Below the pieces are notes generated by a model. The model searched no databases. It saw nothing but the letters and a program-made list of their open reading frames with translations, and was not told the DNA's origin. A stretch of DNA of 63,273 bases from Thermoleophilaceae bacterium (GTDB lineage: Bacteria; Actinomycetota; Thermoleophilia; Solirubrobacterales; Thermoleophilaceae), in the NCBI GenBank assembly GCA_019683805.1, contig JADGHQ010000007.1:1-63273 (forward strand), given 5' to 3'. This document shows positions 1 to 63,273 of this stretch, one piece after another. Position numbers and translations under genes: made by a program. Position 1 is the first letter of the stretch. Every line of letters starts with the position of its first letter.

Positions 1-25
1 CGACCGCTCGAGCGTCGAGCGGTCG
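1..25. repeat. Perfect 11-bp inverted repeat
   Basis: Bases 1-11 and 15-25 are perfect reverse complements around a GCG centre. If the pstC frame is right, this lies inside its first codons. It could be a hairpin in the pst mRNA or a coincidence of arginine/serine codon use. Confidence 0.5.
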
Positions 26-54
26 CCGCGGAGCTGGATCGAACGGGCCTCCAT
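1..54 (-). CDS. Probable PstC phosphate permease, N-terminal fragment
   Basis: An ATG at 54 opens a frame of 18 codons that runs off the left edge of the window. It lies 8 nt downstream of the pstS stop on the same strand, the place where pstC, an inner-membrane permease of the phosphate ABC transporter, normally sits. The visible residues are hydrophilic and arginine-rich, as expected of a cytoplasmic N-terminus before the first membrane segment, but they are too few to identify the family. The call rests on position alone. There is only a weak ribosome binding site. Confidence 0.45.
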   Translation of the reverse strand, partial: MEARSIQLRGDRSTLERS

Positions 55-62
55 CCGTCAGC

Positions 63-1160
63 TCATCCCGCGAGCGGGCCGCCGTCGCACTGGAGCCCCT
101 GCACCTTCTCCTTCGCCTTCGCGAGCAGCGAGTCCGGCAGCTTCGCGTACGCAAGCTGCTCGAGCACCTGCTGCCCGTCGCCGGTCACGTAGTCGAGGAA
201 GCGGGCGAGCGCCGGGGCGTCGCCCTTCTTCAGCACGCCGGCCTTGCAGTCGTCCTGGTACACGATGAGGAACGTCTGCGAGGCGATCGGGTACGCCTTC
301 GGGTTCGGCGAGTTGACGATCGTGAAGCGCAAGTCGCCCGGCACCTTCACGCCCTCGCCGGCGGCCGTGGTCGACTCGAGCGACGGCGGCACGTAGCGGC
401 CGGAGCTGTTCTTCACGGCGGCGGTCGTGAAGTGGTTCTGCAGCGCGTACGCCTGCTCGACGTAACCGATCGAGCCCTCCGTCTGCTTCACGGCCGCGGC
501 CACGCCGTCGTTGCCCTTCGCGCCGGTGCCGGTCGGCCACTTCACGGTCTTGTCGGACCCGACCTTGCTCTTCCACTCGGGGCTCTCCTGCTGCAGGAAG
601 TCGGTGAAGCCCTTGGTCGTGCCGGACTCGTCGGAGCGGTGAACGACGGCGATGTCGCTCGCGGGGAGCTTCACGCCCGGGTTCGCCTTCGCGATCTCGG
701 GGTCGTCCCACCTGGTGACCTTGCCGAGGAAGATGTCGGCGATGGTCGGCCCGTCGAGCTTCAGTCCGGCGCCGACGCCCGGCACGTTGTAGGCGACCGT
801 GATCGCGCCGAACGCCACGGGAATGTGGACCGGGTCGCCCTTCTTGCGGGCGGCGGGGAGCTCGTCGTCCTTCATGGGCGGGTCGCTGCCCGCGAACGCG
901 ACCGTCCCCGCCGTGAGCTGCGCGATGCCCGCGCCCGAGCCCACCGGCTGGTAGTTCACGGTCACGCCCTGGTCCTTGAGCGTGCTCCCGAGCTGCTGGT
1001 AGATCGGCGCCGCGAACGTCGAGCCGGCCCCGTTCACCGTGCCGCCGCCGGAGCCGCCGCCGGTCGCAGCCGTGCCCTGGCCGTCGCCGCCGCCGCACGC
1101 CGCCGCGCCCAGCGCAAGGCCGGCGCACGCTACGGCTGCGAGCCACTTGCGTGACTTCAC
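63..1160 (-). CDS. pstS: PstS phosphate ABC transporter substrate-binding lipoprotein
   Basis: This 365-residue protein binds phosphate outside the membrane and delivers it to the PstCAB transporter. A GTG at 1160 is chosen because an AAGGAGG ribosome binding site precedes it by about 5 nt; the start is followed by Lys-Ser-Arg-Lys and a hydrophobic stretch ending at Cys22, a lipoprotein-type signal with a slightly loose lipobox (AAAC). Gly/Ser/Thr-rich linker residues 23-42 follow. Phosphate-binding segments of the PstS family are visible: GAGSTFAAPIY at 44-54, GSGAGI at 74-79, and RSDESGTTKGF at 175-185, which supplies the Arg/Asp/Ser/Gly/Thr ligands. It is divergent from a PhoB-type regulator, with a Pho-box-like repeat array between them, so phosphate starvation control is likely. 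Confidence 0.95.
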   Translation of the reverse strand: MKSRKWLAAVACAGLALGAAACGGGDGQGTAATGGGSGGGTVNGAGSTFAAPIYQQLGSTLKDQGVTVNYQPVGSGAGIAQLTAGTVAFAGSDPPMKDDELPAARKKGDPVHIPVAFGAITVAYNVPGVGAGLKLDGPTIADIFLGKVTRWDDPEIAKANPGVKLPASDIAVVHRSDESGTTKGFTDFLQQESPEWKSKVGSDKTVKWPTGTGAKGNDGVAAAVKQTEGSIGYVEQAYALQNHFTTAAVKNSSGRYVPPSLESTTAAGEGVKVPGDLRFTIVNSPNPKAYPIASQTFLIVYQDDCKAGVLKKGDAPALARFLDYVTGDGQQVLEQLAYAKLPDSLLAKAKEKVQGLQCDGGPLAG

Positions 1161-1220
1161 ATGGCCTCCTTCTCTTCGAGTTGACTCACGGCGCGAGCGT
1201 CCCACGGCACGTCGCAAAGC

Positions 1221-1275
1221 CTGTTACGGAGCTGTGGCCGCCGTGTGAAAAGGCTGTGAACGCCGTTTGGGCGAA
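1221..1275. promoter_or_regulatory. Pho-box-like array of five 11-bp direct repeats
   Basis: Five consecutive 11-bp units begin at 1221, 1232, 1243, 1254 and 1265. Each has T at position 2 and a (C/G)TGTGAA-like first half: CTGTTAC, CTGTGGC, GTGTGAA, CTGTGAA, GTTTGGG. Eleven-bp tandem spacing is the hallmark of PhoB/PhoP-family binding sites. The array fills the divergent region between pstS and the response regulator gene, and its last unit overlaps the regulator's -35 hexamer. Confidence 0.75.
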
Positions 1276-1295
1276 AGATCGGCGCCCGCTAGGCT
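1267..1295 (+). promoter_or_regulatory. Promoter of the PhoB-type regulator, leaderless
   Basis: TTGGGC at 1267-1272 and TAGGCT at 1290-1295 are separated by 17 bp. The -10 ends 8 nt before the ATG at 1304, so transcription should begin almost at the start codon. The -35 coincides with the last Pho-like repeat, the classical arrangement for activation by a PhoB-type protein. Confidence 0.65.
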
Positions 1296-1303
1296 CCACT
1301 CAG

Positions 1304-2104
1304 ATGGCGGAGCCGCTCACAGCCGTGAGCTCGTCGCCGCAGGCACAGCCAGGCCCGATCAAGCTCGCGATAGTCGACCGCGACAGCGGATTCGTCCGGG
1401 TCCTCACCAAGCGGGCCGAGGAGATGGGATGGCGCTACCGGGCGCTTTCCGCACCCGCGCGCCCGGAGGACCTCGTTGCGATGCGCGTCCACGCCCTCGT
1501 GGTGGACCTGGCGCTGCTGGGGGAGGACGCCTGGGAGTTCCTCGGGCGCGTCGCGGGCGAGCTGCCGGGGCTCGGCGTGATCGTCTGCACCGGACCCTCG
1601 ACCGTCGCCCAGCGGGTGCGCGGGCTGCGGCTCGGCGCCGACGACTGGATCACCAAGCCCTGCCACCCACAGGAGGTCGTGGCGCGCGTCGAGGCGGTGG
1701 TGCGCAGGCGCAGGCGCGCCGACGCCGCCTCGGGCGACGCGCCGCGCCGCGCCGGCGAGCTCGAGATCCGGCCGGACCAGTTCCAGGCCTTCGTCGGCGG
1801 CCAGTCGCTCGACCTCACGCGGCGCGAGTTCGAGCTGCTCGAGCTGCTCGCCCGCTCCGAGGGGCGGGTGCTCGAGCGCGAGGACATCTACCGTCACGTG
1901 TGGGGCTACACGATGGTGCGCGGCGACCGCTCGGTCGACGTGTTCGTGCGCAAGCTGCGCCAGAAGATCGAGCGCTTCTCGCCCGGCTGGACCTACATCC
2001 ACACCCACTTCGGCATCGGCTACCGCTTCGAGGCGGTCCCGCCGGAGCCGCAGGACTCGGCGCCGCCCCCGCGCGCGCCGGGCGAGCTGCCCCCGGCCGC
2101 ATGA
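1304..2104 (+). CDS. OmpR/PhoB-family response regulator
   Basis: This 266-residue DNA-binding regulator probably controls phosphate genes. The receiver domain (about 19-135) has the acidic pair Asp25/Asp27, phosphoacceptor Asp68 in LVVDL, Thr96 and Lys118 in ITKP. The winged-helix trans_reg_C domain (about 150-243) carries the typical LTRREFELLELLA, VDVFVRKLRQKIE and GIGYRF segments. Residues 1-18 and 246-266 are Pro/Ala/Ser-rich tails. ATG 1304 is chosen over upstream in-frame codons because a -10 hexamer sits 8 nt before it. No histidine kinase gene is next to it; the following gene is a PhoU-like protein overlapping by ATGA. PhoP/RegX3-type function is inferred from its position opposite pstS and the repeat array. 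Confidence 0.9.
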   Translation: MAEPLTAVSSSPQAQPGPIKLAIVDRDSGFVRVLTKRAEEMGWRYRALSAPARPEDLVAMRVHALVVDLALLGEDAWEFLGRVAGELPGLGVIVCTGPSTVAQRVRGLRLGADDWITKPCHPQEVVARVEAVVRRRRRADAASGDAPRRAGELEIRPDQFQAFVGGQSLDLTRREFELLELLARSEGRVLEREDIYRHVWGYTMVRGDRSVDVFVRKLRQKIERFSPGWTYIHTHFGIGYRFEAVPPEPQDSAPPPRAPGELPPAA

Positions 2105-2745
2105 TCTTCGGCCTGCGCAGCCGCGGCGCCGACCCGGTCCTCCTGGCGCTGCTCGAGGAGTCGGGGCGCAACGTCGAGCGGGCGAGCCTGCTGCTGCGCG
2201 ACCTGCTCGCCGACTTCCCGGACCGAGCGGAGCTCGCCCGCGAGCTGCTCGTGTGCGAGCAGGCGGGCGACCGCATCACCCACGACATCATCCACCGGCT
2301 CGGTCGCGGCGGGCCGCGCCGGCGCCTCGGGCAGGGCCGGCTGGCGAGCGGTGACGTCTACGACCTGGCGCGCGCGCTCGACGACATCGTCGACTTCGCC
2401 GAGGAGGCCGCCGACGCGCTCGGCGTCTACGGCGTCGAGGCGCCGATGGAGCAGGCCCAGCAGCAGGCCGGGGTGCTCGTCGAGGCGAGCCGCGAGGTCG
2501 GCCGCGCGCTTGCCACGCTGCCCGACGCGGAGGGGCTCGCGCACCACCTGATCGAGATCCACCGGCTCGAGAACGACGGCGACCGCATCATCCGCGACGC
2601 GATCGGGGCCCTCTTCCACAGCGGCACCGACCCGATGGTCGTGATCCGCTGGAAGGACATCCTCGGATCGCTCGAGCAGGCGATCGACTCGTGCGAGGAG
2701 GTCGCCCACCTGCTCGAGGGCATGAGCCTCCGACTGCACCGCTAG
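2101..2745 (+). CDS. PhoU-like DUF47 family protein
   Basis: This 214-residue all-helical protein belongs to the DUF47/PhoU-related family, which accompanies phosphate transporters and regulators. Visible family features are the opening LRSRGADPVLLALLEESGRN-like segment, acidic metal-binding patches ALDDIVDFAEEAAD (near residues 97-110) and EIHRLENDGDRIIRD (near 150-164), and the closing KDILGSLEQAIDSCEEVAHLLEG helix. Its ATG overlaps the regulator's TGA (ATGA), so the two are translationally coupled. DUF47 proteins are usually beside Pit permeases; here it is paired with the phosphate regulator, which suggests a signalling role. Confidence 0.88.
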   Translation: MIFGLRSRGADPVLLALLEESGRNVERASLLLRDLLADFPDRAELARELLVCEQAGDRITHDIIHRLGRGGPRRRLGQGRLASGDVYDLARALDDIVDFAEEAADALGVYGVEAPMEQAQQQAGVLVEASREVGRALATLPDAEGLAHHLIEIHRLENDGDRIIRDAIGALFHSGTDPMVVIRWKDILGSLEQAIDSCEEVAHLLEGMSLRLHR

Positions 2746-2766
2746 CGCGGCGCGCGGACCCGGCGC

Positions 2767-3528
2767 CTAAGCCGCGACCGGGACGCGACCGGGCGCGAGC
2801 ACGCCCCGGCGCACCAGGCGCTCGGGCCCCCGCGTCGTGAGGTGGCGGGCGCGGCCCGGGTCGACCCCCTCGGCGAGCATCGTCTCGCAGGCTCGCGTGA
2901 GCAGCGGCCTGCGCCCGCGCGCAAGCGAGTGCGCGTCCGAGGCGACCGCGGCCGCGAGCCCGCTGCGCACGAGCCGCAGCGAGGCGACCCGCGCGGCCGG
3001 GCCGTGGGCGCCGAGCAGCGAGCCGCCGTTCACCTGAAGCAGCGACCCGCGCGCGAGCTCCCGCCGCAGCCCGGGCGACCCGCCCGCAAGCAGGCCGGCG
3101 CTTCGCTCCGGATGCGCCAGCACGACGCCGAAGCCGCGGGCGCGCAGCTCGTCGGCGGCTGCATGCAGCGGCTCGGCGATGCCCTCGAACGGCGCCTCGA
3201 GCAGCAGCCAGCGGCGGTGCTCGGGGCCGACGGCGATCGTGTCGAGCTCGCGCTGGTCGAGCCGGCCGACCATGTCGTGTCCCAGCTCGGCGCCCGTCCG
3301 CACGGCGATGCCGATGCCCTCGCGGTCGATCCGCTCCTGGACCTCGCGGACGAGGCCGGGGAGCTGCGTCACCTCGGTGACGAAGTCGGCGCGCACGTGC
3401 GGGGTGGCGACGATCGTCGAGGTCCCGTCGGCGGCCGCGGCGCGCGCGAGCTCGACGGACTCCTCGATCGTGGCCGGGCCGTCGTCGAGGCCCGGCAGCA
3501 GGTGGAAATGTATCTCTGTTCTCGTCAT
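2767..3528 (-). CDS. PHP-domain phosphoesterase, CpsB/YwqE tyrosine phosphatase type
   Basis: This 253-residue metal-dependent phosphoesterase resembles CpsB/CapC/YwqE protein-tyrosine phosphatases, which dephosphorylate tyrosine kinases of capsule or exopolysaccharide synthesis. Metal-ligand motifs appear in family order: HFHLLPGLDDGP near the N-terminus, TPHV, GAELGHD, LAHPER and ASDAHS. A typical family would read HxHxLPGxDDG, and here the second position is Phe-His. No polysaccharide genes or tyrosine kinase lie nearby, so the substrate is unknown. It converges with the DUF47 gene, 21 nt apart. There is no clear ribosome binding site before ATG 3528. Confidence 0.85.
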   Translation of the reverse strand: MTRTEIHFHLLPGLDDGPATIEESVELARAAAADGTSTIVATPHVRADFVTEVTQLPGLVREVQERIDREGIGIAVRTGAELGHDMVGRLDQRELDTIAVGPEHRRWLLLEAPFEGIAEPLHAAADELRARGFGVVLAHPERSAGLLAGGSPGLRRELARGSLLQVNGGSLLGAHGPAARVASLRLVRSGLAAAVASDAHSLARGRRPLLTRACETMLAEGVDPGRARHLTTRGPERLVRRGVLAPGRVPVAA

Positions 3529-3646
3529 CGCCCTCGACGTTCGCGCAGCGGGCGCGCGCCGATGTGAAAAAGCGGTGACTCGAGCGGGCAGGCCACGCTG
3601 CTCAGCGGGCGCAACCCCCGCCGCGTTCGCTACCGTTGTGCCCTCA

Positions 3647-3720
<74 letters not shown>

Positions 3721-3728
3721 CTGGACCT

Positions 3729-3748
3729 CGCCCCGCCTCGGCGGGGCG
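3729..3748 (+). terminator. GC hairpin after tRNA-Asp
   Basis: Bases 3729-3736 pair with 3741-3748 around a four-base loop. The position 8 nt past the tRNA suggests a terminator or processing signal; it is followed by CAGTCGTTT, not by a true U-run. Confidence 0.5.
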
Positions 3749-3810
3749 CAGTCGTTTCGGCCGCCTCGGCGGGCGCATCGCAGCTCGGCCGCGTCGCGGC
3801 CGGGCGGGGC

Positions 3811-4344
3811 CTAGAGCGCCCCGCCCGCGGCCGGCGGCGCCGTCGGGTCCTCGGCCTCCACGCCGGGGTGCTCGCGCGCGACGTAGTCCTCCGCCAGCAT
3901 CGGGTTCTCGCGCGAGCGCTCGACCACGGCGAGCAGCGCGGACATCGTCGCCACCTCCTCCACCTGCTCCTTCAGGAACCAGTGGATGAACTGCTCACTC
4001 GTGTAGTCGCCCTCCGCGCGGGCGATCGACGCGAGCCGCTCGATCTGCCCGGCCACGCGCCGCTCCTGCTCGAGCGCCGCGGCCACCGGGCCGACGATGT
4101 CGGAAAACTCGCCGTTCGGCGCCGGCGCCCCCGGGATGCGGACGTCCTCGCCGGCGTCGAGCAGGTACCGGACCATCATCATCGCGTGGTTGCGCTCCTC
4201 GACCGCCTGGCGGTAGAAGAAGCCGGCGAGCTGCGGGAGCGTCTGCGCGTCGTAGTACACCGCGGCGGCGACGTACGCCTGCGAGGCGCCGAACTCGTAC
4301 TCGATCTGCTCGTTGAGCGCGTCCACGAAGCGTGCTGCGGGCAT
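3811..4344 (-). CDS. ftn: Bacterial non-heme ferritin
   Basis: This 177-residue iron-storage protein oxidises Fe(II) and stores Fe(III) inside a 24-subunit shell. ATG 4344 is chosen because GGAGGT lies just upstream; an ATG 18 nt further upstream has no such site. With this start the ferroxidase residues fall at the family's usual numbers: Glu17 (in NEQIEYEF), Glu50 and His53 (in AVEERNH), Glu94 (in LEQE) and Glu130 (in KEQVEE). An acidic/Pro-rich tail follows about residue 160. It is divergent from a short-chain dehydrogenase. Regulation by iron is likely for the family, but no operator was recognised. Confidence 0.93.
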   Translation of the reverse strand: MPAARFVDALNEQIEYEFGASQAYVAAAVYYDAQTLPQLAGFFYRQAVEERNHAMMMVRYLLDAGEDVRIPGAPAPNGEFSDIVGPVAAALEQERRVAGQIERLASIARAEGDYTSEQFIHWFLKEQVEEVATMSALLAVVERSRENPMLAEDYVAREHPGVEAEDPTAPPAAGGAL

Positions 4345-4434
4345 CTGACCTCCGATCGTCATCCAGGGTCCTGGCGCGGGATACGATCTCATGCGCATGC
4401 CGCCCGGGCGTCCTCACCCAACGGAGCGAACCCC

Positions 4435-5238
4435 GTGCCGCTCGACCTGAGCGGCCGGCGGGCGCTCATCACGGGCGCCTCGGGCGGCATCGGAGGCGCG
4501 ATCGCCCGGGCGCTCCACGGGCACGGCGCGCACGTGCTGCTCAACGGCCGCCGCGCCGACGCGCTGGCCGCGCTGGCCGCCGACCTCGGCGAGCGGGCGA
4601 AGGCGCTGCCGGCCGACCTCGCGGACCCCGACGGCGTGCGCTCGCTGCTCGCGCGTGCGGGCACGGTGGACGTGCTCGTGGCGAACGCCGGACTCCCCGC
4701 GTCCGGGACCGTCGACAGCTTCAGCGAGGAGCAGCTCGACCGCGCGCTCGCCGTCAACCTGCGCGCGCCGATGCAGATGGCGCGCGCGCTCGCGCCCGCG
4801 ATGGCTAGCCGTGGCCACGGCCACCTCGTGTTCGTCTCCTCGATGGCGGGCAAGGTGGCGAGCGCGGGCGGCGCCGTCTACAGCGCCACCAAGTTCGGGC
4901 TGCGCGGCTTCGCGTTCGCCCTCCACGAGGACCTGCTCGACAGCGGCGTGGGCGTGACCACTGTGTTCCCGGGCTTCGTGAGCGAGGCCGGCATGTTCGC
5001 CGAGGCCGGCGTGACGCTGCCCCGCGGCGTGGGCACGGTCACGCCCGACGAGGTGGCCGCGGCGGTGATCCGCGGGCTCGAGACGAACCAGCCCGAGATC
5101 GACGTGGCGCCGATGCTCCTGCGCTCGGGCGGCTGGCTGTTCGGCGTCGCGCCCGGGCTGACGGCCGCCTTCTCGCGCCGCGCCGGCGGCCGCGGGATCG
5201 CCCAGCGGCTGGCCGCGGCCCAGGGCGGCAAGCGCTAG
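4435..5238 (+). CDS. Short-chain dehydrogenase/reductase
   Basis: This 267-residue NAD(P)-dependent oxidoreductase has a classical SDR fold. The cofactor-binding TGASGGIG is at 13-20, NAG follows strand 4, the catalytic Ser lies in FVSSMAG, and the YxxxK pair is Tyr149/Lys153 (YSATK), followed by the PGFV segment. A GTG at 4435 is chosen because it starts right at the Rossmann fold and GGAG lies about 10 nt upstream. The substrate cannot be told from sequence. A hydrophobic C-terminal stretch after residue 220 resembles membrane-associated SDRs acting on lipids. Its stop codon overlaps that of the convergent 2-oxoglutarate dehydrogenase gene by 3 nt. Confidence 0.88.
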   Translation: MPLDLSGRRALITGASGGIGGAIARALHGHGAHVLLNGRRADALAALAADLGERAKALPADLADPDGVRSLLARAGTVDVLVANAGLPASGTVDSFSEEQLDRALAVNLRAPMQMARALAPAMASRGHGHLVFVSSMAGKVASAGGAVYSATKFGLRGFAFALHEDLLDSGVGVTTVFPGFVSEAGMFAEAGVTLPRGVGTVTPDEVAAAVIRGLETNQPEIDVAPMLLRSGGWLFGVAPGLTAAFSRRAGGRGIAQRLAAAQGGKR

Positions 5239-8200
5239 CCGCCGGTGCGCAGCGCGGCGCGCACGATGCGCTGCTGCTCCGCGCGATGCGCGGCCGTGTA
5301 CCCCTCGCCGGGGGAGGCGCGCAGCTCGCGGCCGACGTAGCCGAAGGCCACCCCCTCGGGGAGCATCTCCTCGAGCCGGGGCTTCATGAAGCCGCGGGCG
5401 CCCATGTTCTGCGGCTCCTCCTGCACCCACACCACCTCGCGCACGTTCGGATAGCTCGCGATCAGCGCGGCGATCTCGTTCTCGGCGAAGGGGTAGAGCA
5501 GCTCCACGCGGCCGACCGCCACCTCGCGCCGCTCCGGTCGCTGCTCCGAGGAGACGATGTCGTAGTAGACCTTGCCCGAGCAGAGCACGAGCCGCGTGAC
5601 CTCCTCGCGCGAGCCGGGCAGCGTCGGGTCGTCGAGCACCGGCTGGAAGGCGCCCTCGCTGAGATCCTCGAGCCGCGAGGTGGCGGCCGGCAGCCGCAGC
5701 AGGCTCTTCGGCGTCATCACGACGAGCGGGCGGCGCTTGGAGACGAGCGCCTGACGCCGCAGCAGGTGGAAGTACTGCGCGGGCGTGGTGCAGTTCGCCA
5801 CGCGGATGTTGCCCTCGGCGGCGAGCTGGAGGAAGCGCTCGACCCGGCCGCTCGAGTGCTCGGGCCCCGAGCCCTCGTAGCCGTGCGGCAGGAGCAGCGT
5901 CAGCCGGCTCGTAAGGCCCCACTTGGCGAGCCCGGACACGATGAACTGGTCCACGATCACCTCGGCGCTGTTGACGAAGTCGCCGAACTGCGCCTCCCAG
6001 AGCACGAGCGCGTCCGGCGCCTGGACGCTGTAGCCGTACTCGAAGCCGAGGCAGGCGACCTCGGACAGCGGCGAGTTGTGGAGCTCGAACGGCGCGGTCG
6101 CGTTCGGGAGCTGCTGGATCGGCGCGTGGCGAGCGCCGGTCTTCGCGTCGTGGAAGACGAGGTGGCGCTGGCTGAAGGTGCCGCGCTCCGAGTCCTGGCC
6201 GGTGAGGCGGATCGGCACGCCCTGCTGGAGCAGCGACGCCCACGCGAGCGCCTCCGCCTGCGCCCAGTCGATCGTCCCGTCCTGGATGCTCTGGCGGCGG
6301 CGCTCGATCTGCGGCTTCAGCTTGCGGTGGAGGTTGAAGCCCTCCGGGACCTTGAGGAGCTGCTCGTTCAGCGAGATCAGCGTGTCCGCCGGCACGGTGG
6401 TGCGCGGCTCGGCGCTCGCGGAGCGGTCGAGCTCGAACTCGCCCGTGTCGGGGCCGCTCTTCGACATCGACGCCTTCAGCTCGTTGTGCGCGTCGACGAG
6501 CTTCTGGTAGGCGTCGGCGGCCATCCGGTCCGCCTCCTCCTTGGTGACGACGCCCTCCTCGATCAGGCGCTCGGCGTAAAGCTTGCGGACCGGCGGGTGC
6601 TTCTTGATCCGGTCGTACATCTGCGGCTGCGTGTACGCGGGCTCGTCGGTCTCGTTGTGGCCGTAGCGCCGGTAGCCGATCAGGTCGATCAGCGCGTCGC
6701 GGCCGAAGCGCCGGCGGAACTCCATCGCGAGCCGCACGGCGGCGATGCACGCCTCCACGTCGTCGGCGTTCACGTGCACGATCGGGATGTCGAACCCCTT
6801 CGCGAGGTCGGACGCGTAGCGGGTGGAGCGGCCCTCCTCGGGATCGGTCGTGAAGCCGAGCTGGTTGTTGGCGATGATGTGGACCGTGCCGCCGGTCGAG
6901 TAGCCCTCGAGCGCCTGCAGGTTCAGCGTCTCGGCCACCACGCCCTGACCCGGGAAGGCGGCGTCGCCGTGGATCAGCAGCGGCAGCACCGCGGTCGGGT
7001 CGTGCAGCGCCTGCCGGCCGGCGCGGCTCGTCTGGTCGGCCCGGGCGCGCCCCTCGATCACCGGGTTGACGTACTCGAGGTGGCTCGGGTTCGGCGACAG
7101 CGTCACGGTCAGGCCCTTGCCCGAGCGCGTCCGGTAGGTGCCCGACGCGCCGTAGTGGTACTTCACGTCGCCCGTGCCCTCCTCGGGCTTCGCCGTGTCG
7201 GCGTCGAGGGAAGCCTCGCCCTCGAACTCGACGAGGATCGACTCGTACGGGCGCCCGACCGTGTGGGCGAGCACGTTGAGGCGGCCGCGGTGCGCCATGC
7301 CGATCACGACCTCGCGCGCGCCCGCCTCGGCGGCCTGGTCCATCACGGCGTCGAGCATCGGGACGAGCATGTCGAGGCCCTCGATCGAGAACTGCTTCCT
7401 GCCGAGGAAGGCCTTGTGGAGGTAGGTCTCGAGCGCCTCGACGGCGGAGAGCCGCTCGAGCAGCGCTCGCTTCTCCTCATCCGAGAGCGGCTGGCGGTGC
7501 TGCCCGGACTCGATCGTCTGGCGTAGCCAGACGCGCTGCTCGTGGTCCGAGATGTGCTCGATCTCGTACGCGATCGTGCCGCAGTAGGTCTCCTGGAGGT
7601 GCGGCAGCGCGTCAGCGAAGGTCTCCCCGGGCACCGCCACCCGCAGGACCGACGCGGGGATCGCGCGCATCAGCTCGGGGGTGAGGTTCACCGTCGCCGG
7701 GTCGAGCGCCGGGTCGCCCACCGGCTCGGAGCCGAGCGGGTCGAGCCGCGCCGCGAGGTGCCCGTGCATGCGGTGGGCCTTGACGACGGACGTGGCGGCC
7801 TGCACGGCCTGCAGCAGCGCCTCGTCCGGCTTGCCGGTGACGGCCGGCGTGATCGCCGAGGGGGCCGGCTCGGCCGCGGTGATCGGGCCGGCGCCGTCGC
7901 TCGGCGGCCCCCCGAGCGCGCCGAAGACGCGCTCGTAGAAGCCGTCCTCGCCCTGCAGGAGCTGGTCGATCCGGCGCAGGAACGCGCCCGACTCGGCGCC
8001 CTGGATGATGCGGTGGTCGTAGGTGGACGTCATCGTCATCACCTTCGAGACGCCGAGCTCCCTGAGCCTGGCGGGGTCGGCGCTCTGGAAGCCCGGTGGG
8101 TAGCCGATCGCGCCGGTCGCGACGATCGTGCCCTGGCCGGGCATGAGGCGCGGCACCGAGGCCACGGTGCCGATGCCGCCGGGGTTCGTGAGGCTGATGT

Positions 8201-9509
8201 TCGCGCCCTGGTACGCCGCCGGCGGGAGCGTGTTGTCGCGCGCGCCGGCCACGAGCTCGTCGTAGCGCTCGACGAAGGCGGGGAAGTCGAGCTCGCTCGC
8301 GGCCTTGATGACCGGCACGACCAGCGAGCGCGACCCGTCCTTGCGCTCGACGTCCACCGCGATGCCGAGGCTCACGCTCGCGGGCTCGACCCGCTGCGGC
8401 TTGCCGTCGACCTCGGCGTAGGCGTGGGCCATCACCGGCATCTCGCGCGCGGCCTCGACGATCGCCCAGGCGATCAGGTGCGTGAACGAGAGCCGCCTGC
8501 CCGCGTCCTTGAGCATGCGCCGGCGCCTGTCGAGCTCGTCGACCTCGATCGTCCGGAAGCTCGTGGCCGTCGGGATCGAGCGGCTCTCGTCCATGAGCTT
8601 CGCGAGCATCGCCGCCGGGCCGCGGAGCGGCGTCGACTTCGGCGCTTCCGCGGCGGGCGGCGCGGCGGCCCGCCCGTCGCCCTCGAGGGCGGCGAGCACG
8701 TCGCTCTTCGTCACGCGGCCGCGCGGCCCGCTGCCCGGCACGCTCGCGACGTCGAGCCCGTGCGCGCTCGCGATGCGCGCGGCGACGGGCGTGGCGTTCG
8801 CGTCGCCGTTGCCCGCGTGGATCCGCTGTCCCTCGGTCGGGGCGCTCGCCTCGCGCGGTGGCTGCGCGCCGCCGCCGGCAGCGCGCGCGCCCGCGGCGCT
8901 CGGCGCGATGCGCGCGAGCACGGCGCCGGTGGGAACCGTCTCGTCGGGTTGGGCGAGGATCTCCACGATCGTGCCGGCGACCGGCGCGGGGACCTCGGCG
9001 TCGACCTTGTCGGTCGAGATCTCGACCACGGTCTCCTCGGCCTCGACGGGGTCGCCCACCTGCTTGCGCCACTCGAGCACCGTCCCCTCGGCGACCGAGT
9101 CGCCCATCTGCGGGAACACGAGATCCACCAGCGCCGCCGGCTCGCCGCCCTCCGGGGCGTCCTCGTCCGTCGCCCGGCCGGGCGCCTGCGGCTCGGCGCC
9201 GCCCGTGGTGGCGGTGCCGTTCTCGCCGGCGGGCGCGGCGGGCGCGGGCGCCCCGCCGTCGCCGACGGCGATCTCGCCGATCACGGTGCCGACCGGCACG
9301 GTCTCGTCGGCTTCGGCGAGGATGCGGACGAGCGTGCCCGTGGCCGGCGAGGGAACCTCGGTGTCGACCTTGTCCGTCGAGACGTCTACGAGGGGCTCGT
9401 CCTGCTCGACGGAGTCGCCGACTTGCTTGCGCCACTCGAGGATCGTTCCCTCGGTCACCGACTCGCCCATCTGGGGCATCGTGATCTGGACCGTGGTACG
9501 CGTCGACAT
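5235..9509 (-). CDS. kgd: Fused 2-oxoglutarate dehydrogenase E2-E1 with two lipoyl domains
   Basis: This 1,424-residue TCA-cycle enzyme combines the succinyltransferase (E2) and thiamine-dependent 2-oxoglutarate decarboxylase/dehydrogenase (E1) activities. Domains in order: lipoyl domain 1 (about 7-82, Lys47 in STDKVDTEVP), linker, lipoyl domain 2 (about 127-202, Lys168 in STDKVDAEVP), a peripheral-subunit-binding segment (about 239-276), the E2 catalytic domain (about 293-525, His499 in TYDHRIIQG), then E1 with GDAAFPGQG and NNQLGFTT thiamine-site motifs and RYGHNETDEP. The E2-E1 part matches actinobacterial KGD/OdhA, but those proteins, as I know them, lack lipoyl domains. ATG 9509 is chosen because it directly precedes the lipoyl domain; the open frame continues upstream only as antisense of the next gene. 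No lpd (E3) is in the window. Confidence 0.93.
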   Translation of the reverse strand: MSTRTTVQITMPQMGESVTEGTILEWRKQVGDSVEQDEPLVDVSTDKVDTEVPSPATGTLVRILAEADETVPVGTVIGEIAVGDGGAPAPAAPAGENGTATTGGAEPQAPGRATDEDAPEGGEPAALVDLVFPQMGDSVAEGTVLEWRKQVGDPVEAEETVVEISTDKVDAEVPAPVAGTIVEILAQPDETVPTGAVLARIAPSAAGARAAGGGAQPPREASAPTEGQRIHAGNGDANATPVAARIASAHGLDVASVPGSGPRGRVTKSDVLAALEGDGRAAAPPAAEAPKSTPLRGPAAMLAKLMDESRSIPTATSFRTIEVDELDRRRRMLKDAGRRLSFTHLIAWAIVEAAREMPVMAHAYAEVDGKPQRVEPASVSLGIAVDVERKDGSRSLVVPVIKAASELDFPAFVERYDELVAGARDNTLPPAAYQGANISLTNPGGIGTVASVPRLMPGQGTIVATGAIGYPPGFQSADPARLRELGVSKVMTMTSTYDHRIIQGAESGAFLRRIDQLLQGEDGFYERVFGALGGPPSDGAGPITAAEPAPSAITPAVTGKPDEALLQAVQAATSVVKAHRMHGHLAARLDPLGSEPVGDPALDPATVNLTPELMRAIPASVLRVAVPGETFADALPHLQETYCGTIAYEIEHISDHEQRVWLRQTIESGQHRQPLSDEEKRALLERLSAVEALETYLHKAFLGRKQFSIEGLDMLVPMLDAVMDQAAEAGAREVVIGMAHRGRLNVLAHTVGRPYESILVEFEGEASLDADTAKPEEGTGDVKYHYGASGTYRTRSGKGLTVTLSPNPSHLEYVNPVIEGRARADQTSRAGRQALHDPTAVLPLLIHGDAAFPGQGVVAETLNLQALEGYSTGGTVHIIANNQLGFTTDPEEGRSTRYASDLAKGFDIPIVHVNADDVEACIAAVRLAMEFRRRFGRDALIDLIGYRRYGHNETDEPAYTQPQMYDRIKKHPPVRKLYAERLIEEGVVTKEEADRMAADAYQKLVDAHNELKASMSKSGPDTGEFELDRSASAEPRTTVPADTLISLNEQLLKVPEGFNLHRKLKPQIERRRQSIQDGTIDWAQAEALAWASLLQQGVPIRLTGQDSERGTFSQRHLVFHDAKTGARHAPIQQLPNATAPFELHNSPLSEVACLGFEYGYSVQAPDALVLWEAQFGDFVNSAEVIVDQFIVSGLAKWGLTSRLTLLLPHGYEGSGPEHSSGRVERFLQLAAEGNIRVANCTTPAQYFHLLRRQALVSKRRPLVVMTPKSLLRLPAATSRLEDLSEGAFQPVLDDPTLPGSREEVTRLVLCSGKVYYDIVSSEQRPERREVAVGRVELLYPFAENEIAALIASYPNVREVVWVQEEPQNMGARGFMKPRLEEMLPEGVAFGYVGRELRASPGEGYTAAHRAEQQRIVRAALRTGG

Positions 9510-9532
9510 CTCGTCCGGCGCGTAACGATAGA

Positions 9533-9550
9533 GCCTGCAAAGCTGCAGGC
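9533..9550. promoter_or_regulatory. Inverted repeat in the kgd / FAD-oxidase divergent region
   Basis: GCCTGCA (9533-9539) and TGCAGGC (9544-9550) are a perfect 7-bp inverted repeat around AAGC. It lies in the 45-bp gap between the two divergent start codons, just upstream of a possible kgd -10 (TATCGT, 9530-9525). It may be an operator serving both genes, or a leader hairpin of the plus-strand gene. Confidence 0.4.
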
Positions 9551-9554
9551 CGTC

Positions 9555-11168
9555 GTGGACGTTCGCCGACTCAAGTTCTGGGGCTGGGGATTCGAGGACC
9601 AGCAACCCCCTTTCGCGCAGGTCTCGGAGGCCGCCGCCGGCATCCGGCGCCGGCTCGGCTTCCCGCCGGACGAGGTCGAGCGCCCACCGTCGCTCGGCGA
9701 TCTCGAGCTGCCGCAGCCGCGCCTCTCGCCCCCGGCCTCGCTCGCCGACATCTGCTCGAGCGACGTCTACGAGCGGGCGACCCACGCCTACGGCAAGTCG
9801 TACCGCGACATCGTCCGCGCCCTGCGCCGTCGCATCGACCACCCGCCGGACGTCGTGGCGCGGCCGCGCGACGAGGGCGAGCTCGAGGCGGTGCTCGATT
9901 GGTGCGAGGAGGCCGGGGCGGCAGCGATCCCGTTCGGCGGCGGCACGAGCGTGGTCGGAGGCGTCGAGCCGGACGTCGGGGATGGCTACGCGGGCACGGT
10001 GTCGATCGACCTGAAGGCGCTCGACCGCGTGCTCGAGGTGGACCGCGAGTCGCTCGCCGCGCGCATCCAGGCCGGCGCGAGCGGGCCGCGCCTCGAGCGG
10101 CAGCTCCGCGAGCACGGGCTCACGCTGCGCCACTACCCGCAGTCGTTCGAGCACTCGACGCTGGGCGGCTGGATCGCCACCCGCGCGGGCGGCCACTTCG
10201 CCACGCTCGAGACGCACATCGACGACCTCGTGGAGTCCGTGCGCGCGCTCACCCCGAGCGGCTGGTGGGAGAGCCGGCGGCTGCCGGGGTCGGGCGCGGG
10301 ACCGAGCCCCGACCGGCTCCTGATCGGCTCCGAGGGCGTGCTCGGCGCGATCACGGAGGCGTGGGTCCGCGTGCGCGAGCGGCCGCGCTTCAAGGCTTCG
10401 GCCGGCGTGCTCTTCCGCTCCTTCGAGGACGGCGCCGCCGCGGCCCGGGCGCTCGCGCAGTCCGGCCTCCACCCCTCGAACTGCCGACTGCTCGACCCGG
10501 CGGAGGCCGCCACCACCGGCGCGGCGCCCGAAGGGCGCGCGCTGCTCGTGCTCGGCTTCGAGTCGGCCGACCACCCGCTCGGGCCGTGGCTCGCGCGCGG
10601 GCTCGAGCTCTGCCGCGACCACGGCGGCGAGCCCGAGGGCGAGCCGCGCATATCCGGCGACCTGGCGCGCGCTGACGACGGGGTGGCGACCTGGCGCGAC
10701 GCTTTCCTCCAAGCCCCGTACCTGCGCGACACGATGATCCTCGGCGGCGTGATCGCCGAGACGCTCGAGACGGCGATCACGTGGGACCGCTTCGCCGACT
10801 TCGTCGCCGCGGTGCGCGAGAGCGCCGAGCGCGCCGTGGCGGGCGAGTGCGGCGCGGGCCGCGTGACCTGTCGGCTCACGCACGTCTACCCCGACGGGGC
10901 GGCGCCGTACTTCACGGTGCTCGCTCCCGCGCGCCGCGGCTCCGAGCTCGAGCAGTGGGACGCGGTCAAGCGCGCGGCGAGCGAGGCGATCCTGGCCGCC
11001 GGCGGCACGATCACCCACCACCACGCCGTCGGCCGCGACCACCGACCGTGGTACGACCGCCAGCGTCCCGACCCCTTCGCCGCGGCGCTGCGGGGCGCCA
11101 AGGCCGCGGTCGACCCGAGCGGCATCCTCAACCCCGGCGTGCTGGTCGATCCCGAGGGAGGCTCGTGA
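9555..11168 (+). CDS. FAD-binding oxidase of the alkyl-DHAP synthase type
   Basis: This 537-residue flavoprotein has a PCMH-type FAD-binding domain and an FAD-linked oxidase C-terminal domain. The N-terminus MDVRRLKFWGWG resembles the RRWNGWG opening of alkyldihydroxyacetonephosphate synthases. The FAD pyrophosphate loop is PFGGGTSVVGGV, followed by GGWIATRAGGHFAT and LIGSEGVLG. The C-terminal THHHAVGRDH corresponds to the HHH active-site motif of alkyl-DHAP synthase, suggesting ether-lipid synthesis or a related acyl/alkyl-dihydroxyacetone reaction. GTG 9555 is the first in-frame start after the kgd promoter region. The next gene overlaps by GTGA. Substrate assignment is inferred; D-lactate/glycolate-type oxidases are the main alternative. 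Confidence 0.85.
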   Translation: MDVRRLKFWGWGFEDQQPPFAQVSEAAAGIRRRLGFPPDEVERPPSLGDLELPQPRLSPPASLADICSSDVYERATHAYGKSYRDIVRALRRRIDHPPDVVARPRDEGELEAVLDWCEEAGAAAIPFGGGTSVVGGVEPDVGDGYAGTVSIDLKALDRVLEVDRESLAARIQAGASGPRLERQLREHGLTLRHYPQSFEHSTLGGWIATRAGGHFATLETHIDDLVESVRALTPSGWWESRRLPGSGAGPSPDRLLIGSEGVLGAITEAWVRVRERPRFKASAGVLFRSFEDGAAAARALAQSGLHPSNCRLLDPAEAATTGAAPEGRALLVLGFESADHPLGPWLARGLELCRDHGGEPEGEPRISGDLARADDGVATWRDAFLQAPYLRDTMILGGVIAETLETAITWDRFADFVAAVRESAERAVAGECGAGRVTCRLTHVYPDGAAPYFTVLAPARRGSELEQWDAVKRAASEAILAAGGTITHHHAVGRDHRPWYDRQRPDPFAAALRGAKAAVDPSGILNPGVLVDPEGGS

Positions 11169-12172
11169 GCGCGCCGCGCAGCAGGCGCGAGCTCGCTCGC
11201 GCAGACCAGATCATGCGCGGACTCTGGCGCCTGCGGCTGCCGATCCTCGGCTGGCCGGGCGTGCCGCACGTGAACGCGTACGCGATCGTGGCGGGGGACG
11301 GGGTCGTGCTCGTGGACACGGGCCTCGCGGAGCAGGGCGGGCTCGGCCGCCTGGAGCAGGCGCTCGCCCAGGCCGGTCTCGGGCTCGCCGACGTGCGCCT
11401 GCTCGTCTGCACCCACGCCCACTCCGACCACTACGGCCTCGCGCAGCCGATCGTCGAGGCGTCCGGCTGCGAGCTGTGGATGCACCCGAGCCACGCGCAT
11501 CTCACCGAGGCGGCGGCCGACCCAGAGCGCAGCTTCGAGCGCCGTATCGAGGTCGCCCGCCAGAGCGGCGTGCCGGAGGCCGCCCTGCGCCGCCACCAGG
11601 AGCAGCGCAAAGCCCGGGGATACGACATCGCCGGCATCGTGATGCCCGACCGCGATCTCGTCCCCGGCGTCGAGGTCGAGACCGATCTCGGCCGCTGGCA
11701 GGTGTACGAGACGCCCGGGCACGCGCCCTCGCACGTGTGCCTGCACCAGCCCGAGCGCGGGCTGCTCCTCTCCGGCGACCACCTGCTCGGGCGCGTCTCG
11801 CTCTACTACGACTACGGCTGGTCGCCCGACCCGGCGGGCGAGTTCCTGAGCTCGCTCGACGTCCTGGAGCGGCTCGACGCGAAGCTCTGCCTGGCCGGAC
11901 ACGGGCGCCCGTTCCGCACCGTGCAGGCCCACATCGAGGCGAACCGCAAGACCGTGCGCGAGCGCCTCGAGCGCGTGCGCGGAGCGCTCCGGCCCGGCCC
12001 AAAGACGCCGTTCGAGATCGTTCCCGCGCTGCTCGGCGAGGAGAGCCCAAGCGAGCTGGCGCTCGTCTGGGGGCTGTCCGAGACGCTCGTCTACCTGCGC
12101 CACCTCGAGCGCCTCGGCGAGGTCGACAAGGTCGAGGAGGACCCCGACCGCTGGGCGCTCGCCGCAGGCTGA
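11165..12172 (+). CDS. Metallo-beta-lactamase-fold hydrolase
   Basis: This 335-residue protein carries the zinc-binding signature THAHSDH (His84, His86, Asp88, His89), a downstream TPGHAPSH metal ligand, SGDHLLG and a C-terminal AGHGRP ligand. A helical extension of about 90 residues follows, as in the glyoxalase II/LACTB2-like subgroup. It is coupled to the FAD oxidase by a GTGA overlap, so both probably act in one pathway, perhaps cleaving a thioester or phosphodiester intermediate. Substrate is unknown. It converges with metF 21 nt away. Confidence 0.85.
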   Translation: MSAPRSRRELARADQIMRGLWRLRLPILGWPGVPHVNAYAIVAGDGVVLVDTGLAEQGGLGRLEQALAQAGLGLADVRLLVCTHAHSDHYGLAQPIVEASGCELWMHPSHAHLTEAAADPERSFERRIEVARQSGVPEAALRRHQEQRKARGYDIAGIVMPDRDLVPGVEVETDLGRWQVYETPGHAPSHVCLHQPERGLLLSGDHLLGRVSLYYDYGWSPDPAGEFLSSLDVLERLDAKLCLAGHGRPFRTVQAHIEANRKTVRERLERVRGALRPGPKTPFEIVPALLGEESPSELALVWGLSETLVYLRHLERLGEVDKVEEDPDRWALAAG

Positions 12173-12193
12173 GGTGCGCCGCCCGCCGGACGG

Positions 12194-13111
12194 CTAGCCG
12201 AAGGCCGCGAGCGCCGGGTTCACGCGCCCGCCGCCCTCCCACGGGCGCCAGGCGCGCAGCGCCGCGAGGATCGCGCGCGTGGCCGGCGAGCGGTTGAGCG
12301 TGTAGAAGTGGATGCCAGGCGCGCCGCGCGCCAGCAGGTCTGCCGCCTGGAGCGTCGCGTAGGCCACGCCGAGGCCCTGGACCGCCGCGGGGTCGTCGGC
12401 GCGGGCGGCCAGCTCGCGCTCGAGGTCCGCCGGGATCGAGGCGCCGCAGAGCCCGGTGATGCGCTTGATCTGCTGGTAGCTCGTGATCGGCATCAGCCCG
12501 GGCAGGATCGGCACGTCGATGCCGGCGGCGCGCGCCTTCGCGACGAAGTCGAAGTAGAGCTCGTTGTCGTAGAAGAGCTGCGTGATCAGGAAGCGCGCTC
12601 CCGCCTCCACCTTCTTCTTGAGGAAGCGCAGGTCGGCCGCCATGTCGGGGGCTTCGGGGTGCACCTCGGGGAAGCACGCGGCGCCCACGCAGTAGTCGTA
12701 GTTCGAGGTGATCAGCTCGGCGAGCTCGGTCGAGTAGCGCAGGCCGCCGGGCGTCGGCTTCCACTCGGTCTCGCCCTGTGGCGGGTCGCCGCGCAGCGCC
12801 AGCACGTTCTCGATGCCGGCCTCGCCGAGCTCGTCGAGGATCTCGCGCAGCTGCTCGCGGGTCGCGCCCACGCACGTCAGGTGCGACATCGCCTCCACCC
12901 CGAGCTCGCGCTTGATGCGCTTGGTCACCTCGATGGTGCGGTCGCGCGTGGAGCCGAGCGCGCCGTAGGTCACCGACACGAACCCCGGGTCGTCCTGCTT
13001 GAGCTCCGCGACCGTGTTGAAGAGGCTCTCCATGCCCTCGTCGGTCTTCGGCGGGAAGAACTCGAACGAGAAGCACGGCCGGCGCTCCTCGATGATGCGG
13101 TCGATGCGCAT
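12194..13111 (-). CDS. metF: 5,10-methylenetetrahydrofolate reductase
   Basis: This 305-residue FAD enzyme reduces 5,10-methylene-THF to 5-methyl-THF, the methyl donor for methionine synthesis. The opening FSFEFFPPKT carries the catalytic Glu17. FVSVTYGALGS, HLTCVGATREQ, NVLALRGDPP, TQLFYDNE and PGLMPI are all in family order. The length equals the usual bacterial MetF (about 300). A -10 hexamer 9 nt upstream of the ATG suggests a leaderless mRNA. No methionine synthase is nearby. Confidence 0.95.
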   Translation of the reverse strand: MRIDRIIEERRPCFSFEFFPPKTDEGMESLFNTVAELKQDDPGFVSVTYGALGSTRDRTIEVTKRIKRELGVEAMSHLTCVGATREQLREILDELGEAGIENVLALRGDPPQGETEWKPTPGGLRYSTELAELITSNYDYCVGAACFPEVHPEAPDMAADLRFLKKKVEAGARFLITQLFYDNELYFDFVAKARAAGIDVPILPGLMPITSYQQIKRITGLCGASIPADLERELAARADDPAAVQGLGVAYATLQAADLLARGAPGIHFYTLNRSPATRAILAALRAWRPWEGGGRVNPALAAFG

Positions 13112-13120
13112 GGTCGGGAA

Positions 13121-13126
13121 AGGTTA
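13121..13126 (-). promoter_or_regulatory. Leaderless promoter of metF, -10 TAACCT
   Basis: TAACCT on the minus strand ends 9 nt before the ATG at 13111, and there is no Shine-Dalgarno in between. Confidence 0.55.
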
Positions 13127-13131
13127 GGCGG

Positions 13132-13455
13132 TCACCGGCGCTCGGCCGGGGCCTCGTCCTCGGGCGGGGGCACGATGTCAAGCCCCACGGCGATCCGCTC
13201 CTGGCCGTGCAGGCGGTACTGCACGTCCACCGAGTCGTTCTGGCGGTAGGTGCCAAAGAGCCCCAGGAACATCGACAGCCAGCGCCAGAACCCGAGCTGG
13301 CCCTCCTTGGCGAGGCGGCGCTCGAACACGAGCTCCCGGCCCTTTAGCCGGTAGTCGACGCCCTCGCGCTGGGGAACGCCGTTGACGAACACGCGGTAGG
13401 GCGGCTCAGCGCCGTGCGGGAGGGGAACGCGCCAGACCGGCTTCCCGTCAGCCAT
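13132..13455 (-). CDS. Conserved-looking hypothetical protein (107 aa)
   Basis: I do not recognise this 107-residue protein. It begins WRVPLPHGAEPPYRVFVNGV and has alternating beta-rich segments, a short hydrophobic stretch WRWLSMFLGLFGTY near residue 60 and a C-terminal acidic/Pro tail. The segment YRVFVNGVPQREGVDY looks like a domain that displays or mimics a beta-hairpin. Its ATG lies 8 nt inside the end of the upstream gene, so the two are coupled. The pair sits between metF and moaA; no function follows from that. Confidence 0.65.
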   Translation of the reverse strand: MADGKPVWRVPLPHGAEPPYRVFVNGVPQREGVDYRLKGRELVFERRLAKEGQLGFWRWLSMFLGLFGTYRQNDSVDVQYRLHGQERIAVGLDIVPPPEDEAPAERR

Positions 13456-13792
13456 GCGCCACCTCGCGCCGCAGCGCGTCGACCGCGCTCTCGCGCGGGC
13501 GCTGCGGGACCAGCCTCCGGCGCAGCCGGCCGGTGAAGCTCTCGACGCTGCCGTCGCCGCGGACGTCGACCCCCGCCCGCAGGCGGCCCGGCCCGCTCAC
13601 CTCGATCCGCGCGACCACCTGGCGCACCGGGTCGAAGCGGCGGACCAGCTTCAGGTCGACGGGGCGCGCGTCCGCCTCGCGCGCGAGCCGCGCCGCCCAC
13701 CGCTCGAGCGCGTCGAGCGCGCCTTCGAGCTCCGCGTAGCGTTCGCGCTCCACCTTGGGCCCGTGCCTCACCGTGACCCTGTAGCTCCCCAC
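13448..13792 (-). CDS. Hypothetical protein (114 aa), partner of the gene at 13132
   Basis: This 114-residue protein is not recognised. It starts at a GTG (13792) with GSYRVTVRHGPKVERERY, has an amphipathic helix LEGALDALERWAARLA (about 22-37), and ends in a second half rich in Arg/Val with a FTGRLRRRLVP segment. It is soluble, basic and without cysteines. A TAGCTT hexamer 9 nt upstream of the GTG suggests leaderless transcription and defines the start. It overlaps the downstream gene by 8 nt. Confidence 0.65.
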   Translation of the reverse strand: MGSYRVTVRHGPKVERERYAELEGALDALERWAARLAREADARPVDLKLVRRFDPVRQVVARIEVSGPGRLRAGVDVRGDGSVESFTGRLRRRLVPQRPRESAVDALRREVAHG

Positions 13793-13801
13793 CGCCCCGC
13801 A

Positions 13802-13807
13802 AAGCTA
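13802..13807 (-). promoter_or_regulatory. Leaderless promoter, -10 TAGCTT
   Basis: TAGCTT on the minus strand, 9 nt before the GTG at 13792, drives the two hypothetical genes. Confidence 0.5.
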
Positions 13808-13844
13808 CCGCCGGCCGCGGAGGGAGAAGGGGACGCGGAATGGC

Positions 13845-14840
13845 TCAGCCGCCGATCGCCGACATCGAGCGCGGCGGCTGGCGGAAGCCGGGCTCGCCGA
13901 CGTGGTGCTTCAGCTCCTTGCGCCAGACCGCGTCGCGCAGGATCCGCTCGAGCTCGTCATCGCCCGCGCCCGAGCGCAGCGGCTCGCGCAGGTCGGTCTC
14001 GTGCAGCGAGAAGAGGCAGGTCCGCAGCTTCCCGTCCGCGGTCAGCCTGATCCGGTTGCAGTCGGCGCAGAACGGCTCCGACACGGGGTCGATGAAGCCG
14101 ATCTCGCCCCGGCCGTCCGCGAACCGGAACACCCGCGCCGTGGCCGACGGCTCCCGCGGAAGCTCCTCGAGCGGGTACACGCGCCCGATGAGCTCGCGCA
14201 GCTCCCTGCCCGTGAGGACGGCGTCGGGCGTCCAGGCCCTGTCCCCGTCGAGCGGCATGAACTCGATGAAGCGCACCTGGAACTCGGTGCGGCGCGCGAA
14301 CTCGGCGAACGGCAGCGCCTCCTGCTCGGTGAACCCACGGATCGCCACGGCGTTCACCTTGATCGGGCGCACCTCCGGATGCCGCGCTAGCGCCTCGAGC
14401 CCGCGCAGCACGCGCGGCAGCGCGTCCCGGCGGGTGAGCTGGAAGAAGCGGTCTCGCTGGAGCGAGTCGATCGACACGTTCACGCGCCGGATGCCCGCCT
14501 CGACGAGCGCGTCGGCGTCGCGCTCGAGCAGGTAGCCGTTGGTGGTGAGCGAGAGGTCGCGCAGGCCCTCCGTTCCGGCGAGCATCGAGACGAGCCGCGG
14601 GAAGTCGCGGCGCACGAGCGGCTCGCCGCCCGTGAGGCGGACGTCGGTCACGCCCATCTCCGCGAGCAGGCGCACCAGCCGCTCGATCTCCTCGAAGGTC
14701 AGGATGTCCGCGCGCCCGAGCCAGGGCAGCCCCTCCGCCGGCATGCAGTACTGGCAGCGGAAGTTGCAGCGGTCGGTGACCGAGACCCGCAGGTCGGAGA
14801 TCCGCCGGCCGTGGCCGTCGAAGAGCCGCTCACGCCTCAT
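13845..14840 (-). CDS. moaA: GTP 3',8-cyclase MoaA
   Basis: This 331-residue radical-SAM enzyme converts GTP to 3',8-cyclo-GTP in molybdenum cofactor synthesis. The N-terminal CNFRCQYC motif places the SAM cluster on Cys25, Cys29 and Cys32. The second cluster motif FCADCNRIRLTADGKLRTC is at the C-terminal end, and the protein ends in Gly-Gly as MoaA should. ATG 14840 is chosen over one 19 codons upstream because it gives the typical length (about 330) and GATAAT lies 9 nt before it. No other moa/moe gene is adjacent. A 12-bp stem-loop lies 16 nt upstream. Confidence 0.95.
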   Translation of the reverse strand: MRRERLFDGHGRRISDLRVSVTDRCNFRCQYCMPAEGLPWLGRADILTFEEIERLVRLLAEMGVTDVRLTGGEPLVRRDFPRLVSMLAGTEGLRDLSLTTNGYLLERDADALVEAGIRRVNVSIDSLQRDRFFQLTRRDALPRVLRGLEALARHPEVRPIKVNAVAIRGFTEQEALPFAEFARRTEFQVRFIEFMPLDGDRAWTPDAVLTGRELRELIGRVYPLEELPREPSATARVFRFADGRGEIGFIDPVSEPFCADCNRIRLTADGKLRTCLFSLHETDLREPLRSGAGDDELERILRDAVWRKELKHHVGEPGFRQPPRSMSAIGG

Positions 14841-14856
14841 CTCATGGTCATTATCC

Positions 14857-14895
14857 GCCCGGCCGCAAACCCAATCCACCGGCTTGCGGCCGGGC
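14857..14895 (-). promoter_or_regulatory. 12-bp stem-loop upstream of moaA
   Basis: Bases 14857-14868 are the exact complement of 14884-14895, with a 15-nt loop. The structure ends 16 nt before the moaA start codon. It may be a second terminator for gltA or a leader element; the stem overlaps the only G-rich stretch near moaA. Confidence 0.5.
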
Positions 14896-14915
14896 ACCCG
14901 GGAGCGCGCGGCGAC

Positions 14916-14938
14916 GGCCGGCCCCGCGGGCGCCGGCC
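14916..14938 (-). terminator. Probable gltA terminator hairpin
   Basis: GGCCGGC (14916-14922) pairs with GCCGGCC (14932-14938), starting 8 nt after the gltA stop. There is no U-run. Confidence 0.5.
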
Positions 14939-14945
14939 GCGGCGC

Positions 14946-16280
14946 TCAGCGCCTGTCGATCGGCACGTAGTCGCGGCCGCGCTCGCCCGTGTAGACCTGC
15001 CGCGGGCGCGCGATCTTCGTCTCGCTGTCCTGGACCATCTCGAGCCACTGCGCCATCCAGCCGGACGTGCGCGGGATGGCGAACATCACCGTGAACATGT
15101 CCTTCGGCAGGTTCATGGCCTCGTAGATCAGGCCCGAGTAGAAGTCGACGTTCGGGTAGAGCTTGCGCTCGACGAAGTACTCGTCCTCGAGCGCGTACTT
15201 CTCGAGCTCGAGCGCGATCTCGAGCTTCGGGTTCACGCCCGTGACCTCGAAGACCTCCTCGGCGTGGCGCTTGATGATCTTGGCGCGCGGGTCGTAGTTC
15301 TTGTAGACCCGGTGGCCGAAGCCCATCAGCCGCTCCTCCCGGTTCTTCACGCCCTTGATGAAGTCCGGCACGTTCTCCTTCGAGCCGATGCGCTCGAGCA
15401 TGCGCAGGACGGCCTCGTTCGCGCCCCCGTGGAGCGGCCCGTAGAGCGCCGCCACTCCGGCCGCCACCGCCGAGTACGGGTCCACCTCCGAGGAGCCCAC
15501 GCCCCGCACCGCGCTGGTCGAGCAGTTCTGCTCGTGGTCCGCGTGCAGGATCCAGAGCACGTCGAGCGCCCGCTCCAAGCGCGGGTCCGGCTCGTACTTC
15601 ACCTCGGTCATCTTGTAGAGCATCGAGAGGAAGTTGCCGGGGTAGCTGAGGTCGTTGTCGGGATAGATGTAGGGCAGGCCGAGGTTGTGCCGGTAGGAGA
15701 AGGCGGCGATCGTCGGCATCTTCGCGATCAGGCGCACCGCCGCCATGTGGCGCTCCTCGGGGGACTGGATCGCCTTCGCGGCCGGGTAGAAGGTCGAGAG
15801 CGCGCCGACCGTGCCGAGCAGCATCCCCATCGGATGCGCGTCGTGCCTGAACCCCTGCATGAACACCTTCACGTTCTCATGGACGTAGGTGTGGTGGGTG
15901 ATCTCGTGCGTCCAGCGGTCGAGCTCGTCGCGCGTCGGCAGCTCGCCGTGGATCAGCAGGTAGGCGACCTCGAGATACGTCGACCGCTCGGCGAGCTGCT
16001 CGATCGGGTAGCCGCGGTACTCGAGCACGCCGGTGTCGCCGTCGATGAAGGTGATCGAGCTGCGGCACGACGCGGTGTTCATGTACGCCGGGTCGTACGA
16101 CATCAGCCCGAAATCGTCGTCGCTCGCCTTGATCTGACGGAGGTCCATCGCCCTGACGGTGCCGTCGACGATCGGCAGCTCGTAGGTCCGTCCGGTGCGG
16201 TTGTCCGTGACGGTGAGCGACTCGGTCGCGGTGCCTACCGAGCCATCCGCCTCCGCCTTTCGCGTCTCGCCGTCAGCCAT
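14946..16280 (-). CDS. gltA: Citrate synthase
   Basis: This 444-residue enzyme condenses acetyl-CoA and oxaloacetate at the entry to the TCA cycle. Family motifs are present: GVLEYRGYPIEQLA, the first catalytic His in LHADHEQN, the second in GPLHGGANE, and MGFGHRVYKNYDPRA with the downstream Asp/Arg ligands. ATG 16280 is chosen because GGAGG lies 6 nt before it; an ATG two codons upstream abuts the same GGAGG and is unlikely. The length fits type II, gram-negative-like citrate synthases. It is probably monocistronic. Confidence 0.96.
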   Translation of the reverse strand: MADGETRKAEADGSVGTATESLTVTDNRTGRTYELPIVDGTVRAMDLRQIKASDDDFGLMSYDPAYMNTASCRSSITFIDGDTGVLEYRGYPIEQLAERSTYLEVAYLLIHGELPTRDELDRWTHEITHHTYVHENVKVFMQGFRHDAHPMGMLLGTVGALSTFYPAAKAIQSPEERHMAAVRLIAKMPTIAAFSYRHNLGLPYIYPDNDLSYPGNFLSMLYKMTEVKYEPDPRLERALDVLWILHADHEQNCSTSAVRGVGSSEVDPYSAVAAGVAALYGPLHGGANEAVLRMLERIGSKENVPDFIKGVKNREERLMGFGHRVYKNYDPRAKIIKRHAEEVFEVTGVNPKLEIALELEKYALEDEYFVERKLYPNVDFYSGLIYEAMNLPKDMFTVMFAIPRTSGWMAQWLEMVQDSETKIARPRQVYTGERGRDYVPIDRR

Positions 16281-16391
16281 CGTCATCCTCCGTCAAGCTC
16301 GTATTCATGGGGCGCACTGCATTGTGACCGACGCGCTGCCTCGGCCTGCAGCCGGCGCCCACCCGAGGGTGGCGCTACCCGGAGAGCGCGC

Positions 16392-16628
16392 TCAGCGAAC
16401 GAAGGCGGTCTCGCCCTTGGCGGGCGGGCCCTCGCGCTCGCCGACGCGATGATTGGCGCCCGTGATGGCGCTCCCGATCGCCAGCGCGACCAGCAGGATC
16501 GAGATCCCGATCACCGCGCGCTCCGCGCTCCGCGTGCGCGGGAAGTCGGGGCGTCGCAGGCCGAGCAGCACCGAGAGCACGACGGCCCACGCGGCTGCGA
16601 GCGGCCCGAACACCACGAACCAGTTCAC
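16392..16628 (-). CDS. Small two-helix membrane protein (78 aa)
   Basis: This 78-residue protein starts at a GTG with NWFVVFGPLAAAWAVVLSVL, a first membrane helix, followed by a basic loop LRRPDFPRTRSAERAV and a second helix GISILLVALAIGSAITGA, then a short polar tail. The family is not recognised. TACCCT 7 nt upstream fixes the start and implies leaderless transcription. It lies between gltA and another small membrane protein on the same strand, so both may attach to a respiratory or transport complex; that is only a guess. Confidence 0.65.
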   Translation of the reverse strand: MNWFVVFGPLAAAWAVVLSVLLGLRRPDFPRTRSAERAVIGISILLVALAIGSAITGANHRVGEREGPPAKGETAFVR

Positions 16629-16635
16629 GGCGCGC

Positions 16636-16641
16636 AGGGTA
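16636..16641 (-). promoter_or_regulatory. Leaderless promoter, -10 TACCCT
   Basis: TACCCT on the minus strand, 7 nt before the GTG at 16628. Confidence 0.5.
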
Positions 16642-16669
16642 CCGGACGGCCGGGGCCGGCGGAAGGAGC

Positions 16670-16918
16670 CTACTCCCGAGCCCGCTCGAGGCTCGGGGCC
16701 ACGCCGCGTATGCGGGCGGGCGCGGGCAGCGGCGGGTCGCCGTGCGGGCCGCGGCGGGGCAGCCGCGGGAGCGGGCTCCGCGGGTGGGGCGGCGAGCCCC
16801 CGTCGTCGCCCGGGCCCTCGTCGACCGGCGCGTCGCGGCCGGCCCACCAGCAGAGCCAGATCGCCGCGATCACCGGGATCTTCAAGACGACGAACAGGAA
16901 TACGAACGCCCAGATCAC
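16670..16918 (-). CDS. Small single-helix membrane protein (82 aa)
   Basis: This 82-residue protein starts at a GTG (16918) with one hydrophobic helix of about 23 residues (IWAFVFLFVVLKIPVIAAIW) and a Pro/Arg/Gly-rich cytoplasmic tail. The conserved-looking helix-Trp-Trp-Ala-Gly boundary is the only distinctive feature. TACGAT 8 nt upstream indicates leaderless transcription. No family is recognised. Confidence 0.55.
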   Translation of the reverse strand: MIWAFVFLFVVLKIPVIAAIWLCWWAGRDAPVDEGPGDDGGSPPHPRSPLPRLPRRGPHGDPPLPAPARIRGVAPSLERARE

Positions 16919-16926
16919 TTGACGCG

Positions 16927-16932
16927 ATCGTA
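16927..16932 (-). promoter_or_regulatory. Leaderless promoter, -10 TACGAT
   Basis: TACGAT on the minus strand, 8 nt before the GTG at 16918. Confidence 0.5.
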
Positions 16933-16949
16933 CCCGGGCGCCGCCCCCG

Positions 16950-17396
16950 TCAACCCCGGCCGGGCGGCGTGTCGGCGAGCATCATCACCAGCTCGCAGCG
17001 GCGGCCGCGCCGGCGCGAGCCCCGGGACAGGCGGCGGTCGCTCTCCTGCGCGATCCGGTCGGCTCGCTCCGAGAGGGCGCGCATCTGCTCGGCGAGCTCC
17101 TCGCGTCCGCGGTCGTCGAGCGTGAGCGGCGCGCGGGTCACGTGCACGCTCCCGCTCGCGCGGTAGTGGTGCTCGAGCGCGCCGCGGCGCGGCGTCTCGC
17201 GCACGAGCTCGAGCAGGCCGAAGGAGACGAGCTGGCGCACGTGGTAGGCGACGTTGCCGAGCGGCGCCCCGATCTCCTGGGCGATCTCGGTGGGGCTCGC
17301 CTCGCGCCGCTGCAGTATGGCGAGGATCTCGGCTCGCAGTGGGTGCGCCAACGCCTTGGCGATGGGCGGCTCGGAGGTGTCGCGGGGTGGGTTCAC
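16950..17396 (-). CDS. ArsR-like winged-helix transcriptional regulator
   Basis: This 148-residue DNA-binding protein opens with ALAHPLRAEILAILQRREASP, a typical ArsR/HTH_20 first helix, then PTEIAQEIGAPLGNVAYHVRQLVSFGLLELV (recognition helix about 46-62) and a wing. The C-terminal part is helical and basic, without the cysteine pairs used by metal-sensing ArsR proteins, so it probably senses something else or acts as a constitutive repressor. GTG 17396 is the only plausible start. Targets are unknown; the flanking small membrane protein genes are candidates. Confidence 0.82.
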   Translation of the reverse strand: MNPPRDTSEPPIAKALAHPLRAEILAILQRREASPTEIAQEIGAPLGNVAYHVRQLVSFGLLELVRETPRRGALEHHYRASGSVHVTRAPLTLDDRGREELAEQMRALSERADRIAQESDRRLSRGSRRRGRRCELVMMLADTPPGRG

Positions 17397-17457
17397 GCCT
17401 TCTGCCGCGTCGACGCGCGGCCCACGGCCCCTACGTTACTCGCTCCGCGGGCCGCGG

Positions 17458-18387
17458 TCAGGCGGACTCGACCGCTTCGAAGCTCGTCATCGACCTGAAC
17501 TCCTCGAAACGAGCGTCGATCTCCTCGGGCGTGAGTCGCTGAACCCGCTCGGTTCCGAACTCCTCGACGTTGAAGGAGGCGAGCACCGAGCCGTAGGTCA
17601 TCGCGCGGCGCAGCATGCGCTCGTCCACCTGCGCGTCCGCCCCCTGCGCGGCGAGGTACCCGAGGAAGCCGCCGGCGAACGAGTCGCCCGCGCCGGTGGG
17701 GTCGACGACCGTCTCGAGCGGGTAGGCCGGCAGCGCGAAGAAGCCCTCGGGCGTGAACAGCGCGGCGCCGTACTCCCCCTGCTTCGCCACCACGGCGCGC
17801 GGGCCGAGCGCCAGCACCTCGCGCGCCGAGCGCACGAGGTTCGGCTGCCCGGTGAGCTGGCGCAGCTCGGCGTCGTTCATGAACACGAAGTCGACCTCGG
17901 CGATCGCGTGAAGGAGCGCCTCGCGCGCCGTCTCGATCCAGAGGTTCATCGAGTCGAGGCCCACCAGCCGCGCCTCGCCGCACAGCGCGCGGACCCGCCG
18001 CTGCAGGTCCGGCTGGATGTTGGCGAGGAACAACGTCTCCGCCCCCTGCGCCGCAGGGGAGAGCTTGGGATCGAAGTCCGCGAACACGCCGAGCTGGGTG
18101 TCGAGCGTGTCGCGCGAGTTGAGGTCCCAGTGGTACTCGCCCGCCCAGAAGAAGGTCTTGCCCCCCTCGACCCGCTCGATGTCGTCCACGTTCACGCCGC
18201 GCTCGCGCAGCACGGCGTACTCGGCCTCGCCGAAGTCGTCGCCCACCGGGCCGACCACCCGCACCTCCGCGAAGAAGCTCGCCGCGAGCGCGAAATGGAC
18301 CGCGGAGCCGCCCAGCATCCGCTCGCGCTCCCCGAAGGGCGTCTTGACCGCGTCGAAGGCGATCGATCCCACCACCGTCAAGCCCAT
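17458..18387 (-). CDS. PfkB-family sugar/nucleoside kinase
   Basis: This 309-residue kinase has a ribokinase fold. The N-terminal GSIAFD and the Gly-rich MLGGSAVHFALAAS segment bind the sugar, and DPTGAGDSFAGGFLGYLA carries the anion hole and catalytic Asp. The substrate could be a sugar or a nucleoside; the DLNSRDTLDTQLGVFADFDP region is not one I can assign. ATG 18387 is chosen over one 7 codons upstream because TAGGGT precedes it by 11 nt. It is divergent from a quinone oxidoreductase. Confidence 0.87.
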   Translation of the reverse strand: MGLTVVGSIAFDAVKTPFGERERMLGGSAVHFALAASFFAEVRVVGPVGDDFGEAEYAVLRERGVNVDDIERVEGGKTFFWAGEYHWDLNSRDTLDTQLGVFADFDPKLSPAAQGAETLFLANIQPDLQRRVRALCGEARLVGLDSMNLWIETAREALLHAIAEVDFVFMNDAELRQLTGQPNLVRSAREVLALGPRAVVAKQGEYGAALFTPEGFFALPAYPLETVVDPTGAGDSFAGGFLGYLAAQGADAQVDERMLRRAMTYGSVLASFNVEEFGTERVQRLTPEEIDARFEEFRSMTSFEAVESA

Positions 18388-18398
18388 GGCGGGCGGGA

Positions 18399-18404
18399 AC
18401 CCTA
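18399..18404 (-). promoter_or_regulatory. Leaderless promoter of the PfkB kinase, -10 TAGGGT
   Basis: TAGGGT on the minus strand, 11 nt before the ATG at 18387; it decides between two in-frame ATGs. Confidence 0.45.
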
Positions 18405-18422
18405 CCGCCATGGCGCGCCGCG

Positions 18423-18428
18423 TAAGCT
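18423..18428 (+). promoter_or_regulatory. Leaderless promoter of the quinone oxidoreductase, -10 TAAGCT
   Basis: TAAGCT ends 10 nt before the ATG at 18439. It lies back to back with the opposing PfkB promoter. Confidence 0.55.
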
Positions 18429-18438
18429 GCCGACCACG

Positions 18439-19410
18439 ATGCGCGCCATACGGATAGAGCAGTTCGGCGGGCCGGAGGTGATGCAGCTCGTCGAGCTCCC
18501 GGTTCCCGAGCCGGGTGACGGCGAGGTGCTGATCGATGTCTCCCGCGCGGGCGTCAACTTCGCCGACACGCACCAGCGCGAGAACTCCTACCTCGCGAAG
18601 TTCCCGCTCCCGCTCGTGCCCGGCGGGGAGGTCGCCGGCAGGATCGCGCGCGGCGCGGGGGACCTCCGCGAGGGCGAGCGCGTGGTGGCCCTGACGGGCA
18701 CCGGCGGCTACGCCGAGTACGCCGTGGCGCGCGCCGACTCGGTGTTCCCGATTCCCGACGGCGTGGACGACGGCGTGGCGCTCGCCCTGCTGATCCAGGG
18801 GCTCACCGCCTGGCACCTCTACCGCACCTCCGCCAAGCTCGAGCGCGGCGAGAGCGTCGTCGTGCACGCCGCGGCGGGCGGCGTGGGCAGCCTCGCGGTG
18901 CAGCTCGGCAAGCCGATGGGCGCGGGCCGCGTGATCGCCACCGCGAGCTCCGAGGAGAAGCGCCGGCTCGCGCTCGAGCTCGGCGCCGATGCGGCCGTGG
19001 ACGTGGGCCGGGAGGACCTCGGCGAGGCGCTCGTCGAGGCCAACGGCGGCCGCAAGGTCGACGTGGTGCTCGAGATGGCCGGCGGGCGCGTGTTCGACCA
19101 GAGCCTGGCTGCGCTCGCGCCGTTCGGCCGGCTCGTGACCTACGGCATCGCGAGCCGCGAGCCGAACCGCGTGTCGAGCGGGACGCTCATGCGCAAGTCG
19201 CAGGCGGTGGTGGGGTTCTGGCTGTTCCACTGCCTCGAGCGCGAGGGCATGCTGCGCGGGCCGCTCGCCGATCTCTTCGAGCGCGCCGCCCGCGGCGAGC
19301 TGAAACCGCTCGTGGGCGAGACGTACGGGCTGTCGGAGGCGCGGCGCGCGCACGAGGACCTGCAGGCGCGGCGCACCACCGGGAAGCTGCTGATCGATCC
19401 GTCCGCCTGA
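18439..19410 (+). CDS. NADPH:quinone oxidoreductase-like zinc-independent alcohol dehydrogenase family protein
   Basis: This 323-residue medium-chain dehydrogenase/reductase has the quinone-oxidoreductase opening MRAIRIEQFGGPEVMQ, the substrate segment GVNFADTHQRENSY and the NADPH-binding AAAGGVGSLAVQLGK. It lacks the Cys/His zinc ligands of alcohol dehydrogenases. It likely performs NADPH-dependent reduction of quinones or enones in the cytoplasm. It is the first gene of a plus-strand series, but the next gene has its own promoter. Confidence 0.9.
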   Translation: MRAIRIEQFGGPEVMQLVELPVPEPGDGEVLIDVSRAGVNFADTHQRENSYLAKFPLPLVPGGEVAGRIARGAGDLREGERVVALTGTGGYAEYAVARADSVFPIPDGVDDGVALALLIQGLTAWHLYRTSAKLERGESVVVHAAAGGVGSLAVQLGKPMGAGRVIATASSEEKRRLALELGADAAVDVGREDLGEALVEANGGRKVDVVLEMAGGRVFDQSLAALAPFGRLVTYGIASREPNRVSSGTLMRKSQAVVGFWLFHCLEREGMLRGPLADLFERAARGELKPLVGETYGLSEARRAHEDLQARRTTGKLLIDPSA

Positions 19411-19420
19411 GCCGTGTGAG

Positions 19421-19426
19421 TACCCT
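19421..19426 (+). promoter_or_regulatory. Leaderless promoter of the DEAD-box helicase, -10 TACCCT
   Basis: TACCCT ends 9 nt before the ATG at 19436. It lies in the loop of a short GTGAG/CTCAC inverted repeat (19416-19428). Confidence 0.5.
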
Positions 19427-19435
19427 CACTCGTCG

Positions 19436-20908
19436 ATGACGACTTTCGCCGAGCTGGGACTGTCCCGACCGGTGCTGGAGGCGCTCGCCCACCTCGGGTA
19501 CGAGCGCCCGACGCCGATCCAGGAGCAGGCCATCCCCGAGCTCCTCGCGGGCCGCGACGTGATCGGCCAGGCGCAGACCGGCACGGGGAAGACGGCCGCG
19601 TTCGGCCTGCCGCTGATCGAGTACGTCGATCCCTCGATCGACGACGTCCAGGCGCTCGTGCTGACGCCGACGCGCGAGCTGTGCATCCAGGTGACCCAGG
19701 CGCTGCGCGCCTACGGGGAGCGCAAGGGCGTGGAGATCGTGGCGACCTTCGGCGGCGCCCCGATCCGCAGCCAGATCGCGCAGCTGCGGAGCGCGCAGGT
19801 CGTCGTGGGCACCGTCGGGCGCGTGATGGACCTGATGAGCCGCCATGAGCTGCTGCTCACCGACTGCCGCTACGTGGTGCTCGACGAGGCGGACGAGATG
19901 CTCGACCTCGGCTTCTTCGAGGACGTCGAGACGATCCTCTCGCGCGCCCCCTCCGGCCGCCAGACCGCGCTCTTCTCGGCCACGATGCCGCCGCCGATCG
20001 AGGCGCTCGCGGAGAAGCGGATGTTCGAGCCGGTGCCGATCAGGGTGCGCGCGGCGCAGCTCACGATCGACACGGTCGAGCAGTTCTACCTCGAGGTGAG
20101 CGACCGCGAGAAGCCCGACGTACTCGCGCGGGTGCTCAAGGAGGAGCGCCCGGACCAGGCGATCGTGTTCGTGCGCACCAAGATCGGCGTCGACCGCCTG
20201 GCGCGCTCGCTCTCCGAGCGGGGCGTGCGCGTGAAGGCGCTCCACGGCGACATGTCGCAGGGCTCGCGCGACGGCGTGATGATCGCCTTCAAGGGCGGCC
20301 GCGAGCGCCTGCTCGTGGCCACCGACGTGGCGGCCCGCGGGCTCGACATCTCGGGCGTCACCCACGTCGTGAACTACGACATCCCCAACTCCCCGGACGT
20401 GTACGTCCACCGCATCGGCCGCACGGGACGCGTCGGCCGCTCCGGGCGCGCGATCACGTTGATCTCCCCGCGCGAGCGCCGCGAGCTCGAGGCGATCGAG
20501 CGGCACGCGAAGACCACGATCGTCGAGTGGTCGCCGAACGGCAGGCGCGCGGCGGCGGAGAGCCGCGGCGCCGAGCCGGTCGCCGCGGAGGCGCCCGCCG
20601 CCGAGCCGGCACCGCAGGAGCCGCGCGAGGCGCGCCGCCCCCGCCACACCAAGCCGCGCCGCGACGGCGGCAGGCTCGCGAAGGTGATCGTCTCCGTCGG
20701 GCGCAGCCACGGGATCGAGCCGGCCGACGTGATCGGCGCGATCGTGGACCGCACGCACCTCGACGGCGAGGACGTGCGCGACGTGCGCGTGCTCGAGCGC
20801 TTCAGCTTCGTGCACGTGCCCGCGGCCGTCGCCGACGAGGTCGTGAGCAAGGTCGATGGAAGCGACGTCAGGGGCGCGGAGCTCCGGCTGGAGGTGCTGA
20901 CCAGATGA
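19436..20908 (+). CDS. deaD: DEAD-box ATP-dependent RNA helicase, DeaD/CsdA type
   Basis: This 490-residue helicase unwinds RNA in ribosome assembly or mRNA decay. Helicase motifs in order: Q motif ([11 protein letters not shown]), I (AQTGTGKT), Ia (PTRELC), GG, II (DEAD), III (SAT), IV (IVFVRTK), V ([11 protein letters not shown]) and VI ([13 protein letters not shown]). Residues about 410-488 form a DbpA/CsdA-type RNA-binding domain ([22 protein letters not shown] ... [12 protein letters not shown]), preceded by an Ala/Pro/Arg-rich linker. The downstream cyclophilin overlaps by ATGA, linking RNA and protein folding functions. Confidence 0.94.
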
Positions 20909-21369
20909 GCAGGGCGACGATCCACACCAACCACGGGCCGATCGAGCTCGAGCTGTTCGACGACGACGCGCCGAAGACAGTCGCGAACTTCCGCAAGCTC
21001 GCCACCGAGGGCTTCTACGACGGCGTGATCTTCCACCGCGTGATCCGCGACTTCATGATCCAGGGCGGCGACCCGACCGGCACGGGCACAGGCGGCCCGG
21101 GCTACACGTTCGAGGACGAGATCAACCACCACAAGGTGGTGCGCGGGGCGCTCGCGATGGCGAACGCGGGGCCGAACACGAACGGCTCGCAGTTCTTCAT
21201 CGTCACCACGCAGGAGGCGCCCTGGCTCGACGGACGGCACACCGTCTTCGGCCGCGTGACGAGCGGCATGGACGCCGTCGACGCGATCGAGCGCCAGCCG
21301 ACCGACCACCGGGACAAGCCGCTCGAGGACGCCGTGATCGAGCGGGTGGAGCTGGCCGAGGCCGCCTAG
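20905..21369 (+). CDS. ppiB: Peptidyl-prolyl cis-trans isomerase, cyclophilin type
   Basis: This 154-residue cytoplasmic cyclophilin isomerises X-Pro bonds. The active-site motifs [22 protein letters not shown], the catalytic Arg in that segment, [18 protein letters not shown], and [12 protein letters not shown] are complete. There is no signal peptide, so it acts in the cytosol. It starts inside the helicase stop codon (ATGA). A short 6-bp hairpin at 21389-21406 follows the gene. Confidence 0.95.
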
Positions 21370-21509
21370 CGCGGGCGGCGGTCCGCGACGCCGGCGCGTT
21401 CCGGCGGGACGGGCCGGGGGTAGTACCACGTACCCGCAGAGCACGGCATGGCCGCACGGGGGCGCTGCCCGCGCGCGGCTCGGCGATCGCCACTCGAAGG
21501 AGGAGGCCA

Positions 21510-21950
21510 ATGGCAGCAGAGCGAACGGCGACGGTCACCTGGCAGGGCAGCCTCGCCCGCGGACGGGGAACGTTCAGCACGGGCAGCGGCGCGCTCGGCG
21601 ACCAGGAGGTCACCTGGGCGTCGCGCACCGAGCGCTCCGAAGGCAGGACGAGCCCGGAGGAGCTGATCGCCGCGGCCCACGCGAGCTGTCTCTCGATGGC
21701 GCTCTCGAACATCCTGACCAAGGGCGGCAACGAGCCCGAGAGGCTGCAGGTGCAGGCGACCTGCACGATCGACGCGGTCGACGGCGGCTTCAAGATCACC
21801 ACCATCCGGCTCGACGTGCGCGGCCGCGTGCCCGGGATCGACGAGGAGTCCTTCCGCCAGGCGGTCGCGCAGGCGAAGGACGGCTGCCCGGTGTCGGGCG
21901 CGCTCCAGGGCAACGTGGAGATCTCGGCGAGCGCGACGCTCGAGAGCTGA
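21510..21950 (+). CDS. osmC: OsmC-family peroxiredoxin
   Basis: This 146-residue OsmC/Ohr-fold protein reduces organic hydroperoxides with two cysteines: one in AAHASCLSMAL (about residue 59) and one in AKDGCPVSGAL (about 122). The SPEELIAAAHASC signature is typical of the OsmC branch. An excellent ribosome binding site (GGAGGAGG) precedes ATG 21510. The 140-nt upstream region contains GGGTA/TACCC arms (21418-21435) that could be an operator. The gene converges with the HAD hydrolase gene 14 nt away. Confidence 0.93.
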   Translation: MAAERTATVTWQGSLARGRGTFSTGSGALGDQEVTWASRTERSEGRTSPEELIAAAHASCLSMALSNILTKGGNEPERLQVQATCTIDAVDGGFKITTIRLDVRGRVPGIDEESFRQAVAQAKDGCPVSGALQGNVEISASATLES

Positions 21951-21964
21951 GGCGGCCGGGCGCG

Positions 21965-22570
21965 CTACCGCAGCTCGAGCCCGAGCAGGCGCTCGAGCCG
22001 CGGGAGCGTGCCGTCGGCGCCGCGGTGGAGGATGGCCGTCATCCCGACGGCCTCCGCCCCCGCGCAGTTCTCGCGCAGGTCGTCGACGAAGACGCACTCG
22101 GCCGGCGGCACGCCGATGCGCTCGGCGCCCAGCTCGAAGATCTCGGGCTGCGGCTTGTGGAGGCCGACCTCGCCGGAGATCACGACCGCGTCGAACAGGC
22201 CGTCGACCGCGACGCGGTCGTAGGTGGTGCCGCCCCACGAGTTCGAGATGAGCCCGGTCCTCACTCCGGCGGCCCGCGCCCGCCGCACCGCCTCCACCAT
22301 CCGCTCGTCGGCGCGCACCCCGGCGAACAGCCGCTCCACGAGCCCCTCGGGCTCGGCGATCCCGAGGTGCGGCGCGAAGCGGCGCTCGAACTCCGGCACC
22401 TCGAGCTCCCCGCGCTCCAGGCGGCGCAGCTCGGCGAGCGCGTCGGGGTTGTCGCGGAAGGTGCGCTTCACCGCGTCGGGGTCGAGCCCCTCCGCCTCGC
22501 AGAACGCCCTGAACGAGTCGAACACGTTCGTCGTCAGGACGCCGCCGAAGTCGACGATCAGCCCCGTCAC
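21965..22570 (-). CDS. HAD-family hydrolase, ACAD10 N-terminal-domain type
   Basis: This 201-residue haloacid-dehalogenase-fold hydrolase begins GLIVDFGGVLTTN (Asp7 nucleophile, with Gly at the usual second-acid position, as in epoxide-hydrolase-N/ACAD10-like HADs). SNSWGG is motif II, HKPQPEIF carries the motif III lysine, and FVDDLRENCAGAEAVG is motif IV. GTG 22570 overlaps the upstream kinase-like gene's stop (GTGA), so the two are coupled. The order phosphotransferase-HAD mirrors the two N-terminal domains of mammalian ACAD10 as separate proteins. Substrate unknown. Confidence 0.88.
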   Translation of the reverse strand: MTGLIVDFGGVLTTNVFDSFRAFCEAEGLDPDAVKRTFRDNPDALAELRRLERGELEVPEFERRFAPHLGIAEPEGLVERLFAGVRADERMVEAVRRARAAGVRTGLISNSWGGTTYDRVAVDGLFDAVVISGEVGLHKPQPEIFELGAERIGVPPAECVFVDDLRENCAGAEAVGMTAILHRGADGTLPRLERLLGLELR

Positions 22571-23646
22571 GAGCCGGGAGGGGGCCGTTTGGTGACGCTG
22601 AGCGCAGCCTCGGCGAGCTGCGGCACGCCCACGTCGAAGAGCTTCAGGTACGGGTCGTCGGTCGTCCCGGCGAGCGAGCGCTTGTAGTTGCCCTCCATGA
22701 ACACGGCGGCCTTCCAGAGCGCAAGCGCCTGGTACCAGCGCAGGTCGGACATCGAGCGGCCCGTGGCCTGCTCGTACATCTCCACGAGCTCGTCGCGGGC
22801 CGGGAAGCCCTCGCCGTGCGTCACCGACAGCGCGTCGAACATCGTGCCCGTCGGCTCTTCCTTGCGGGTGTAGGTGGCGGTCATGTAGCCGACGTCGGCG
22901 AGCGGATCGCCGATCGTGGCGAGCTCCCAGTCGAAGATCGCCACGAGCCGGGCGGGAGCGCCGTTCGCGAACATCACGTTGCCGAGGCGGTAGTCGCCGT
23001 GGACGATCGTCGCTTCCGGCGACTCCGGCTTGTTCTCCTCGAGCCACGCGGCCACCTCCTGCACGACGGGCAGCTCGCGCGTCTTGTTGTGCTCCCACAG
23101 CCCGCTGAAGCGGCGGAGCTGGCGGTCGAGGTAGCCGGTCGGCTTGCCGAAGTCCTCGAGCCCGCAGGCGCGCCAGTCCACGGCGTGCACCTCGGCGAGC
23201 CCCTCGACGAGCTGCTCGGCGATGCGCCGGTGCTCGGCCGGGCTGTCCAGCGCGTCGGGGAGCCGGCTCGTGATCACCGTGCCCTCGACGTACTCCATCA
23301 CGTAGAAGGGCAGGCCGAGGATCGACTCGTCGTCGCAGGCGAGCAGCACCTTCGGCGTGCGCGCGCGCCCCTCGATCGCCCGCAGCAGCCTCGCCTCGCG
23401 CAGCACGTCGTGCGCGGAGGGCGGGAGTGGCGGCCGCGGCGGACGGCGCAGCACGAAGCGCTCGCCTCCGCGCTCGACGAGGAAGGTGACGTTCGAGTGC
23501 CCCTCGCCGATCCGGCGCGCGCGAATCGGGCCCGACCCGAGCCCGTGGGCGTCGAGGTGGGCCTCGAGCGGCTCGCGCACGAGCAGCGGCGCAAGCTCCT
23601 GCTGCTCGGCCTGCTCGGGTGTGTCGACCATGTCGGGCGAGCCCAC
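22567..23646 (-). CDS. APH-family phosphotransferase (ACAD10/11 kinase-domain type)
   Basis: This 359-residue protein has the aminoglycoside-phosphotransferase fold used for small-molecule and acyl-CoA kinases. It has a Gly-rich GEGHSNVTFLVE nucleotide loop, FVLRRPP (ATP-binding basic residues), VMEYVEGTVI hinge, the Brenner motif IVHGDYRLGNVMF and FDWELATIGDPLADVGY. This last set matches the acyl-CoA dehydrogenase-linked APH subgroup, not antibiotic resistance enzymes. GTG 23646 is chosen over an ATG five codons later because TATCCT lies 11 nt before it. It forms a two-gene operon with the HAD hydrolase. Confidence 0.88.
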   Translation of the reverse strand: MGSPDMVDTPEQAEQQELAPLLVREPLEAHLDAHGLGSGPIRARRIGEGHSNVTFLVERGGERFVLRRPPRPPLPPSAHDVLREARLLRAIEGRARTPKVLLACDDESILGLPFYVMEYVEGTVITSRLPDALDSPAEHRRIAEQLVEGLAEVHAVDWRACGLEDFGKPTGYLDRQLRRFSGLWEHNKTRELPVVQEVAAWLEENKPESPEATIVHGDYRLGNVMFANGAPARLVAIFDWELATIGDPLADVGYMTATYTRKEEPTGTMFDALSVTHGEGFPARDELVEMYEQATGRSMSDLRWYQALALWKAAVFMEGNYKRSLAGTTDDPYLKLFDVGVPQLAEAALSVTKRPPPGS

Positions 23647-23657
23647 GGCGGCCGGAA

Positions 23658-23663
23658 AGGATA
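23658..23663 (-). promoter_or_regulatory. Leaderless promoter of the APH/HAD operon, -10 TATCCT
   Basis: TATCCT on the minus strand, 11 nt before GTG 23646. Confidence 0.5.
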
Positions 23664-23717
23664 TTCGCGGGACGAATCCCGGCGCCGGCCGCGTCCACAG
23701 GTTCGATGCGCATGGGT

Positions 23718-23763
23718 GCGGCGGCGGGCGCCCGGTCCCCCCTGCCGGGAGACCCGCCGCCGC
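23718..23763 (-). terminator. Strong hairpin after rpiB
   Basis: Bases 23718-23728 pair perfectly with 23753-23763 (11 bp), with an inner CCCGG/CCGGG stem (23731-23735 with 23745-23749). It starts 14 nt past the rpiB stop. No U-run follows. Confidence 0.6.
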
Positions 23764-23776
23764 GACACGCCGCCGG

Positions 23777-24223
23777 CTAGCCCTGTCGCGGGATCTCGTC
23801 GACGTGCCGGATGTTCGCGAGGTCGTCCTCGTCCGCGCTCGGCTCGCCGCTGAACCAGGCGTCGAGGATCTCGCCGAGCACCGCCTCGCTCGTCGAGCGC
23901 AGCGAGAGCGCGAGCACGTTCGCGTCGTTCCAGCGGCGCGCGCCGCGCGCGGTCTCGGCGTCAGCGCACAGCGCCGCGCGCACGCCGTCGACCTTGTTCG
24001 CAGCGATCGACGCGCCCGTACCGGTCCAGCAGCACACGATCGCCTGGTCGGCGCGCCCCTCGGCCACGTCGCGGGCCGCCGCCTCGCTCGCCCAGGCCCA
24101 GTCGGCGCGCTCCCCGTCGGCGAGCGCGCCGTGGGGGACCGGCTCGTGCCCGCGCCGGCGGAGCTCCTCGAGCACGGCCTCGGCGACGCCGGTCCGCTCG
24201 TCGGCAGCCACGGCGATCCTCAT
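23777..24223 (-). CDS. rpiB: Ribose-5-phosphate isomerase B family protein
   Basis: This 148-residue protein belongs to the RpiB/LacAB family, which interconverts ribose 5-phosphate and ribulose 5-phosphate. The catalytic Cys and anion loop are in IVCCWTGTGASIAANKVDGVRAAL (about 63-86). Other family segments are MRIAVAADE and WNDANVLALSLR. The usual family motif GTGIGMSIAANK is slightly altered (GTGASIAANK). TACCCT 7 nt upstream implies a leaderless mRNA. A strong hairpin follows the gene. Confidence 0.88.
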   Translation of the reverse strand: MRIAVAADERTGVAEAVLEELRRRGHEPVPHGALADGERADWAWASEAAARDVAEGRADQAIVCCWTGTGASIAANKVDGVRAALCADAETARGARRWNDANVLALSLRSTSEAVLGEILDAWFSGEPSADEDDLANIRHVDEIPRQG

Positions 24224-24230
24224 GCCAGGG

Positions 24231-24236
24231 AGGGTA
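24231..24236 (-). promoter_or_regulatory. Leaderless promoter of rpiB, -10 TACCCT
   Basis: TACCCT on the minus strand, 7 nt before ATG 24223. Confidence 0.55.
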
Positions 24237-24279
24237 GAGGCGGGCGCGGGGGGCGCGGCGCGTGCGCCAAGATAGGCCG

Positions 24280-25128
24280 GTGCCCGAGCTGCCCGAAGTC
24301 GAGATCACCGCGCGCCGCCTCGACCGCGCGCTCGCGGGCGCGCGCGTCGAGTCGGCCGTCGCCCCCGGGATGGTGACGCTGAAGACGCTCGACCCGCCGC
24401 TCGACTCGCTCGCGGGGCGGGAGCTCACCCACGTGCGCCGCCGCGGCAAGATGCCGATCGTCGAGTTCGGCGACCTCGCGCTGCTGATCCACCTGATGTC
24501 CGCCGGGCGGCTGCAGCTCTTCGACAGGCGCGCCTCGCTGCGGGACCGCCGCTCGCGCATCCTGATCCGGCTCGCGGACGGGCGCGAGCTGCGCCTGCGC
24601 GAGCTCGGCACCCAGCAGCGGGCCTGGGCGAAGCTGCTCCGGGTGGACGCGGTGGACGCCGACGAGGCGGTGGCGACGCTCGGGCCGGAGGCCCACCCGG
24701 CGCCGCCGCTCGACGAGCTCGAGCGGATCGTCGACCAGCCGCGCCGCCTGCACCCGCTCCTGCGCGACCAGCGCGCGATCGCCGGCATCGGCCGCGCGTG
24801 GGTGGACGAGATCCTGTGGGAGGCGCGGCTCTCCCCGTTCCGGCAGGGCTCGGACCTCGACGGCGAGCAGGTCGAGGCGCTGCGCGGCGCTATCGATGTG
24901 GTGCTCGGCGCGGCGCTCGCGCACTACGAGGAGGTGGTGGGCGACTCGCTCCCCGACAAGGCGCCGATGCCGCTGAAGGTGCACGGCAGGCAGGGCGAGC
25001 TCTGCCCGCGCTGCGGCGCGACGCTCGCCGCCGTCTTCTTCAAGGAGCACGTGACGACGTACTGCCCAGAGGAGCAGACCGCCGGGCGCGTCCTCAAGGA
25101 CCGCCGGCTGTCGCGGCTCCTCAAGTGA
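24280..25128 (+). CDS. Fpg/Nei-family DNA glycosylase with altered zinc finger
   Basis: This 282-residue protein resembles formamidopyrimidine/endonuclease VIII glycosylases that excise oxidised bases. GTG 24280 is certain because the catalytic N-terminal Pro2-Glu3 of PELPEVE must follow the initiator. The beta-hairpin lysine is in RRRGKMPIVEF, and the H2TH region is present (about 155-200). The C-terminal finger has Cys242, Cys245 and Cys262 with the family's 17-residue spacing, but the fourth zinc ligand is Glu265 (CPEEQ, not CPxCQ) and His257 replaces the usual finger Arg. The Bcp gene follows 14 nt downstream, fitting an oxidative-damage theme. Confidence 0.88.
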   Translation: MPELPEVEITARRLDRALAGARVESAVAPGMVTLKTLDPPLDSLAGRELTHVRRRGKMPIVEFGDLALLIHLMSAGRLQLFDRRASLRDRRSRILIRLADGRELRLRELGTQQRAWAKLLRVDAVDADEAVATLGPEAHPAPPLDELERIVDQPRRLHPLLRDQRAIAGIGRAWVDEILWEARLSPFRQGSDLDGEQVEALRGAIDVVLGAALAHYEEVVGDSLPDKAPMPLKVHGRQGELCPRCGATLAAVFFKEHVTTYCPEEQTAGRVLKDRRLSRLLK

Positions 25129-25142
25129 GCGAGAGGAGAGAC

Positions 25143-25613
25143 ATGGAGATCGGAGACAGCGCGCCCGAGTTCGAGCTGCGCGACCAGCACGGCGAGCCCG
25201 TCAGGCTGTCGGACTTCCGCGGCCGCACGGTCGTCCTCTACTTCTACCCCAAGGCCGACACGCCGGGGTGCACGACGCAGGCCTGCGGGATCCGCGACCG
25301 CACGGCCGAGTACGAGGCAGCAGGCGCGGTCGTGCTCGGCGTCTCGCCGGACAGCGTGGAGGACATCCGCAGGTTCGCCGACAAGCACTCGCTCGGCTTC
25401 ACGCTGCTCGCGGACCCCGACCACTCGGTGGCGGAGGCGTACGGCGTCTGGGGCGAGAAGTCGATGTACGGCCGCAAGTACATGGGCGTGACGCGCTCGA
25501 CCTTCATCATCGACGGCGACGGCCGAATCGCGAGGGTGTTCCCGAAGGTGTCGCCGAAGGCGCACGACGACCTGGTGCTGGGGGCGCTCGCGGATCTGCG
25601 CGAGGCGGCTTGA
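25143..25613 (+). CDS. bcp: Thioredoxin-dependent thiol peroxidase Bcp
   Basis: This 156-residue peroxiredoxin of the Bcp/PrxQ class reduces hydroperoxides using thioredoxin. The peroxidatic Cys lies in KADTPGCTTQACGIRD, with the resolving Cys five residues later, the PrxQ arrangement. A GAGAGGAG ribosome binding site precedes ATG 25143. It follows the Fpg-like gene in a probable operon and is closed by a TTCG-loop hairpin. Confidence 0.95.
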   Translation: MEIGDSAPEFELRDQHGEPVRLSDFRGRTVVLYFYPKADTPGCTTQACGIRDRTAEYEAAGAVVLGVSPDSVEDIRRFADKHSLGFTLLADPDHSVAEAYGVWGEKSMYGRKYMGVTRSTFIIDGDGRIARVFPKVSPKAHDDLVLGALADLREAA

Positions 25614-25631
25614 CCCGCCTCTTCGGGCGGG
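25614..25631 (+). terminator. Terminator hairpin after bcp
   Basis: CCCGCC (25614-25619) pairs with GGCGGG (25626-25631) around TCTTCG, immediately after the bcp stop codon. Confidence 0.6.
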
Positions 25632-25726
25632 AGTAGCTTCTGGAGGACAGCGAGAGGAGCGGCTTCGGCCCCGGTCCGGGGAAGCGCGGGACTCTCGACC
25701 AGGGCGCCGGGGAAGGGGGCTCGCGC

Positions 25727-26047
25727 GTGTTCGCGAGCATTCGAATCTACCGTCTCGACTCGGGTGACATGGACGAGGCGATGCACCGCGTCGACATGCA
25801 CTTGGCCGACAGGCTTGCCGACGAGCCCGGCTTCGTGGCCTACCAGGTCTGCGTCACCTCGGACGACACGATCTGCTCCGTCACGGTCTTCCACGACGAG
25901 GAGGGGGCGCTGCGCTCCAACGACCTCGCCGCGAGCTTCGTGCTGGAGCACCTGTCGGACATGGGCATCACGCGCACCGGCTCGCAGATCGGCGAGGTGA
26001 TGGTGAGCCGGGCGGCGAGCGAGATGCTGGAGCCGGCGCACCACTAG
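25727..26047 (+). CDS. Small ABM-like dimeric alpha-beta barrel protein (106 aa)
   Basis: This 106-residue protein starts at a GTG about 8 nt after AAGGGGG. Its pattern FASIRIYRLDSGDMDEAMHRVD ... EPGFVAYQVCVTSDDTICSVTVFHDEEGALRSND is that of the antibiotic-biosynthesis-monooxygenase (ABM) fold: beta strand, helix, GF-xxY, strand, then sequence xTVFxxEEGAxxS. No catalytic residues can be named. A strong hairpin (26065-26097) follows. Function unknown. Confidence 0.75.
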   Translation: MFASIRIYRLDSGDMDEAMHRVDMHLADRLADEPGFVAYQVCVTSDDTICSVTVFHDEEGALRSNDLAASFVLEHLSDMGITRTGSQIGEVMVSRAASEMLEPAHH

Positions 26048-26064
26048 GGAGCCGGCCCGGGCAC

Positions 26065-26097
26065 GGGCCGAGCGGCGCGCAGCGTGCCGCTCGGCCC
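26065..26097 (+). terminator. 12-bp terminator hairpin
   Basis: GGGCCGAGCGGC (26065-26076) pairs perfectly with 26086-26097 around a 9-nt loop, 18 nt after the preceding stop codon. Confidence 0.6.
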
Positions 26098-26135
26098 CGG
26101 TCGGCGGCTCTCGGCGGCGGGAGGGCGGCTCGCTC

Positions 26136-26141
26136 TAACCT
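26136..26141 (+). promoter_or_regulatory. Leaderless promoter of the broken cation-efflux gene, -10 TAACCT
   Basis: TAACCT ends 7 nt before GTG 26149. It may now drive the downstream DUF1232 and flippase genes. Confidence 0.5.
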
Positions 26142-26148
26142 CCCGGCA

Positions 26149-26430
26149 GTGTCCAACGCGCACCTGCACGCACACCACCACGAGCAGGGCGCGCACTCGC
26201 ACGGCCTCGTGGAGCCCTCGATCAAGCGCTCGCGAGGGGATCCGCGCGGTGACGCTGTCGCTGGCCGTGCTCGGCGGCGCCGCGGCGCTGCAGGCCGTTC
26301 GGCGGTCGTCGCGCTCGGCTTCGACCTCGCCGACCCGCTGATCGGCCTGGGCATCACGCTCGTGATCCCCCGCATCACCTGGGACACCTGGCGCACGGTG
26401 CGCGGAGCCGGCCGCGAGCGCAGCCGTTGA
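26149..26430 (+). pseudogene. Remnant of a CDF-family cation efflux transporter
   Basis: The GTG start opens with the His-rich SNAHLHAHHHEQGAHSHG and LVEPSIKRSR typical of cation diffusion facilitators. A 1-bp deletion near 26234 then shifts the frame, and EGIRAVTLSLAVLGGAAALQ (first membrane helix) is read one frame over. Back in the first frame VVALGFDLADPLIGLGITLV and RITWDTWRTVRG (last membrane helix) follow directly. Thus about four membrane helices between residues ~50 and ~150 are deleted, and the cytoplasmic C-terminal domain is missing. The stop overlaps the next gene's TTG (TTGA). Confidence 0.8.
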
Positions 26431-26828
26431 GCCCCGTGCGCGTCGCCCTCATCGCGCTCGTGGTCTGCGCGGCGCTCTGGGCGCTGCTCGTGGTCGCGCT
26501 GTACCTCGCGGGCCGGCGCTCCGACGCCCGCGCGCTGGCCGGCTTCGTGCCCGACTGCGTCGTGCTGATGAGGAGGCTCGCGACGGACAGGCGCGTTCCG
26601 CGCCGGCGGCGCCTGTGGCTGCTCGCGCTCGCGGGCTACCTCGCCCTGCCGTTCGACCTCGTGCCCGACTTCATCCCGGTCGCCGGCCAGCTCGACGACG
26701 CGATCCTCGTGGCGCTCGCGCTGCGGGCCCTGGTGCGCAGCGCCGGGCCGGAGCTCCTGCGCGAGCACTGGCCCGGCCCGGAGCGCTCGCTCGACGTCCT
26801 CACGAGGCTGGCCGGCGGGTACGGTTGA
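26427..26828 (+). CDS. DUF1232 (YkvA-like) membrane protein
   Basis: This 133-residue protein has an N-terminal membrane helix (about 5-25) and the DUF1232 signature LPFDLVPDFIPVAGQLDDAILVALALRAL (about 77-105). The family is of unknown function, membrane-bound and often beside transporters. A TTG at 26427 is used because it overlaps the previous stop (TTGA); GTG 26436 is an alternative three codons later. It probably once formed an operon with the intact cation efflux gene. Confidence 0.82.
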   Translation: MSPVRVALIALVVCAALWALLVVALYLAGRRSDARALAGFVPDCVVLMRRLATDRRVPRRRRLWLLALAGYLALPFDLVPDFIPVAGQLDDAILVALALRALVRSAGPELLREHWPGPERSLDVLTRLAGGYG

Positions 26829-26831
26829 GCC

Positions 26832-27830
26832 ATGCCCCCGCTGGCGGAGCTCGGCGACTCGTTCAGCTCGTTCTTCGACGCGGTCGACTCGTTCTTCTCG
26901 AACCTCGCGCACGTGCGCTGGGGGTCGCTCCTGATCGCCATCGCCGCGTTCGGCGTCTACCTCTCCCTGCGCGCGCGAGCGTCGTTCAACATCCTGCGCG
27001 CCGCCTATCCGGACACGCGCTTCCGCTACCGCGACATCTGGGGCGCCTACTTCGCGGGCTACGGCTTCAACAGCGTTATCCCGGCCCGCGGCGGCGACGT
27101 CGTGCGCCTGTTCCTGACGAAGACCTCGATCCGGGGGTCGAGCTATTCCGCCGTCGCGGCGAGCTTCGTGGTCGAGATGATCTACGACGCCTGCATGGGC
27201 ATCGTGATCCTCGCCTTCGCGTTCTCCCAGGGGGTGTTCCCGAAGCCGCCGGACTTCTCGAAGCTGCCTGCCTTCGACCTGGCCTGGTTCGCGCAGCACC
27301 CGCAGTTCACCGTATTCCTGCTCACGGCGCTCGTGGTCGGCGCGATGGTCGGCTTCGCCATCCTCTCGCAGCGCATCCGCGCCTTCTGGGCGAGGGTGCG
27401 CCAGGGCTTCACGATCCTGCGCGACCGCGACCGCTACCTCCGCCAGGTGTTCGGGGTGCAGCTCGCCGGGTGGCTGTTCCGCTTCACGGCCTTCTGGCTG
27501 ATGCTCGAGGCGTTCGGGATCGGGGGGTCGGTGCGCAACGTCCTGCTCGTGCTCGGCGTGCAGGCGGTGTCCGCCGTCGTCCCGTTCACGCCGGGCGGGG
27601 CGGGCGTGCAGCAGGCCCTGCTCGTGAAGGTCTTCAGCGGCACGGCCCGGGCGACGACGGTGGCGGCCTACTCCGTCGGGCAGCAGATCGCGATCGCGGT
27701 GTTCACGTTCGCGGTGGGCTTCGCCGCGCTCGCGTTCATCTTCCGCATCCGCAGCTTCAAGGAGGTCGTCCGCCGCGGCCAGGAGGAGCGGGCGGCGGAG
27801 AGGCAGGCGCCGGCGGTGAGCGCCGGCTAG
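26832..27830 (+). CDS. Lysylphosphatidylglycerol-synthase-TM/UPF0104 family membrane protein
   Basis: This 332-residue protein has about seven to eight membrane helices. GYGFNSVIPARGGDVVRLFL and VVPFTPGGAGVQQALLV are the family's two conserved glycine/proline motifs (AglD/MprF-TM/YbhN-like flippases or transporters). It starts 3 nt after the DUF1232 stop. It has a short basic cytoplasmic tail. It probably moves a lipid or lipid-linked molecule; the substrate is unknown. Its stop overlaps the stop of the convergent small gene. Confidence 0.87.
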   Translation: MPPLAELGDSFSSFFDAVDSFFSNLAHVRWGSLLIAIAAFGVYLSLRARASFNILRAAYPDTRFRYRDIWGAYFAGYGFNSVIPARGGDVVRLFLTKTSIRGSSYSAVAASFVVEMIYDACMGIVILAFAFSQGVFPKPPDFSKLPAFDLAWFAQHPQFTVFLLTALVVGAMVGFAILSQRIRAFWARVRQGFTILRDRDRYLRQVFGVQLAGWLFRFTAFWLMLEAFGIGGSVRNVLLVLGVQAVSAVVPFTPGGAGVQQALLVKVFSGTARATTVAAYSVGQQIAIAVFTFAVGFAALAFIFRIRSFKEVVRRGQEERAAERQAPAVSAG

Positions 27831-28105
27831 GTCCCGAAGCCCTCGCGGGCCTCGCGCACCAGCGTGACCGCCTCGGGGAAGAGCGTGCCCATTGCGCGGC
27901 GCAGGTCCTGCGCCTGCTGCTCGACGCTCCCCTGGAGGTTGAGCCGCTCGAGCCCCGCGACGGTCATGTCGACGGCGAGCTTGATCGCGTTGTCCGCCCA
28001 GGCGACGCGCTGGGCGCCCTGCATCTGCTCGGCGAACTCCGCCATGCGGCGCCGGAGCTCGTCCGGGTCGCCGAACAGGCCGCCGAAGGGGTCCTCGGAT
28101 GACAT
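27827..28105 (-). CDS. Hypothetical protein (92 aa)
   Basis: This 92-residue helical, acidic protein begins MSSEDPFGGLFGDPDELRRRMAEFAEQM. I do not recognise the family. The MSSEDPFGGLFG opening resembles those seen in several actinobacterial accessory proteins. ATG 28105 is fixed by TAGAAT 7 nt upstream (leaderless). It overlaps the flippase gene tail to tail by 4 nt and is divergent from the CBS gene. Confidence 0.7.
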   Translation of the reverse strand: MSSEDPFGGLFGDPDELRRRMAEFAEQMQGAQRVAWADNAIKLAVDMTVAGLERLNLQGSVEQQAQDLRRAMGTLFPEAVTLVREAREGFGT

Positions 28106-28112
28106 GGACCTG

Positions 28113-28118
28113 ATTCTA
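28113..28118 (-). promoter_or_regulatory. Leaderless promoter, -10 TAGAAT
   Basis: TAGAAT (minus strand), 7 nt before ATG 28105; close to the TATAAT consensus. Confidence 0.6.
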
Positions 28119-28155
28119 GGCGCGTCCGCCCGCCGCCCCTGACGCACGCCCGCCC

Positions 28156-28161
28156 TACACT
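28156..28161 (+). promoter_or_regulatory. Leaderless promoter of the CBS gene, -10 TACACT
   Basis: TACACT ends 6 nt before GTG 28168 and starts the CBS/28617/28819 operon. Confidence 0.55.
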
Positions 28162-28167
28162 CGGTCC

Positions 28168-28614
28168 GTGCCCATCAGCGACGTGATGACGCATCCCGTG
28201 GTGACCGCGGACGGCTCCACGAGCCTGCGCGAGGTCGGCACACTGATGCGCGATCGCAACGTCGGCTCGGTGGTGATCTGCGAGCACGGCCATCCGGTGG
28301 GCGTGGTGACGGACCGCGACCTCGCGCTCGCGGTCGTCGCCGACGGCGTCGACCCGCAGGAGCAGGTCGGCGCCCACGCCACGCGCCCGCTCGTCACCGG
28401 CGAGGTCGAGATGGAGCTCGAGGAGGCGGTGGCGCTGATGGTCCAGCACCGCATCCGCCGACTGCCCGTGATGCGCGAGAGCGAGCTGGCGGGCATCGTC
28501 ACGATCGACGACCTGGCGGTCCGGGCCGGCGACCTCTCGCTCGCCCAGCGGATCACGGCCGAGGTCGCGAAGGCGGCGCTGCCCGAGTTCTTCTTCCACC
28601 AGCGCGGAGGCTGA
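28168..28614 (+). CDS. Paired CBS-domain protein
   Basis: This 148-residue protein is made of two CBS domains that bind adenosine nucleotides. Domain 1 is MTHPVVTADGSTSLREVGTLM ... VGVVTDRDL; domain 2 is HATRPLVTGEVEMELEEAVALMVQHRIRRLPVM ... GIVTIDDL. It may sense energy charge and regulate a partner. It heads an operon with two small genes. GTG 28168 is set by the -10 hexamer 6 nt upstream. Confidence 0.9.
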   Translation: MPISDVMTHPVVTADGSTSLREVGTLMRDRNVGSVVICEHGHPVGVVTDRDLALAVVADGVDPQEQVGAHATRPLVTGEVEMELEEAVALMVQHRIRRLPVMRESELAGIVTIDDLAVRAGDLSLAQRITAEVAKAALPEFFFHQRGG

Positions 28615-28616
28615 GC

Positions 28617-28826
28617 GTGGCCACGCTAGCTCCCGAGCAGCGCCGCAAGCGCGAGCTGGTCGAGGGCGCGATCCGCCTGATGGCGCCCGCGCTCGATCTG
28701 GTGCTCGCGATCGGCGAGCGCGTGTCTCGCCTCGTCGAGCCCGAGGACCCCGAGTACTATCCGCCGCGCGCGGGGGACATCGAGCCGCCCGCAACCACCC
28801 GAGCGGAGACACGAGCAGGTGACTAG
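28617..28826 (+). CDS. Hypothetical protein (69 aa)
   Basis: This 69-residue protein has one helix LVEGAIRLMAPALDLVLAIGERVSRLVEPED and a polar tail ending PRAGDIEPPATTRAETRAGD. It lies 2 nt after the CBS gene and its last 8 nt overlap the next gene, so it is part of the operon. Family unknown; the position and uninterrupted coupling argue that it is real. Confidence 0.6.
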   Translation: MATLAPEQRRKRELVEGAIRLMAPALDLVLAIGERVSRLVEPEDPEYYPPRAGDIEPPATTRAETRAGD

Positions 28827-29826
28827 CGACACAGCGGCCGCGCACGCCGCCACCCGCGGCGCCCCCGCGCCTACGCCCGAGGCCCAGGTCGCGTGGGAGC
28901 GCCGGGTCGGGCGCTGGGCGGCGCTCGCCGCGTTCGCGAGCGTGGCGTTCTCGGTCGCGAGCCTCCTCTATTACAAGAACGCGCACATCCCCACGGGGTC
29001 CGACCGCACCGACGAGGCGCTCCACCAGGTCGACCTCCACTCCGGCGTCGTGATCGGGACCGGAGTGCTCCAGGGCCTCGCGATCCTCGTGGTCGCGCCC
29101 GCGCTCTGGTTCCTCTACCGGGCGACCCGCTACCGCAGGCCCGCGATCCCGCGCGCCGCGCTGGCGCTCGCGGTGGCCGCCCCGCTGGCCGTCGCCGGGT
29201 TCACGATCGCAAGCCAGACGATCTTCACGCACGTCGCTCACGACTACGTGTCGCGGCCGGCGCCCGACGCGAGCGCGCTCCACCGGATCACCGACCCGAA
29301 GGCCTACGCGGACGCCGCCGCGGCGCTCGACCCGAACGAGCGCGCGAAGGACGCTCTCAAGGACAGCTCGCTCACCACCATCAGCGCCTTCGCGCTCGCC
29401 GCGAACCTCGCGCTCGGGTTCGCGTTCGTGATCGTCTCCCTGAACGCGATGCGCGCCGGGCTGCTGAGCCGCTTCATGGGCATCATCGGGATCATCATCG
29501 GCGTGCTGTACGTGCTGCCCATCGGCGGCCCGTTCCTGCAGTTCTTCTGGTTCGGCGCGCTCGGCTTCCTGTTCCTCGACCGCTGGCCGCGCGGACGCGG
29601 ACCGGCTTGGGAGACCGGCGAGGCGATCCCCTGGCCGACGGCCGGCGACCTCCACGGCGACGGCGGCGACCGGCCCACGCTGCTCGGCGGCAGGCCGCGC
29701 CCGGACTCCGGCGAGGCGGAGCGGTCAGAGGCGCCGGAGCCCCCGGAGCGCGCCGAGGCTCAGAAGTCCGCCGCCGTCGGGGCCGCGGCCGCGCGCCGCA
29801 AGAAGCGCAAGCGCAAGCGCCGCTAA
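28819..29826 (+). CDS. Multi-spanning membrane protein (335 aa)
   Basis: This protein has about six membrane helices: AALAAFASVAFSVASLLYY near residue 33, GVVIGTGVLQGLAILVVAPAL, AALALAVAAPLAVAGFTI, LTTISAFALAANLALGFAF, FMGIIGIIIGVLYVLPIGG, and FLQFFWFGALGFLFL, with an extracytoplasmic loop rich in charged residues between the third and fourth. The C-terminal tail (about 265-335) is highly charged and ends in a poly-Lys/Arg cluster. It resembles DUF4386-type integral membrane proteins. It is the third gene of the CBS operon; function unknown. Confidence 0.75.
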   Translation: MTSDTAAAHAATRGAPAPTPEAQVAWERRVGRWAALAAFASVAFSVASLLYYKNAHIPTGSDRTDEALHQVDLHSGVVIGTGVLQGLAILVVAPALWFLYRATRYRRPAIPRAALALAVAAPLAVAGFTIASQTIFTHVAHDYVSRPAPDASALHRITDPKAYADAAAALDPNERAKDALKDSSLTTISAFALAANLALGFAFVIVSLNAMRAGLLSRFMGIIGIIIGVLYVLPIGGPFLQFFWFGALGFLFLDRWPRGRGPAWETGEAIPWPTAGDLHGDGGDRPTLLGGRPRPDSGEAERSEAPEPPERAEAQKSAAVGAAAARRKKRKRKRR

Positions 29827-29831
29827 CCGGG

Positions 29832-31196
29832 CTAGGCGATCGCGGGCGCGTCCGGCAGCCGGTCGAGCGCCGCCTGCATGTCGGCCTCCGAGAACTCGAC
29901 GTCCTCGAGCGTGCCGGCGAGGTAGGCGTCATAGGCGGCCATGTCGAAGTGCCCGTGGCCGGAGAGCCCGAACAGGATCACGCGCTTCTCGCCCGCCTCG
30001 CGCGCGGCGAGCGCCTCGTCCACGGCGGCGCGGATCGCGTGCGCCGGCTCGGGCCCCGGCACGATCCCCTCGCTGCGGGCGAACCGCACCGCGGCCTCGA
30101 ACGCGGGGTTCTGCGCGTACGCGCGCGCCTCGACGATGCCCTCCTTCACGAGCGCGCACAGCAGCGGCGCGTCGCCGTGGTACCGCAGGCCGCCGGCGTG
30201 CACGGGCGGCGGCACGAAGTCGTGGCCGAGCGTGTACATCGGCAGGAGCGGCGTCATGCCGACGGTGTCGCCGAAGTCGTAGCGGTAGACGCCGCGCGTG
30301 AGCGTCGGGCAGGCCGCCGGCTCGGCGCCGATGAAGCGCGTCTTCGCCTCGCCGCGCAGCACGCGCCGGACGAAGGGGAAGATCAGCCCGGCGAAGTTCG
30401 ACCCGCCGCCGACGCAGCCGATCACCACGTCCGGCTCCTCGCCGGCCATCTGCATCTGCGCGAGCGCCTCCTGCCCGATCACGGTCTGGTGCAGGCACAC
30501 GTGGTTGAGCACCGAGCCGAGCGAGTAGTTCGTCTCCGGGTCCTTCGCCGCCACCTCGACGGCCTCGGAGATCGCGATGCCCAGCGAGCCGGTCGGGTGG
30601 CCCTGCTGCGAGCGGCCGGCGTCGGTCGTGTCGCTCGGCGAGCGGTGCACCGTCGCGCCCCAGGTCTGCATCATCGAGCGGCGGTAGGGCTTCTGGTCGT
30701 AGCTCGCGCCGACCATGTAGACCACGCACTCGAGCCCGAGCAGGCTGCACGCGAACGCGAGCGCCGAGCCCCACTGGCCCGCGCCCGTCTCGGTCACGAG
30801 CCGCTTGATGCCGGCCTGCTTGTTCTCGTAGGCCTGCGCCACGGCGCTGTTCGGCTTGTGCGAGCCGGCCGGCGAGACCCCCTCGTACTTGAAGTAGATG
30901 TGCGCGGGCGTGTCGAGCGCCTTCTCGAGCCGGCGCGCCCGGTAGAGCGGCGTCGGGCGCCAGAGCTTGTAGACCTCGCGGACCTCGTCCGGGATCTCGA
31001 CGAGCGGCTCCGGCGAGACCTCCTGCCGGATCAGCGCCTCGGGGAAGATCGGCGCGAGGTCGGCGGGACCGGCGGGCTCGAGCGTCTGCGGGTTGAGCGG
31101 CGGGACCGGGTCGCCGGGGAGGTCCGGGATGATGTTGACCCAGTGGGTCGGCAGCTCACGCTCGGGCAGCGTGTACTTGACGGTCTCGTCGCTCAC
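29832..31196 (-). CDS. TrpB2-type tryptophan synthase beta chain
   Basis: This 454-residue PLP enzyme belongs to the TrpB2 group. The PLP lysine is Lys114 in GSHKPNSA, with [11 protein letters not shown] carrying the catalytic Glu and [11 protein letters not shown] the phosphate loop. It is longer than TrpB1 and has the N-terminal TrpB2 region [14 protein letters not shown]. TrpB2 proteins condense indole or a related acceptor with serine. No trpA, trpC or other trp gene is nearby. An excellent AAGGAGG lies 9 nt upstream of GTG 31196. Confidence 0.92.
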
Positions 31197-31261
31197 TCGT
31201 CATCTCCTCCTTGGGGGCGACGCGATTCTAAGGCCGCGGCTCAGGCGGCCGCCTGGACGCT

Positions 31262-31287
31262 GCGCGGGCCGGCGAGCCGGCCCGCGC
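31262..31287 (-). terminator. 12-bp terminator hairpin after acs
   Basis: 31262-31273 is the perfect reverse complement of 31276-31287, 15 nt downstream of the acs stop. In RNA the stem would be 11 bp with a four-base loop. Confidence 0.65.
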
Positions 31288-31302
31288 CGGAGCGCCGTCG
31301 CG

Positions 31303-33270
<1,968 letters not shown>

Positions 33271-33295
33271 CTGCTCCTCCCTCGATCGCCCTACG

Positions 33296-33343
33296 GGCAG
33301 GTCGTCTGGCTGCCGGAGTCGGGTTCCGGCGCTGTCCCGCCAG
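33296..33343 (-). other. Leader element with a B12-box-like sequence upstream of acs
   Basis: On the minus strand AGCCAGACGACCTGCC (33311-33296) differs from the remembered cobalamin-riboswitch B12 box AGCCAGGAGACCTGCC at two bases. A GCCGGA/TCCGGC hairpin (33312-33330) sits directly before it and an outer GCCAG/CTGGC pair encloses it. The rest of a B12 riboswitch core is not seen; the upstream sequence is rpe coding. Could be coincidence. Confidence 0.3.
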
Positions 33344-33344
33344 C

Positions 33345-34031
33345 TTACGACGCGTCCGCCGCCGCGGCGATACGGCCGTAGGCGGTGGGCGGCTCGGGCG
33401 ACCCGAAGACCGCCGACCCGGCGACGAAGAGCGTGGCGCCGGCGGCGGCCAGCTCGGGCGCCGTGCTCGCGTCGACGCCCCCGTCGACGGTGATCGCCAC
33501 GCGCTCGGGGAGGAGCGCCCGCAGCCGCGCCACCTTGGGCGTCGAGCTCTCGATGAACGCCTGCCCGCCCCAGCCCGGGTTCACGGTCATGCACAGCACG
33601 ATGTCGAGCTCGTCGACCGCCGCGGTCACCGCCTCGGGCGGGGTCGCCGGGTTGATCGCGAGGCCGGCGAGGCAGCCCGCCTCCCGCACCGCCTTGAGGG
33701 CGTAGTGCGCGTGCGGCGTCGCCTCGAGGTGGATGTCGATCGCGTCCGCGCCCGCCTCGGCGAACGCGGCGACGTGGCGCTCCGGCCGCTCGACCATCAG
33801 GTGGACGTCGATGAAGCCCCCCGCGTCGTGCACGAGGTCGCGGATCGACTCGACCACGAGCGGGCCCATCGTGATCGGCGGGACGAAGTGGCCGTCCATG
33901 ACGTCGACGTGGATGACGCGGGCGCCCACGTCCATCACGGCGCGCACCTGGTCGCCCAGCCTCGAGAAGTCGGCCGACAGGATCGAGGGCGCGACCCGTC
34001 GGCCCGGAGGGAGTGCGCGCCCCACGCTCAC
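33345..34031 (-). CDS. rpe: Ribulose-phosphate 3-epimerase
   Basis: This 228-residue TIM-barrel enzyme interconverts ribulose 5-phosphate and xylulose 5-phosphate. APSILSADFSRL, HVDVMDGHFVPPITMGP, FIDVHLMVERPE, VNPGWGGQAFI and TVDGGVD give the metal-binding His/Asp pairs in family order. GTG 34031 is chosen because it overlaps the thyX stop (GTGA) and starts just ahead of the first conserved strand. Part of the thyX-rpe-acs run. Confidence 0.95.
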   Translation of the reverse strand: MSVGRALPPGRRVAPSILSADFSRLGDQVRAVMDVGARVIHVDVMDGHFVPPITMGPLVVESIRDLVHDAGGFIDVHLMVERPERHVAAFAEAGADAIDIHLEATPHAHYALKAVREAGCLAGLAINPATPPEAVTAAVDELDIVLCMTVNPGWGGQAFIESSTPKVARLRALLPERVAITVDGGVDASTAPELAAAGATLFVAGSAVFGSPEPPTAYGRIAAAADAS

Positions 34032-34816
34032 ACCTTGCGGTAGGCGGGCACCCACGAGCCGTCCTCCCGCCGCTCGAAGTCCTGGAAGAGCCCGGGCGCC
34101 TCGGCCTTCATCGTCGCGGCGATCATGTCGAACACGAGCCGCAGCTCCTCCTCGGCGCCCCCGGCCGTGCGCATCTCGATCACGTGCCTGAGCGTGCGCA
34201 CGTTCGCCGTCCAGACGATGTCGGTGCTGAGGCCGATCGGCGCGAGCCGGCGCAGCGCCGAGGTCACCTCCTTCTTGACGTGAAAGGGGACGCCCTCGGC
34301 GTCGATCCCGAGCCGCTCCGCTGCGGTCACTTGGAACTCCTCGAGCTGCTCCACGATCGAGAGGACCTGCTCGCGCACCGGCTCGAGCACGGGCGGCACC
34401 CTGAAGCCGATGTCCGTGAGGCGCACGTACCGCAGGCTCTCCTGGCTGAACGCGGAGCCGGCGCGGTGGCGCACGAGCTCGTGCGTGAACACGCGCGAGA
34501 CGTTGCGCAGCGCGAACGTGTAGCTCGCGTGCTCCAGGACGCTGCCGTGCGCGCTACGCAGGATGTTCTCGAAGTACTCGCGCTGGTCGGTGCGGATGCG
34601 CGTGACGTTGGGATTCAGCCCCGGCTCCCAGCTCCGGTAGCAGGCGCGGCCGGCGAACTCGACGAGCAGCTCGCCGGCGTTCGGCTCGCCGCCCGCCTCC
34701 GCGAGCCGGCGCTCCAGCCAGGACTCCCCGCGCACGTCCACCAGGTATGCGCGCAGGCCGTCGAGGTTCAGCGACGGTCGCGCGATGAGGTGGACGCTCG
34801 GCTTGGTCTCGTGCAC
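34028..34816 (-). CDS. thyX: FAD-dependent thymidylate synthase ThyX
   Basis: This 262-residue flavoenzyme methylates dUMP to dTMP. The ThyX signature RHRxxSxxxxSxR is present as RHRAGSAFSQESLR. Other family segments are ACYRSWEP, HGSVLEHASYTF and NVRTLRHVIEMR. It replaces the ThyA enzyme. GTG 34816 follows TACACT by 11 nt, implying a leaderless transcript that also carries rpe (GTGA overlap). Confidence 0.95.
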   Translation of the reverse strand: MHETKPSVHLIARPSLNLDGLRAYLVDVRGESWLERRLAEAGGEPNAGELLVEFAGRACYRSWEPGLNPNVTRIRTDQREYFENILRSAHGSVLEHASYTFALRNVSRVFTHELVRHRAGSAFSQESLRYVRLTDIGFRVPPVLEPVREQVLSIVEQLEEFQVTAAERLGIDAEGVPFHVKKEVTSALRRLAPIGLSTDIVWTANVRTLRHVIEMRTAGGAEEELRLVFDMIAATMKAEAPGLFQDFERREDGSWVPAYRKV

Positions 34817-34827
34817 GGGGACGGGTC

Positions 34828-34833
34828 AGTGTA
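34828..34833 (-). promoter_or_regulatory. Leaderless promoter of thyX, -10 TACACT
   Basis: TACACT on the minus strand, 11 nt before GTG 34816. Confidence 0.5.
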
Positions 34834-34852
34834 GACCCGCCCGCGGCGGGTC
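34834..34852 (-). terminator. Hairpin after the small membrane gene
   Basis: GACCCGC (34834-34840) pairs with GCGGGTC (34846-34852) around CCGCG, just after the stop codon at 34854. Confidence 0.55.
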
Positions 34853-34853
34853 C

Positions 34854-35087
34854 CTAGCTCCTGCGCAGGTCGCGCGAGCGCGGCGGCTCCCGCTCCCGCG
34901 GGAAGCGCCCTCCGCCGCGCCGCGGGCGCCCGCCGAAGCGGCGGGCGCGCTCGGGGTCCAGCGCGCGGCTGGCCCGAAGCTGCGCCGCCAGCACGGCGTC
35001 GCCGCGCTTGGCCATCGCGCAGAGGCAGACGACGAGCACGACGAAGGCGAGGTAGGCGGCTGCGGCGATCAGGAGGGTCGTGAGCAC
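34854..35087 (-). CDS. Small single-helix membrane protein (77 aa)
   Basis: This 77-residue protein starts at a GTG with one membrane helix (LTTLLIAAAAYLAFVVLVVC, about 2-22) and a basic Arg/Gly/Pro-rich tail with a RASRALDPERARR segment. The family is not recognised. The 205-nt gap upstream (35088-35292) has no other gene; it holds C/G tracts and the promoter for the proline genes. Confidence 0.5.
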   Translation of the reverse strand: MLTTLLIAAAAYLAFVVLVVCLCAMAKRGDAVLAAQLRASRALDPERARRFGGRPRRGGGRFPREREPPRSRDLRRS

Positions 35088-35277
35088 TTTCGGCTGGTTC
35101 GGGCGAACTGTTCCCTCGTCCTGCGCCGCCGAATGCGGGGCGCAGGTGGATGCACGAGATCAACGCGCGGGAGCCGTGCAAGATTGCCCCCCCCGGCGCC
35201 GGTCGGATATCCGTCGAGCCCGCCCGGCCGGTGCGCGCCGCGGCCCCCCGCACGGGATCGAGCGTCGCCGCGGCGAG

Positions 35278-35283
35278 TAAGTT
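35278..35283 (+). promoter_or_regulatory. Leaderless promoter of the proline operon, -10 TAAGTT
   Basis: TAAGTT ends 9 nt before GTG 35293. Confidence 0.55.
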
Positions 35284-35292
35284 TGTGAGCGC

Positions 35293-36660
35293 GTGGCCGA
35301 GCGCAGCGCAACCGCCGCCCCGCGGGCCGATCCGGAGGCCGAGCTCCTGCGCGTCGGCAGGGCGCTCCACGAGGCGCTGCCGCGGCCGAGCCGCAACCCG
35401 ATCGAGGCGGTCGACCGCAGGGCGATGGAGCTCGCCGCCCAGGACGACCGCCTGCGCGCGGCGCTGTTCCGGCTCGTGGACGTGACGCCCGCGTGCCGGT
35501 CCCTCGACGACCTCGCCGCGCACCTCGCGAGCTACCTCGGCGAGGTCGAGCGACGACCGCCGCCCCTCGAGACGGCGCTGCGCCTGAGCGGGTCGAGGGC
35601 CGGGCGCGCGGCCCTCGGCGCCGCCGCCGCGGCCGCGGTCAGGCACATGGCGCACCGCTTCATCGTCGGCGAGACCCCCCGCGGGGCGATGCCGACGCTG
35701 CGCTCGCTCTGGGTGGCCGGCGCCGCCGCGTCGGTCGACCTGCTCGGCGAGGCGACGGTGACCGAGGCCGAGGCCGACCGCTACGCCGAGCGCTGCGCCG
35801 ACGCGCTCGATACGCTCGTGGAGCAGAGCGGCCGCTGGCCGAGCCGGCCGGTGCTCGAGCGGGACTCGCTCGGCTCGCTGCCGCGCGCGAACCTCTCCGT
35901 GAAGGTTTCGGCGCTCACGCCGCTACTGCGGCCCGACGCGCCCGAGCTCGGCCGGGCCGACGCGGCCCGGCGGCTGCGCCCGCTGCTTCGACGTGCGCGC
36001 GACGCGGGCGCGCACGTGCACATCGACATGGAGGCGGTCGACTCGCTCGAGGCCACGCTTTCGCTGGTGCTCGAGCTCCTCGACGAGGAGGAGTTCGCCG
36101 AGGGCCCGTCGGCGGGGCTGGTGCTGCAGGCGTACCTGCGCGAGTCGCCGCGCCGGCTCGACCAGATCCTCGAGTGGGCCGCCTCCAGCCGCCGCCGCCC
36201 GCCGCTCGTCGTCCGGCTTGTGAAGGGCGCCTACTGGGACCACGAGGTGGTCGAGGCGCGCCAGCACGGCTGGCCCTCGCCGGTGTTCGAGGTGAAGGCC
36301 GAGTCGGATCGCAACTTCGAGGACCTCACGCGCCGGCTGCTCGACGCGCGCCCGCTGCTGCGCGTCGCGATCGCCTCGCATAACCTGCGCTCGCTGTCGC
36401 ACGCGATCGCCTGGAACCGGGTCGCGGGGGGCCGCGACGAGGACCTCGAGCTGCAGGTGCTGCGCGGGCTTGGCGACCACCTCATGCGCGCGCTCGCCGC
36501 GCACGGCATGCGCGTGCGCGTGTACTGCCCGGTGGGCGATCTCGTGGCGGGCATGGCCTACCTCGTGCGCCGGCTGCTGGAGAACACCTCGAACGAGTCG
36601 TTCCTGTACGAGCAGGCGCGTGGCGTCCCGCTCGAGGAGCTGCTCGCGCCGCCGGGATGA
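35293..36660 (+). CDS. Proline dehydrogenase
   Basis: This 455-residue FAD enzyme oxidises proline to pyrroline-5-carboxylate and passes electrons to the membrane quinone pool. The PRODH barrel motifs are NLSVKVSAL, HVHIDMEAVD, LQAYLRESP, VVRLVKGAYWDHEV, ASHN and the FAD/substrate segment RVYCPVGDLVAGMAYLVRRLLENTSNESF. It is like the ProDH half of a PutA protein, including the long N-terminal helical region, but it ends at the domain border. It is coupled to the P5C dehydrogenase by ATGA. Confidence 0.93.
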   Translation: MAERSATAAPRADPEAELLRVGRALHEALPRPSRNPIEAVDRRAMELAAQDDRLRAALFRLVDVTPACRSLDDLAAHLASYLGEVERRPPPLETALRLSGSRAGRAALGAAAAAAVRHMAHRFIVGETPRGAMPTLRSLWVAGAAASVDLLGEATVTEAEADRYAERCADALDTLVEQSGRWPSRPVLERDSLGSLPRANLSVKVSALTPLLRPDAPELGRADAARRLRPLLRRARDAGAHVHIDMEAVDSLEATLSLVLELLDEEEFAEGPSAGLVLQAYLRESPRRLDQILEWAASSRRRPPLVVRLVKGAYWDHEVVEARQHGWPSPVFEVKAESDRNFEDLTRRLLDARPLLRVAIASHNLRSLSHAIAWNRVAGGRDEDLELQVLRGLGDHLMRALAAHGMRVRVYCPVGDLVAGMAYLVRRLLENTSNESFLYEQARGVPLEELLAPPG

Positions 36661-38219
36661 GGCCGTTCGCGAACGAGCCGACGCTCGAGCTGCGGCGCGC
36701 CCCGGTGCGCGAGGCGCTGCTCGCCGCGCGGCGCGAGCTCGAGCCGCGGCTGCCTCTGCGCGTGCCGGTGCTCGTCGGCGAGGAGCGCGGCGCCGACTCG
36801 GGCCTCGAGTCGACCGATCCGGGCGCGCCGTCCCGCGTCGTCGCGGCGGGCGGCGTCGCCTCCGCGGCCGACGTCGACGCGGCCGTGCGGGCGGCCGCCG
36901 AGGCGTTCCCCCGCTGGTCGGGGCGCTCGGCTGCGCAGCGCGCCGAGGTGCTCGTGCGGGCGGCGGCGTGGCTGCGCGAGCGAAGGCTCGAGGCGGCGGC
37001 GCTCGAGGTGCGCGAGTGCGCGAAGCCGTGGCCCGAGGCCGACGCGGACGTGTGCGAGGCGATCGACTTCCTCGAGTACCACGCGCGCCAGGCGGTCGAG
37101 CTCGAGCGCGGGCCGCAGCTGCTCCAGGTCCCCGGCGAGCGCAACATGATGAGGTACGCCCCGCGCGGGGTGGTGGCGGCGATCTCGCCGTGGAACTTCC
37201 CTATCGCGATCCCCGCGGGCATGGTGTCCGCGGCGCTCGCGGCGGGCAACAGCGTCGTGTTGAAGCCCGCCGAGCAGTCGCCCGGGTGCGCGCTGCTGCT
37301 CGTGACCGCACTGCGCGCGGGGGGCGTGCCGCCGGGCGCGATCTCGCTGCTGCCCGGCTACGGGGAGGCGGGGGCGGCGCTCGTGCGCCACCCGGGCGTG
37401 CACGTGATCGCCTTCACGGGGTCGAGCACGGTCGGGCTCGAGCTCGTGCGCGCCGCCGCGGAGACGCCCGCCGACCAGCCGCACGTCAAGCGCGTCGTCT
37501 CCGAGATGGGCGGCAAGAACTGCGTGATCGTCGACTCCGACGCCGATCTCGACGACGCGGTGCCGGGCATCGTGCAGTCGGCGTTCGTGTACGCGGGCCA
37601 GAAGTGCTCCGCCGCGGCGCGCGTGCTCGCGCACGAGGCCGTCGCGGACGCGCTGATCGAGCGCCTCGCCGGAGCGGTGCGGGTCCTGCAGGTCGGCCGG
37701 GCCGAGAGCTTCGCCACCGAGGTCCCGCCCGTGATCGAGCGCGAGGCGCAGGAGCGGATCGAGGGCTATGCGCGCACGGCCCGCGAGGAGGGCGAGGTGA
37801 TCGCCGAGGTGGGCGAGGTGCCGGAGGGCGGCTGGTTCGTGCCGCCGCGGCTCGTCGCGTCGCTCCCACCCGGCTCGCGCGTGCTGCGCGAGGAGATCTT
37901 CGGCCCGCTGCTCGCGGTCGAGCGCTGCGCCTCGATCGACGCGGCGCTCGACGCGATGACCGAGTCGCCGTTCGCGCTCACCGGCGGGCTCTTCTCGCGC
38001 AACCCCGCGACGGTCGCGAAGGTCGCGCGCCGGGCGCCCGTCGGCAACCTCTACGTCAACCGCCACATCACCGGCGCGATGGTGGGGCGCCAGCCCTTCG
38101 GCGGCAACCGCCGCTCGGGCACGGGCTCGAAGGCGGGCGGCCCGGACTACCTGCTCCAGTTCGTCGAGCCGCGCGTGGTGACCGAGAACACGATGCGGCA
38201 CGGGCTCGTGGTCGAGTGA
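36657..38219 (+). CDS. L-glutamate gamma-semialdehyde (P5C) dehydrogenase
   Basis: This 520-residue aldehyde dehydrogenase oxidises glutamate semialdehyde to glutamate with NAD. ISPWNFPIAIPAGM and the NAD-binding FTGSSTVG are present, the general base Glu is in VSEMGGKN and the nucleophile Cys in AGQKCSAAAR. The ending PFGGNRRSGTGSKAGGPDYL is typical of P5C dehydrogenases. Its ATG overlaps the ProDH stop (ATGA), so proline is taken to glutamate by two separate, coupled proteins. Confidence 0.94.
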   Translation: MRPFANEPTLELRRAPVREALLAARRELEPRLPLRVPVLVGEERGADSGLESTDPGAPSRVVAAGGVASAADVDAAVRAAAEAFPRWSGRSAAQRAEVLVRAAAWLRERRLEAAALEVRECAKPWPEADADVCEAIDFLEYHARQAVELERGPQLLQVPGERNMMRYAPRGVVAAISPWNFPIAIPAGMVSAALAAGNSVVLKPAEQSPGCALLLVTALRAGGVPPGAISLLPGYGEAGAALVRHPGVHVIAFTGSSTVGLELVRAAAETPADQPHVKRVVSEMGGKNCVIVDSDADLDDAVPGIVQSAFVYAGQKCSAAARVLAHEAVADALIERLAGAVRVLQVGRAESFATEVPPVIEREAQERIEGYARTAREEGEVIAEVGEVPEGGWFVPPRLVASLPPGSRVLREEIFGPLLAVERCASIDAALDAMTESPFALTGGLFSRNPATVAKVARRAPVGNLYVNRHITGAMVGRQPFGGNRRSGTGSKAGGPDYLLQFVEPRVVTENTMRHGLVVE

Positions 38220-38332
38220 TAGAGGGGCGGGCTGCTTCCGGCCTGCGGCTTGGTGCGGTGGTGCGTGGAGTTGTGGAGCGCCGGTCGGCTCCCCGAGCGA
38301 TGACTTCGGTGCCCGGGTGCGGTCTGACGAGC

Positions 38333-38966
38333 ATGAGCCGAGCCAGGTGCCACATCTCGATATCGCTCGACGGCTACGTCGCCGGGCCCAACCAGAGCCT
38401 CGAGAACCCGATCGGCGAGGGCGGGATGCGCCTGCACCAGTGGGTATTCGCTACCGAGCGCTGGAACCGCATGCACGGGCAGACGGGTGGCGAGCGCGGC
38501 CCCGACGACGACGTCGTGCGCGCGGCGTTCGAGGGCGTGGGCGCCGACGTGATGGGGCGCAGCATGTTCGGCCCTGGCGGCGGCGCCTGGGACGAGAGCT
38601 GGCGCGGCTGGTGGGGCGAGGACCCGCCGTACCACACGCCGGTGTTCGTGCTCACGCACCACCGCGCGAGCCGCTCGAGATGCAGGGTGGCACGACCTTC
38701 CACTTCGTCACCGATGGGATCGAGTCGGCGCTCGACCAGGCGCGAAAGGCCGCGAACGGCGGAGACGTGGCGATCGCCGGCGGCGCGCAGACAATCCAGC
38801 AGTACCTGGCCGCCGGGCTGCCGAAGAGCTCCAGCTCCACATCGTCCCGGTCGTGCTGGGCGCGGGCGAGCGGCTGCTCGAGAACGTCGGCGACCCGCTG
38901 CTCGAGCCGGTCGAGGTGGTCGCCTCTCCGCGGGCGACGCACGTGAAGTACCGCGTGGTGCGGTAG
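38333..38966 (+). pseudogene. Dihydrofolate-reductase-like (RibD C-terminal family) gene, two frameshifts
   Basis: ATG 38333 starts SRARCHISISLDGYVAGPNQ, the typical opening of DHFR-like/RibD-C proteins, and reads well to DDPPYHTPVFVLTHH near 38663. One base missing there moves the frame; PLEMQGGTTFHFVTDGIESALDQARKA continues in the next frame to about 38821. A second missing base moves it again to LQLHIVPVVLGAGERLLENV and KYRVVR, stop at 38966. Summed, the three pieces make a normal 210-residue protein. Either a recent pseudogene or two single-base errors in the assembly. Confidence 0.82.
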
Positions 38967-39012
38967 CGCCGGCGGCCGGTGACCGGCTGCTCGCCGAGAA
39001 CGCGGCCGCGAG

Positions 39013-39342
39013 CTACGTGGACGCGCGCAGCGCGGGTGCCGGCCGCTTCCCGGTGCGCGCCGGCCGCCCCGCGCAGAAGTAGCTCACGGCGGGACTCGAG
39101 GAGTCGCCGCTCACCGAGCCCATGCAGGGCCTGCGGCCCTCGCGGAAGGTGCAGCGCCAGACCGATCCCGCGCGAACGCAGCGCACGTCGCGCGCAACAA
39201 CGGACGCCCGCTCGTCGTGGAAGTTGCGGAGCGCGTCCTGCGCGCCCGCGCGCGTGAGCCTCCCGGCGCCGCCCGCCAGCCAGACCACGCCGAGCACGAT
39301 CGCGACGCCCACGATCCCCGAGGCGAGCCAGCGCCAGCGCAT
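39013..39342 (-). CDS. Small membrane-anchored protein downstream of nuoN (109 aa)
   Basis: This 109-residue protein has one N-terminal membrane helix (WLASGIVGVAIVLGVVWLAG) and an extracytoplasmic part with three cysteines (in DVRCVRAGSVWRCTFREGRRPC) and a fourth near residue 90. A central ARDVRCVRAGSVWRC block could form disulfides. It starts 15 nt after the nuoN stop on the same strand, as if part of the nuo operon, but it is no known complex I subunit. Family not recognised. Confidence 0.65.
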   Translation of the reverse strand: MRWRWLASGIVGVAIVLGVVWLAGGAGRLTRAGAQDALRNFHDERASVVARDVRCVRAGSVWRCTFREGRRPCMGSVSGDSSSPAVSYFCAGRPARTGKRPAPALRAST

Positions 39343-39357
39343 CTACGGGCCGGGGCG

Positions 39358-40905
39358 CTAGCCGACCAGCGACGCGAGCGAGGTGCCCACATCCGCGACC
39401 AGGTCGAACAGCGGGTTCGGCCAGATGCCGAAGAACATCGTGGCGGCCGCGCAGGCGACGGCGACGAGCGTCACCTCGGGCTGGGCCCAGGCGTCGGCCT
39501 CGGGCGACCAGCCGCCCACCGGCTTCGCGGTGCGCGGCCGCCCGGGGAGCGACGGCAGGCGGACCTCCATCGGGCCCATCCACATCACCGCCACGACCCG
39601 CAGGTAGTAGACGAGCGAGATCATCGAGCCCGCCACGATCACGACGCCGAGCCACGCGTAGTCGCCGTCCACCGCGGCGTCGATTAAGTAGAACTTGCCG
39701 ATGAAGCCGGCCGTGGCGGGAAAGCCGGCGAGCGCCAGCATCGCGATCGTCATCGGCCACGCGAGCCACGGCGCCGCGCGCCCGAGGCCCTCGAGCGCCC
39801 GCATGCCGTCGCCCCACTCGGAGACGCGCTCGCGCGCGATCACGACGGCGAACGCCGCCACGTTCATCAGCAGGTAGACGAGCAGGTAGAAGACGGTCGC
39901 CTCGAGGCCCTTCTGCGTGCCGACCACGACGCCCGCGAGGATGTAGCCGGCCTGGGCGACGCCCGACCACGCGAGCATGCGCTTGAGGCTGTCCTGCGCG
40001 ATCGCGCCCACGTTGCCGACGACGATCGTGATCGTCGCGAGCGCGGCGAGCGCCGGCGCCCATTGGAACTGGGCGCTGAGCAGCGCGGAGTCGAACAGGC
40101 GCAGGAAGATCGCGAACGCGGCGGCCTTGGTGGCAACCGCCATGAACGCCGTCACCGGGGTGGGGGCGCCCTGGTAGACGTCGGGCGTCCACTGGTGGAA
40201 CGGGGCGACCGACGCCTTGAAGGCGAGGCCCGCGCAGGCGAGCGCGATGCCGGTGAGCAGGAGCGGGTCGCTGAGCGAGACGGTGTCGCCGAGCGCCCTG
40301 TCGATGCCCGCGAACGACGTCGTCCCGGCCGCGCCGTAGATGAGCGCGAGCCCGTAGAGCAGCGTCGCCGAGCCCACCGAGCCGATCACGAGGTACTTGA
40401 GCCCCGCCTCGAGCGAGGCGCGGCGGCGCACCTGGCTCGCGCACAGCACGTAGAGCGGGATCGACAGGAGCTCGATCCCGACGAAGAGGGTGATCAGGTT
40501 CGCCGCCTCGGCGAGCAGGACCATCCCCGTGACCGAGGACAGCAGCAGCGTGTAGTACTCGCCCGCCCCGGCGTCGCTCAGCGCGGCAGAGCGGTGGGCG
40601 AGCAGGACGGTCGCGATGCCCGCGACATAGAAGACGAGCGAAAGGCTCAGGGCGAGCGCGTCCACCTCGAGCGCGCTCTCGACGATCGGCCTGTGGTCGC
40701 CGGGCGACCACACCCAGATCGAGAGGCCCATCGCCGCCCCGAGCGTGCCGAGCGTGAGCAGCGGCAGGAGCGAGCGCTGCACGAAGCGGCCGCGCAGAAG
40801 AGCCGCCATCAGCACGAGCACGGTGCCGCCCACGAGGGCGATCAGCGGCGAGAGGCCCTTGTAGTCGATGTGTGGGGCAGGGACGTCGGCTAGGGGGAGG
40901 ATCAC
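39358..40905 (-). CDS. nuoN: NADH-quinone oxidoreductase subunit N
   Basis: This 515-residue antiporter-like membrane subunit of complex I has about 14 helices. The proton-channel residues are in LFVGIELLSIPLYVL, KASVAPFHQWTPDVY and DSLKRMLAWSGVAQAGY. GTG 40905 is chosen, 10 nt after the nuoM stop; no better start exists. It is the last recognised nuo gene. Confidence 0.93.
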   Translation of the reverse strand: MILPLADVPAPHIDYKGLSPLIALVGGTVLVLMAALLRGRFVQRSLLPLLTLGTLGAAMGLSIWVWSPGDHRPIVESALEVDALALSLSLVFYVAGIATVLLAHRSAALSDAGAGEYYTLLLSSVTGMVLLAEAANLITLFVGIELLSIPLYVLCASQVRRRASLEAGLKYLVIGSVGSATLLYGLALIYGAAGTTSFAGIDRALGDTVSLSDPLLLTGIALACAGLAFKASVAPFHQWTPDVYQGAPTPVTAFMAVATKAAAFAIFLRLFDSALLSAQFQWAPALAALATITIVVGNVGAIAQDSLKRMLAWSGVAQAGYILAGVVVGTQKGLEATVFYLLVYLLMNVAAFAVVIARERVSEWGDGMRALEGLGRAAPWLAWPMTIAMLALAGFPATAGFIGKFYLIDAAVDGDYAWLGVVIVAGSMISLVYYLRVVAVMWMGPMEVRLPSLPGRPRTAKPVGGWSPEADAWAQPEVTLVAVACAAATMFFGIWPNPLFDLVADVGTSLASLVG

Positions 40906-40915
40906 TTGAGGTCGC

Positions 40916-42457
40916 TCACTTCTGGCTTTGGTCGGGCGCGCCGGCCGAGCTCGCCGTGCGGTCGGGGCCCGGCGTCTGGTGGGACTTCGCGGCGGCGGCC
41001 GCGATCTTCGTGGTGGTGGTGGCCTCGGTGCGGTGCAGCACGAACTGCGGGTAGAGCGCAAGCGCGAGCAGGACGAGCACCACCGGCGCGATGGCGGGCA
41101 TGTCGAGCCGCCACGAGAGGTCGCCGGGCTCGACATCCGGGCCCACCCGGTTGTGCATCGTGCGTTGGTAGAGGCGGATCGCGTAGACCGCCGCGAGCGC
41201 CACGCCGGCGCTCGCCACGAGCCCGTAGACGATCTTCTCGTCGAAGGCCCCGAACAGGATCAGGATCTCGCCGACGAAGTTTGGCGAGCCCGGCATCGCG
41301 AGCGTGGCCAGCGCGACGATCAGGAACAGCGCCGCGAGCACGGGCGCGCGCAGCGCCAGGCCGCCCAGCCGCTCGAGCGACTCGCTCTCGCGGCTGCGGC
41401 CCGCGATCACCGCGATCACGAAGAACAGCCCTGCCACGACGAGCGCGTGGTTGACCATCTGGATCACCGCTCCCTGGGCGCCCTTGGGGTCGAGCGCGAA
41501 GATGCCGAGCGTGATGAAGCCGAGCTGGGCGATCGAGGAGTAGCCGACGACGAGCCTCGCGTCGTCCTGCGAGAACGCCATCACCGAGCCGTACAGGATC
41601 GACACCACGGCGATCACGAGCATCAGCTCCTGCAGCGTCGAGGAGGCGCCCGGCAGGATCGGGAGCACGATCCGCAGGAAGCCGTAGGCGCCCACCTTCG
41701 AGAGGATCCCCGAGAGCAGCACCAGCACCGGCGTCGGCGTGGCGCGGTAGGTGTCGGGCATCCAGCCGTGGAAGGGGAACGCCGGCGCCTTCACCAGGAA
41801 GGCCGCCGCGAACAGCAGGAAGATCCACACCTGCGTGCCGTGCCCGAGCGTCCTGCGCTGCAGGTCGGCGAGCTCGAACGAGATCTGGCCGCCGTCGGGC
41901 GTCGAGAGGACGCCGAGCGCGATCGCGCCGGCGAGCATCAGCAGCGACCCCACGAGCGTGTAGATCACGAACTTGGTCGTGGCCTGCACTCGCTCCCCGC
42001 GGCCCCAGACGCCGATGAGGAAGTAGAACGGCACGAGCATCAGGTCGAAGAAGACGACGAACAGCGCGAGGTCCTGCGCCATGAAGGCGCCGAGCACGGC
42101 GGTCTCGGCCAGCCCGAGGTTGAAGTAGTAGAGCCGCGGCCGGTCCCACTCGCGCAGCGCCGACCACAGCGCGCAGACGGTGAACAGCAGCGCGGTGACC
42201 GCGATCAGGAACAGGTTGAGGCCGTCGACGCCGAGCGAGTAGTGGATGCCGAGCGTCTCGATCCAGTTCTCGCGCGTGACCCACTGGAGGCCCTTCGCGG
42301 AGGAGTCGAAGTCGACGAGCATCGCCACGACGTAGAAGAGCGTGGCGAACGTCCCACCGAGGACCAGCTGGCGCGCGAGCCACGCCGCGCCACGCGGCAG
42401 CAGCATCGCGAGAAGGCCTGAGGCGAGTGGGATGAAGAGCGGGATCGACAGGGACAT
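40916..42457 (-). CDS. nuoM: NADH-quinone oxidoreductase subunit M
   Basis: This 513-residue proton-pumping membrane subunit of complex I carries FDLMLVPFYFLIG, the conserved Lys in KAPAFPFHGWMPDTYRATP, and YSSIAQLGF. The C-terminal 30 residues form an unusual polar, Lys/Thr/Ala-rich tail (ATTTTKIAAAAAKSHQTPG). Gap to nuoL is 3 nt. Confidence 0.95.
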   Translation of the reverse strand: MSLSIPLFIPLASGLLAMLLPRGAAWLARQLVLGGTFATLFYVVAMLVDFDSSAKGLQWVTRENWIETLGIHYSLGVDGLNLFLIAVTALLFTVCALWSALREWDRPRLYYFNLGLAETAVLGAFMAQDLALFVVFFDLMLVPFYFLIGVWGRGERVQATTKFVIYTLVGSLLMLAGAIALGVLSTPDGGQISFELADLQRRTLGHGTQVWIFLLFAAAFLVKAPAFPFHGWMPDTYRATPTPVLVLLSGILSKVGAYGFLRIVLPILPGASSTLQELMLVIAVVSILYGSVMAFSQDDARLVVGYSSIAQLGFITLGIFALDPKGAQGAVIQMVNHALVVAGLFFVIAVIAGRSRESESLERLGGLALRAPVLAALFLIVALATLAMPGSPNFVGEILILFGAFDEKIVYGLVASAGVALAAVYAIRLYQRTMHNRVGPDVEPGDLSWRLDMPAIAPVVLVLLALALYPQFVLHRTEATTTTKIAAAAAKSHQTPGPDRTASSAGAPDQSQK

Positions 42458-42460
42458 GGG

Positions 42461-44467
42461 TCAGCTCGACTGCAGCAGGAAGTAGAGGCCAAGGCCGGCG
42501 AGGCCGGTGAGGAGGAGCAGCGCGTAGGCGCGCAGGTAGCCGTTCTGGATCGTGCGCGCGATCGTCATGCCGCCGCGCACGAGGCCGCCGGCGCCGCCCA
42601 CGAGCAGGCCCTGGACGATGCCGCGCTCGATCGCGCGCCGCGAGAAGGCGGCGAGCGCCTGGAGCGGTCGCACGACGGTGAGGTCGTACAGCTCGTCGAA
42701 GTACCAGCGCCGCTCGAGGAAGCGGTGCGTCCGCGGGAAGCGCCGCGCGAGCTCGAGCGAGAGGCCCGGTCGGCGCAGGTAGACGAGCCAGGCCGCGCCG
42801 ATGCCGGCCGCCGCGGTCGCGGCGCCGACCGCGAGGCCGATCCACTCGGCGGTGTCGCTCGGCGCGACGCCCTGGAAGGCCGAGTCCGCGAAGGTCGGCT
42901 CGAGGAACCGCTCGAGCACGTCGCTGACATCCGGGATGCCGATCGTGCCGCCCGCGAAGGCGAGCACGGCGAGCAGGCTCATCGCGAACTTCATCGGCAG
43001 CTCGCGCTCGGCGATGTGGTGCTCGGGGCCGGGGAAGCCGACGTCGGTGTCCTCCTCCTCGCCGGTGAGCGGATTGCGGTGGGCGGCGTGCGCGAGCTCG
43101 CCGCGCTCGAGCAGCCGCGCCTCCTCGACGGGCTCGCCGGAGAACACTCGGAACACGACGCGGAACGTGTAGAAGGCGGTGAGCAGCGCGGCCACGTAGC
43201 CCGCCACCCCGATCGCGACGTACCAGCCGCCGCGGTCGAAGGCGAAGGCCACGATCGAGTCCTTCGACAGCCAGCCCGAGAACGGCGGGAAGCCGGCGAG
43301 CGCGAGCGAGCCGACCATGAACGTGACGTAGGTGAACGGCATCGCGCGGCGGAGGCCGCCCATCCGGTCGATGTTCTGCTCGCCCGCCATGGCGGCGATG
43401 ATCGAGCCGGCGCCCATGAAGAGCAGCGCCTTGAAGAAGGCGTGCGTCATGAGGTGGAAGAGGCCGTTCGCGTAGCCGAACAGCGCGACCCCCACGACCA
43501 TGTAGCCGATCTGCGAGATCGTGGAGTAGGCGATGATCCGCTTGAGGTCGGTGATCGCCATCGCGCAGGTCGCGGCGTAGACGAAGGTGAAGGTCGCGAG
43601 CACGGCGGTGATGTCCGCGGCGGTGGGCGCCAGCTCGTAGAGCGGGTGCGTGCGGGCGATCAGGTAGACGCCGGCGGTCACCATCGTGGCGGCGTGGATC
43701 AGCGCGGAGACCGGCGTCGGACCCTCCATGGCGTCGGGGAGCCAGGTGTGGAGCGGCACCTGCGCGGACTTCGCGAACGCGCCCACCGTGAGCAGCAGGC
43801 AGGCGGCCACGATGACGCCGTCGTTGGTGTGGAAGGCCTCGTGCGACCCGCGGAAGACGCCGGTCCAGTCGAGCGCACCGGTCTTGCTCCAGAGCAGGAA
43901 CGCCGCGACCACGAGCCCGATGTCGCCCACGACGTTGATCACGAACGCCTTGAGGCCCGCGTAGGTCGCCGTGCCGCGCCGGTACCAGAAGGAGATCAGC
44001 AGGTAGGAGGCGGCGCCCACGAACGCCCAGCCGACGATGAGCAGCACGAGGTTGCCGCCCATCACGAGCAGAAGCATCGAGAAGACGAAGAAGTTGAGGT
44101 AGGCGAAGTAGCGCGCGTACCCCCGGTCGCCGCCCATGTACGAGACCGAGTAGACGTGGATCAGGAAGGACACGCCGGAGACGACGAGGGCCATGAGCAC
44201 CGAGAGCGGGTCGACGAGGATCGTCATGCCCACGTCGACCTTCGCCGTGCTCGCGTAGGTCCAGAGCGTCGAGACCACCTGCCGGTCCTCGGGCGTCCTG
44301 TCCTGGATCGACAGCAGCGCCCCGATCGCGCAGACGAACGCGCCGAGGATCGCGGCGGAGCCGAGCCAGCCGGCAAGCCGCCCGGGCAGGACCTTGTAGC
44401 CGAGCGAGATCACGACCGTCCCGACAAGCGGGAACAGCAAGATCAGCCAACCCCAGGTACTCGTCAT
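42461..44467 (-). CDS. nuoL: NADH-quinone oxidoreductase subunit L
   Basis: This 668-residue membrane subunit of complex I is the distal proton pump with the long lateral helix. Key segments: AFVGAASYLLISFWY, KSAQVPLHTWLPDAMEGPTPVSALIHAATM with the channel Lys, and DLKRIIAYSTISQIGY. A soluble acidic insert AAHRNPLTGEEEDTDVGFPGPEH (about 470-495) precedes the final helices. ATG 44467 lies 3 nt after the nuoK stop. Confidence 0.95.
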   Translation of the reverse strand: MTSTWGWLILLFPLVGTVVISLGYKVLPGRLAGWLGSAAILGAFVCAIGALLSIQDRTPEDRQVVSTLWTYASTAKVDVGMTILVDPLSVLMALVVSGVSFLIHVYSVSYMGGDRGYARYFAYLNFFVFSMLLLVMGGNLVLLIVGWAFVGAASYLLISFWYRRGTATYAGLKAFVINVVGDIGLVVAAFLLWSKTGALDWTGVFRGSHEAFHTNDGVIVAACLLLTVGAFAKSAQVPLHTWLPDAMEGPTPVSALIHAATMVTAGVYLIARTHPLYELAPTAADITAVLATFTFVYAATCAMAITDLKRIIAYSTISQIGYMVVGVALFGYANGLFHLMTHAFFKALLFMGAGSIIAAMAGEQNIDRMGGLRRAMPFTYVTFMVGSLALAGFPPFSGWLSKDSIVAFAFDRGGWYVAIGVAGYVAALLTAFYTFRVVFRVFSGEPVEEARLLERGELAHAAHRNPLTGEEEDTDVGFPGPEHHIAERELPMKFAMSLLAVLAFAGGTIGIPDVSDVLERFLEPTFADSAFQGVAPSDTAEWIGLAVGAATAAAGIGAAWLVYLRRPGLSLELARRFPRTHRFLERRWYFDELYDLTVVRPLQALAAFSRRAIERGIVQGLLVGGAGGLVRGGMTIARTIQNGYLRAYALLLLTGLAGLGLYFLLQSS

Positions 44468-44470
44468 CCG

Positions 44471-44770
44471 CTAGCCCCTCAGCTCGCTCATCGCATCGAC
44501 GTCCTCGGCGATGCGGTTTCGGTACATACCGACGATCACGCCGAGGCCCACGACCACCTCGCAGGCCGCGACGACCATCACGACGAGCGCGAAGATCTGG
44601 CCGTCGCCGTTTCCGTGCATGCGCGAGAAGGCGACCAGCGCGAGGTTGCCGGCGTTCAGCATCAGCTCGAGGCAGAGGAGCACCACGAGCGGGTTGCGGC
44701 GGATCAGCACGCCCGCCCCGCCGATGCAGAACAGCACGGCGGAGAGGCACAGGAACCAGACGACGTTCAC
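44471..44770 (-). CDS. nuoK: NADH-quinone oxidoreductase subunit K
   Basis: This 99-residue three-helix subunit has the two conserved membrane Glu residues: one in [12 protein letters not shown] and one in [16 protein letters not shown] 44770 overlaps the nuoJ stop (GTGA). Confidence 0.95.
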
Positions 44771-45384
44771 CGCTCCACCCCCGGTGCGACAGGCTCCGCG
44801 GGCGCGGGCTCCGAGCCGTGCGCGCGCGCGTGCCCGATGGTGTCGACCCGCGCGCCGCCCTCCTCGTCGTCGATGCCGCGGCGGCGCCGCGCGAGCACGA
44901 GCGCCCCGACCGCCGCCACGAGCAGCAGGAACGACGCCGCCTCGAACGGGATCAGGAAGTTCCGCAGCAGCAGGCTGCCGATCTGCCCGGGCGACCCGAA
45001 GCCGGGCGAGACGTGCGCGCCGCGCGAGTCGAGCGCCTCGAGGCCGCTGCCGATGAACGCGAAGAAGAGCTCGCCGCAGAGCGCCGCCGCCACCAGCGGC
45101 CCGAAGGCGCCCACGGCCGGGACCGCCGGCCCGAGCGGCTCGTCGGCGCCGCCGATGTAGGCGACGACGAACACGTACAGCACCATCACCGCGCCCGCGT
45201 ACACCACGAGCTGCGCGGCGGCGAGGAACTCGCTCGAAAGCAGCAGGAACAGGATCGCGAGCGAGAGCAGGTGCCCAACCAGCGAGAGCACGCTGTAGAA
45301 GGGGTTGCGCAGCATGACCACGCCCAGCGCGCCCGCCAGGGCGCCGATCGCCGCGAGGAAGAAGACGATGTCGCGCAGGACCAT
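44767..45384 (-). CDS. nuoJ: NADH-quinone oxidoreductase subunit J
   Basis: This 205-residue five-helix membrane subunit has the pi-bulge segment [16 protein letters not shown] (TM3), which contains the conserved Tyr/Gly/Ala pattern. A Glu/Arg-rich soluble tail ends the protein. ATG 45384 lies 3 nt after the nuoI stop. Confidence 0.95.
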
Positions 45385-45387
45385 CGC

Positions 45388-45921
45388 CTACTCGCCCTCC
45401 GCCCGCAGGGGCGTCTTATCGATCGGGTCGGCCAGCAGCATCTCCTTGGTGAAGATGAGGTCGGAGCGGGTGTAGTCCGCCAGCTCGTAGTCGACGCCCA
45501 TCGTGATCGCGTCGAACGGGCACGCGATCTCGCAGTAGCCGCAGAAGATGCAGCGCGTGAGGTTGATCTCGTAGACCGCGGCGTAGCGCTCGCCCGCCGA
45601 CACCTGGTGGTCAGGGGTGTTCTCCGCCGCGACCACGCGGATGCATCCGGCCGGGCAGGCGGCGGCGCAGAGCGAGCAGCCCACGCACTTCTCGAGGCCG
45701 GTGTCCTCGAAGCGGTGCAGCTTGTGGCGGCCGCGGAAGCGCGGGTACACCGGGGTCTTCTCCTCCGGGTACTCGATCGTCACCGGCTTCGACAGCGCCT
45801 GCTTGAAGACGGTCTTGAGCCCGCGCAGCGTCTCGCCGAGCACGCGGTAGGCGCCGCCGACGCCGCCCGGCTCGGGGCCGCGCTCGACCGTTATGACGTC
45901 TTCGCTCCAGGGATAGCTCAA
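45388..45921 (-). CDS. nuoI: NADH-quinone oxidoreductase subunit I
   Basis: This 177-residue ferredoxin-like subunit holds clusters N6a and N6b. Both 4Fe-4S motifs are complete: [15 protein letters not shown] and [19 protein letters not shown] at 45921 is chosen because it overlaps the nuoH stop (TTGA) and gives the family's length; a GTG about 27 codons later is the only alternative. Confidence 0.93.
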
Positions 45922-46934
45922 GAGACCACCACCACGATCGCGGTGACCAGGACGTTGAGGGTCGCGAGCGGCAGCAGCACCTTCCAGCCGAACGACATCA
46001 GCTGGTCGTAGCGCAGGCGCGGCAGCGTCGCCCTGACCCAGATGAAGAACACGAGGAAGCCCGCGATCTTCAAAAGCATCCATAGCGGATCGAGCGCCGC
46101 GGGGCCGGGCCCGTGCCAGCCGCCGAGGAACATCGTGGCGGCGATGCCGGAGATCACGATCATGTTGATGTACTCGGCCATGAAGAACGAGCCGAAGCGC
46201 ATGCCGCCGAACTCGGTGTTGTAGCCCGACACGAGCTCGGTCTCGGCCTCCGGGAGGTCGAACGGCGGGCGGTTCGTCTCCGCGAAGCCGGCGACCGTGA
46301 AGATCAGGAAGCCGACGAACTGCGAGATGACGAACCAGTAGTCGCGCTGCGCGTCGACGATCTCGGTGAGCGACAGCGAGCCCGCCTGGATCACCACGCC
46401 GAGCAGCGAGAGGCCGAGCGCGATCTCGTACGAGATGAGCTGCGCGGCCGAGCGCATCGAGCCGAGGAACGAGTACTTCGACCCCGACGCCCAGCCGCCG
46501 AGCATGAGCCCGTAGAAGGCGAGCGCTCCGAACGCGAAGGCGTAGAGGATGCCGATCGAGACGTCGATCCCGTAGAGGCCGAAGTGGTCGCCCCACGAGC
46601 CGACGTCGCCGAAGGGGATGATCGCGAGCGTCGCGGTCGCCGTGAAGATCGAGATCACGGGCGCGATCGCCATCATCCAGGGCACGGCCGTGTTCGGCGT
46701 GGCCTGCTCCTTCGAGAGCAGCTTCAGCACGTCGGCTAGCGGCTGCAGCAGGCCGAACTTGCCGACGCGGTTCGGTCCGTACCGGGACTGGAAGCGCCCG
46801 AGCAGCTTGCGCTCGACGAGCAGCACCAGCGGCACGATCTGGAGGACGACGAGGAAGATCACGATCGCCTTGAGGATCTGGATCCACCAGTCCTCGGAGT
46901 AGTTGACGACGGCGAGGGGCGCGGCGTGGCTCAT
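45918..46934 (-). CDS. nuoH: NADH-quinone oxidoreductase subunit H
   Basis: This 338-residue subunit forms the quinone chamber together with NuoB and Nuo[29 protein letters not shown] and [15 protein letters not shown] are complete, with the conserved acidic residues of the E channel. ATG overlaps the nuoG stop (ATGA). Confidence 0.96.
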
Positions 46935-49423
46935 GCGGGCGTGACCTCCCGCGCCGCGCGCGCGACCTTCACCGCGCGCGGGCGGCCGTTCGTGAGCGCG
47001 GTCGCGTTCTCGGACTGCGTGCCCTCGACGAGGAAGACGCTTCCGGGCGGCACGTCGGAGCGCAGCCGCGCGACGCCGCGCACGCTGGCGCCGCCGACCG
47101 TGACGGCCACCTCGTCGCCCGTGCTAACGCCGAGGCGCTCGCCGTCCTCGACCGACAGCTCGACCCGCTGGTCCGCGAGCAGGAAGCGCAGGATCGGCGA
47201 ATGCTCGACGACCGGGCCGGACCAGAGCGAGGGCGCGGTGCCGAGGCGCAGGTCGGCGGCCTCAAGCGGCGGCGGCTCCTCGAGCCCGCCCTCGGGGAGG
47301 GTCGACTCGGGCACGCGGCCGGCGCCGTCGCGCTCCTGCCAGCGCACGCCCTTGCCGCCGAGCTCCGCGAGCGTCAGCCCCTCGTAGAACGGCACCGAGG
47401 CGACGATCCGCTCGAAGACGGCCGGCCCGGAGACCACGCCCGCCGGCTTGCCGATGCGCTCGCACAGCTCCGCGAGCACCTGCCAGTTGGGGAGGACCTC
47501 CGGCGGCCGGGCGATCGCCTGGCGCACCCGCTGCACGCGGCCGTCGGGGTGCGTCATCGTGCCGTCCTTCTCGGCCTCGGACTCGGAGGGGAAGACGACC
47601 GTCGCGTGCTCCTCGAGCCCCGGCGTGAGGAAGTCGGCGAAGGCGATCACGCTGCCCGCGCGGTCGAGCGCGCGCTCCCAGGCGCCCCGGTCGGGGTGGG
47701 AGCTGAGCGGGTCGGCGTGGACGAGCAGGAGCGCCGAGATCTCCTCCGGCACCGCAGCCGCGATCTCGCCGGCGCTCTTGCCCGCCGCCGCAGCGTCGGC
47801 GAGGCCGGGGGCGAGGTTCGGCAGGCAGCCGACCTCGCGCAGCCCGCGCGCGTTCGTGCCGCGCGGCACCTCGAGCAGGCCGGCGCCCTCGGTGCCCGCG
47901 AGCTCGAGCGTGCGGGCGAGGTCGAGCAGGCGCGCGACGGCCTGGCGGCCGCGCTCGCCGCCGGAGAGCCGCTCGCCCCAGACCACGACGACCGGGCCGG
48001 CGTCGCGGAGAGCGTCGGCCGCGGCGCGCACGGCCTCCGGCGAGGCGCCCGCCCGCCCGGCGAGCTCGTCGAGCCCCCGGCCGTCGCCGAGCGCCGCGCC
48101 GAGCGCGGCGAGGAACGCCTCGCCCGCGCCGGGAGTGAAGCGGACCACGGCGCGCGCGTTGGGGTCGAGGCTGCTCGGGCGGCTCGTCGCGACCACGAGC
48201 CTGACGCCGTTGCGTCGCACGCCCTTGCGCACGCGTAGGTCGAGGATCGGCATCTCGTCGACGAGCTCCGTGTCGAGCACGAGCACCGCGCCCGCCCACT
48301 CGATGTCCGGCACCGCCGCCGTCAGGTCGGGCCGTGCCAGCGCCCGCGCCTGCGCGGGGTCGAGCACGCCGCTCGGGCGCGAGTCGACGTGCGGCGAGCC
48401 GAGGACCTCGCGCATCAGGTGCTGCACGAGGAAGCCCTCCTCGTTGGTCGCCTGGCCGCCGACGATCGCGGCGCTGCGCCCGCCCGCGCGTGCGAGCGCC
48501 CGCGCGGCCTCGGAGAGCGCGCGCTCCCACGAGACCGGCCGCAGCGCGCCGCCGTCGCGCACGAGCGGCTGGGTCACCCGCTCCGGCGCGTGGATCGCCT
48601 GGTAGCCGAAGCGCCCCTTGTCGCAGAGCCAGCCGTCGTCGACGCCCTGGTTGTCGCGCGCGAGCACGCGCAGCACGCGCGTGTCGTCGCGCGTCGTGTA
48701 CTTGACGTTGCACTGGCTCGGGCAGAGCGTGCAGATCGAGCCCGCGTCCTCGATGTCCCACGGGCGAGCCCGGAAGCGGTAGGCCTGCGAGGTGAGCGCC
48801 CCCACCGGGCACAGCTCCACGATGTTGCCGCTGAACGGCGCGACGTAGGGATGCCCGTCGTGCGTGCCGACGAAGGTGTGATCGCCGCGCTCGAGGAAGA
48901 CGAGCTGGTAGTCCTCGGCGATCTCCTGCGAGAAGCGCACGCAGCGGTAGCAGAGGATGCAGCGCTCGCGGTCGATCGCGATCAGCGGCGAGAGCGCGAC
49001 CGGCTTCTCGAAGTGGCGCTTCGGCTCGATGAAGCGGGAGCGCCCGGCGCCCCAGCCGTAGGAGATGTCCTGCAGCGGGCACTCGCCGCCCTTGTCGCAG
49101 ACCGGGCAGTCGAGCGGGTGGTTGACGAGCAGGAACTCGACGACCGCGTTCTGCGCCTGCTTCACGCGCTCGGACGTCGTGCTCACGACCATGCCGTCCT
49201 TGACGGGCGTGGAGCAGGAGGTCTGCAGCTTGGGCATGCCCTCGATCTCGACGAGGCACATGCGGCACGCGCCGACGGGCGCCCCGAGCTTCGGCTCGTA
49301 GCAGAAGAAGGGGATCTCGACGTCGCCCAGCCTGGCGGCGTCCACGAGCATCATGCCCTCGGGCGCCTGCACCTCGCGGCCGTCGATCTCGAACGTGATC
49401 AGCTTGGGTTCGGGCTTCGGCAT
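46931..49423 (-). CDS. nuoG: NADH-quinone oxidoreductase subunit G
   Basis: This 830-residue subunit of the N module has a 2Fe-2S domain ([16 protein letters not shown] ... TSCSTPV), a Cys/His cluster region ([18 protein letters not shown]), a 4Fe-4S pair ([21 protein letters not shown]) and a molybdopterin-oxidoreductase-like region with [12 protein letters not shown] (cluster N7-type Cys). The C-terminal domain (about 680-820) resembles molybdopterin dinucleotide-binding domains. ATG 49423 lies after CAGGACG. Predicted length is normal for actinobacteria. Confidence 0.95.
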
Positions 49424-49440
49424 CGTCCTGTCGCTTCTCC

Positions 49441-50760
49441 CTAGGCGGCTGCGTCGACCGGCTCGGAGGAGAGGCCGGCCCCCACGGCCAAGCGGTCCGC
49501 CGCCTCGCGTGCGCGCTCGTTGTGCGCGATGAACTCGTCCTTGAACTTCGCGATCATCGAGCGCACCGGCATCGCCATCGAGTCGCCGAGCACGCAGAGG
49601 CAGTTGCCCATGATGTTCTGCTGGACCTGGTCGAGGATCTCGATGTCCATCGGGGTCGCCTCGCCGCGGTCGATGCGCTCGAGCATCTTGACCGTCCAGT
49701 TCGTGCCCTCGCGGCACGGCACGCACTTCCCGCACGACTCGTGCCGGTAGAAGCGCGCGACCCGCAGCGCGAGCGACACGATCGGCACCGAGTCGTCGAC
49801 CACGATGATCGCGCCCGAGCCGAGCATCGAGCCCGCCTCGGCCATCGACTCGAAGCTGTAGGGGCGGTCGAGGTCCTCCTCGAGCAGCACCGGCGCTGAC
49901 GAGCCGCCGGGGAACCAGCACTTGACCTTGCGCCCGGGCGGCGGGCCGCCGGCGAGCCCGTAGACGATCTCGCGCGCCGGGATGCCGAGCTCGATCTCGT
50001 AGTTGCCGGGCCGCTGCACGTTGCCCGACACAGACACGACCTTCGTGCCGGTGGACTTCTCGGTGCCGCGCTGCTTGAACCATTCCGCGCCCTTCGCGAT
50101 CACGATCGGCACGTTCGAGAGCGTCTCCACGTTGTTGATCAGCGTGGGGCCGCGGAAGAGGCCCTGGTTGGCCGGGAACGGCGGCTTCAGGCGCGGGTTG
50201 CCGCGCTTGCCCTCGAGCGAGTCGAGCAGTGCCGTCTCCTCGCCGCAGATGTAGGCCCCGGCGCCCCGGTGGACGACCAGGTCGACGTCGTGCCCCGAGC
50301 CGAGGATGTTCGCGCCGACGTAGCCCCGCGCGCGCGCCTCGGCCACGGCGGCGTTGAGGATGTCGGCCTGGAGCACGTACTCGCCGCGGATGTAGATGAA
50401 CGCCCGGTTCGCGCCGGCGGCGACCGCGGCGATGACGATGCCCTCGATCAGCCGGTGCGGGTTCTTCTGCATCAGCAGGCGGTCCTTGAAGGTGCCGGGC
50501 TCGGACTCGTCCGCGTTGCAGCAGAGGTACTTGTCCATGGTGCCCTTCGGCATGAAGCTCGCCTTCTGGCCCATGGAGAAGCCCGCGCCGCCGCGCCCGC
50601 GCAACCCGGACGCCTGCAGCTCGGCCACGATCTCGTCCGGCTCCATCGTGGTGAGCGCCTTGCGCAGCGCCTGGTAGCCGCCGAGGCGCTCGTACACCTC
50701 GATGGTGTGGAGCCCGGGCTCGTCGATGTCGTCCAGCAGGACGCGCGTCTGGTCTGCCAA
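49441..50760 (-). CDS. nuoF: NADH-quinone oxidoreductase subunit F
   Basis: This 439-residue subunit binds FMN and NADH and cluster N3. GLRGRGGAGFSMGQK and YLCCNADESEPGTFKDR form the FMN/NADH site; YICGEETALLDSLEGKRGNPRLKPPFPA follows; the cluster motif is ESCGKCVPCREGT with a distal Cys in GNCLCVLGDS. A TTG at 50760 is chosen because AGGAG lies 6 nt upstream and nuoE ends immediately before. Confidence 0.95.
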   Translation of the reverse strand: MADQTRVLLDDIDEPGLHTIEVYERLGGYQALRKALTTMEPDEIVAELQASGLRGRGGAGFSMGQKASFMPKGTMDKYLCCNADESEPGTFKDRLLMQKNPHRLIEGIVIAAVAAGANRAFIYIRGEYVLQADILNAAVAEARARGYVGANILGSGHDVDLVVHRGAGAYICGEETALLDSLEGKRGNPRLKPPFPANQGLFRGPTLINNVETLSNVPIVIAKGAEWFKQRGTEKSTGTKVVSVSGNVQRPGNYEIELGIPAREIVYGLAGGPPPGRKVKCWFPGGSSAPVLLEEDLDRPYSFESMAEAGSMLGSGAIIVVDDSVPIVSLALRVARFYRHESCGKCVPCREGTNWTVKMLERIDRGEATPMDIEILDQVQQNIMGNCLCVLGDSMAMPVRSMIAKFKDEFIAHNERAREAADRLAVGAGLSSEPVDAAA

Positions 50761-51453
50761 CTAGCTCTCCTGCTCCCAGGGAAGGTGGAACCCGTCGTCG
50801 CCCAGCCCGCGGCCCGGCAGCGGGGTGCGGCCCTCGCGCACGGCGGCGATCACATCGGGCGCCTCGCTCGGGTCGACCGGGCCGATGTAGCGGCCGTCCA
50901 CGTCGCACATCGGCGCCATGTCGCACGCGCCGAGGCACTCGAACTCGCGCACGTTGATGTCGTCGCCCGGCTCGAGCGCGGCCTTCATCGCGTCCGCGAG
51001 CGCTTGCGCGTTGCGCAGGTGGCAGGACACGCTCGTGCACACGTACACGTAGTGGCGGCCGACGGGCTCGGAGTTGAGCATGTCGTAGAAGGTCACGACC
51101 GAGGAGAGGTAGGCGGGCGTCACGCGCATCACCGCGGCGACCTGGGCGATCGCCTCGGGCGAGCACCAGCCGTGCACGCGCTGGGCGGCGGCGAGCGCGG
51201 GGAGCGCTGCCGAGCGGCGGTCGGGGTACTTCGCCATGTGCTCCTCGATCTCGCGCCGCAGATCCTCGGGGACCTCGACCTGGGCGGGATCGGGGATCGT
51301 GGCCGGCGGCTTCGTCAGGTCCGCGGAGCGGTCCCAGCCGGCGGGGACCGAGGGGACCGGGGTCGCCGCCTGCTCCGGCGCGCCGGCCAGGTGGTCGGCG
51401 GCCACGGGGTCCCGCGCCCGCAGCGTGCGGCCGTTGCCGTGCTCCGGGGTCAC
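50761..51453 (-). CDS. nuoE: NADH-quinone oxidoreductase subunit E
   Basis: This 230-residue thioredoxin-fold subunit holds 2Fe-2S cluster N1a: CTSVSCHLRNA and ECLGACDMAPMC supply the four cysteines. About 60 residues at the N-terminus are a Pro/Ala-rich extension not in the core family. GTG 51453 overlaps the nuoD stop (GTGA). Confidence 0.93.
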   Translation of the reverse strand: MTPEHGNGRTLRARDPVAADHLAGAPEQAATPVPSVPAGWDRSADLTKPPATIPDPAQVEVPEDLRREIEEHMAKYPDRRSAALPALAAAQRVHGWCSPEAIAQVAAVMRVTPAYLSSVVTFYDMLNSEPVGRHYVYVCTSVSCHLRNAQALADAMKAALEPGDDINVREFECLGACDMAPMCDVDGRYIGPVDPSEAPDVIAAVREGRTPLPGRGLGDDGFHLPWEQES

Positions 51454-52763
51454 CTGTCTATGCCTCCGAGGATCGGGTCGAGCATGGCGATGGATGCAAT
51501 CAGGTCGGCGACCAGCGAGCCCTGAGCCATGTGCGGCAGGAGCTGCAGGTTCACGAACGAGGGGTCGCGCATGTGCACGCGCGCGGGCTTCGCCGAGCCG
51601 TCGGCGACCACGAAGCAGCCCAGCTCGCCGCGCGGCGCCTCGATCGCCGCGTAGGTCTCCGACGGCGGCACACGGAAGCCCTCGGTCACGAGCTTGAAGT
51701 GGTGGATCAGGGCCTCCATCGAGGTCGCGAGCTCGTGCCGCGGGGGCAGCGCGACCTTGCGGTTCTGCGTGATGTAGGGCCCCTCGGGCAGCCCGTCGAG
51801 CGCCTGCTCGACGATCTTCAGCGACTCGCGCATCTCCGCCATCCGCACGCGGTAGCGGTCGTAGTGGTCGCCGACGGTGCCGACCGGGATCTTGAAGTCG
51901 AAGTGGTCGTACGACGAGTACGGCATCGCCTTGCGCAGGTCCCACGGCTCGCCGGCGGCGCGCAGCAGCGGGCCGGTCACGCCGAGGCCCTTGACGGTCT
52001 CCCGGTCGACGATCGCGACGCCCTTGAGGCGGCGCAGGACGATCTCGTTGCGGTCGAGGATCGCCTCGTACTCGTCGAGCCGCGACGGGAGGTAGGCGAT
52101 GAACTCGCGCACCTTGCGCTCCCAGCCCGGCGGGATGTCCTCGATCACGCCGCCGACCTGGAAGTAGCGCGGGTGCATGCGCTGCCCGGAGGACATCTCG
52201 AACAGGTCGAGCACCTTGTCGCGCTCGCGCAGGCAGTACCACAGGAAGGAGATCGCGCCGAGGTCGAGCGCGGAGGTGCCGAGCCAGAACAGGTGGCTCG
52301 CGATGCGGTTGAGCTCGAGGTGGATCACGCGCAGGTACTGGGCGCGCGGCGGGACCTCCTCCTCGAGCAGCCGCTCGACGGCCGTGCAGAAGGCCATCGC
52401 GTTGAAGTAGTAGGAGAGGTAGTCCATCCGCTCGACGAACGGGATGACCTTCCAGTAGGACTGGTCCTCGCAGCTCTTCTCGATGCCCGTGTGCACGTAG
52501 CCGATGAGCGGCGTGCAGGAGCGCACGACCTCGCCCTCGAGCGTGAGCAGCAGCCGCAGCACCCCGTGCGTGGCGGGGTGGTGCGGGCCCATGTTGACGG
52601 TGAAGAGCTCCGTCTCGGGCTCGAGCTCGGTCCCGTAGACCGGCTCGTCGGGGCGGTCCATCCGCTCGAGCGTGATGGACTGCTCGCGCTGCCTGTACGG
52701 CACCGCCAGCGGGTCGATCCCGCCCTGCGGGGGAGCTCCGTTTGCGCCTGTCTGCTCAGTCAT
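51450..52763 (-). CDS. nuoD: NADH-quinone oxidoreductase subunit D
   Basis: This 437-residue 49-kDa-type subunit lines the quinone site. NMGPHHPATHGVLRLLLTLEGE, IGYVHTGIEKSCE and the C-terminal SIAMLDPILGGIDR are diagnostic. The loop His and Tyr residues (HPATHG; YLSYYF) are present. It overlaps nuoC by 8 nt. Confidence 0.96.
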   Translation of the reverse strand: MTEQTGANGAPPQGGIDPLAVPYRQREQSITLERMDRPDEPVYGTELEPETELFTVNMGPHHPATHGVLRLLLTLEGEVVRSCTPLIGYVHTGIEKSCEDQSYWKVIPFVERMDYLSYYFNAMAFCTAVERLLEEEVPPRAQYLRVIHLELNRIASHLFWLGTSALDLGAISFLWYCLRERDKVLDLFEMSSGQRMHPRYFQVGGVIEDIPPGWERKVREFIAYLPSRLDEYEAILDRNEIVLRRLKGVAIVDRETVKGLGVTGPLLRAAGEPWDLRKAMPYSSYDHFDFKIPVGTVGDHYDRYRVRMAEMRESLKIVEQALDGLPEGPYITQNRKVALPPRHELATSMEALIHHFKLVTEGFRVPPSETYAAIEAPRGELGCFVVADGSAKPARVHMRDPSFVNLQLLPHMAQGSLVADLIASIAMLDPILGGIDR

Positions 52764-53277
52764 ACCAGCGCGGCATCTCGTTCTCGTTGAAGGTGAAGAT
52801 CACGGGCTCGCCCCCGATCGGGAAGTCGCGCCGCTGGGGGTGGCCCACGTAGTCCTCGGGCATGAGGATGCGGCGCAGGTCCGGGTGACCCTCGAAGACC
52901 ACGCCGAGCATGTCGTAGACCTCGCGCTCCTGGAAGTTCGCCCCGGGATAGAGGTCGACGACCGAGGGGACGCGCGGGTCGTCCACGCCGACGCGCGTGC
53001 GGACGCCGAGGCGGTCCCGCCGCTCGAAGCTGATGAGCTGGTAGTGCACGCCGAGCCGCGGCTCCTCCGGCAGGTAGTCGCAGCCGTGCACGCTCATCAG
53101 CCGATCGAACGGCTCCTCGTCCTCGTCCTTGAGGTACGCGAGCACGTCGCGCACGCGCGCCGGCGCCACGTCGAGGGTGGCCTGCCCGCGGTCGAAGCGG
53201 GTGCCCGTGACGGAGTCCTCGCCGAGGGCGCCGCGCACCCGCTGGGCGACCAGCTCGAGCCCAGTCGCGTCAGGCAA
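52756..53277 (-). CDS. nuoC: NADH-quinone oxidoreductase subunit C
   Basis: This 173-residue 30-kDa-type peripheral subunit has [22 protein letters not shown]-like region (here [12 protein letters not shown]) and [21 protein letters not shown] at its end, the family signature. It starts at a TTG (53277) 8 nt inside the nuoB gene. Confidence 0.93.
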
Positions 53278-53911
53278 CTGCGTCGCCCTCCCGGGGGAAG
53301 CGGGCGCGCTCCTCGGTGCCCCTGGCGCGATAGCGCTCGCGCCACCCGAGATCGGGGTCGCCCTTGATCTTGTTCTGCAGCTTGATGATCCCGTACATCA
53401 GCGCCTCCGGCCGCGGGGGACAGCCGGGCACGTAGACGTCGACCGGCAGGAAGCGGTCGGCGCCCGCCACGAGCGCGTAGTTGTTGAACATCCCGGCGCT
53501 CGAGGCGCACGCGCCCATCGAGATCACCCACTTCGGCTCGAGCATCTGGTCGTAGAGCCGGCGGATGATCGGCGCCATCTTGATCGAGACGCGGCCGGAG
53601 AGGATCAGCATGTCGGCCTGGCGCGGCGAGGCCCGCGACACCTCGGCGCCGAAGCGCGCGAGGTCGTTCCGCGGCGAGCCGATCACCGAGATCATCTCGA
53701 TCGCGCAGCAGGCGAGGCCGAAGGTGGCGGGCCAGACGGCGTTGGCGCGGGCCCAGTTCTGCGCCTTCTCGAGCGTGGTGAAGAGCACCCGCTCCTTGAC
53801 GTACTCCTCGAGCTCCTCGTCGGGGATGTCGCCGCGGAGCATCTGCTGCGCCTTGAGCTGGCGGATGCGCAGGTCGTCGGCGCCGCCCAGCTTCTGACGG
53901 ATCACTTCCAT
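53270..53911 (-). CDS. nuoB: NADH-quinone oxidoreductase subunit B
   Basis: This 213-residue subunit holds the terminal cluster N2. Cys residues are in [19 protein letters not shown] and [10 protein letters not shown]. The N-terminal 45 residues ([20 protein letters not shown] ...) are an extension beyond the common core. ATG 53911 overlaps the nuoA stop by 10 nt. Confidence 0.96.
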
Positions 53912-54258
53912 TCGAGCGCTCCTCTGCGCCAGACGAACACGAACGCCACGAGCAGCAGGAAGATGAAGACGAGCGTCTCGACGAGCGCGAACACGCCGAA
54001 CGCCTTCAGCTGCACCGCGATCGGGTACAGGAAGATCACCTCGATGTCGAAGAGGATGAAGAGCATCGCGATCAGGTAGAAGCTGATCCCGAAGCGGAAG
54101 CTCCTCTTCACCTCCGACGGCAGGCCGCACTCGTACGGCTCGTTCTTGACGGGGTTCGGTCGGCGCGGTCCGAGCACGCCATTGAGCAGCGTGAAGGCGC
54201 CGCCGATAGCGCCGCCAAGAACCAGGAAGACAAGCGCGGGGAGGTAGCTCTGCAGCAT
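53902..54258 (-). CDS. nuoA: NADH-quinone oxidoreductase subunit A
   Basis: This 118-residue three-helix subunit begins the nuoA-N operon. The conserved loop [12 protein letters not shown] (Cys of the deactive-state loop) and [10 protein letters not shown] (membrane acids) are present. There is no Shine-Dalgarno; TATAAC at 54275-54270 puts the likely RNA start about 5 nt before the ATG. Confidence 0.95.
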
Positions 54259-54269
54259 GGCGGCCCCGG

Positions 54270-54275
54270 GTTATA
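54270..54275 (-). promoter_or_regulatory. Promoter of the nuo operon, -10 TATAAC
   Basis: TATAAC on the minus strand ends 11 nt before the nuoA ATG, in the most AT-rich stretch of the neighbourhood (54270-54301). It implies a very short or absent leader for the 15-kb transcript. Confidence 0.5.
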
Positions 54276-54318
54276 ACACCTTTGTGACAGCTTGCTACAT
54301 AGTGCGAAAGGGCGCAAT

Positions 54319-54753
54319 TTGAGCCGCGTGCACGAGGGCGTGGGGATTGTGTTGATCGCCACGAATTCGCTCGCCGCTCTCTGGGGCAGCGTCGCCTGGC
54401 TGCGCCACGTGGCGTCGATCCGGTTCTGGTACCTGCTGCGGGCGGCGCAGGCGGTTGTCGTCCTCCAGGTCGCGCTCGGACTGTTCCTCCTGATCGGCGA
54501 GGGCAAGCCGGCGCCCGACGACCTGCACGTGCTCTACGGCGTGCTGCCTCTAGTGATCTCGCTCGTCGCCGAGGGCGCCCGCGCCGGCGTCGCGCAGCGC
54601 GAGCTCGAAGGCGTGGAGGACCCGGACGCGCTGCCGCGAGAGGAGCAGATCATGCTCGCGCGCCGGGTCGTCCGCAACGAGATGGGCATCATGACGATCG
54701 GCTGCTGGGCGATCGTCACGCTCGCCCTGAGGGCGCTCTCGACGGGCCTCTAG
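54319..54753 (+). CDS. Four-helix membrane protein (144 aa)
   Basis: This 144-residue protein has about four membrane helices: [61 protein letters not shown] and a C-terminal [16 protein letters not shown]. The layout of short loops with HV and conserved Arg residues resembles small cytochrome/DUF420-like membrane proteins, but no heme motif is clear. A TTG at 54319 with AAAGGG 6 nt upstream is used; GTG 54328 is the alternative. It is divergent from nuoA. Confidence 0.7.
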
Positions 54754-54772
54754 CCGCCGGCGACCGGTCGGC

Positions 54773-55255
54773 CTAGCTCGCGAGCGAGTGGTAGCCGCCG
54801 CGGTAGTAGACGAGCGGCTCGCCCCCGGGCGCCCCCACCGAGGAGACCTCGGCGACGCCGATCACGTGGTCGCCGCCGGGGAGGAGCTCGCGCACCTCGC
54901 CGACGAGCCAGGCCACGACGCCGTCCAGGACCGGGGCTCCGTCGAGCTCGCGCCAGCCGACGCCGCGGAACTTCTCGGCCTCGGGAGCCTTGCTCGCGAA
55001 CGACGCGGCGAGCTCCTGCTGGTCCCGCGCGAGCACGTTCACGGCCAGCCGTCGCGCCCGGCGCACCACCTGGAGGGTGCGCGAGCCCAGGTCCAGGCAG
55101 ACGATCATCAGCAGGGGCTCGAGCGAGAGCGAGCAGACGGCGTTCGCGGTGAGTCCGGCGGGACCGTCCGCGCTACTCGCGGTGACGACCGTCACACCGG
55201 TGGCAAAATGGCTGATTGCAGCGCGGTAGGCGGCTATATCGGGCTCGCCGGGCAT
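54773..55255 (-). CDS. Flavin reductase domain protein
   Basis: This 160-residue protein has the FMN-binding split-barrel flavin reductase fold: HFATGVTVVTA, GLTANAVCSLSLEPLLMIVCLD (FMN phosphate-binding Ser/Thr) and FAVNVLARDQQELA-like (LAVNVLARDQQ), ending in GGYHSL. It supplies reduced flavin to a partner monooxygenase or acts as a flavin oxidoreductase. ATG 55255 is preferred over a GTG 8 codons upstream, which would begin before the first helix. No partner monooxygenase is adjacent. Confidence 0.85.
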   Translation of the reverse strand: MPGEPDIAAYRAAISHFATGVTVVTASSADGPAGLTANAVCSLSLEPLLMIVCLDLGSRTLQVVRRARRLAVNVLARDQQELAASFASKAPEAEKFRGVGWRELDGAPVLDGVVAWLVGEVRELLPGGDHVIGVAEVSSVGAPGGEPLVYYRGGYHSLAS

Positions 55256-55282
55256 GTTGCGGGTCGCGACGGGCGGCACAAG

Positions 55283-55690
55283 ATGACCCTATCTGGAAAA
55301 GGATTCCGCGAGGCGGAGGTCTGCATCACCGCCGACCTCTCCCGGCTCCCGGAGGCGCGCGACTTCGCCGACTCGTGCGCCGCCGCCCTCGGGTTTTCGG
55401 AGGAGGCCCGCTACCAGATCAAGATGGCCGCCAGCGAGGCCGTGGCGAACGCTGTCGAGCACGGCTCGCGGGGGAGTGATGACCTGGTGCGCGTGCGCGC
55501 AGTCGCCGAGGGCGCCTCGCTCGCCTTCTACGTGACCGACACGGGCAGCTTCGTGCCCCGCATCGCCCCGCGCGGAGCGCTGCCCGAGCGCGGCCGCGGC
55601 CTCGCGTTCCTCGGGCAGCTCATGGACGAGGTCGACATCAGGTCGGGCCCGACCGGCACGACGCTGCGCTTCGCGAAGCGGCTCTCGTAG
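55283..55690 (+). CDS. Anti-sigma factor/histidine-kinase-like ATPase (RsbW/SpoIIAB type)
   Basis: This 135-residue GHKL ATPase matches serine kinases that bind sigma-B-type factors. The N box EAVANAVEHG has Glu52 and Asn56, the G1 box is DTGSF with Asp86 and Gly88, and the G2 box is GRGLAFL at 104-110. No anti-anti-sigma gene or sigma-B-type gene lies next to it, so its partner is elsewhere. It is divergent from the flavin reductase by 27 nt. Confidence 0.85.
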   Translation: MTLSGKGFREAEVCITADLSRLPEARDFADSCAAALGFSEEARYQIKMAASEAVANAVEHGSRGSDDLVRVRAVAEGASLAFYVTDTGSFVPRIAPRGALPERGRGLAFLGQLMDEVDIRSGPTGTTLRFAKRLS

Positions 55691-55861
55691 GGAGGCCCCG
55701 GCAGCGGCCTTTATCGCCGCCGATGCAGGACGACCGTCGGCGTGTCCATCGCATTGTCCGGTCGTCCACGGCCGCCGCCGGGGCAGGTGGGGCTTTCTGC
55801 GCGCAGCCGACCCTTCCTGCCGCCGCGCGCGACGTCGAGGCAGCCTCGGCAGGGCTGCGGA

Positions 55862-55867
55862 TAACAT
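55862..55867 (+). promoter_or_regulatory. Leaderless promoter of the cytochrome c gene, -10 TAACAT
   Basis: TAACAT ends 8 nt before GTG 55876. Confidence 0.55.
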
Positions 55868-55875
55868 GCGCGGCC

Positions 55876-56292
55876 GTGATCCGGCCCAAGACCACCGTAG
55901 CCGCCTGCCTCGCGGGCGTCTCCGCGCTCGTGCTCGGCGCCTGCGGAAGCCAGCACCTCCAGGTTGCGGAGAAGCCCGGTACGCCGATCCACAGCGGCGC
56001 CGTGCTGTTCAACGAGCGCTGCTCGGGCTGTCACACGCTCACGCCCGCGGCCGCGCGCGGGTCCACGCCGGCCGGCGAGGTGAAGGACAAGGAGCGCACC
56101 GACGGCCCCAACCTCGACTTCCGCCGCGAGAACGTGGAGAGCGTGCTGTTCGCAATCCGCAACGGCGGCTTCTCGGGGGCGATCATGCCAGCCAACATCG
56201 TCGTCGGCGAGCAGGCCAAGCAGGTGGCCGAGTTCGTGGCGAAGTACGCGGGCTCGAAGGCGCAGGCAGCGCAGGGCGGCACGACGCCCTAG
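55876..56292 (+). CDS. Lipoprotein c-type cytochrome
   Basis: This 138-residue membrane-anchored cytochrome c has a signal with lipobox LGAC (Cys23), a heme-binding CSGCH (49-53) and a Met ligand in GAIMPANI (about residue 110). It is a class I mono-heme cytochrome of about 115 mature residues, lipid-tethered on the outer face. It could carry electrons to a terminal oxidase. It ends 7 nt before serS, so both may share one transcript. Confidence 0.9.
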   Translation: MIRPKTTVAACLAGVSALVLGACGSQHLQVAEKPGTPIHSGAVLFNERCSGCHTLTPAAARGSTPAGEVKDKERTDGPNLDFRRENVESVLFAIRNGGFSGAIMPANIVVGEQAKQVAEFVAKYAGSKAQAAQGGTTP

Positions 56293-56299
56293 CGGCCCC

Positions 56300-57556
56300 G
56301 TGCTGGATCTCGATCTGATCCGGCAGGACGCAGCGCGTGTGCGCGCCGCGCTCGAGCGGCGCGGTCTCGAGGACGCCGGCAAGCGCCTCGACGACGTGCT
56401 CGCGCTCGACCGCCGGCGCCGCGAGATCCTGCCCGAGCTCGAGGGCCTGCGTGCCGAGCGCAAGGCCGCGAGCGAGCGCATCGGCGAGGCGAAGAAGGCG
56501 GGCGGGGACCCGCAGGAGGCGATCGCCGCGGTGCGCGCGCTGGGCGAGCGGATCAAGGAGCTCGAGGCGGAGGAGCGCGAGGTGCGCGAGCGCCGCGACG
56601 GGCTGATGGCGTCGCTGCCCAACCTCGCTGACGAGTCCGCGCCCGAGCGCGAGGAGGAGGTCCTGCGCCAGGTCGGAGAGGCCGGCCGCGAGGGCCGCGA
56701 CCATCTCGAGCTGCTCGGCTGGATGGTCGACATGGAGTCGGCCGCGCAGGTGTCGGGCTCGCGCTTCGCCTACCTGATGGGCGACGTGGTGCTGCTCGAG
56801 TTCGCGCTCGTGCGCTGGGCGCTCGACGTGCTCGTCGCCAAGGGGTTCACGCCGGTCGTCCCGCCGGTGCTCGTGCGCGAGGAGGCGCTCTTCGGCACCG
56901 GCTTCCTGCCGGACACCGAGGAGCAGATCTACCGCGTGCCGGACGACGACCTTTACCTCGCCGGCACCTCCGAGGTCCCGCTCGCCTCGCTGCACGCGGG
57001 CGAGATCCTCGACCAGGGCAGGCTCCCGATCCGCTATGCGGGCTTCTCCACCTGCTTCCGCCGCGAGGCAGGCGCGGCGGGCAAGGACACGCGCGGCATC
57101 TTCCGCGTGCACCAGTTCGACAAGGTCGAGATGTTCGCGTTCGTCGAGCCCTCGGCGTCGCGCGAGGAGCACGAGCGCCTGCTCTCGATCGAGGAGGAGC
57201 TGCTGCAGGCGCTCGAGGTCCCCTACCGGGTGGTGAACATCCCGGCCTGGGACCTGGGCGCGTCCGCCGCGAAGAAGTACGACCTCGAGGCGTGGCTGCC
57301 CGGCCAGGGACGCTTCCGCGAGCTCACCTCCTGCTCGAACACGACCGACTACCAGGCGCGGCGCCTGGGCATCCGCTACCGGCCCGACGTCGGCAGGCCC
57401 GCGGAGGTGCACACGCTCAACGGGACAGCGGTGGCGGTCGGGCGCACGATCATCGCCGTCGTAGAGAACCACCAGCAGGACGACGGGACGATCGCCGTGC
57501 CCGAGGTGCTCCAGCGCTACGGCGCGCCGGCGACGCTCTCGGCGGAGCGCCGCTAG
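56300..57556 (+). CDS. serS: Seryl-tRNA synthetase
   Basis: This 418-residue class II synthetase charges tRNA-Ser. The N-terminal coiled-coil arm (about 30-100) has heptad Leu/Ala and many charged residues. Motif 2 is FSTCFRREAGAAGKDTRGIFRVHQFDK; motif 3 ends NGTAVAVGRTIIAVVENHQ. GTG 56300 lies 7 nt after the cytochrome gene. Two tRNA-Ser genes lie within 2.5 kb downstream. Confidence 0.96.
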   Translation: MLDLDLIRQDAARVRAALERRGLEDAGKRLDDVLALDRRRREILPELEGLRAERKAASERIGEAKKAGGDPQEAIAAVRALGERIKELEAEEREVRERRDGLMASLPNLADESAPEREEEVLRQVGEAGREGRDHLELLGWMVDMESAAQVSGSRFAYLMGDVVLLEFALVRWALDVLVAKGFTPVVPPVLVREEALFGTGFLPDTEEQIYRVPDDDLYLAGTSEVPLASLHAGEILDQGRLPIRYAGFSTCFRREAGAAGKDTRGIFRVHQFDKVEMFAFVEPSASREEHERLLSIEEELLQALEVPYRVVNIPAWDLGASAAKKYDLEAWLPGQGRFRELTSCSNTTDYQARRLGIRYRPDVGRPAEVHTLNGTAVAVGRTIIAVVENHQQDDGTIAVPEVLQRYGAPATLSAERR

Positions 57557-57610
57557 GGCCTGCGGCTCGGCCGGGACGCCGGGGGGCGGCAGCCCGCGGA
57601 GCCGAGGGGA

Positions 57611-57630
57611 CCGCGCCCGGGCGGGCGCGG
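57611..57630 (+). terminator. Hairpin between serS and tRNA-Ser
   Basis: CCGCGCCC (57611-57618) pairs with GGGCGCGG (57623-57630) around GGGC, 54 nt after serS and 22 nt before the tRNA. Confidence 0.55.
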
Positions 57631-57652
57631 CTAGGCTCTAGCCCTGGATCCC

Positions 57653-57742
57653 GGAGGGGTGGCAGAGCGGTCGAATGCGGCGGTCTTGAAAACCGCTGGG
57701 CCGGGTCGACCGGCCTCGAGGGTTCGAATCCCTCCCCCTCCG
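57653..57742 (+). tRNA. tRNA-Ser (TGA)
   Basis: Acceptor GGAGGGG (57653-57659) pairs with CCCCTCC (57735-57741), discriminator G57742. Anticodon stem GCGGT/ACCGC encloses CTTGAAA with anticodon TGA at 57687-57689. A long variable arm (GGCCGGGTCGACCGGCC region) and GAGGGTTCGAATCCCTC T arm confirm serine. Confidence 0.97.
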
Positions 57743-57846
57743 CTGAGAGGCGAGCCGGGCGACGCCGCGCGAACCTTTACGAAGCGCATAAACGGAACGG
57801 CCGCGCGGCCGCGTCCTCCCAATCGCAACCGAAAAGGAGGCGTGCG

Positions 57847-58371
57847 ATGAACCGGAGGATGCTCGCCGTGCCCGTCACGCTCGGGATTGCGGCGGCGGCG
57901 ATCGGCTGCGGCAGCAGCGGCGGCGGCAGCAGCGGTACCAGCGCCGGCTCGAGCTCGAGCCAGGGTAGCTCGCGCTACGGCGGTGGCGGCGGCACGACCA
58001 GCGGGGCCGCGACCGTGAACCTGCGCAACGGCGCGTCGGGGACGTTCCTCGTCGACTCGAAGGGCATGACGCTCTACCTGTTCCAGAAGGACACGGGCTC
58101 GTCGAGCACGTGCTCGGGCGCATGCGCCGCCGCGTGGCCGCCGTTCAAGACGTCCGGCAAGCCGAAGGCCGGCGCCGGCGTGCAGGCGTCCCTGCTCGGC
58201 ACGACCAAGCGCTCGGACGGGAGCACCGAGGTCACCTACAACGGGCACCCGCTCTACTACTACGCAGGCGACGCGGCGCCCGGCGACACGACCGGCCAGG
58301 GCCTCAACCAGTTCGGCGCGCTGTGGTACGTGCTGAACGCGAAGGGCGGCACGATCACGGCCACCCTCTAG
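57847..58371 (+). CDS. Secreted lipoprotein with repeated Yx(F/Y)xxD motif (COG4315 type)
   Basis: This 174-residue protein has a lipoprotein signal (lipobox AIGC, Cys21), then a Ser/Gly-rich flexible linker (about 22-55). The functional region has two similar repeats: TLYLFQKDTGSSSTCSGACAAAWPPF and PLYYYAGDAAPGDTTGQG, followed by FGALWYVLNAKG. The proteins are anchored on the cell exterior; function unknown. A strong AAAAGGAGG precedes ATG 57847. Confidence 0.87.
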   Translation: MNRRMLAVPVTLGIAAAAIGCGSSGGGSSGTSAGSSSSQGSSRYGGGGGTTSGAATVNLRNGASGTFLVDSKGMTLYLFQKDTGSSSTCSGACAAAWPPFKTSGKPKAGAGVQASLLGTTKRSDGSTEVTYNGHPLYYYAGDAAPGDTTGQGLNQFGALWYVLNAKGGTITATL

Positions 58372-58447
58372 CCCGAGCGCGGCGCCGTCGGCGCGGGGAG
58401 GTCCGCCGCGGCGGCGCGCCCGCCCCGGACCGGGGCAGGGAGGGCGC

Positions 58448-58453
58448 TAGCCT
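58448..58453 (+). promoter_or_regulatory. Leaderless promoter, -10 TAGCCT
   Basis: TAGCCT ends 8 nt before ATG 58462. Confidence 0.5.
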
Positions 58454-58461
58454 CCGGCGCC

Positions 58462-58713
58462 ATGGACCAGGTTCTCCAGGTGATCGGCGCGCTGCTGATC
58501 CTCGCCGCCTTCGCGGCGGCGCAGGTCGAGGTGATGTCGACGCGGTCGCGCGTCTACCTGATCCTCAACCTCGTCGGCTCGGCGGTGCTCGCCGTGCTCG
58601 CGGTGCACGAGGAGCAGTGGGGCTTCGTGCTGCTCGAAGCGGTGTGGGCGCTCGTGTCGGCTTGGAGCCTCGTGCAGGGGCTCCGCGGGCGGCGGGCGGC
58701 GGGGGCGCGCTGA
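58462..58713 (+). CDS. Small CBU_0592-like membrane protein (83 aa)
   Basis: This 83-residue protein has three hydrophobic helices: VLQVIGALLILAAFAAAQ, VYLILNLVGSAVLAVLAV and WGFVLLEAVWALVSAWSL. The AQ, LNLVGS and QWGFVLLE landmarks match the CBU_0592 family of unknown function. Start fixed by TAGCCT 8 nt upstream. Confidence 0.75.
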   Translation: MDQVLQVIGALLILAAFAAAQVEVMSTRSRVYLILNLVGSAVLAVLAVHEEQWGFVLLEAVWALVSAWSLVQGLRGRRAAGAR

Positions 58714-58767
58714 GGCGCGGACGCGCCGGCGGCCCGGGGCGCCGGCGGCCCGCCGCCACGGCGGTGC

Positions 58768-59826
58768 CTACGCGGCCTCGCGCAGGGCCTCTACCTCGCG
58801 CGTGCGCGCGAGGCGCTCGAGAGCCCTGGCCTCGAGCTGGCGCACCCGCTCGGGCGAGAGCCCGAGCCGGCGCCCGGTCTCGCGCAGCGGCGTGGGGTCG
58901 TCCCCGTTGATGCCGTAGCGCAGCTTCACCACGTCGCGCTCGCGCTCCGGCAGCTGCTCGAGCGCCCTGCGGAGCGACTGCTGGCGCAGGCTGAGGCTGA
59001 CCTCCTCCTCGGGCGGGGGCTCGTCGCTTGCGAGCAGATCGCCCAGGGAGGCGCCCTCGGGCTCCTCGCCGACGGGGCGGTCGAGGCTCGTGATCGTGCG
59101 CGCGGCGTCGCGCACCTCGCGCACCTGCTCGGGCGGCAGCTCGGCCCTGGCCGCGATCTCCTCGTCGCTCGGCTCGCGCCCCAGCTCCGCGCCCAGCTCT
59201 GCCTCGATGCGGGCGATCTTGCGCTCGCGCTGGCCGATGTGCACGGGGATCCGGATCGTGCGCGCCTTGTTCGCCACGCCGCGCTGGATCGCCTGGCGGA
59301 TCCAGAAGGTGGCGTAGGTCGAGAACTTGTAGCCCATCCTCCAGTCGAACTTCTCGGCCGCGCGGATCAGCCCGAAGATCCCCTCCTGGATCAGGTCGAG
59401 CAGCGAGAGATCGTGCCCCTGGTACTTCTTCGCGAGCGAGACGACGAGGCGCAGGTTCGAGTTGATCATCTGCTCCTTGGCCTCCATGTCGCCGCGCTCG
59501 ATGCGCTTGGCGAGCTCGACCTCCTCGGCGGCCGTCAGCAGCGGGTAGCGCCGCACCTCGTTGAGGAAGAGCTGGAGCGCGTCGGTCGTGCTGCCGGCGA
59601 GGCCGTCGTTCGAGTAGCGCGTCGGCTCGACGGTCTCGCGAGCGCAGTCGTCGGAGACCCTGATGCCGCGTTCCTCGAGCAAGTCGACCAGGTCCGATCC
59701 CAGCTCGTCGTCCAGCCCGAGCTCGGCGATCGCGTCTGCAACCTCTGACAGGCTCACGCAGCCCTCCTCCTCCCCACGCGCGATGAGCGCCTCGATCCGG
59801 GGGTGCGTCTCAAGCTCTGCGGCCAT
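58768..59826 (-). CDS. Primary-type RNA polymerase sigma-70 factor
   Basis: This 352-residue sigma factor has an N-terminal region 1.1-like helical segment ([30 protein letters not shown]), region 1.2 ([14 protein letters not shown]), region 2 ([52 protein letters not shown]) for -10 binding and melting, region 3, and region 4 ([19 protein letters not shown] ... [18 protein letters not shown]) for -35 binding. GGAGG lies 4 nt before ATG 59826. It is the group 1/2 type; whether it is the essential sigma cannot be shown here. Confidence 0.9.
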
Positions 59827-60005
59827 CGTCCTCCGAATGATCTGGGGTGTCGCTCGAACGAAGGCGATATCGGTCGCAGTCAGTGTTACCCGTCGCGGCG
59901 CGTCTGCAAAGCCGGTTGGCGCCGGGCCGCAAGCCGTGGGCGCGGCCCCAACGCCGAAACGTGGTCGAGGGGCTCGGACAGCCCCTAGAATCGCAACCTC
60001 GCCCG

Positions 60006-60094
60006 GGAGAGGTGGCCGAGTGGCTGAAGGCACTCGCCTGCTAAGCGAGTATGGGGCGCAAGCTCCATCGCGGGTTCGAATCCCGCCCTCTCCG
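60006..60094 (+). tRNA. tRNA-Ser (GCT)
   Basis: Acceptor GGAGAGG (60006-60012) pairs with CCTCTCC (60087-60093), discriminator G60094. Anticodon GCT at 60040-60042 in loop CTGCTAA. A long variable arm and GCGGGTTCGAATCCCGC T arm are visible. Confidence 0.97.
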
Positions 60095-60144
60095 TAGCAT
60101 CGCCGCGCGCCGCGGCGGGAGACGCCGAGCCGCGGACCAGCGCG

Positions 60145-60150
60145 TAACGT
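60145..60150 (+). promoter_or_regulatory. Leaderless promoter, -10 TAACGT
   Basis: TAACGT ends 6 nt before ATG 60157. Confidence 0.5.
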
Positions 60151-60156
60151 TCTCCC

Positions 60157-60993
60157 ATGGGGAAGATCCGCTTCGGCCCCTCGGGCATGCCATCCCGAGC
60201 GAGCGCGGAGGAGGCCTTAGAGCTGCTCCTCGCGCGCGGCTACACCGCCTGCGAGATCGACTTCGCCGGCGGCTTCTGGATGGACTGGCCCTACGCGGAG
60301 CGCCTGGGCGCGCTCGCGCGCGCCAACGGGATCGCGCTCTCGGTGCACGCGCCCATCCCGGCGTTCCTCGGCCACCTCGAGCCGGGGGGGAAGAAGCACC
60401 GGATGGCGATCGGGATGCTCGACCACTCCGCGGGCATCGCCGTCGCGGCGCACGCGGAGCTCGTGGTGATCCACCCCGGCTTCCTGCTCGGGCGCGGGCG
60501 CGAGCAGGCCATCGACGCCGTGGTCGAGCAGCTCGGGGAGCTGCGCGCGCGGCTCGAGCGCAAGCGCCGGGCCGTGCCCTTCGGCGTCGAGGTGATGGGG
60601 AGGGTGCGCGAGCTCGGCACGCTCGACGACGTTGTGGAGATCGCGGCCCGGGTCGATTGGGTCCACCCGGTGGTCGACTTCGCGCACCTGCACGCCGTCA
60701 CCGACGGCGGTTTCAGCGAGCCCGGCGTCTTCGAGGCGGCCCTCGCGCGCGCCGACGCGGTGCTCCCGCCCGACGCGCCCTTCCACATCCACTTCTCGGA
60801 CATCAGCTTCGCGAACCGCAACGAGAAGGCGCACCTGCCCTATGGGGAGGGGACGCTGCGCGCCGAGCCGCTCGCGCTCGCGCTCGAGCGCTTCGAGCGC
60901 CCCGCGACGGTGATCGGCGAGTCGCCGGACGAGGCCTCGAACCAGGCGATAAAGGCGGTGCTCGCGCCGAGCCCCCGCGCGGCGTCGGGCTGA
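60157..60993 (+). CDS. Endonuclease IV-like TIM-barrel protein
   Basis: This 278-residue protein belongs to the AP endonuclease 2/endonuclease IV-like TIM-barrel superfamily. Metal-binding positions appear as [39 protein letters not shown] and VIGESP. This set matches Nfo-type nucleases rather than sugar isomerases, but the exact substrate (AP sites or a sugar) is not certain. A -10 TAACGT lies 6 nt before ATG 60157. Confidence 0.8.
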
Positions 60994-61083
60994 GCTTCGC
61001 CCGGCGCACACCCCCCGGTTGGGGGTAGTTCGCGCCTCTCCCATTGCCTCGCGCCGGCGCGCGCGTAAGGCTCCCAGCCGGTT

Positions 61084-61194
61084 GGGACGGCGGGAGGCCA
61101 GGAGAACGCCACCGTCCCTCCCCCCAAGGAGACGCGAGTCCGGGGGCCGCCCCTCTACCCCCCTCCGGCGCAGTGGCGGCCCCCGTCTCCTTGG
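61084..61194. other. Composite stem-loop region between convergent genes
   Basis: The 264-nt gap 60994-61257 has no supported gene. It contains a 7-bp stem (61084-61090 with 61112-61118) followed by a large structure: outer stem 61124-61133 with 61185-61194 (10 bp, perfect), a one-sided bulge of 8 nt (61134-61141), inner stem 61142-61151 with 61175-61184 (10 bp, perfect) and a 23-nt loop. It may terminate both flanking genes or be a structured RNA. Confidence 0.6.
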
Positions 61195-61257
61195 CCGACG
61201 CCGGTCCGGGTCGACGCCGGGCCGCCGCCAGGTGTGGGTCAGGCGCGCGGTCGCGGG

Positions 61258-62334
61258 TCAGCGGACGCTCGCCCGCGCGCTCGCGCGGCGCTGAGCCGCG
61301 CGCTTTGCGGCGCGTGCGTCGCTCTTGGCGATCGCGTCGAACTCGTCGAGGGAGCGCCCCGAGCCGACGGCCACGCACGTGAGGGGCGAGTCCGCCAGGT
61401 TGGCGGGCATGCCCGTCTCCCGGCGGATGCGCTCGTCGAACCCCTCGAGCAGGACGCCGCCGCCCGCGAGCAGGATGCCGCGATCGGCGATGTCGGCCGC
61501 GAGCTCGGGCGGCGTCTCCTCCAGCGTGTCCTTGACAGCGTCGACGATGTCCTGGAGCGGCTCGGCTATGGCCTCCCGGACCTCCTCGGAGCTGAGCATC
61601 ACCTGCTTGGGGAGGCCCGACAACAGGTCGCGTCCGCGCACCTCCATCTCCGACTCGCGCTCGAGGGAGCAGGCCGACCCGATCTCGAGCTTGATGTCCT
61701 CGGCGGTCCGCTCGCCCATCGCGATCCCGTGCTTGCGCTTGACGTACGCGGCGATCGCCTCGTCGAGCTCGTACCCGCCCGTGCGGACCGAGCGCGAGCA
61801 GACGATGCCGCCGAGCGAGATGACCGCCACCTCGCTCGTGCCGCCGCCCACGTCGACGACCATGTTCCCCACCGGCTCGTCGATCGCGATGCCCGCGCCT
61901 ATCGCGGCCGCGATCGGCTCCTCGATCAGGTGGACCTGGCGCGCGCCGGCCGACAACGAGGCCTCGATCACCGCGCGCTTCTCGACGTCGGTGACGCCGC
62001 TCGGCGCGCACATCACGAGCCGCGGCCGCGACATGCGCCGCTGGTCGATCTTGCGCATGAAGTAGCGGAGCATCTTCTCGGTCACGTCGAAGTCGGCGAT
62101 CACGCCGTGGCGGAGCGGGCGAATCGCCGAGATCGAGGCGGGCGTGCGGCCGATCATGCGGCGCGCCTCCTCGCCCACGGCGTGCACCTCGCCGGTCTGG
62201 GAGTCGATCGCGACGACCGACGGCTCCGACACGACGATGCCGCGGCCGCGCACGTACACGAGCGTGTTCGCGGTGCCGAGGTCGATGGCGATGTCGCGCG
62301 CGCCGAAGCCGGCGAAGGGAAAGAGGCGGGCCAT
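61258..62334 (-). CDS. mreB: Rod-shape-determining actin homologue MreB
   Basis: This 358-residue actin-like ATPase guides cell-wall synthesis. The ATP-binding motifs are DIAIDLGTANTLVYV (phosphate 1), VVDVGGGTSEVAVISLGG (phosphate 2) and ILLAGGGVLLEGFDERI (adenosine), with EPIAAAIGAG between. The C-terminal tail is Arg/Ala-rich. It follows the divIVA-like gene by 11 nt. No mreC, mreD or pbp gene follows. Confidence 0.95.
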   Translation of the reverse strand: MARLFPFAGFGARDIAIDLGTANTLVYVRGRGIVVSEPSVVAIDSQTGEVHAVGEEARRMIGRTPASISAIRPLRHGVIADFDVTEKMLRYFMRKIDQRRMSRPRLVMCAPSGVTDVEKRAVIEASLSAGARQVHLIEEPIAAAIGAGIAIDEPVGNMVVDVGGGTSEVAVISLGGIVCSRSVRTGGYELDEAIAAYVKRKHGIAMGERTAEDIKLEIGSACSLERESEMEVRGRDLLSGLPKQVMLSSEEVREAIAEPLQDIVDAVKDTLEETPPELAADIADRGILLAGGGVLLEGFDERIRRETGMPANLADSPLTCVAVGSGRSLDEFDAIAKSDARAAKRAAQRRASARASVR

Positions 62335-62345
62335 GGCGCGCGGGC

Positions 62346-62987
62346 CTACCAGGCCCGGTCGGGGGTCTCGCCTTCGTCGTCGCCGTCGTCCCGGTCGAGG
62401 CGGGCGGTCGGGTCGTCGTCCGCCTGCGGCGGCCCGGCGGCAGTGGGCGGCGCGCCGGCGGGCGCCGCGGGGAACCTGCGGCTCGCCTCGTCGGCGATCT
62501 CCATGAGGCGGTCGGCGAGCTGCCGGATGTCCTCGAGCAGCCGCTCCCGCTCCTGCCAGATCGACTCGACCTCGGCGTCGAGGTGGGCCACGCGGCGCTG
62601 GGAGTCGGCCCGGATCTCGATCGCGTCCCGCTCGGCCTGGCGAATCAGTTCGTCCGCCCTCGCGTCGGCGGCGGCGGTGATCCGCTCCGCGGACTCGTTC
62701 GCCTGCTCGAGGACCCCGCGCGTCTGCTCACCCACCTGCTCGAGCGCGTGCCTGATGGCCGACTGCGGCGTGCGGCTCACCTCGAGCTCCGCGATCACGC
62801 GGTTGACGCGTCGCACGTAGGCGTCCACCTGGTCGCGGTCGTAGCCCCGCAGGCCGACCGGGAAGCTCACGTCCCGCAGGCGCGCCAGCTCCTCGGCCCG
62901 TACCGGCGGCGCGGGCGGCGCTCCCTCGAGCGGCGCCGGGCCTTCGCCCTCCCGGTCGGGCCGCTGGCCCTGATCCTCCGCGCCCAT
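62346..62987 (-). CDS. DivIVA-domain protein
   Basis: This 213-residue protein has a DivIVA/GpsB-like N-terminal domain VSFPVGLRGYDRDQVDAYVRRVNRVIAELE (about 39-68) preceded by a Pro/Glu-rich segment, and a long coiled coil (about 95-165) with an acidic, Pro/Ala-rich tail. DivIVA proteins mark poles and septa. ATG 62987 is the only good start. It is cotranscribed with mreB, a neat cell-shape pair. Confidence 0.87.
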   Translation of the reverse strand: MGAEDQGQRPDREGEGPAPLEGAPPAPPVRAEELARLRDVSFPVGLRGYDRDQVDAYVRRVNRVIAELEVSRTPQSAIRHALEQVGEQTRGVLEQANESAERITAAADARADELIRQAERDAIEIRADSQRRVAHLDAEVESIWQERERLLEDIRQLADRLMEIADEASRRFPAAPAGAPPTAAGPPQADDDPTARLDRDDGDDEGETPDRAW

Positions 62988-63086
62988 GACCCGAGTCTTG
63001 CAAACGCCGCCCGAAAACACCGGCCGGGGCCCGCAGGCGGCCCGGGAGGACGCTCTCGGATCGAGCGGCTACCCTTCACTCCCGCT

Positions 63087-63160
<74 letters not shown>

Positions 63161-63193
63161 CTCCCGAGAATCCTTACGGCGGGATTTCCGGTT

Positions 63194-63225
63194 CGCGGCA
63201 CCGTACAGGACTCATCTGTGCCGCG
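63194..63225. repeat. Inverted repeat after tRNA-Arg
   Basis: CGCGGCAC (63194-63201) and GTGCCGCG (63218-63225) form an 8-bp stem with a 16-nt loop, 34 nt past the tRNA. The last 110 bases are less GC-rich than the rest and hold no clear gene before the window ends. Confidence 0.45.
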
Positions 63226-63273
63226 AGGCGGCAAGAACAGGCGAGCCGTAGCGTCTCGCTCGTCTGGCACGTC

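What the first reader, a model, noticed from the sequence alone, without database searches (positions are those of the whole stretch)
1221..1295. Five-unit 11-bp Pho-type repeat array overlapping the regulator's own -35
Units at 1221, 1232, 1243, 1254 and 1265 keep exact 11-bp spacing with a TGTGAA-like core. The last unit covers the -35 (TTGGGC), 17 bp from the -10 (TAGGCT) of a leaderless PhoB-type regulator gene; pstS diverges on the other side. This is a compact, apparently autoregulated phosphate switch in a lineage where Pho boxes are little described.
Basis: partly seen in the sequence, partly recalled or inferred. Interest (0 to 1): 0.5.

Follow-up and report, generated by a model that had tools for sequence, protein, structure and literature searches.

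The report
Shared phosphate-control DNA switch
Between a phosphate-uptake gene and its likely regulator sits a row of four regulator-binding repeats that related soil bacteria have kept in fixed spacing and direction, which points to an ordinary phosphate-starvation switch run by an unusual regulator that has no sensor kinase gene beside it.

Summary
The repeats are real. Four 11-bp units (1221-1264) score 23 of 24, reached by 0 of 5000 shuffles. Units 3-4 are the only exact TGTGAA-N5-TGTGAM match in the 2.56-Mb genome. The fifth unit and the "-35" are not supported: 0 of 24 family members keep unit 5.

The two-unit core lies upstream of the regulator in 112 of 121 loci, 11 bp apart. Three gene orders share it. 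It points TGTGAA-forward to the regulator, but TTCACA-forward to pstS. Its distance to the regulator's -10 is mostly 27-30 or 38-42 bp, never 31-37. So this is a Pho box, close to the C. glutamicum PhoR consensus, probably autoregulatory.

New here: the regulator belongs to an order-wide family with almost never a kinase gene beside it and a receiver that lacks the second acidic metal residue in 107 of 121. In 63 of 103 loci, not in the window, a receiver-less paralogue sits just upstream of pstS.

Binding, phosphate response and sign of regulation are inferred. Verdict: new variant of a known kind.

The parts
1221..1264 (+). Operator: four 11-bp direct-repeat units (cores TGTTAC 1222-1227, TGTGGC 1233-1238, TGTGAA 1244-1249, TGTGAA 1255-1260), TGTGAA-forward toward the regulator and TTCACA-forward toward pstS
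   Evidence: units 3-4 conserved upstream of the regulator in 112 of 121 loci, units 1-2 in 19 and 16 of 24 family f1 loci
1265..1275 (+).
   Evidence: 3 of 6 core matches; 0 of 24 f1 loci keep it; no -35 signal
1290..1295 (+). -10 element TAGGCT of the regulator promoter, 30 bp after the last TGTGA
   Evidence: family -10 consensus TAnACT
1244..1249 (-). TTCACA on the minus strand, -35-like element of pstS, same bases as unit 3
   Evidence: sequence; TAAC follows after exactly 17 bp in 24 of 25 f1/f4 and 24 of 37 f2 arrays, 0 at 16 or 18
1221..1226 (-). TAACAG on the minus strand, -10-like element of pstS, same bases as unit 1 (CAGGCT, 3 bp further on, is an alternative -10)
   Evidence: inferred, no transcription start mapped
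63..1160 (-). pstS, phosphate-binding lipoprotein (GTG start)
   Evidence: TIGR00975 355 bits, cut-off 205
1..54 (-). first codons of pstC, cut by the contig end; pstC-pstA-pstB-phoU continue on contig C75 (L191)
1304..2104 (+). OmpR/PhoB-type orphan response regulator with a degenerate receiver (second acidic residue replaced by R)
   Evidence: Pfam Response_reg and Trans_reg_C; receiver columns
2101..2745 (+). DUF47 (PhoU-like) gene, start overlaps the regulator's stop
   Evidence: PF01865 50.3 bits
3563..3579 (+). second box TGTGAAAAAGCGGTGAC, TTCACA-forward toward the CpsB-type gene
   Evidence: second best hit of the genome; score 23.3; TTCACA-forward boxes upstream of cpsB in relatives
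2767..3528 (-). CpsB/CapC-family phosphatase gene, candidate further target
   Evidence: PF19567 114.8 bits

Best explanation
This is a shared, bidirectional Pho-type operator. Four head-to-tail 11-bp half-sites between pstS and the gene of an orphan OmpR/PhoB-type regulator are bound by that regulator (inferred), with units 3 and 4 as the core and units 2 and 1 as weaker extensions. Toward pstS the units read TTCACA-forward and cover the promoter: unit 3 doubles as the -35-like TTCACA and unit 1 contains the -10-like TAACAG, so bound regulator would contact RNA polymerase at the -35 as PhoB does (inferred). Toward the regulator's own gene the same units read TGTGAA-forward and stand upstream of the -10 at a helically fixed distance (30 bp here, one turn more in many relatives), which suits activation from one DNA face, that is positive autoregulation (inferred). 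Shown: the sequence, its conservation, the orientation rule, the phasing and the gene linkage. Not shown: binding, induction by low phosphate, the sign of regulation, and how an apparently kinase-less regulator senses phosphate.
For: Conservation: box upstream of the regulator at 0, 1 or 2 mismatches in 42, 52 and 18 of 121 loci; 0 of 605 shuffles reach 1 mismatch. The 120 relatives fetched were chosen by me, mostly best matches first, from the 151 genomes searched; the rest were not fetched. Linkage: the regulator is tied to pst genes in three gene orders: divergent pstSCAB-phoU (f1, f4), downstream of phoU (f2), ahead of pstS (f3). Orientation: pstS boxes in f2 (37 of 41 pstS rows; the other 4 score 0.3 or less) and f3 (38 of 41 above 12) are all TTCACA-forward; boxes at the regulator (112 of 121) and at f2 DUF47 (26 of 29) are all TGTGAA-forward. 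Phasing: 31 of 110 regulator promoters at 27-30 bp, 74 at 38-42, none at 31-37, 5 elsewhere; vector length 0.85 against a maximum of 0.22 in 300 shuffles. DUF47: 16 at 27-30, 4 at 38-40, 2 at 49-50, 1 at 2, of 23 with a -10 score of 3 or more among 26. Dissection: units 1-2 are kept where a pst-side gene is divergent (19 and 16 of 24) and lost where it is not (f2 1 and 0 of 45; f3 2 and 2 of 41). Known match: C. glutamicum PhoR binds best CCTGTGAAaatCCTGTGAA and phoRS is positively autoregulated (PMC3353115 passages).
Against: No binding, expression or phosphate data exist here. Nine of 121 loci lack the box within 200 nt at 2 mismatches or fewer: L084, L098, L100, L114, L130, L152, L155, L168, L178. 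The helical rule is an in-silico distance to a predicted -10, and both -10 and box were found by scores trained on these sequences. In E. coli a site on the antisense strand at the phoB -10 represses phoB (PMC6194859 passages), so reversed orientation could mean repression; here, however, the box does not overlap the -10. Which orientation corresponds to E. coli TGTCA is undecided: both readings match 4 of 5 bases. Leaderless actinobacterial promoters often need no -35 (recalled), so a missing -35 is weak evidence for activation. In 13 of the f1 loci the gene facing the array is a small DNA-binding gene, not pstS itself. Boxes persist near pst genes in four genomes whose regulator match was weak.
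Confidence: 0.75

Rival explanations
1. The regulator represses its own gene through the TGTGAA-forward box while activating pstS through the same box, giving negative feedback.
For: Opposite orientation at the regulator and DUF47 versus pstS in every lineage examined. E. coli phoB is repressed at high PhoB level through an antisense-strand site (PMC6194859 passages). C. glutamicum PhoR may repress pitA (PMC3353115 passages).
Against: The box ends 27-30 or 38-42 bp before the -10 and does not cover it; helical phasing is not expected of simple steric blocking; autoregulation of phoRS in C. glutamicum is positive.
Confidence: 0.2
2. The box is bound mainly by another OmpR-type regulator, for example the canonical RegX3-like pair on contig C64 (L193), and the linked orphan is a modifier or competitor.
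For: That pair has a complete-looking receiver and its own kinase, while the linked regulator has a degenerate receiver. Boxes remain near pst genes in four genomes with only weak regulator matches.
Against: No box scoring 6 or more lies in the loci holding the 8 HisKA kinases of this genome (L192-L198). The box sits with this regulator's gene in 112 of 121 loci.
Confidence: 0.1
3. The operator serves nitrogen control (GlnR-like), since GTTAC units at 11 bp and a degenerate receiver also recall GlnR.
For: GlnR is an atypical OmpR-type orphan that dimerises without phosphorylation (PMC12632262 passages). Its site pattern is recalled, not looked up.
Against: The linked genes are pstSCAB, phoU and DUF47 in 3 gene orders; the core is TGTGAA, the PhoR motif.
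Confidence: 0.03

Closest known systems
PhoR box of Corynebacterium glutamicum (PhoS-PhoR)
   Same: Two TGTGAA cores 11 bp apart, at pstSCAB and at the regulator's own gene, positive autoregulation reported (PMC3353115 passages)
   Different: PhoR is encoded with its kinase PhoS; here no kinase gene lies beside the regulator, units 1 and 3 overlap the likely pstS promoter, and the regulator is not shown to be phosphorylated
PHO box of Streptomyces PhoP
   Same: 11-nt direct repeat units upstream of pstS (PMC7866108 passages); consensus GTTCACC (PMC4415409 passages). A S. lividans primer for this region, given as forward, reads GTTCACC toward pstS (PMC2605767 passages), as TTCACA does here
   Different: Different core, canonical PhoR-PhoP pair; no array shared with the regulator gene was seen in the passages read
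Pho box of E. coli PhoB
   Same: Tandem 11-bp units of a PhoB-type regulator, one of them at the regulator's own gene (PMC4415409 and PMC6194859 passages)
   Different: TGTCA tract; canonical PhoR kinase; this regulator scores far below the PhoB family cut-off
Atypical orphan OmpR regulators such as GlnR
   Same: Orphan with an incomplete receiver (PMC12632262 passages)
   Different: Linked to phosphate uptake; keeps D, T and K positions in most members

Membership tests
PHO box (PhoB/PhoP/PhoR-type operator) | two or more direct repeats at 11-bp period | tested here: met
   period 11 holds in 94 of 121 loci at 1 mismatch or fewer; other periods at most 5 of 121
PHO box (PhoB/PhoP/PhoR-type operator) | located at pst and other phosphate genes | tested here: met
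   pstS, DUF47 and the regulator itself
PHO box (PhoB/PhoP/PhoR-type operator) | bound by the phosphate response regulator and needed for low-phosphate induction | not testable with these tools
   needs footprinting and expression data
PhoB (TIGR02154, NF053854) | score over the family's curated cut-off | tested here: not met
   101.6 bits against 296.2; 116.3 against 270
OmpR/PhoB-type response regulators | receiver plus Trans_reg_C winged helix | tested here: met
   37.0 and 82.9 bits, cut-offs 30.2 and 26.2
Canonical two-component system | cognate histidine kinase encoded beside the regulator | tested here: not met
   kinase hit within 5 kb in 1 of 121 loci, some with short flanks; in 12 genomes the listed HisKA hits are over 15 kb away in 11 (its list is cut)
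Canonical two-component system | regulator activated by phosphorylation | not testable with these tools
   needs biochemistry
Pseudo-receiver (atypical) regulators | one or more of the five active-site residues missing | tested here: met
   second acidic residue non-acidic in 107 of 121 (R in the window); D68 in 120, K118 in 121, T96 as T or S in 107 of 121

The most novel reading that the evidence does not exclude
In the order Solirubrobacterales phosphate uptake is run by a kinase-independent Pho circuit: an orphan pseudo-receiver regulator, often with a receiver-less paralogue made of its DNA-binding domain alone and encoded at the head of the pst operon. Both read one operator whose direction decides the promoter geometry (TTCACA-forward over the -35 at pstS, TGTGAA-forward at phased distances at the regulator and DUF47). 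Phosphate status would be passed on by PhoU or DUF47 proteins or by regulator dosage, not by a phosphorelay.
Probability: 0.3. Interest if true: 0.72.

Novelty: new variant of a known kind. Interest (0 to 1): 0.5.

Why it matters
Pho control is a textbook two-component system. Here a whole order ties its phosphate transporter to a regulator with an incomplete receiver and, as a rule, no kinase gene beside it, which makes "how does it sense phosphate?" a direct, testable question. The orientation rule and the one-helical-turn steps between box and -10 give a clean natural data set on how OmpR-type activators can be placed at promoters. The box also lets the phosphate regulon of a poorly studied soil lineage be read from sequence.

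Tried and rejected
Unit 5 as a repeat, and TTGGGC as a conserved -35: rejected.

A terminator between pstS and pstC: the hairpin-like sequence at 1-25 lies inside pstC's first codons, so rejected.

A Pit transporter behind DUF47: in G134 the two minus-strand frames left of DUF47 gave no Pfam hit. In the window genome PHO4 lies on another contig with no box scoring above 0.8 in its locus.

Loss of regulator and box together: in four genomes whose best regulator match was weak (G031, G046, G136, G110) boxes still lie near pst genes, so co-loss is not seen. G031 holds a gene whose DNA-binding part is 53% identical, just upstream of pstS; the others may be incomplete assemblies. This counts against an exclusive tie of box and regulator.

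A -10 on the pstS side by the regulator's -10 matrix: only 1 of 38 f2 boxes gave a score above 6. The pstS -10 is therefore a weaker TAACAG or CAGRMT type, and its choice is open.

The palindromic GCAAATTTGC-like stretch upstream of the box in several f2 and f3 loci was seen and not tested.

No structure prediction was run.

Full report
What is there. The window is a whole contig (G000:C7). Named near relatives of its regulator are Solirubrobacterales, class Thermoleophilia, so I place it there; the genome itself is unnamed. pstS (63-1160, minus) and an OmpR/PhoB-type regulator (1304-2104, plus) diverge from 143 bp of DNA. The first codons of pstC follow pstS to the contig end. Contig C75 begins, read the same way, with a truncated pstC, then pstA, pstB and phoU (PhoU), so the operon is most likely pstSCAB-phoU with an assembly break in pstC.

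The array. Units 1 to 4 match the core TGT(G/T)A(A/C) at 6, 5, 6 and 6 of 6 positions, and unit 5 at 3 of 6. Four in-register units this good occur in 0 of 5000 shuffles of the same DNA. Units 3-4 are the genome's only exact hit to TGTGAAN5TGTGAM and the site at 3563 its only single-mismatch hit. A matrix built from the relatives finds three places scoring 8 or more in the 63-kb window: 1243 (27.9), 3562 (23.3) and 54273 (10.4); the window's own site at 1243 is among the 112 that trained it.

Conservation. I searched 151 genomes and fetched the regulator's neighbourhood from 120 of them; with the window that is 121 loci. Box mismatches in the 320 nt upstream were 0 in 42, 1 in 52, 2 in 18, 3 in 2, 4 in 5 and 5 in 2 loci. 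Shuffles (605) never went below 2, and periods other than 11 bp gave 5 of 121 or fewer at 1 mismatch or better. In one search, which looked at both strands, every box of 2 mismatches or fewer lay on the regulator's strand. In one search (plus strand, 200 nt) 112 of 121 had one.

Three gene orders, one box. By tblastn with window and genome queries, f1 and f4 have pstSCAB-phoU divergent from the regulator, f2 has it upstream on the same strand, and f3 has the regulator ahead of pstS (a few loci show no pst genes or a different order). In all three the regulator keeps its box. pstS has its own box in f2 (37 of 41 rows scoring 16 or more) and in f3 (38 of 41 above 12), always TTCACA-forward to pstS. 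DUF47 in f2 has a box in 26 of 29 cases, always TGTGAA-forward; 15 DUF47 genes in f1, f3 and f4 have none. The window's shared array therefore carries two arrangements that are separate in f2 and f3.

What each unit is for. Units 3 and 4 are kept in 24 of 24 f1 loci scored (L069, where the neighbouring genes lie further off, was left out), unit 1 in 19, unit 2 in 16 and unit 5 in none, while f2 and f3 regulator boxes lack units 1 and 2. On the pst side, TAAC starts exactly 17 bp after the proximal TTCACA in 24 of 25 f1/f4 and 24 of 37 f2 arrays, 0 at 16 or 18. In f3 the same four positions are T, A, A and C in 33, 34, 35 and 34 of 39. This reads as a -35/-10 pair built into the repeats, but a CAGRMT hexamer 3 bp further is also fairly conserved and no start site is mapped.

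Geometry at the regulator. A -10 of the type TAnACT lies 27-30 bp (31 of 110) or 38-42 bp (74 of 110) after the box, with none at 31-37 and 5 elsewhere; DUF47 promoters give 27-30 (16 of 23), 38-40 (4), 49-50 (2) and 2 (1). These are steps of one helical turn. The window is at 30 bp. There is no -35 signal. I take this as activation from one face of the DNA; that is inference.

The regulator. It passes the Pfam cut-offs for receiver and DNA-binding domain but no NCBIfam family among the 25 shown of 48, PhoB included. In 121 aligned orthologues the first acidic residue is D in all. The second, which binds the metal directly (PMC12632262 passages), is acidic in only 14 and R in the window; the phospho-acceptor D is kept in 120 and K in 121. 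A kinase hit lies within 5 kb in 1 of 121 loci. In the window genome 7 of 8 HisKA genes have another OmpR-type regulator beside them. Matches at E of 1e-60 or better occur in 50 of 199 genomes of the class, all labelled own, same family or same order. Three same-order genomes are listed without one, and 129 further genomes without a match are not listed by name.

A receiver-less paralogue. In 63 of 103 loci with a PstS hit (f1 13 of 24, f2 30 of 37, f3 20 of 41, f4 0 of 1) an OmpR-type DNA-binding-domain gene stands just upstream of pstS on its strand. Most copies have a Pho box on either side, and in many f2 loci and some f1 loci the pstS box overlaps its last codons. Three of these proteins, tested in Pfam, have Trans_reg_C alone (106-121 aa). 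In some loci the frame runs further upstream, so the start is not settled in each. Against the regulator DNA-binding domains of the window genome, all three match the window's regulator best (46-58% identity). The window genome itself shows no such separate gene: its 8 hits are the regulator under study and weaker ones at the places of the 7 kinase-paired regulators. So its regulator-pstS junction is the compact form.

Fourth target. Upstream of cpsB genes in f1, 13 of 15 score 6.5 or more and all 15 best hits are TTCACA-forward (a sixteenth row, G010, is an artefact of a cut contig and was dropped). Random 360-nt f1 segments, true boxes included, reach 6.5 in 7.3%. The window's 3563 site is the strongest of these.

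Against what is known. C. glutamicum PhoR prefers CCTGTGAAaatCCTGTGAA and autoregulates positively (PMC3353115, passages only). Streptomyces pstS has GTTCACC-type repeats (PMC7866108, PMC4415409 and PMC2605767, passages only). So the operator is a new member of a known kind; the kinase-less pseudo-receiver regulator and the small paralogue make the system a variant. Searches for a description in this lineage (listings seen) showed none in the rows listed; subscription journals are mostly not held.

Noticed in passing
window 3562-3579: Second Pho-type box (score 23.3) between the CpsB-type gene and a tRNA-Asp gene (3647-3721); similar TTCACA-forward boxes lie upstream of cpsB in family f1.
   Followed up: partly
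L086:6382-6744, L088:10374-10706, L140:9001-9318: Receiver-less OmpR-type DNA-binding-domain proteins of 106-121 aa just upstream of pstS, mostly flanked by Pho boxes; 63 of 103 loci.
   Followed up: partly
window 1-63 and G000:C75 right end (L191): pst operon split by the assembly inside pstC; C75 starts (read in operon direction) with low-complexity G-rich sequence before pstC.
   Followed up: partly
G000:C64, L193:3267-5560: Canonical RegX3-like regulator and kinase pair followed by an HtrA-like reading frame, with no Pho box in the locus; the names are from sequence look, not from a family search.
   Followed up: no
upstream of the box in several f2 and f3 loci, e.g. L108, L104, L154: Recurrent GCAAATTGCGG-like, partly palindromic sequence about 10-20 bp before the box; may be a second regulator's site.
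   Followed up: no
G000:C65:4852-4871 (L200): Near-palindromic TTGTAACAACTTTGTGAC site scoring 15.5 and 13.0 on the two strands.
   Followed up: no
window 54273: Weak box-like hit (10.4), minus strand.
   Followed up: no
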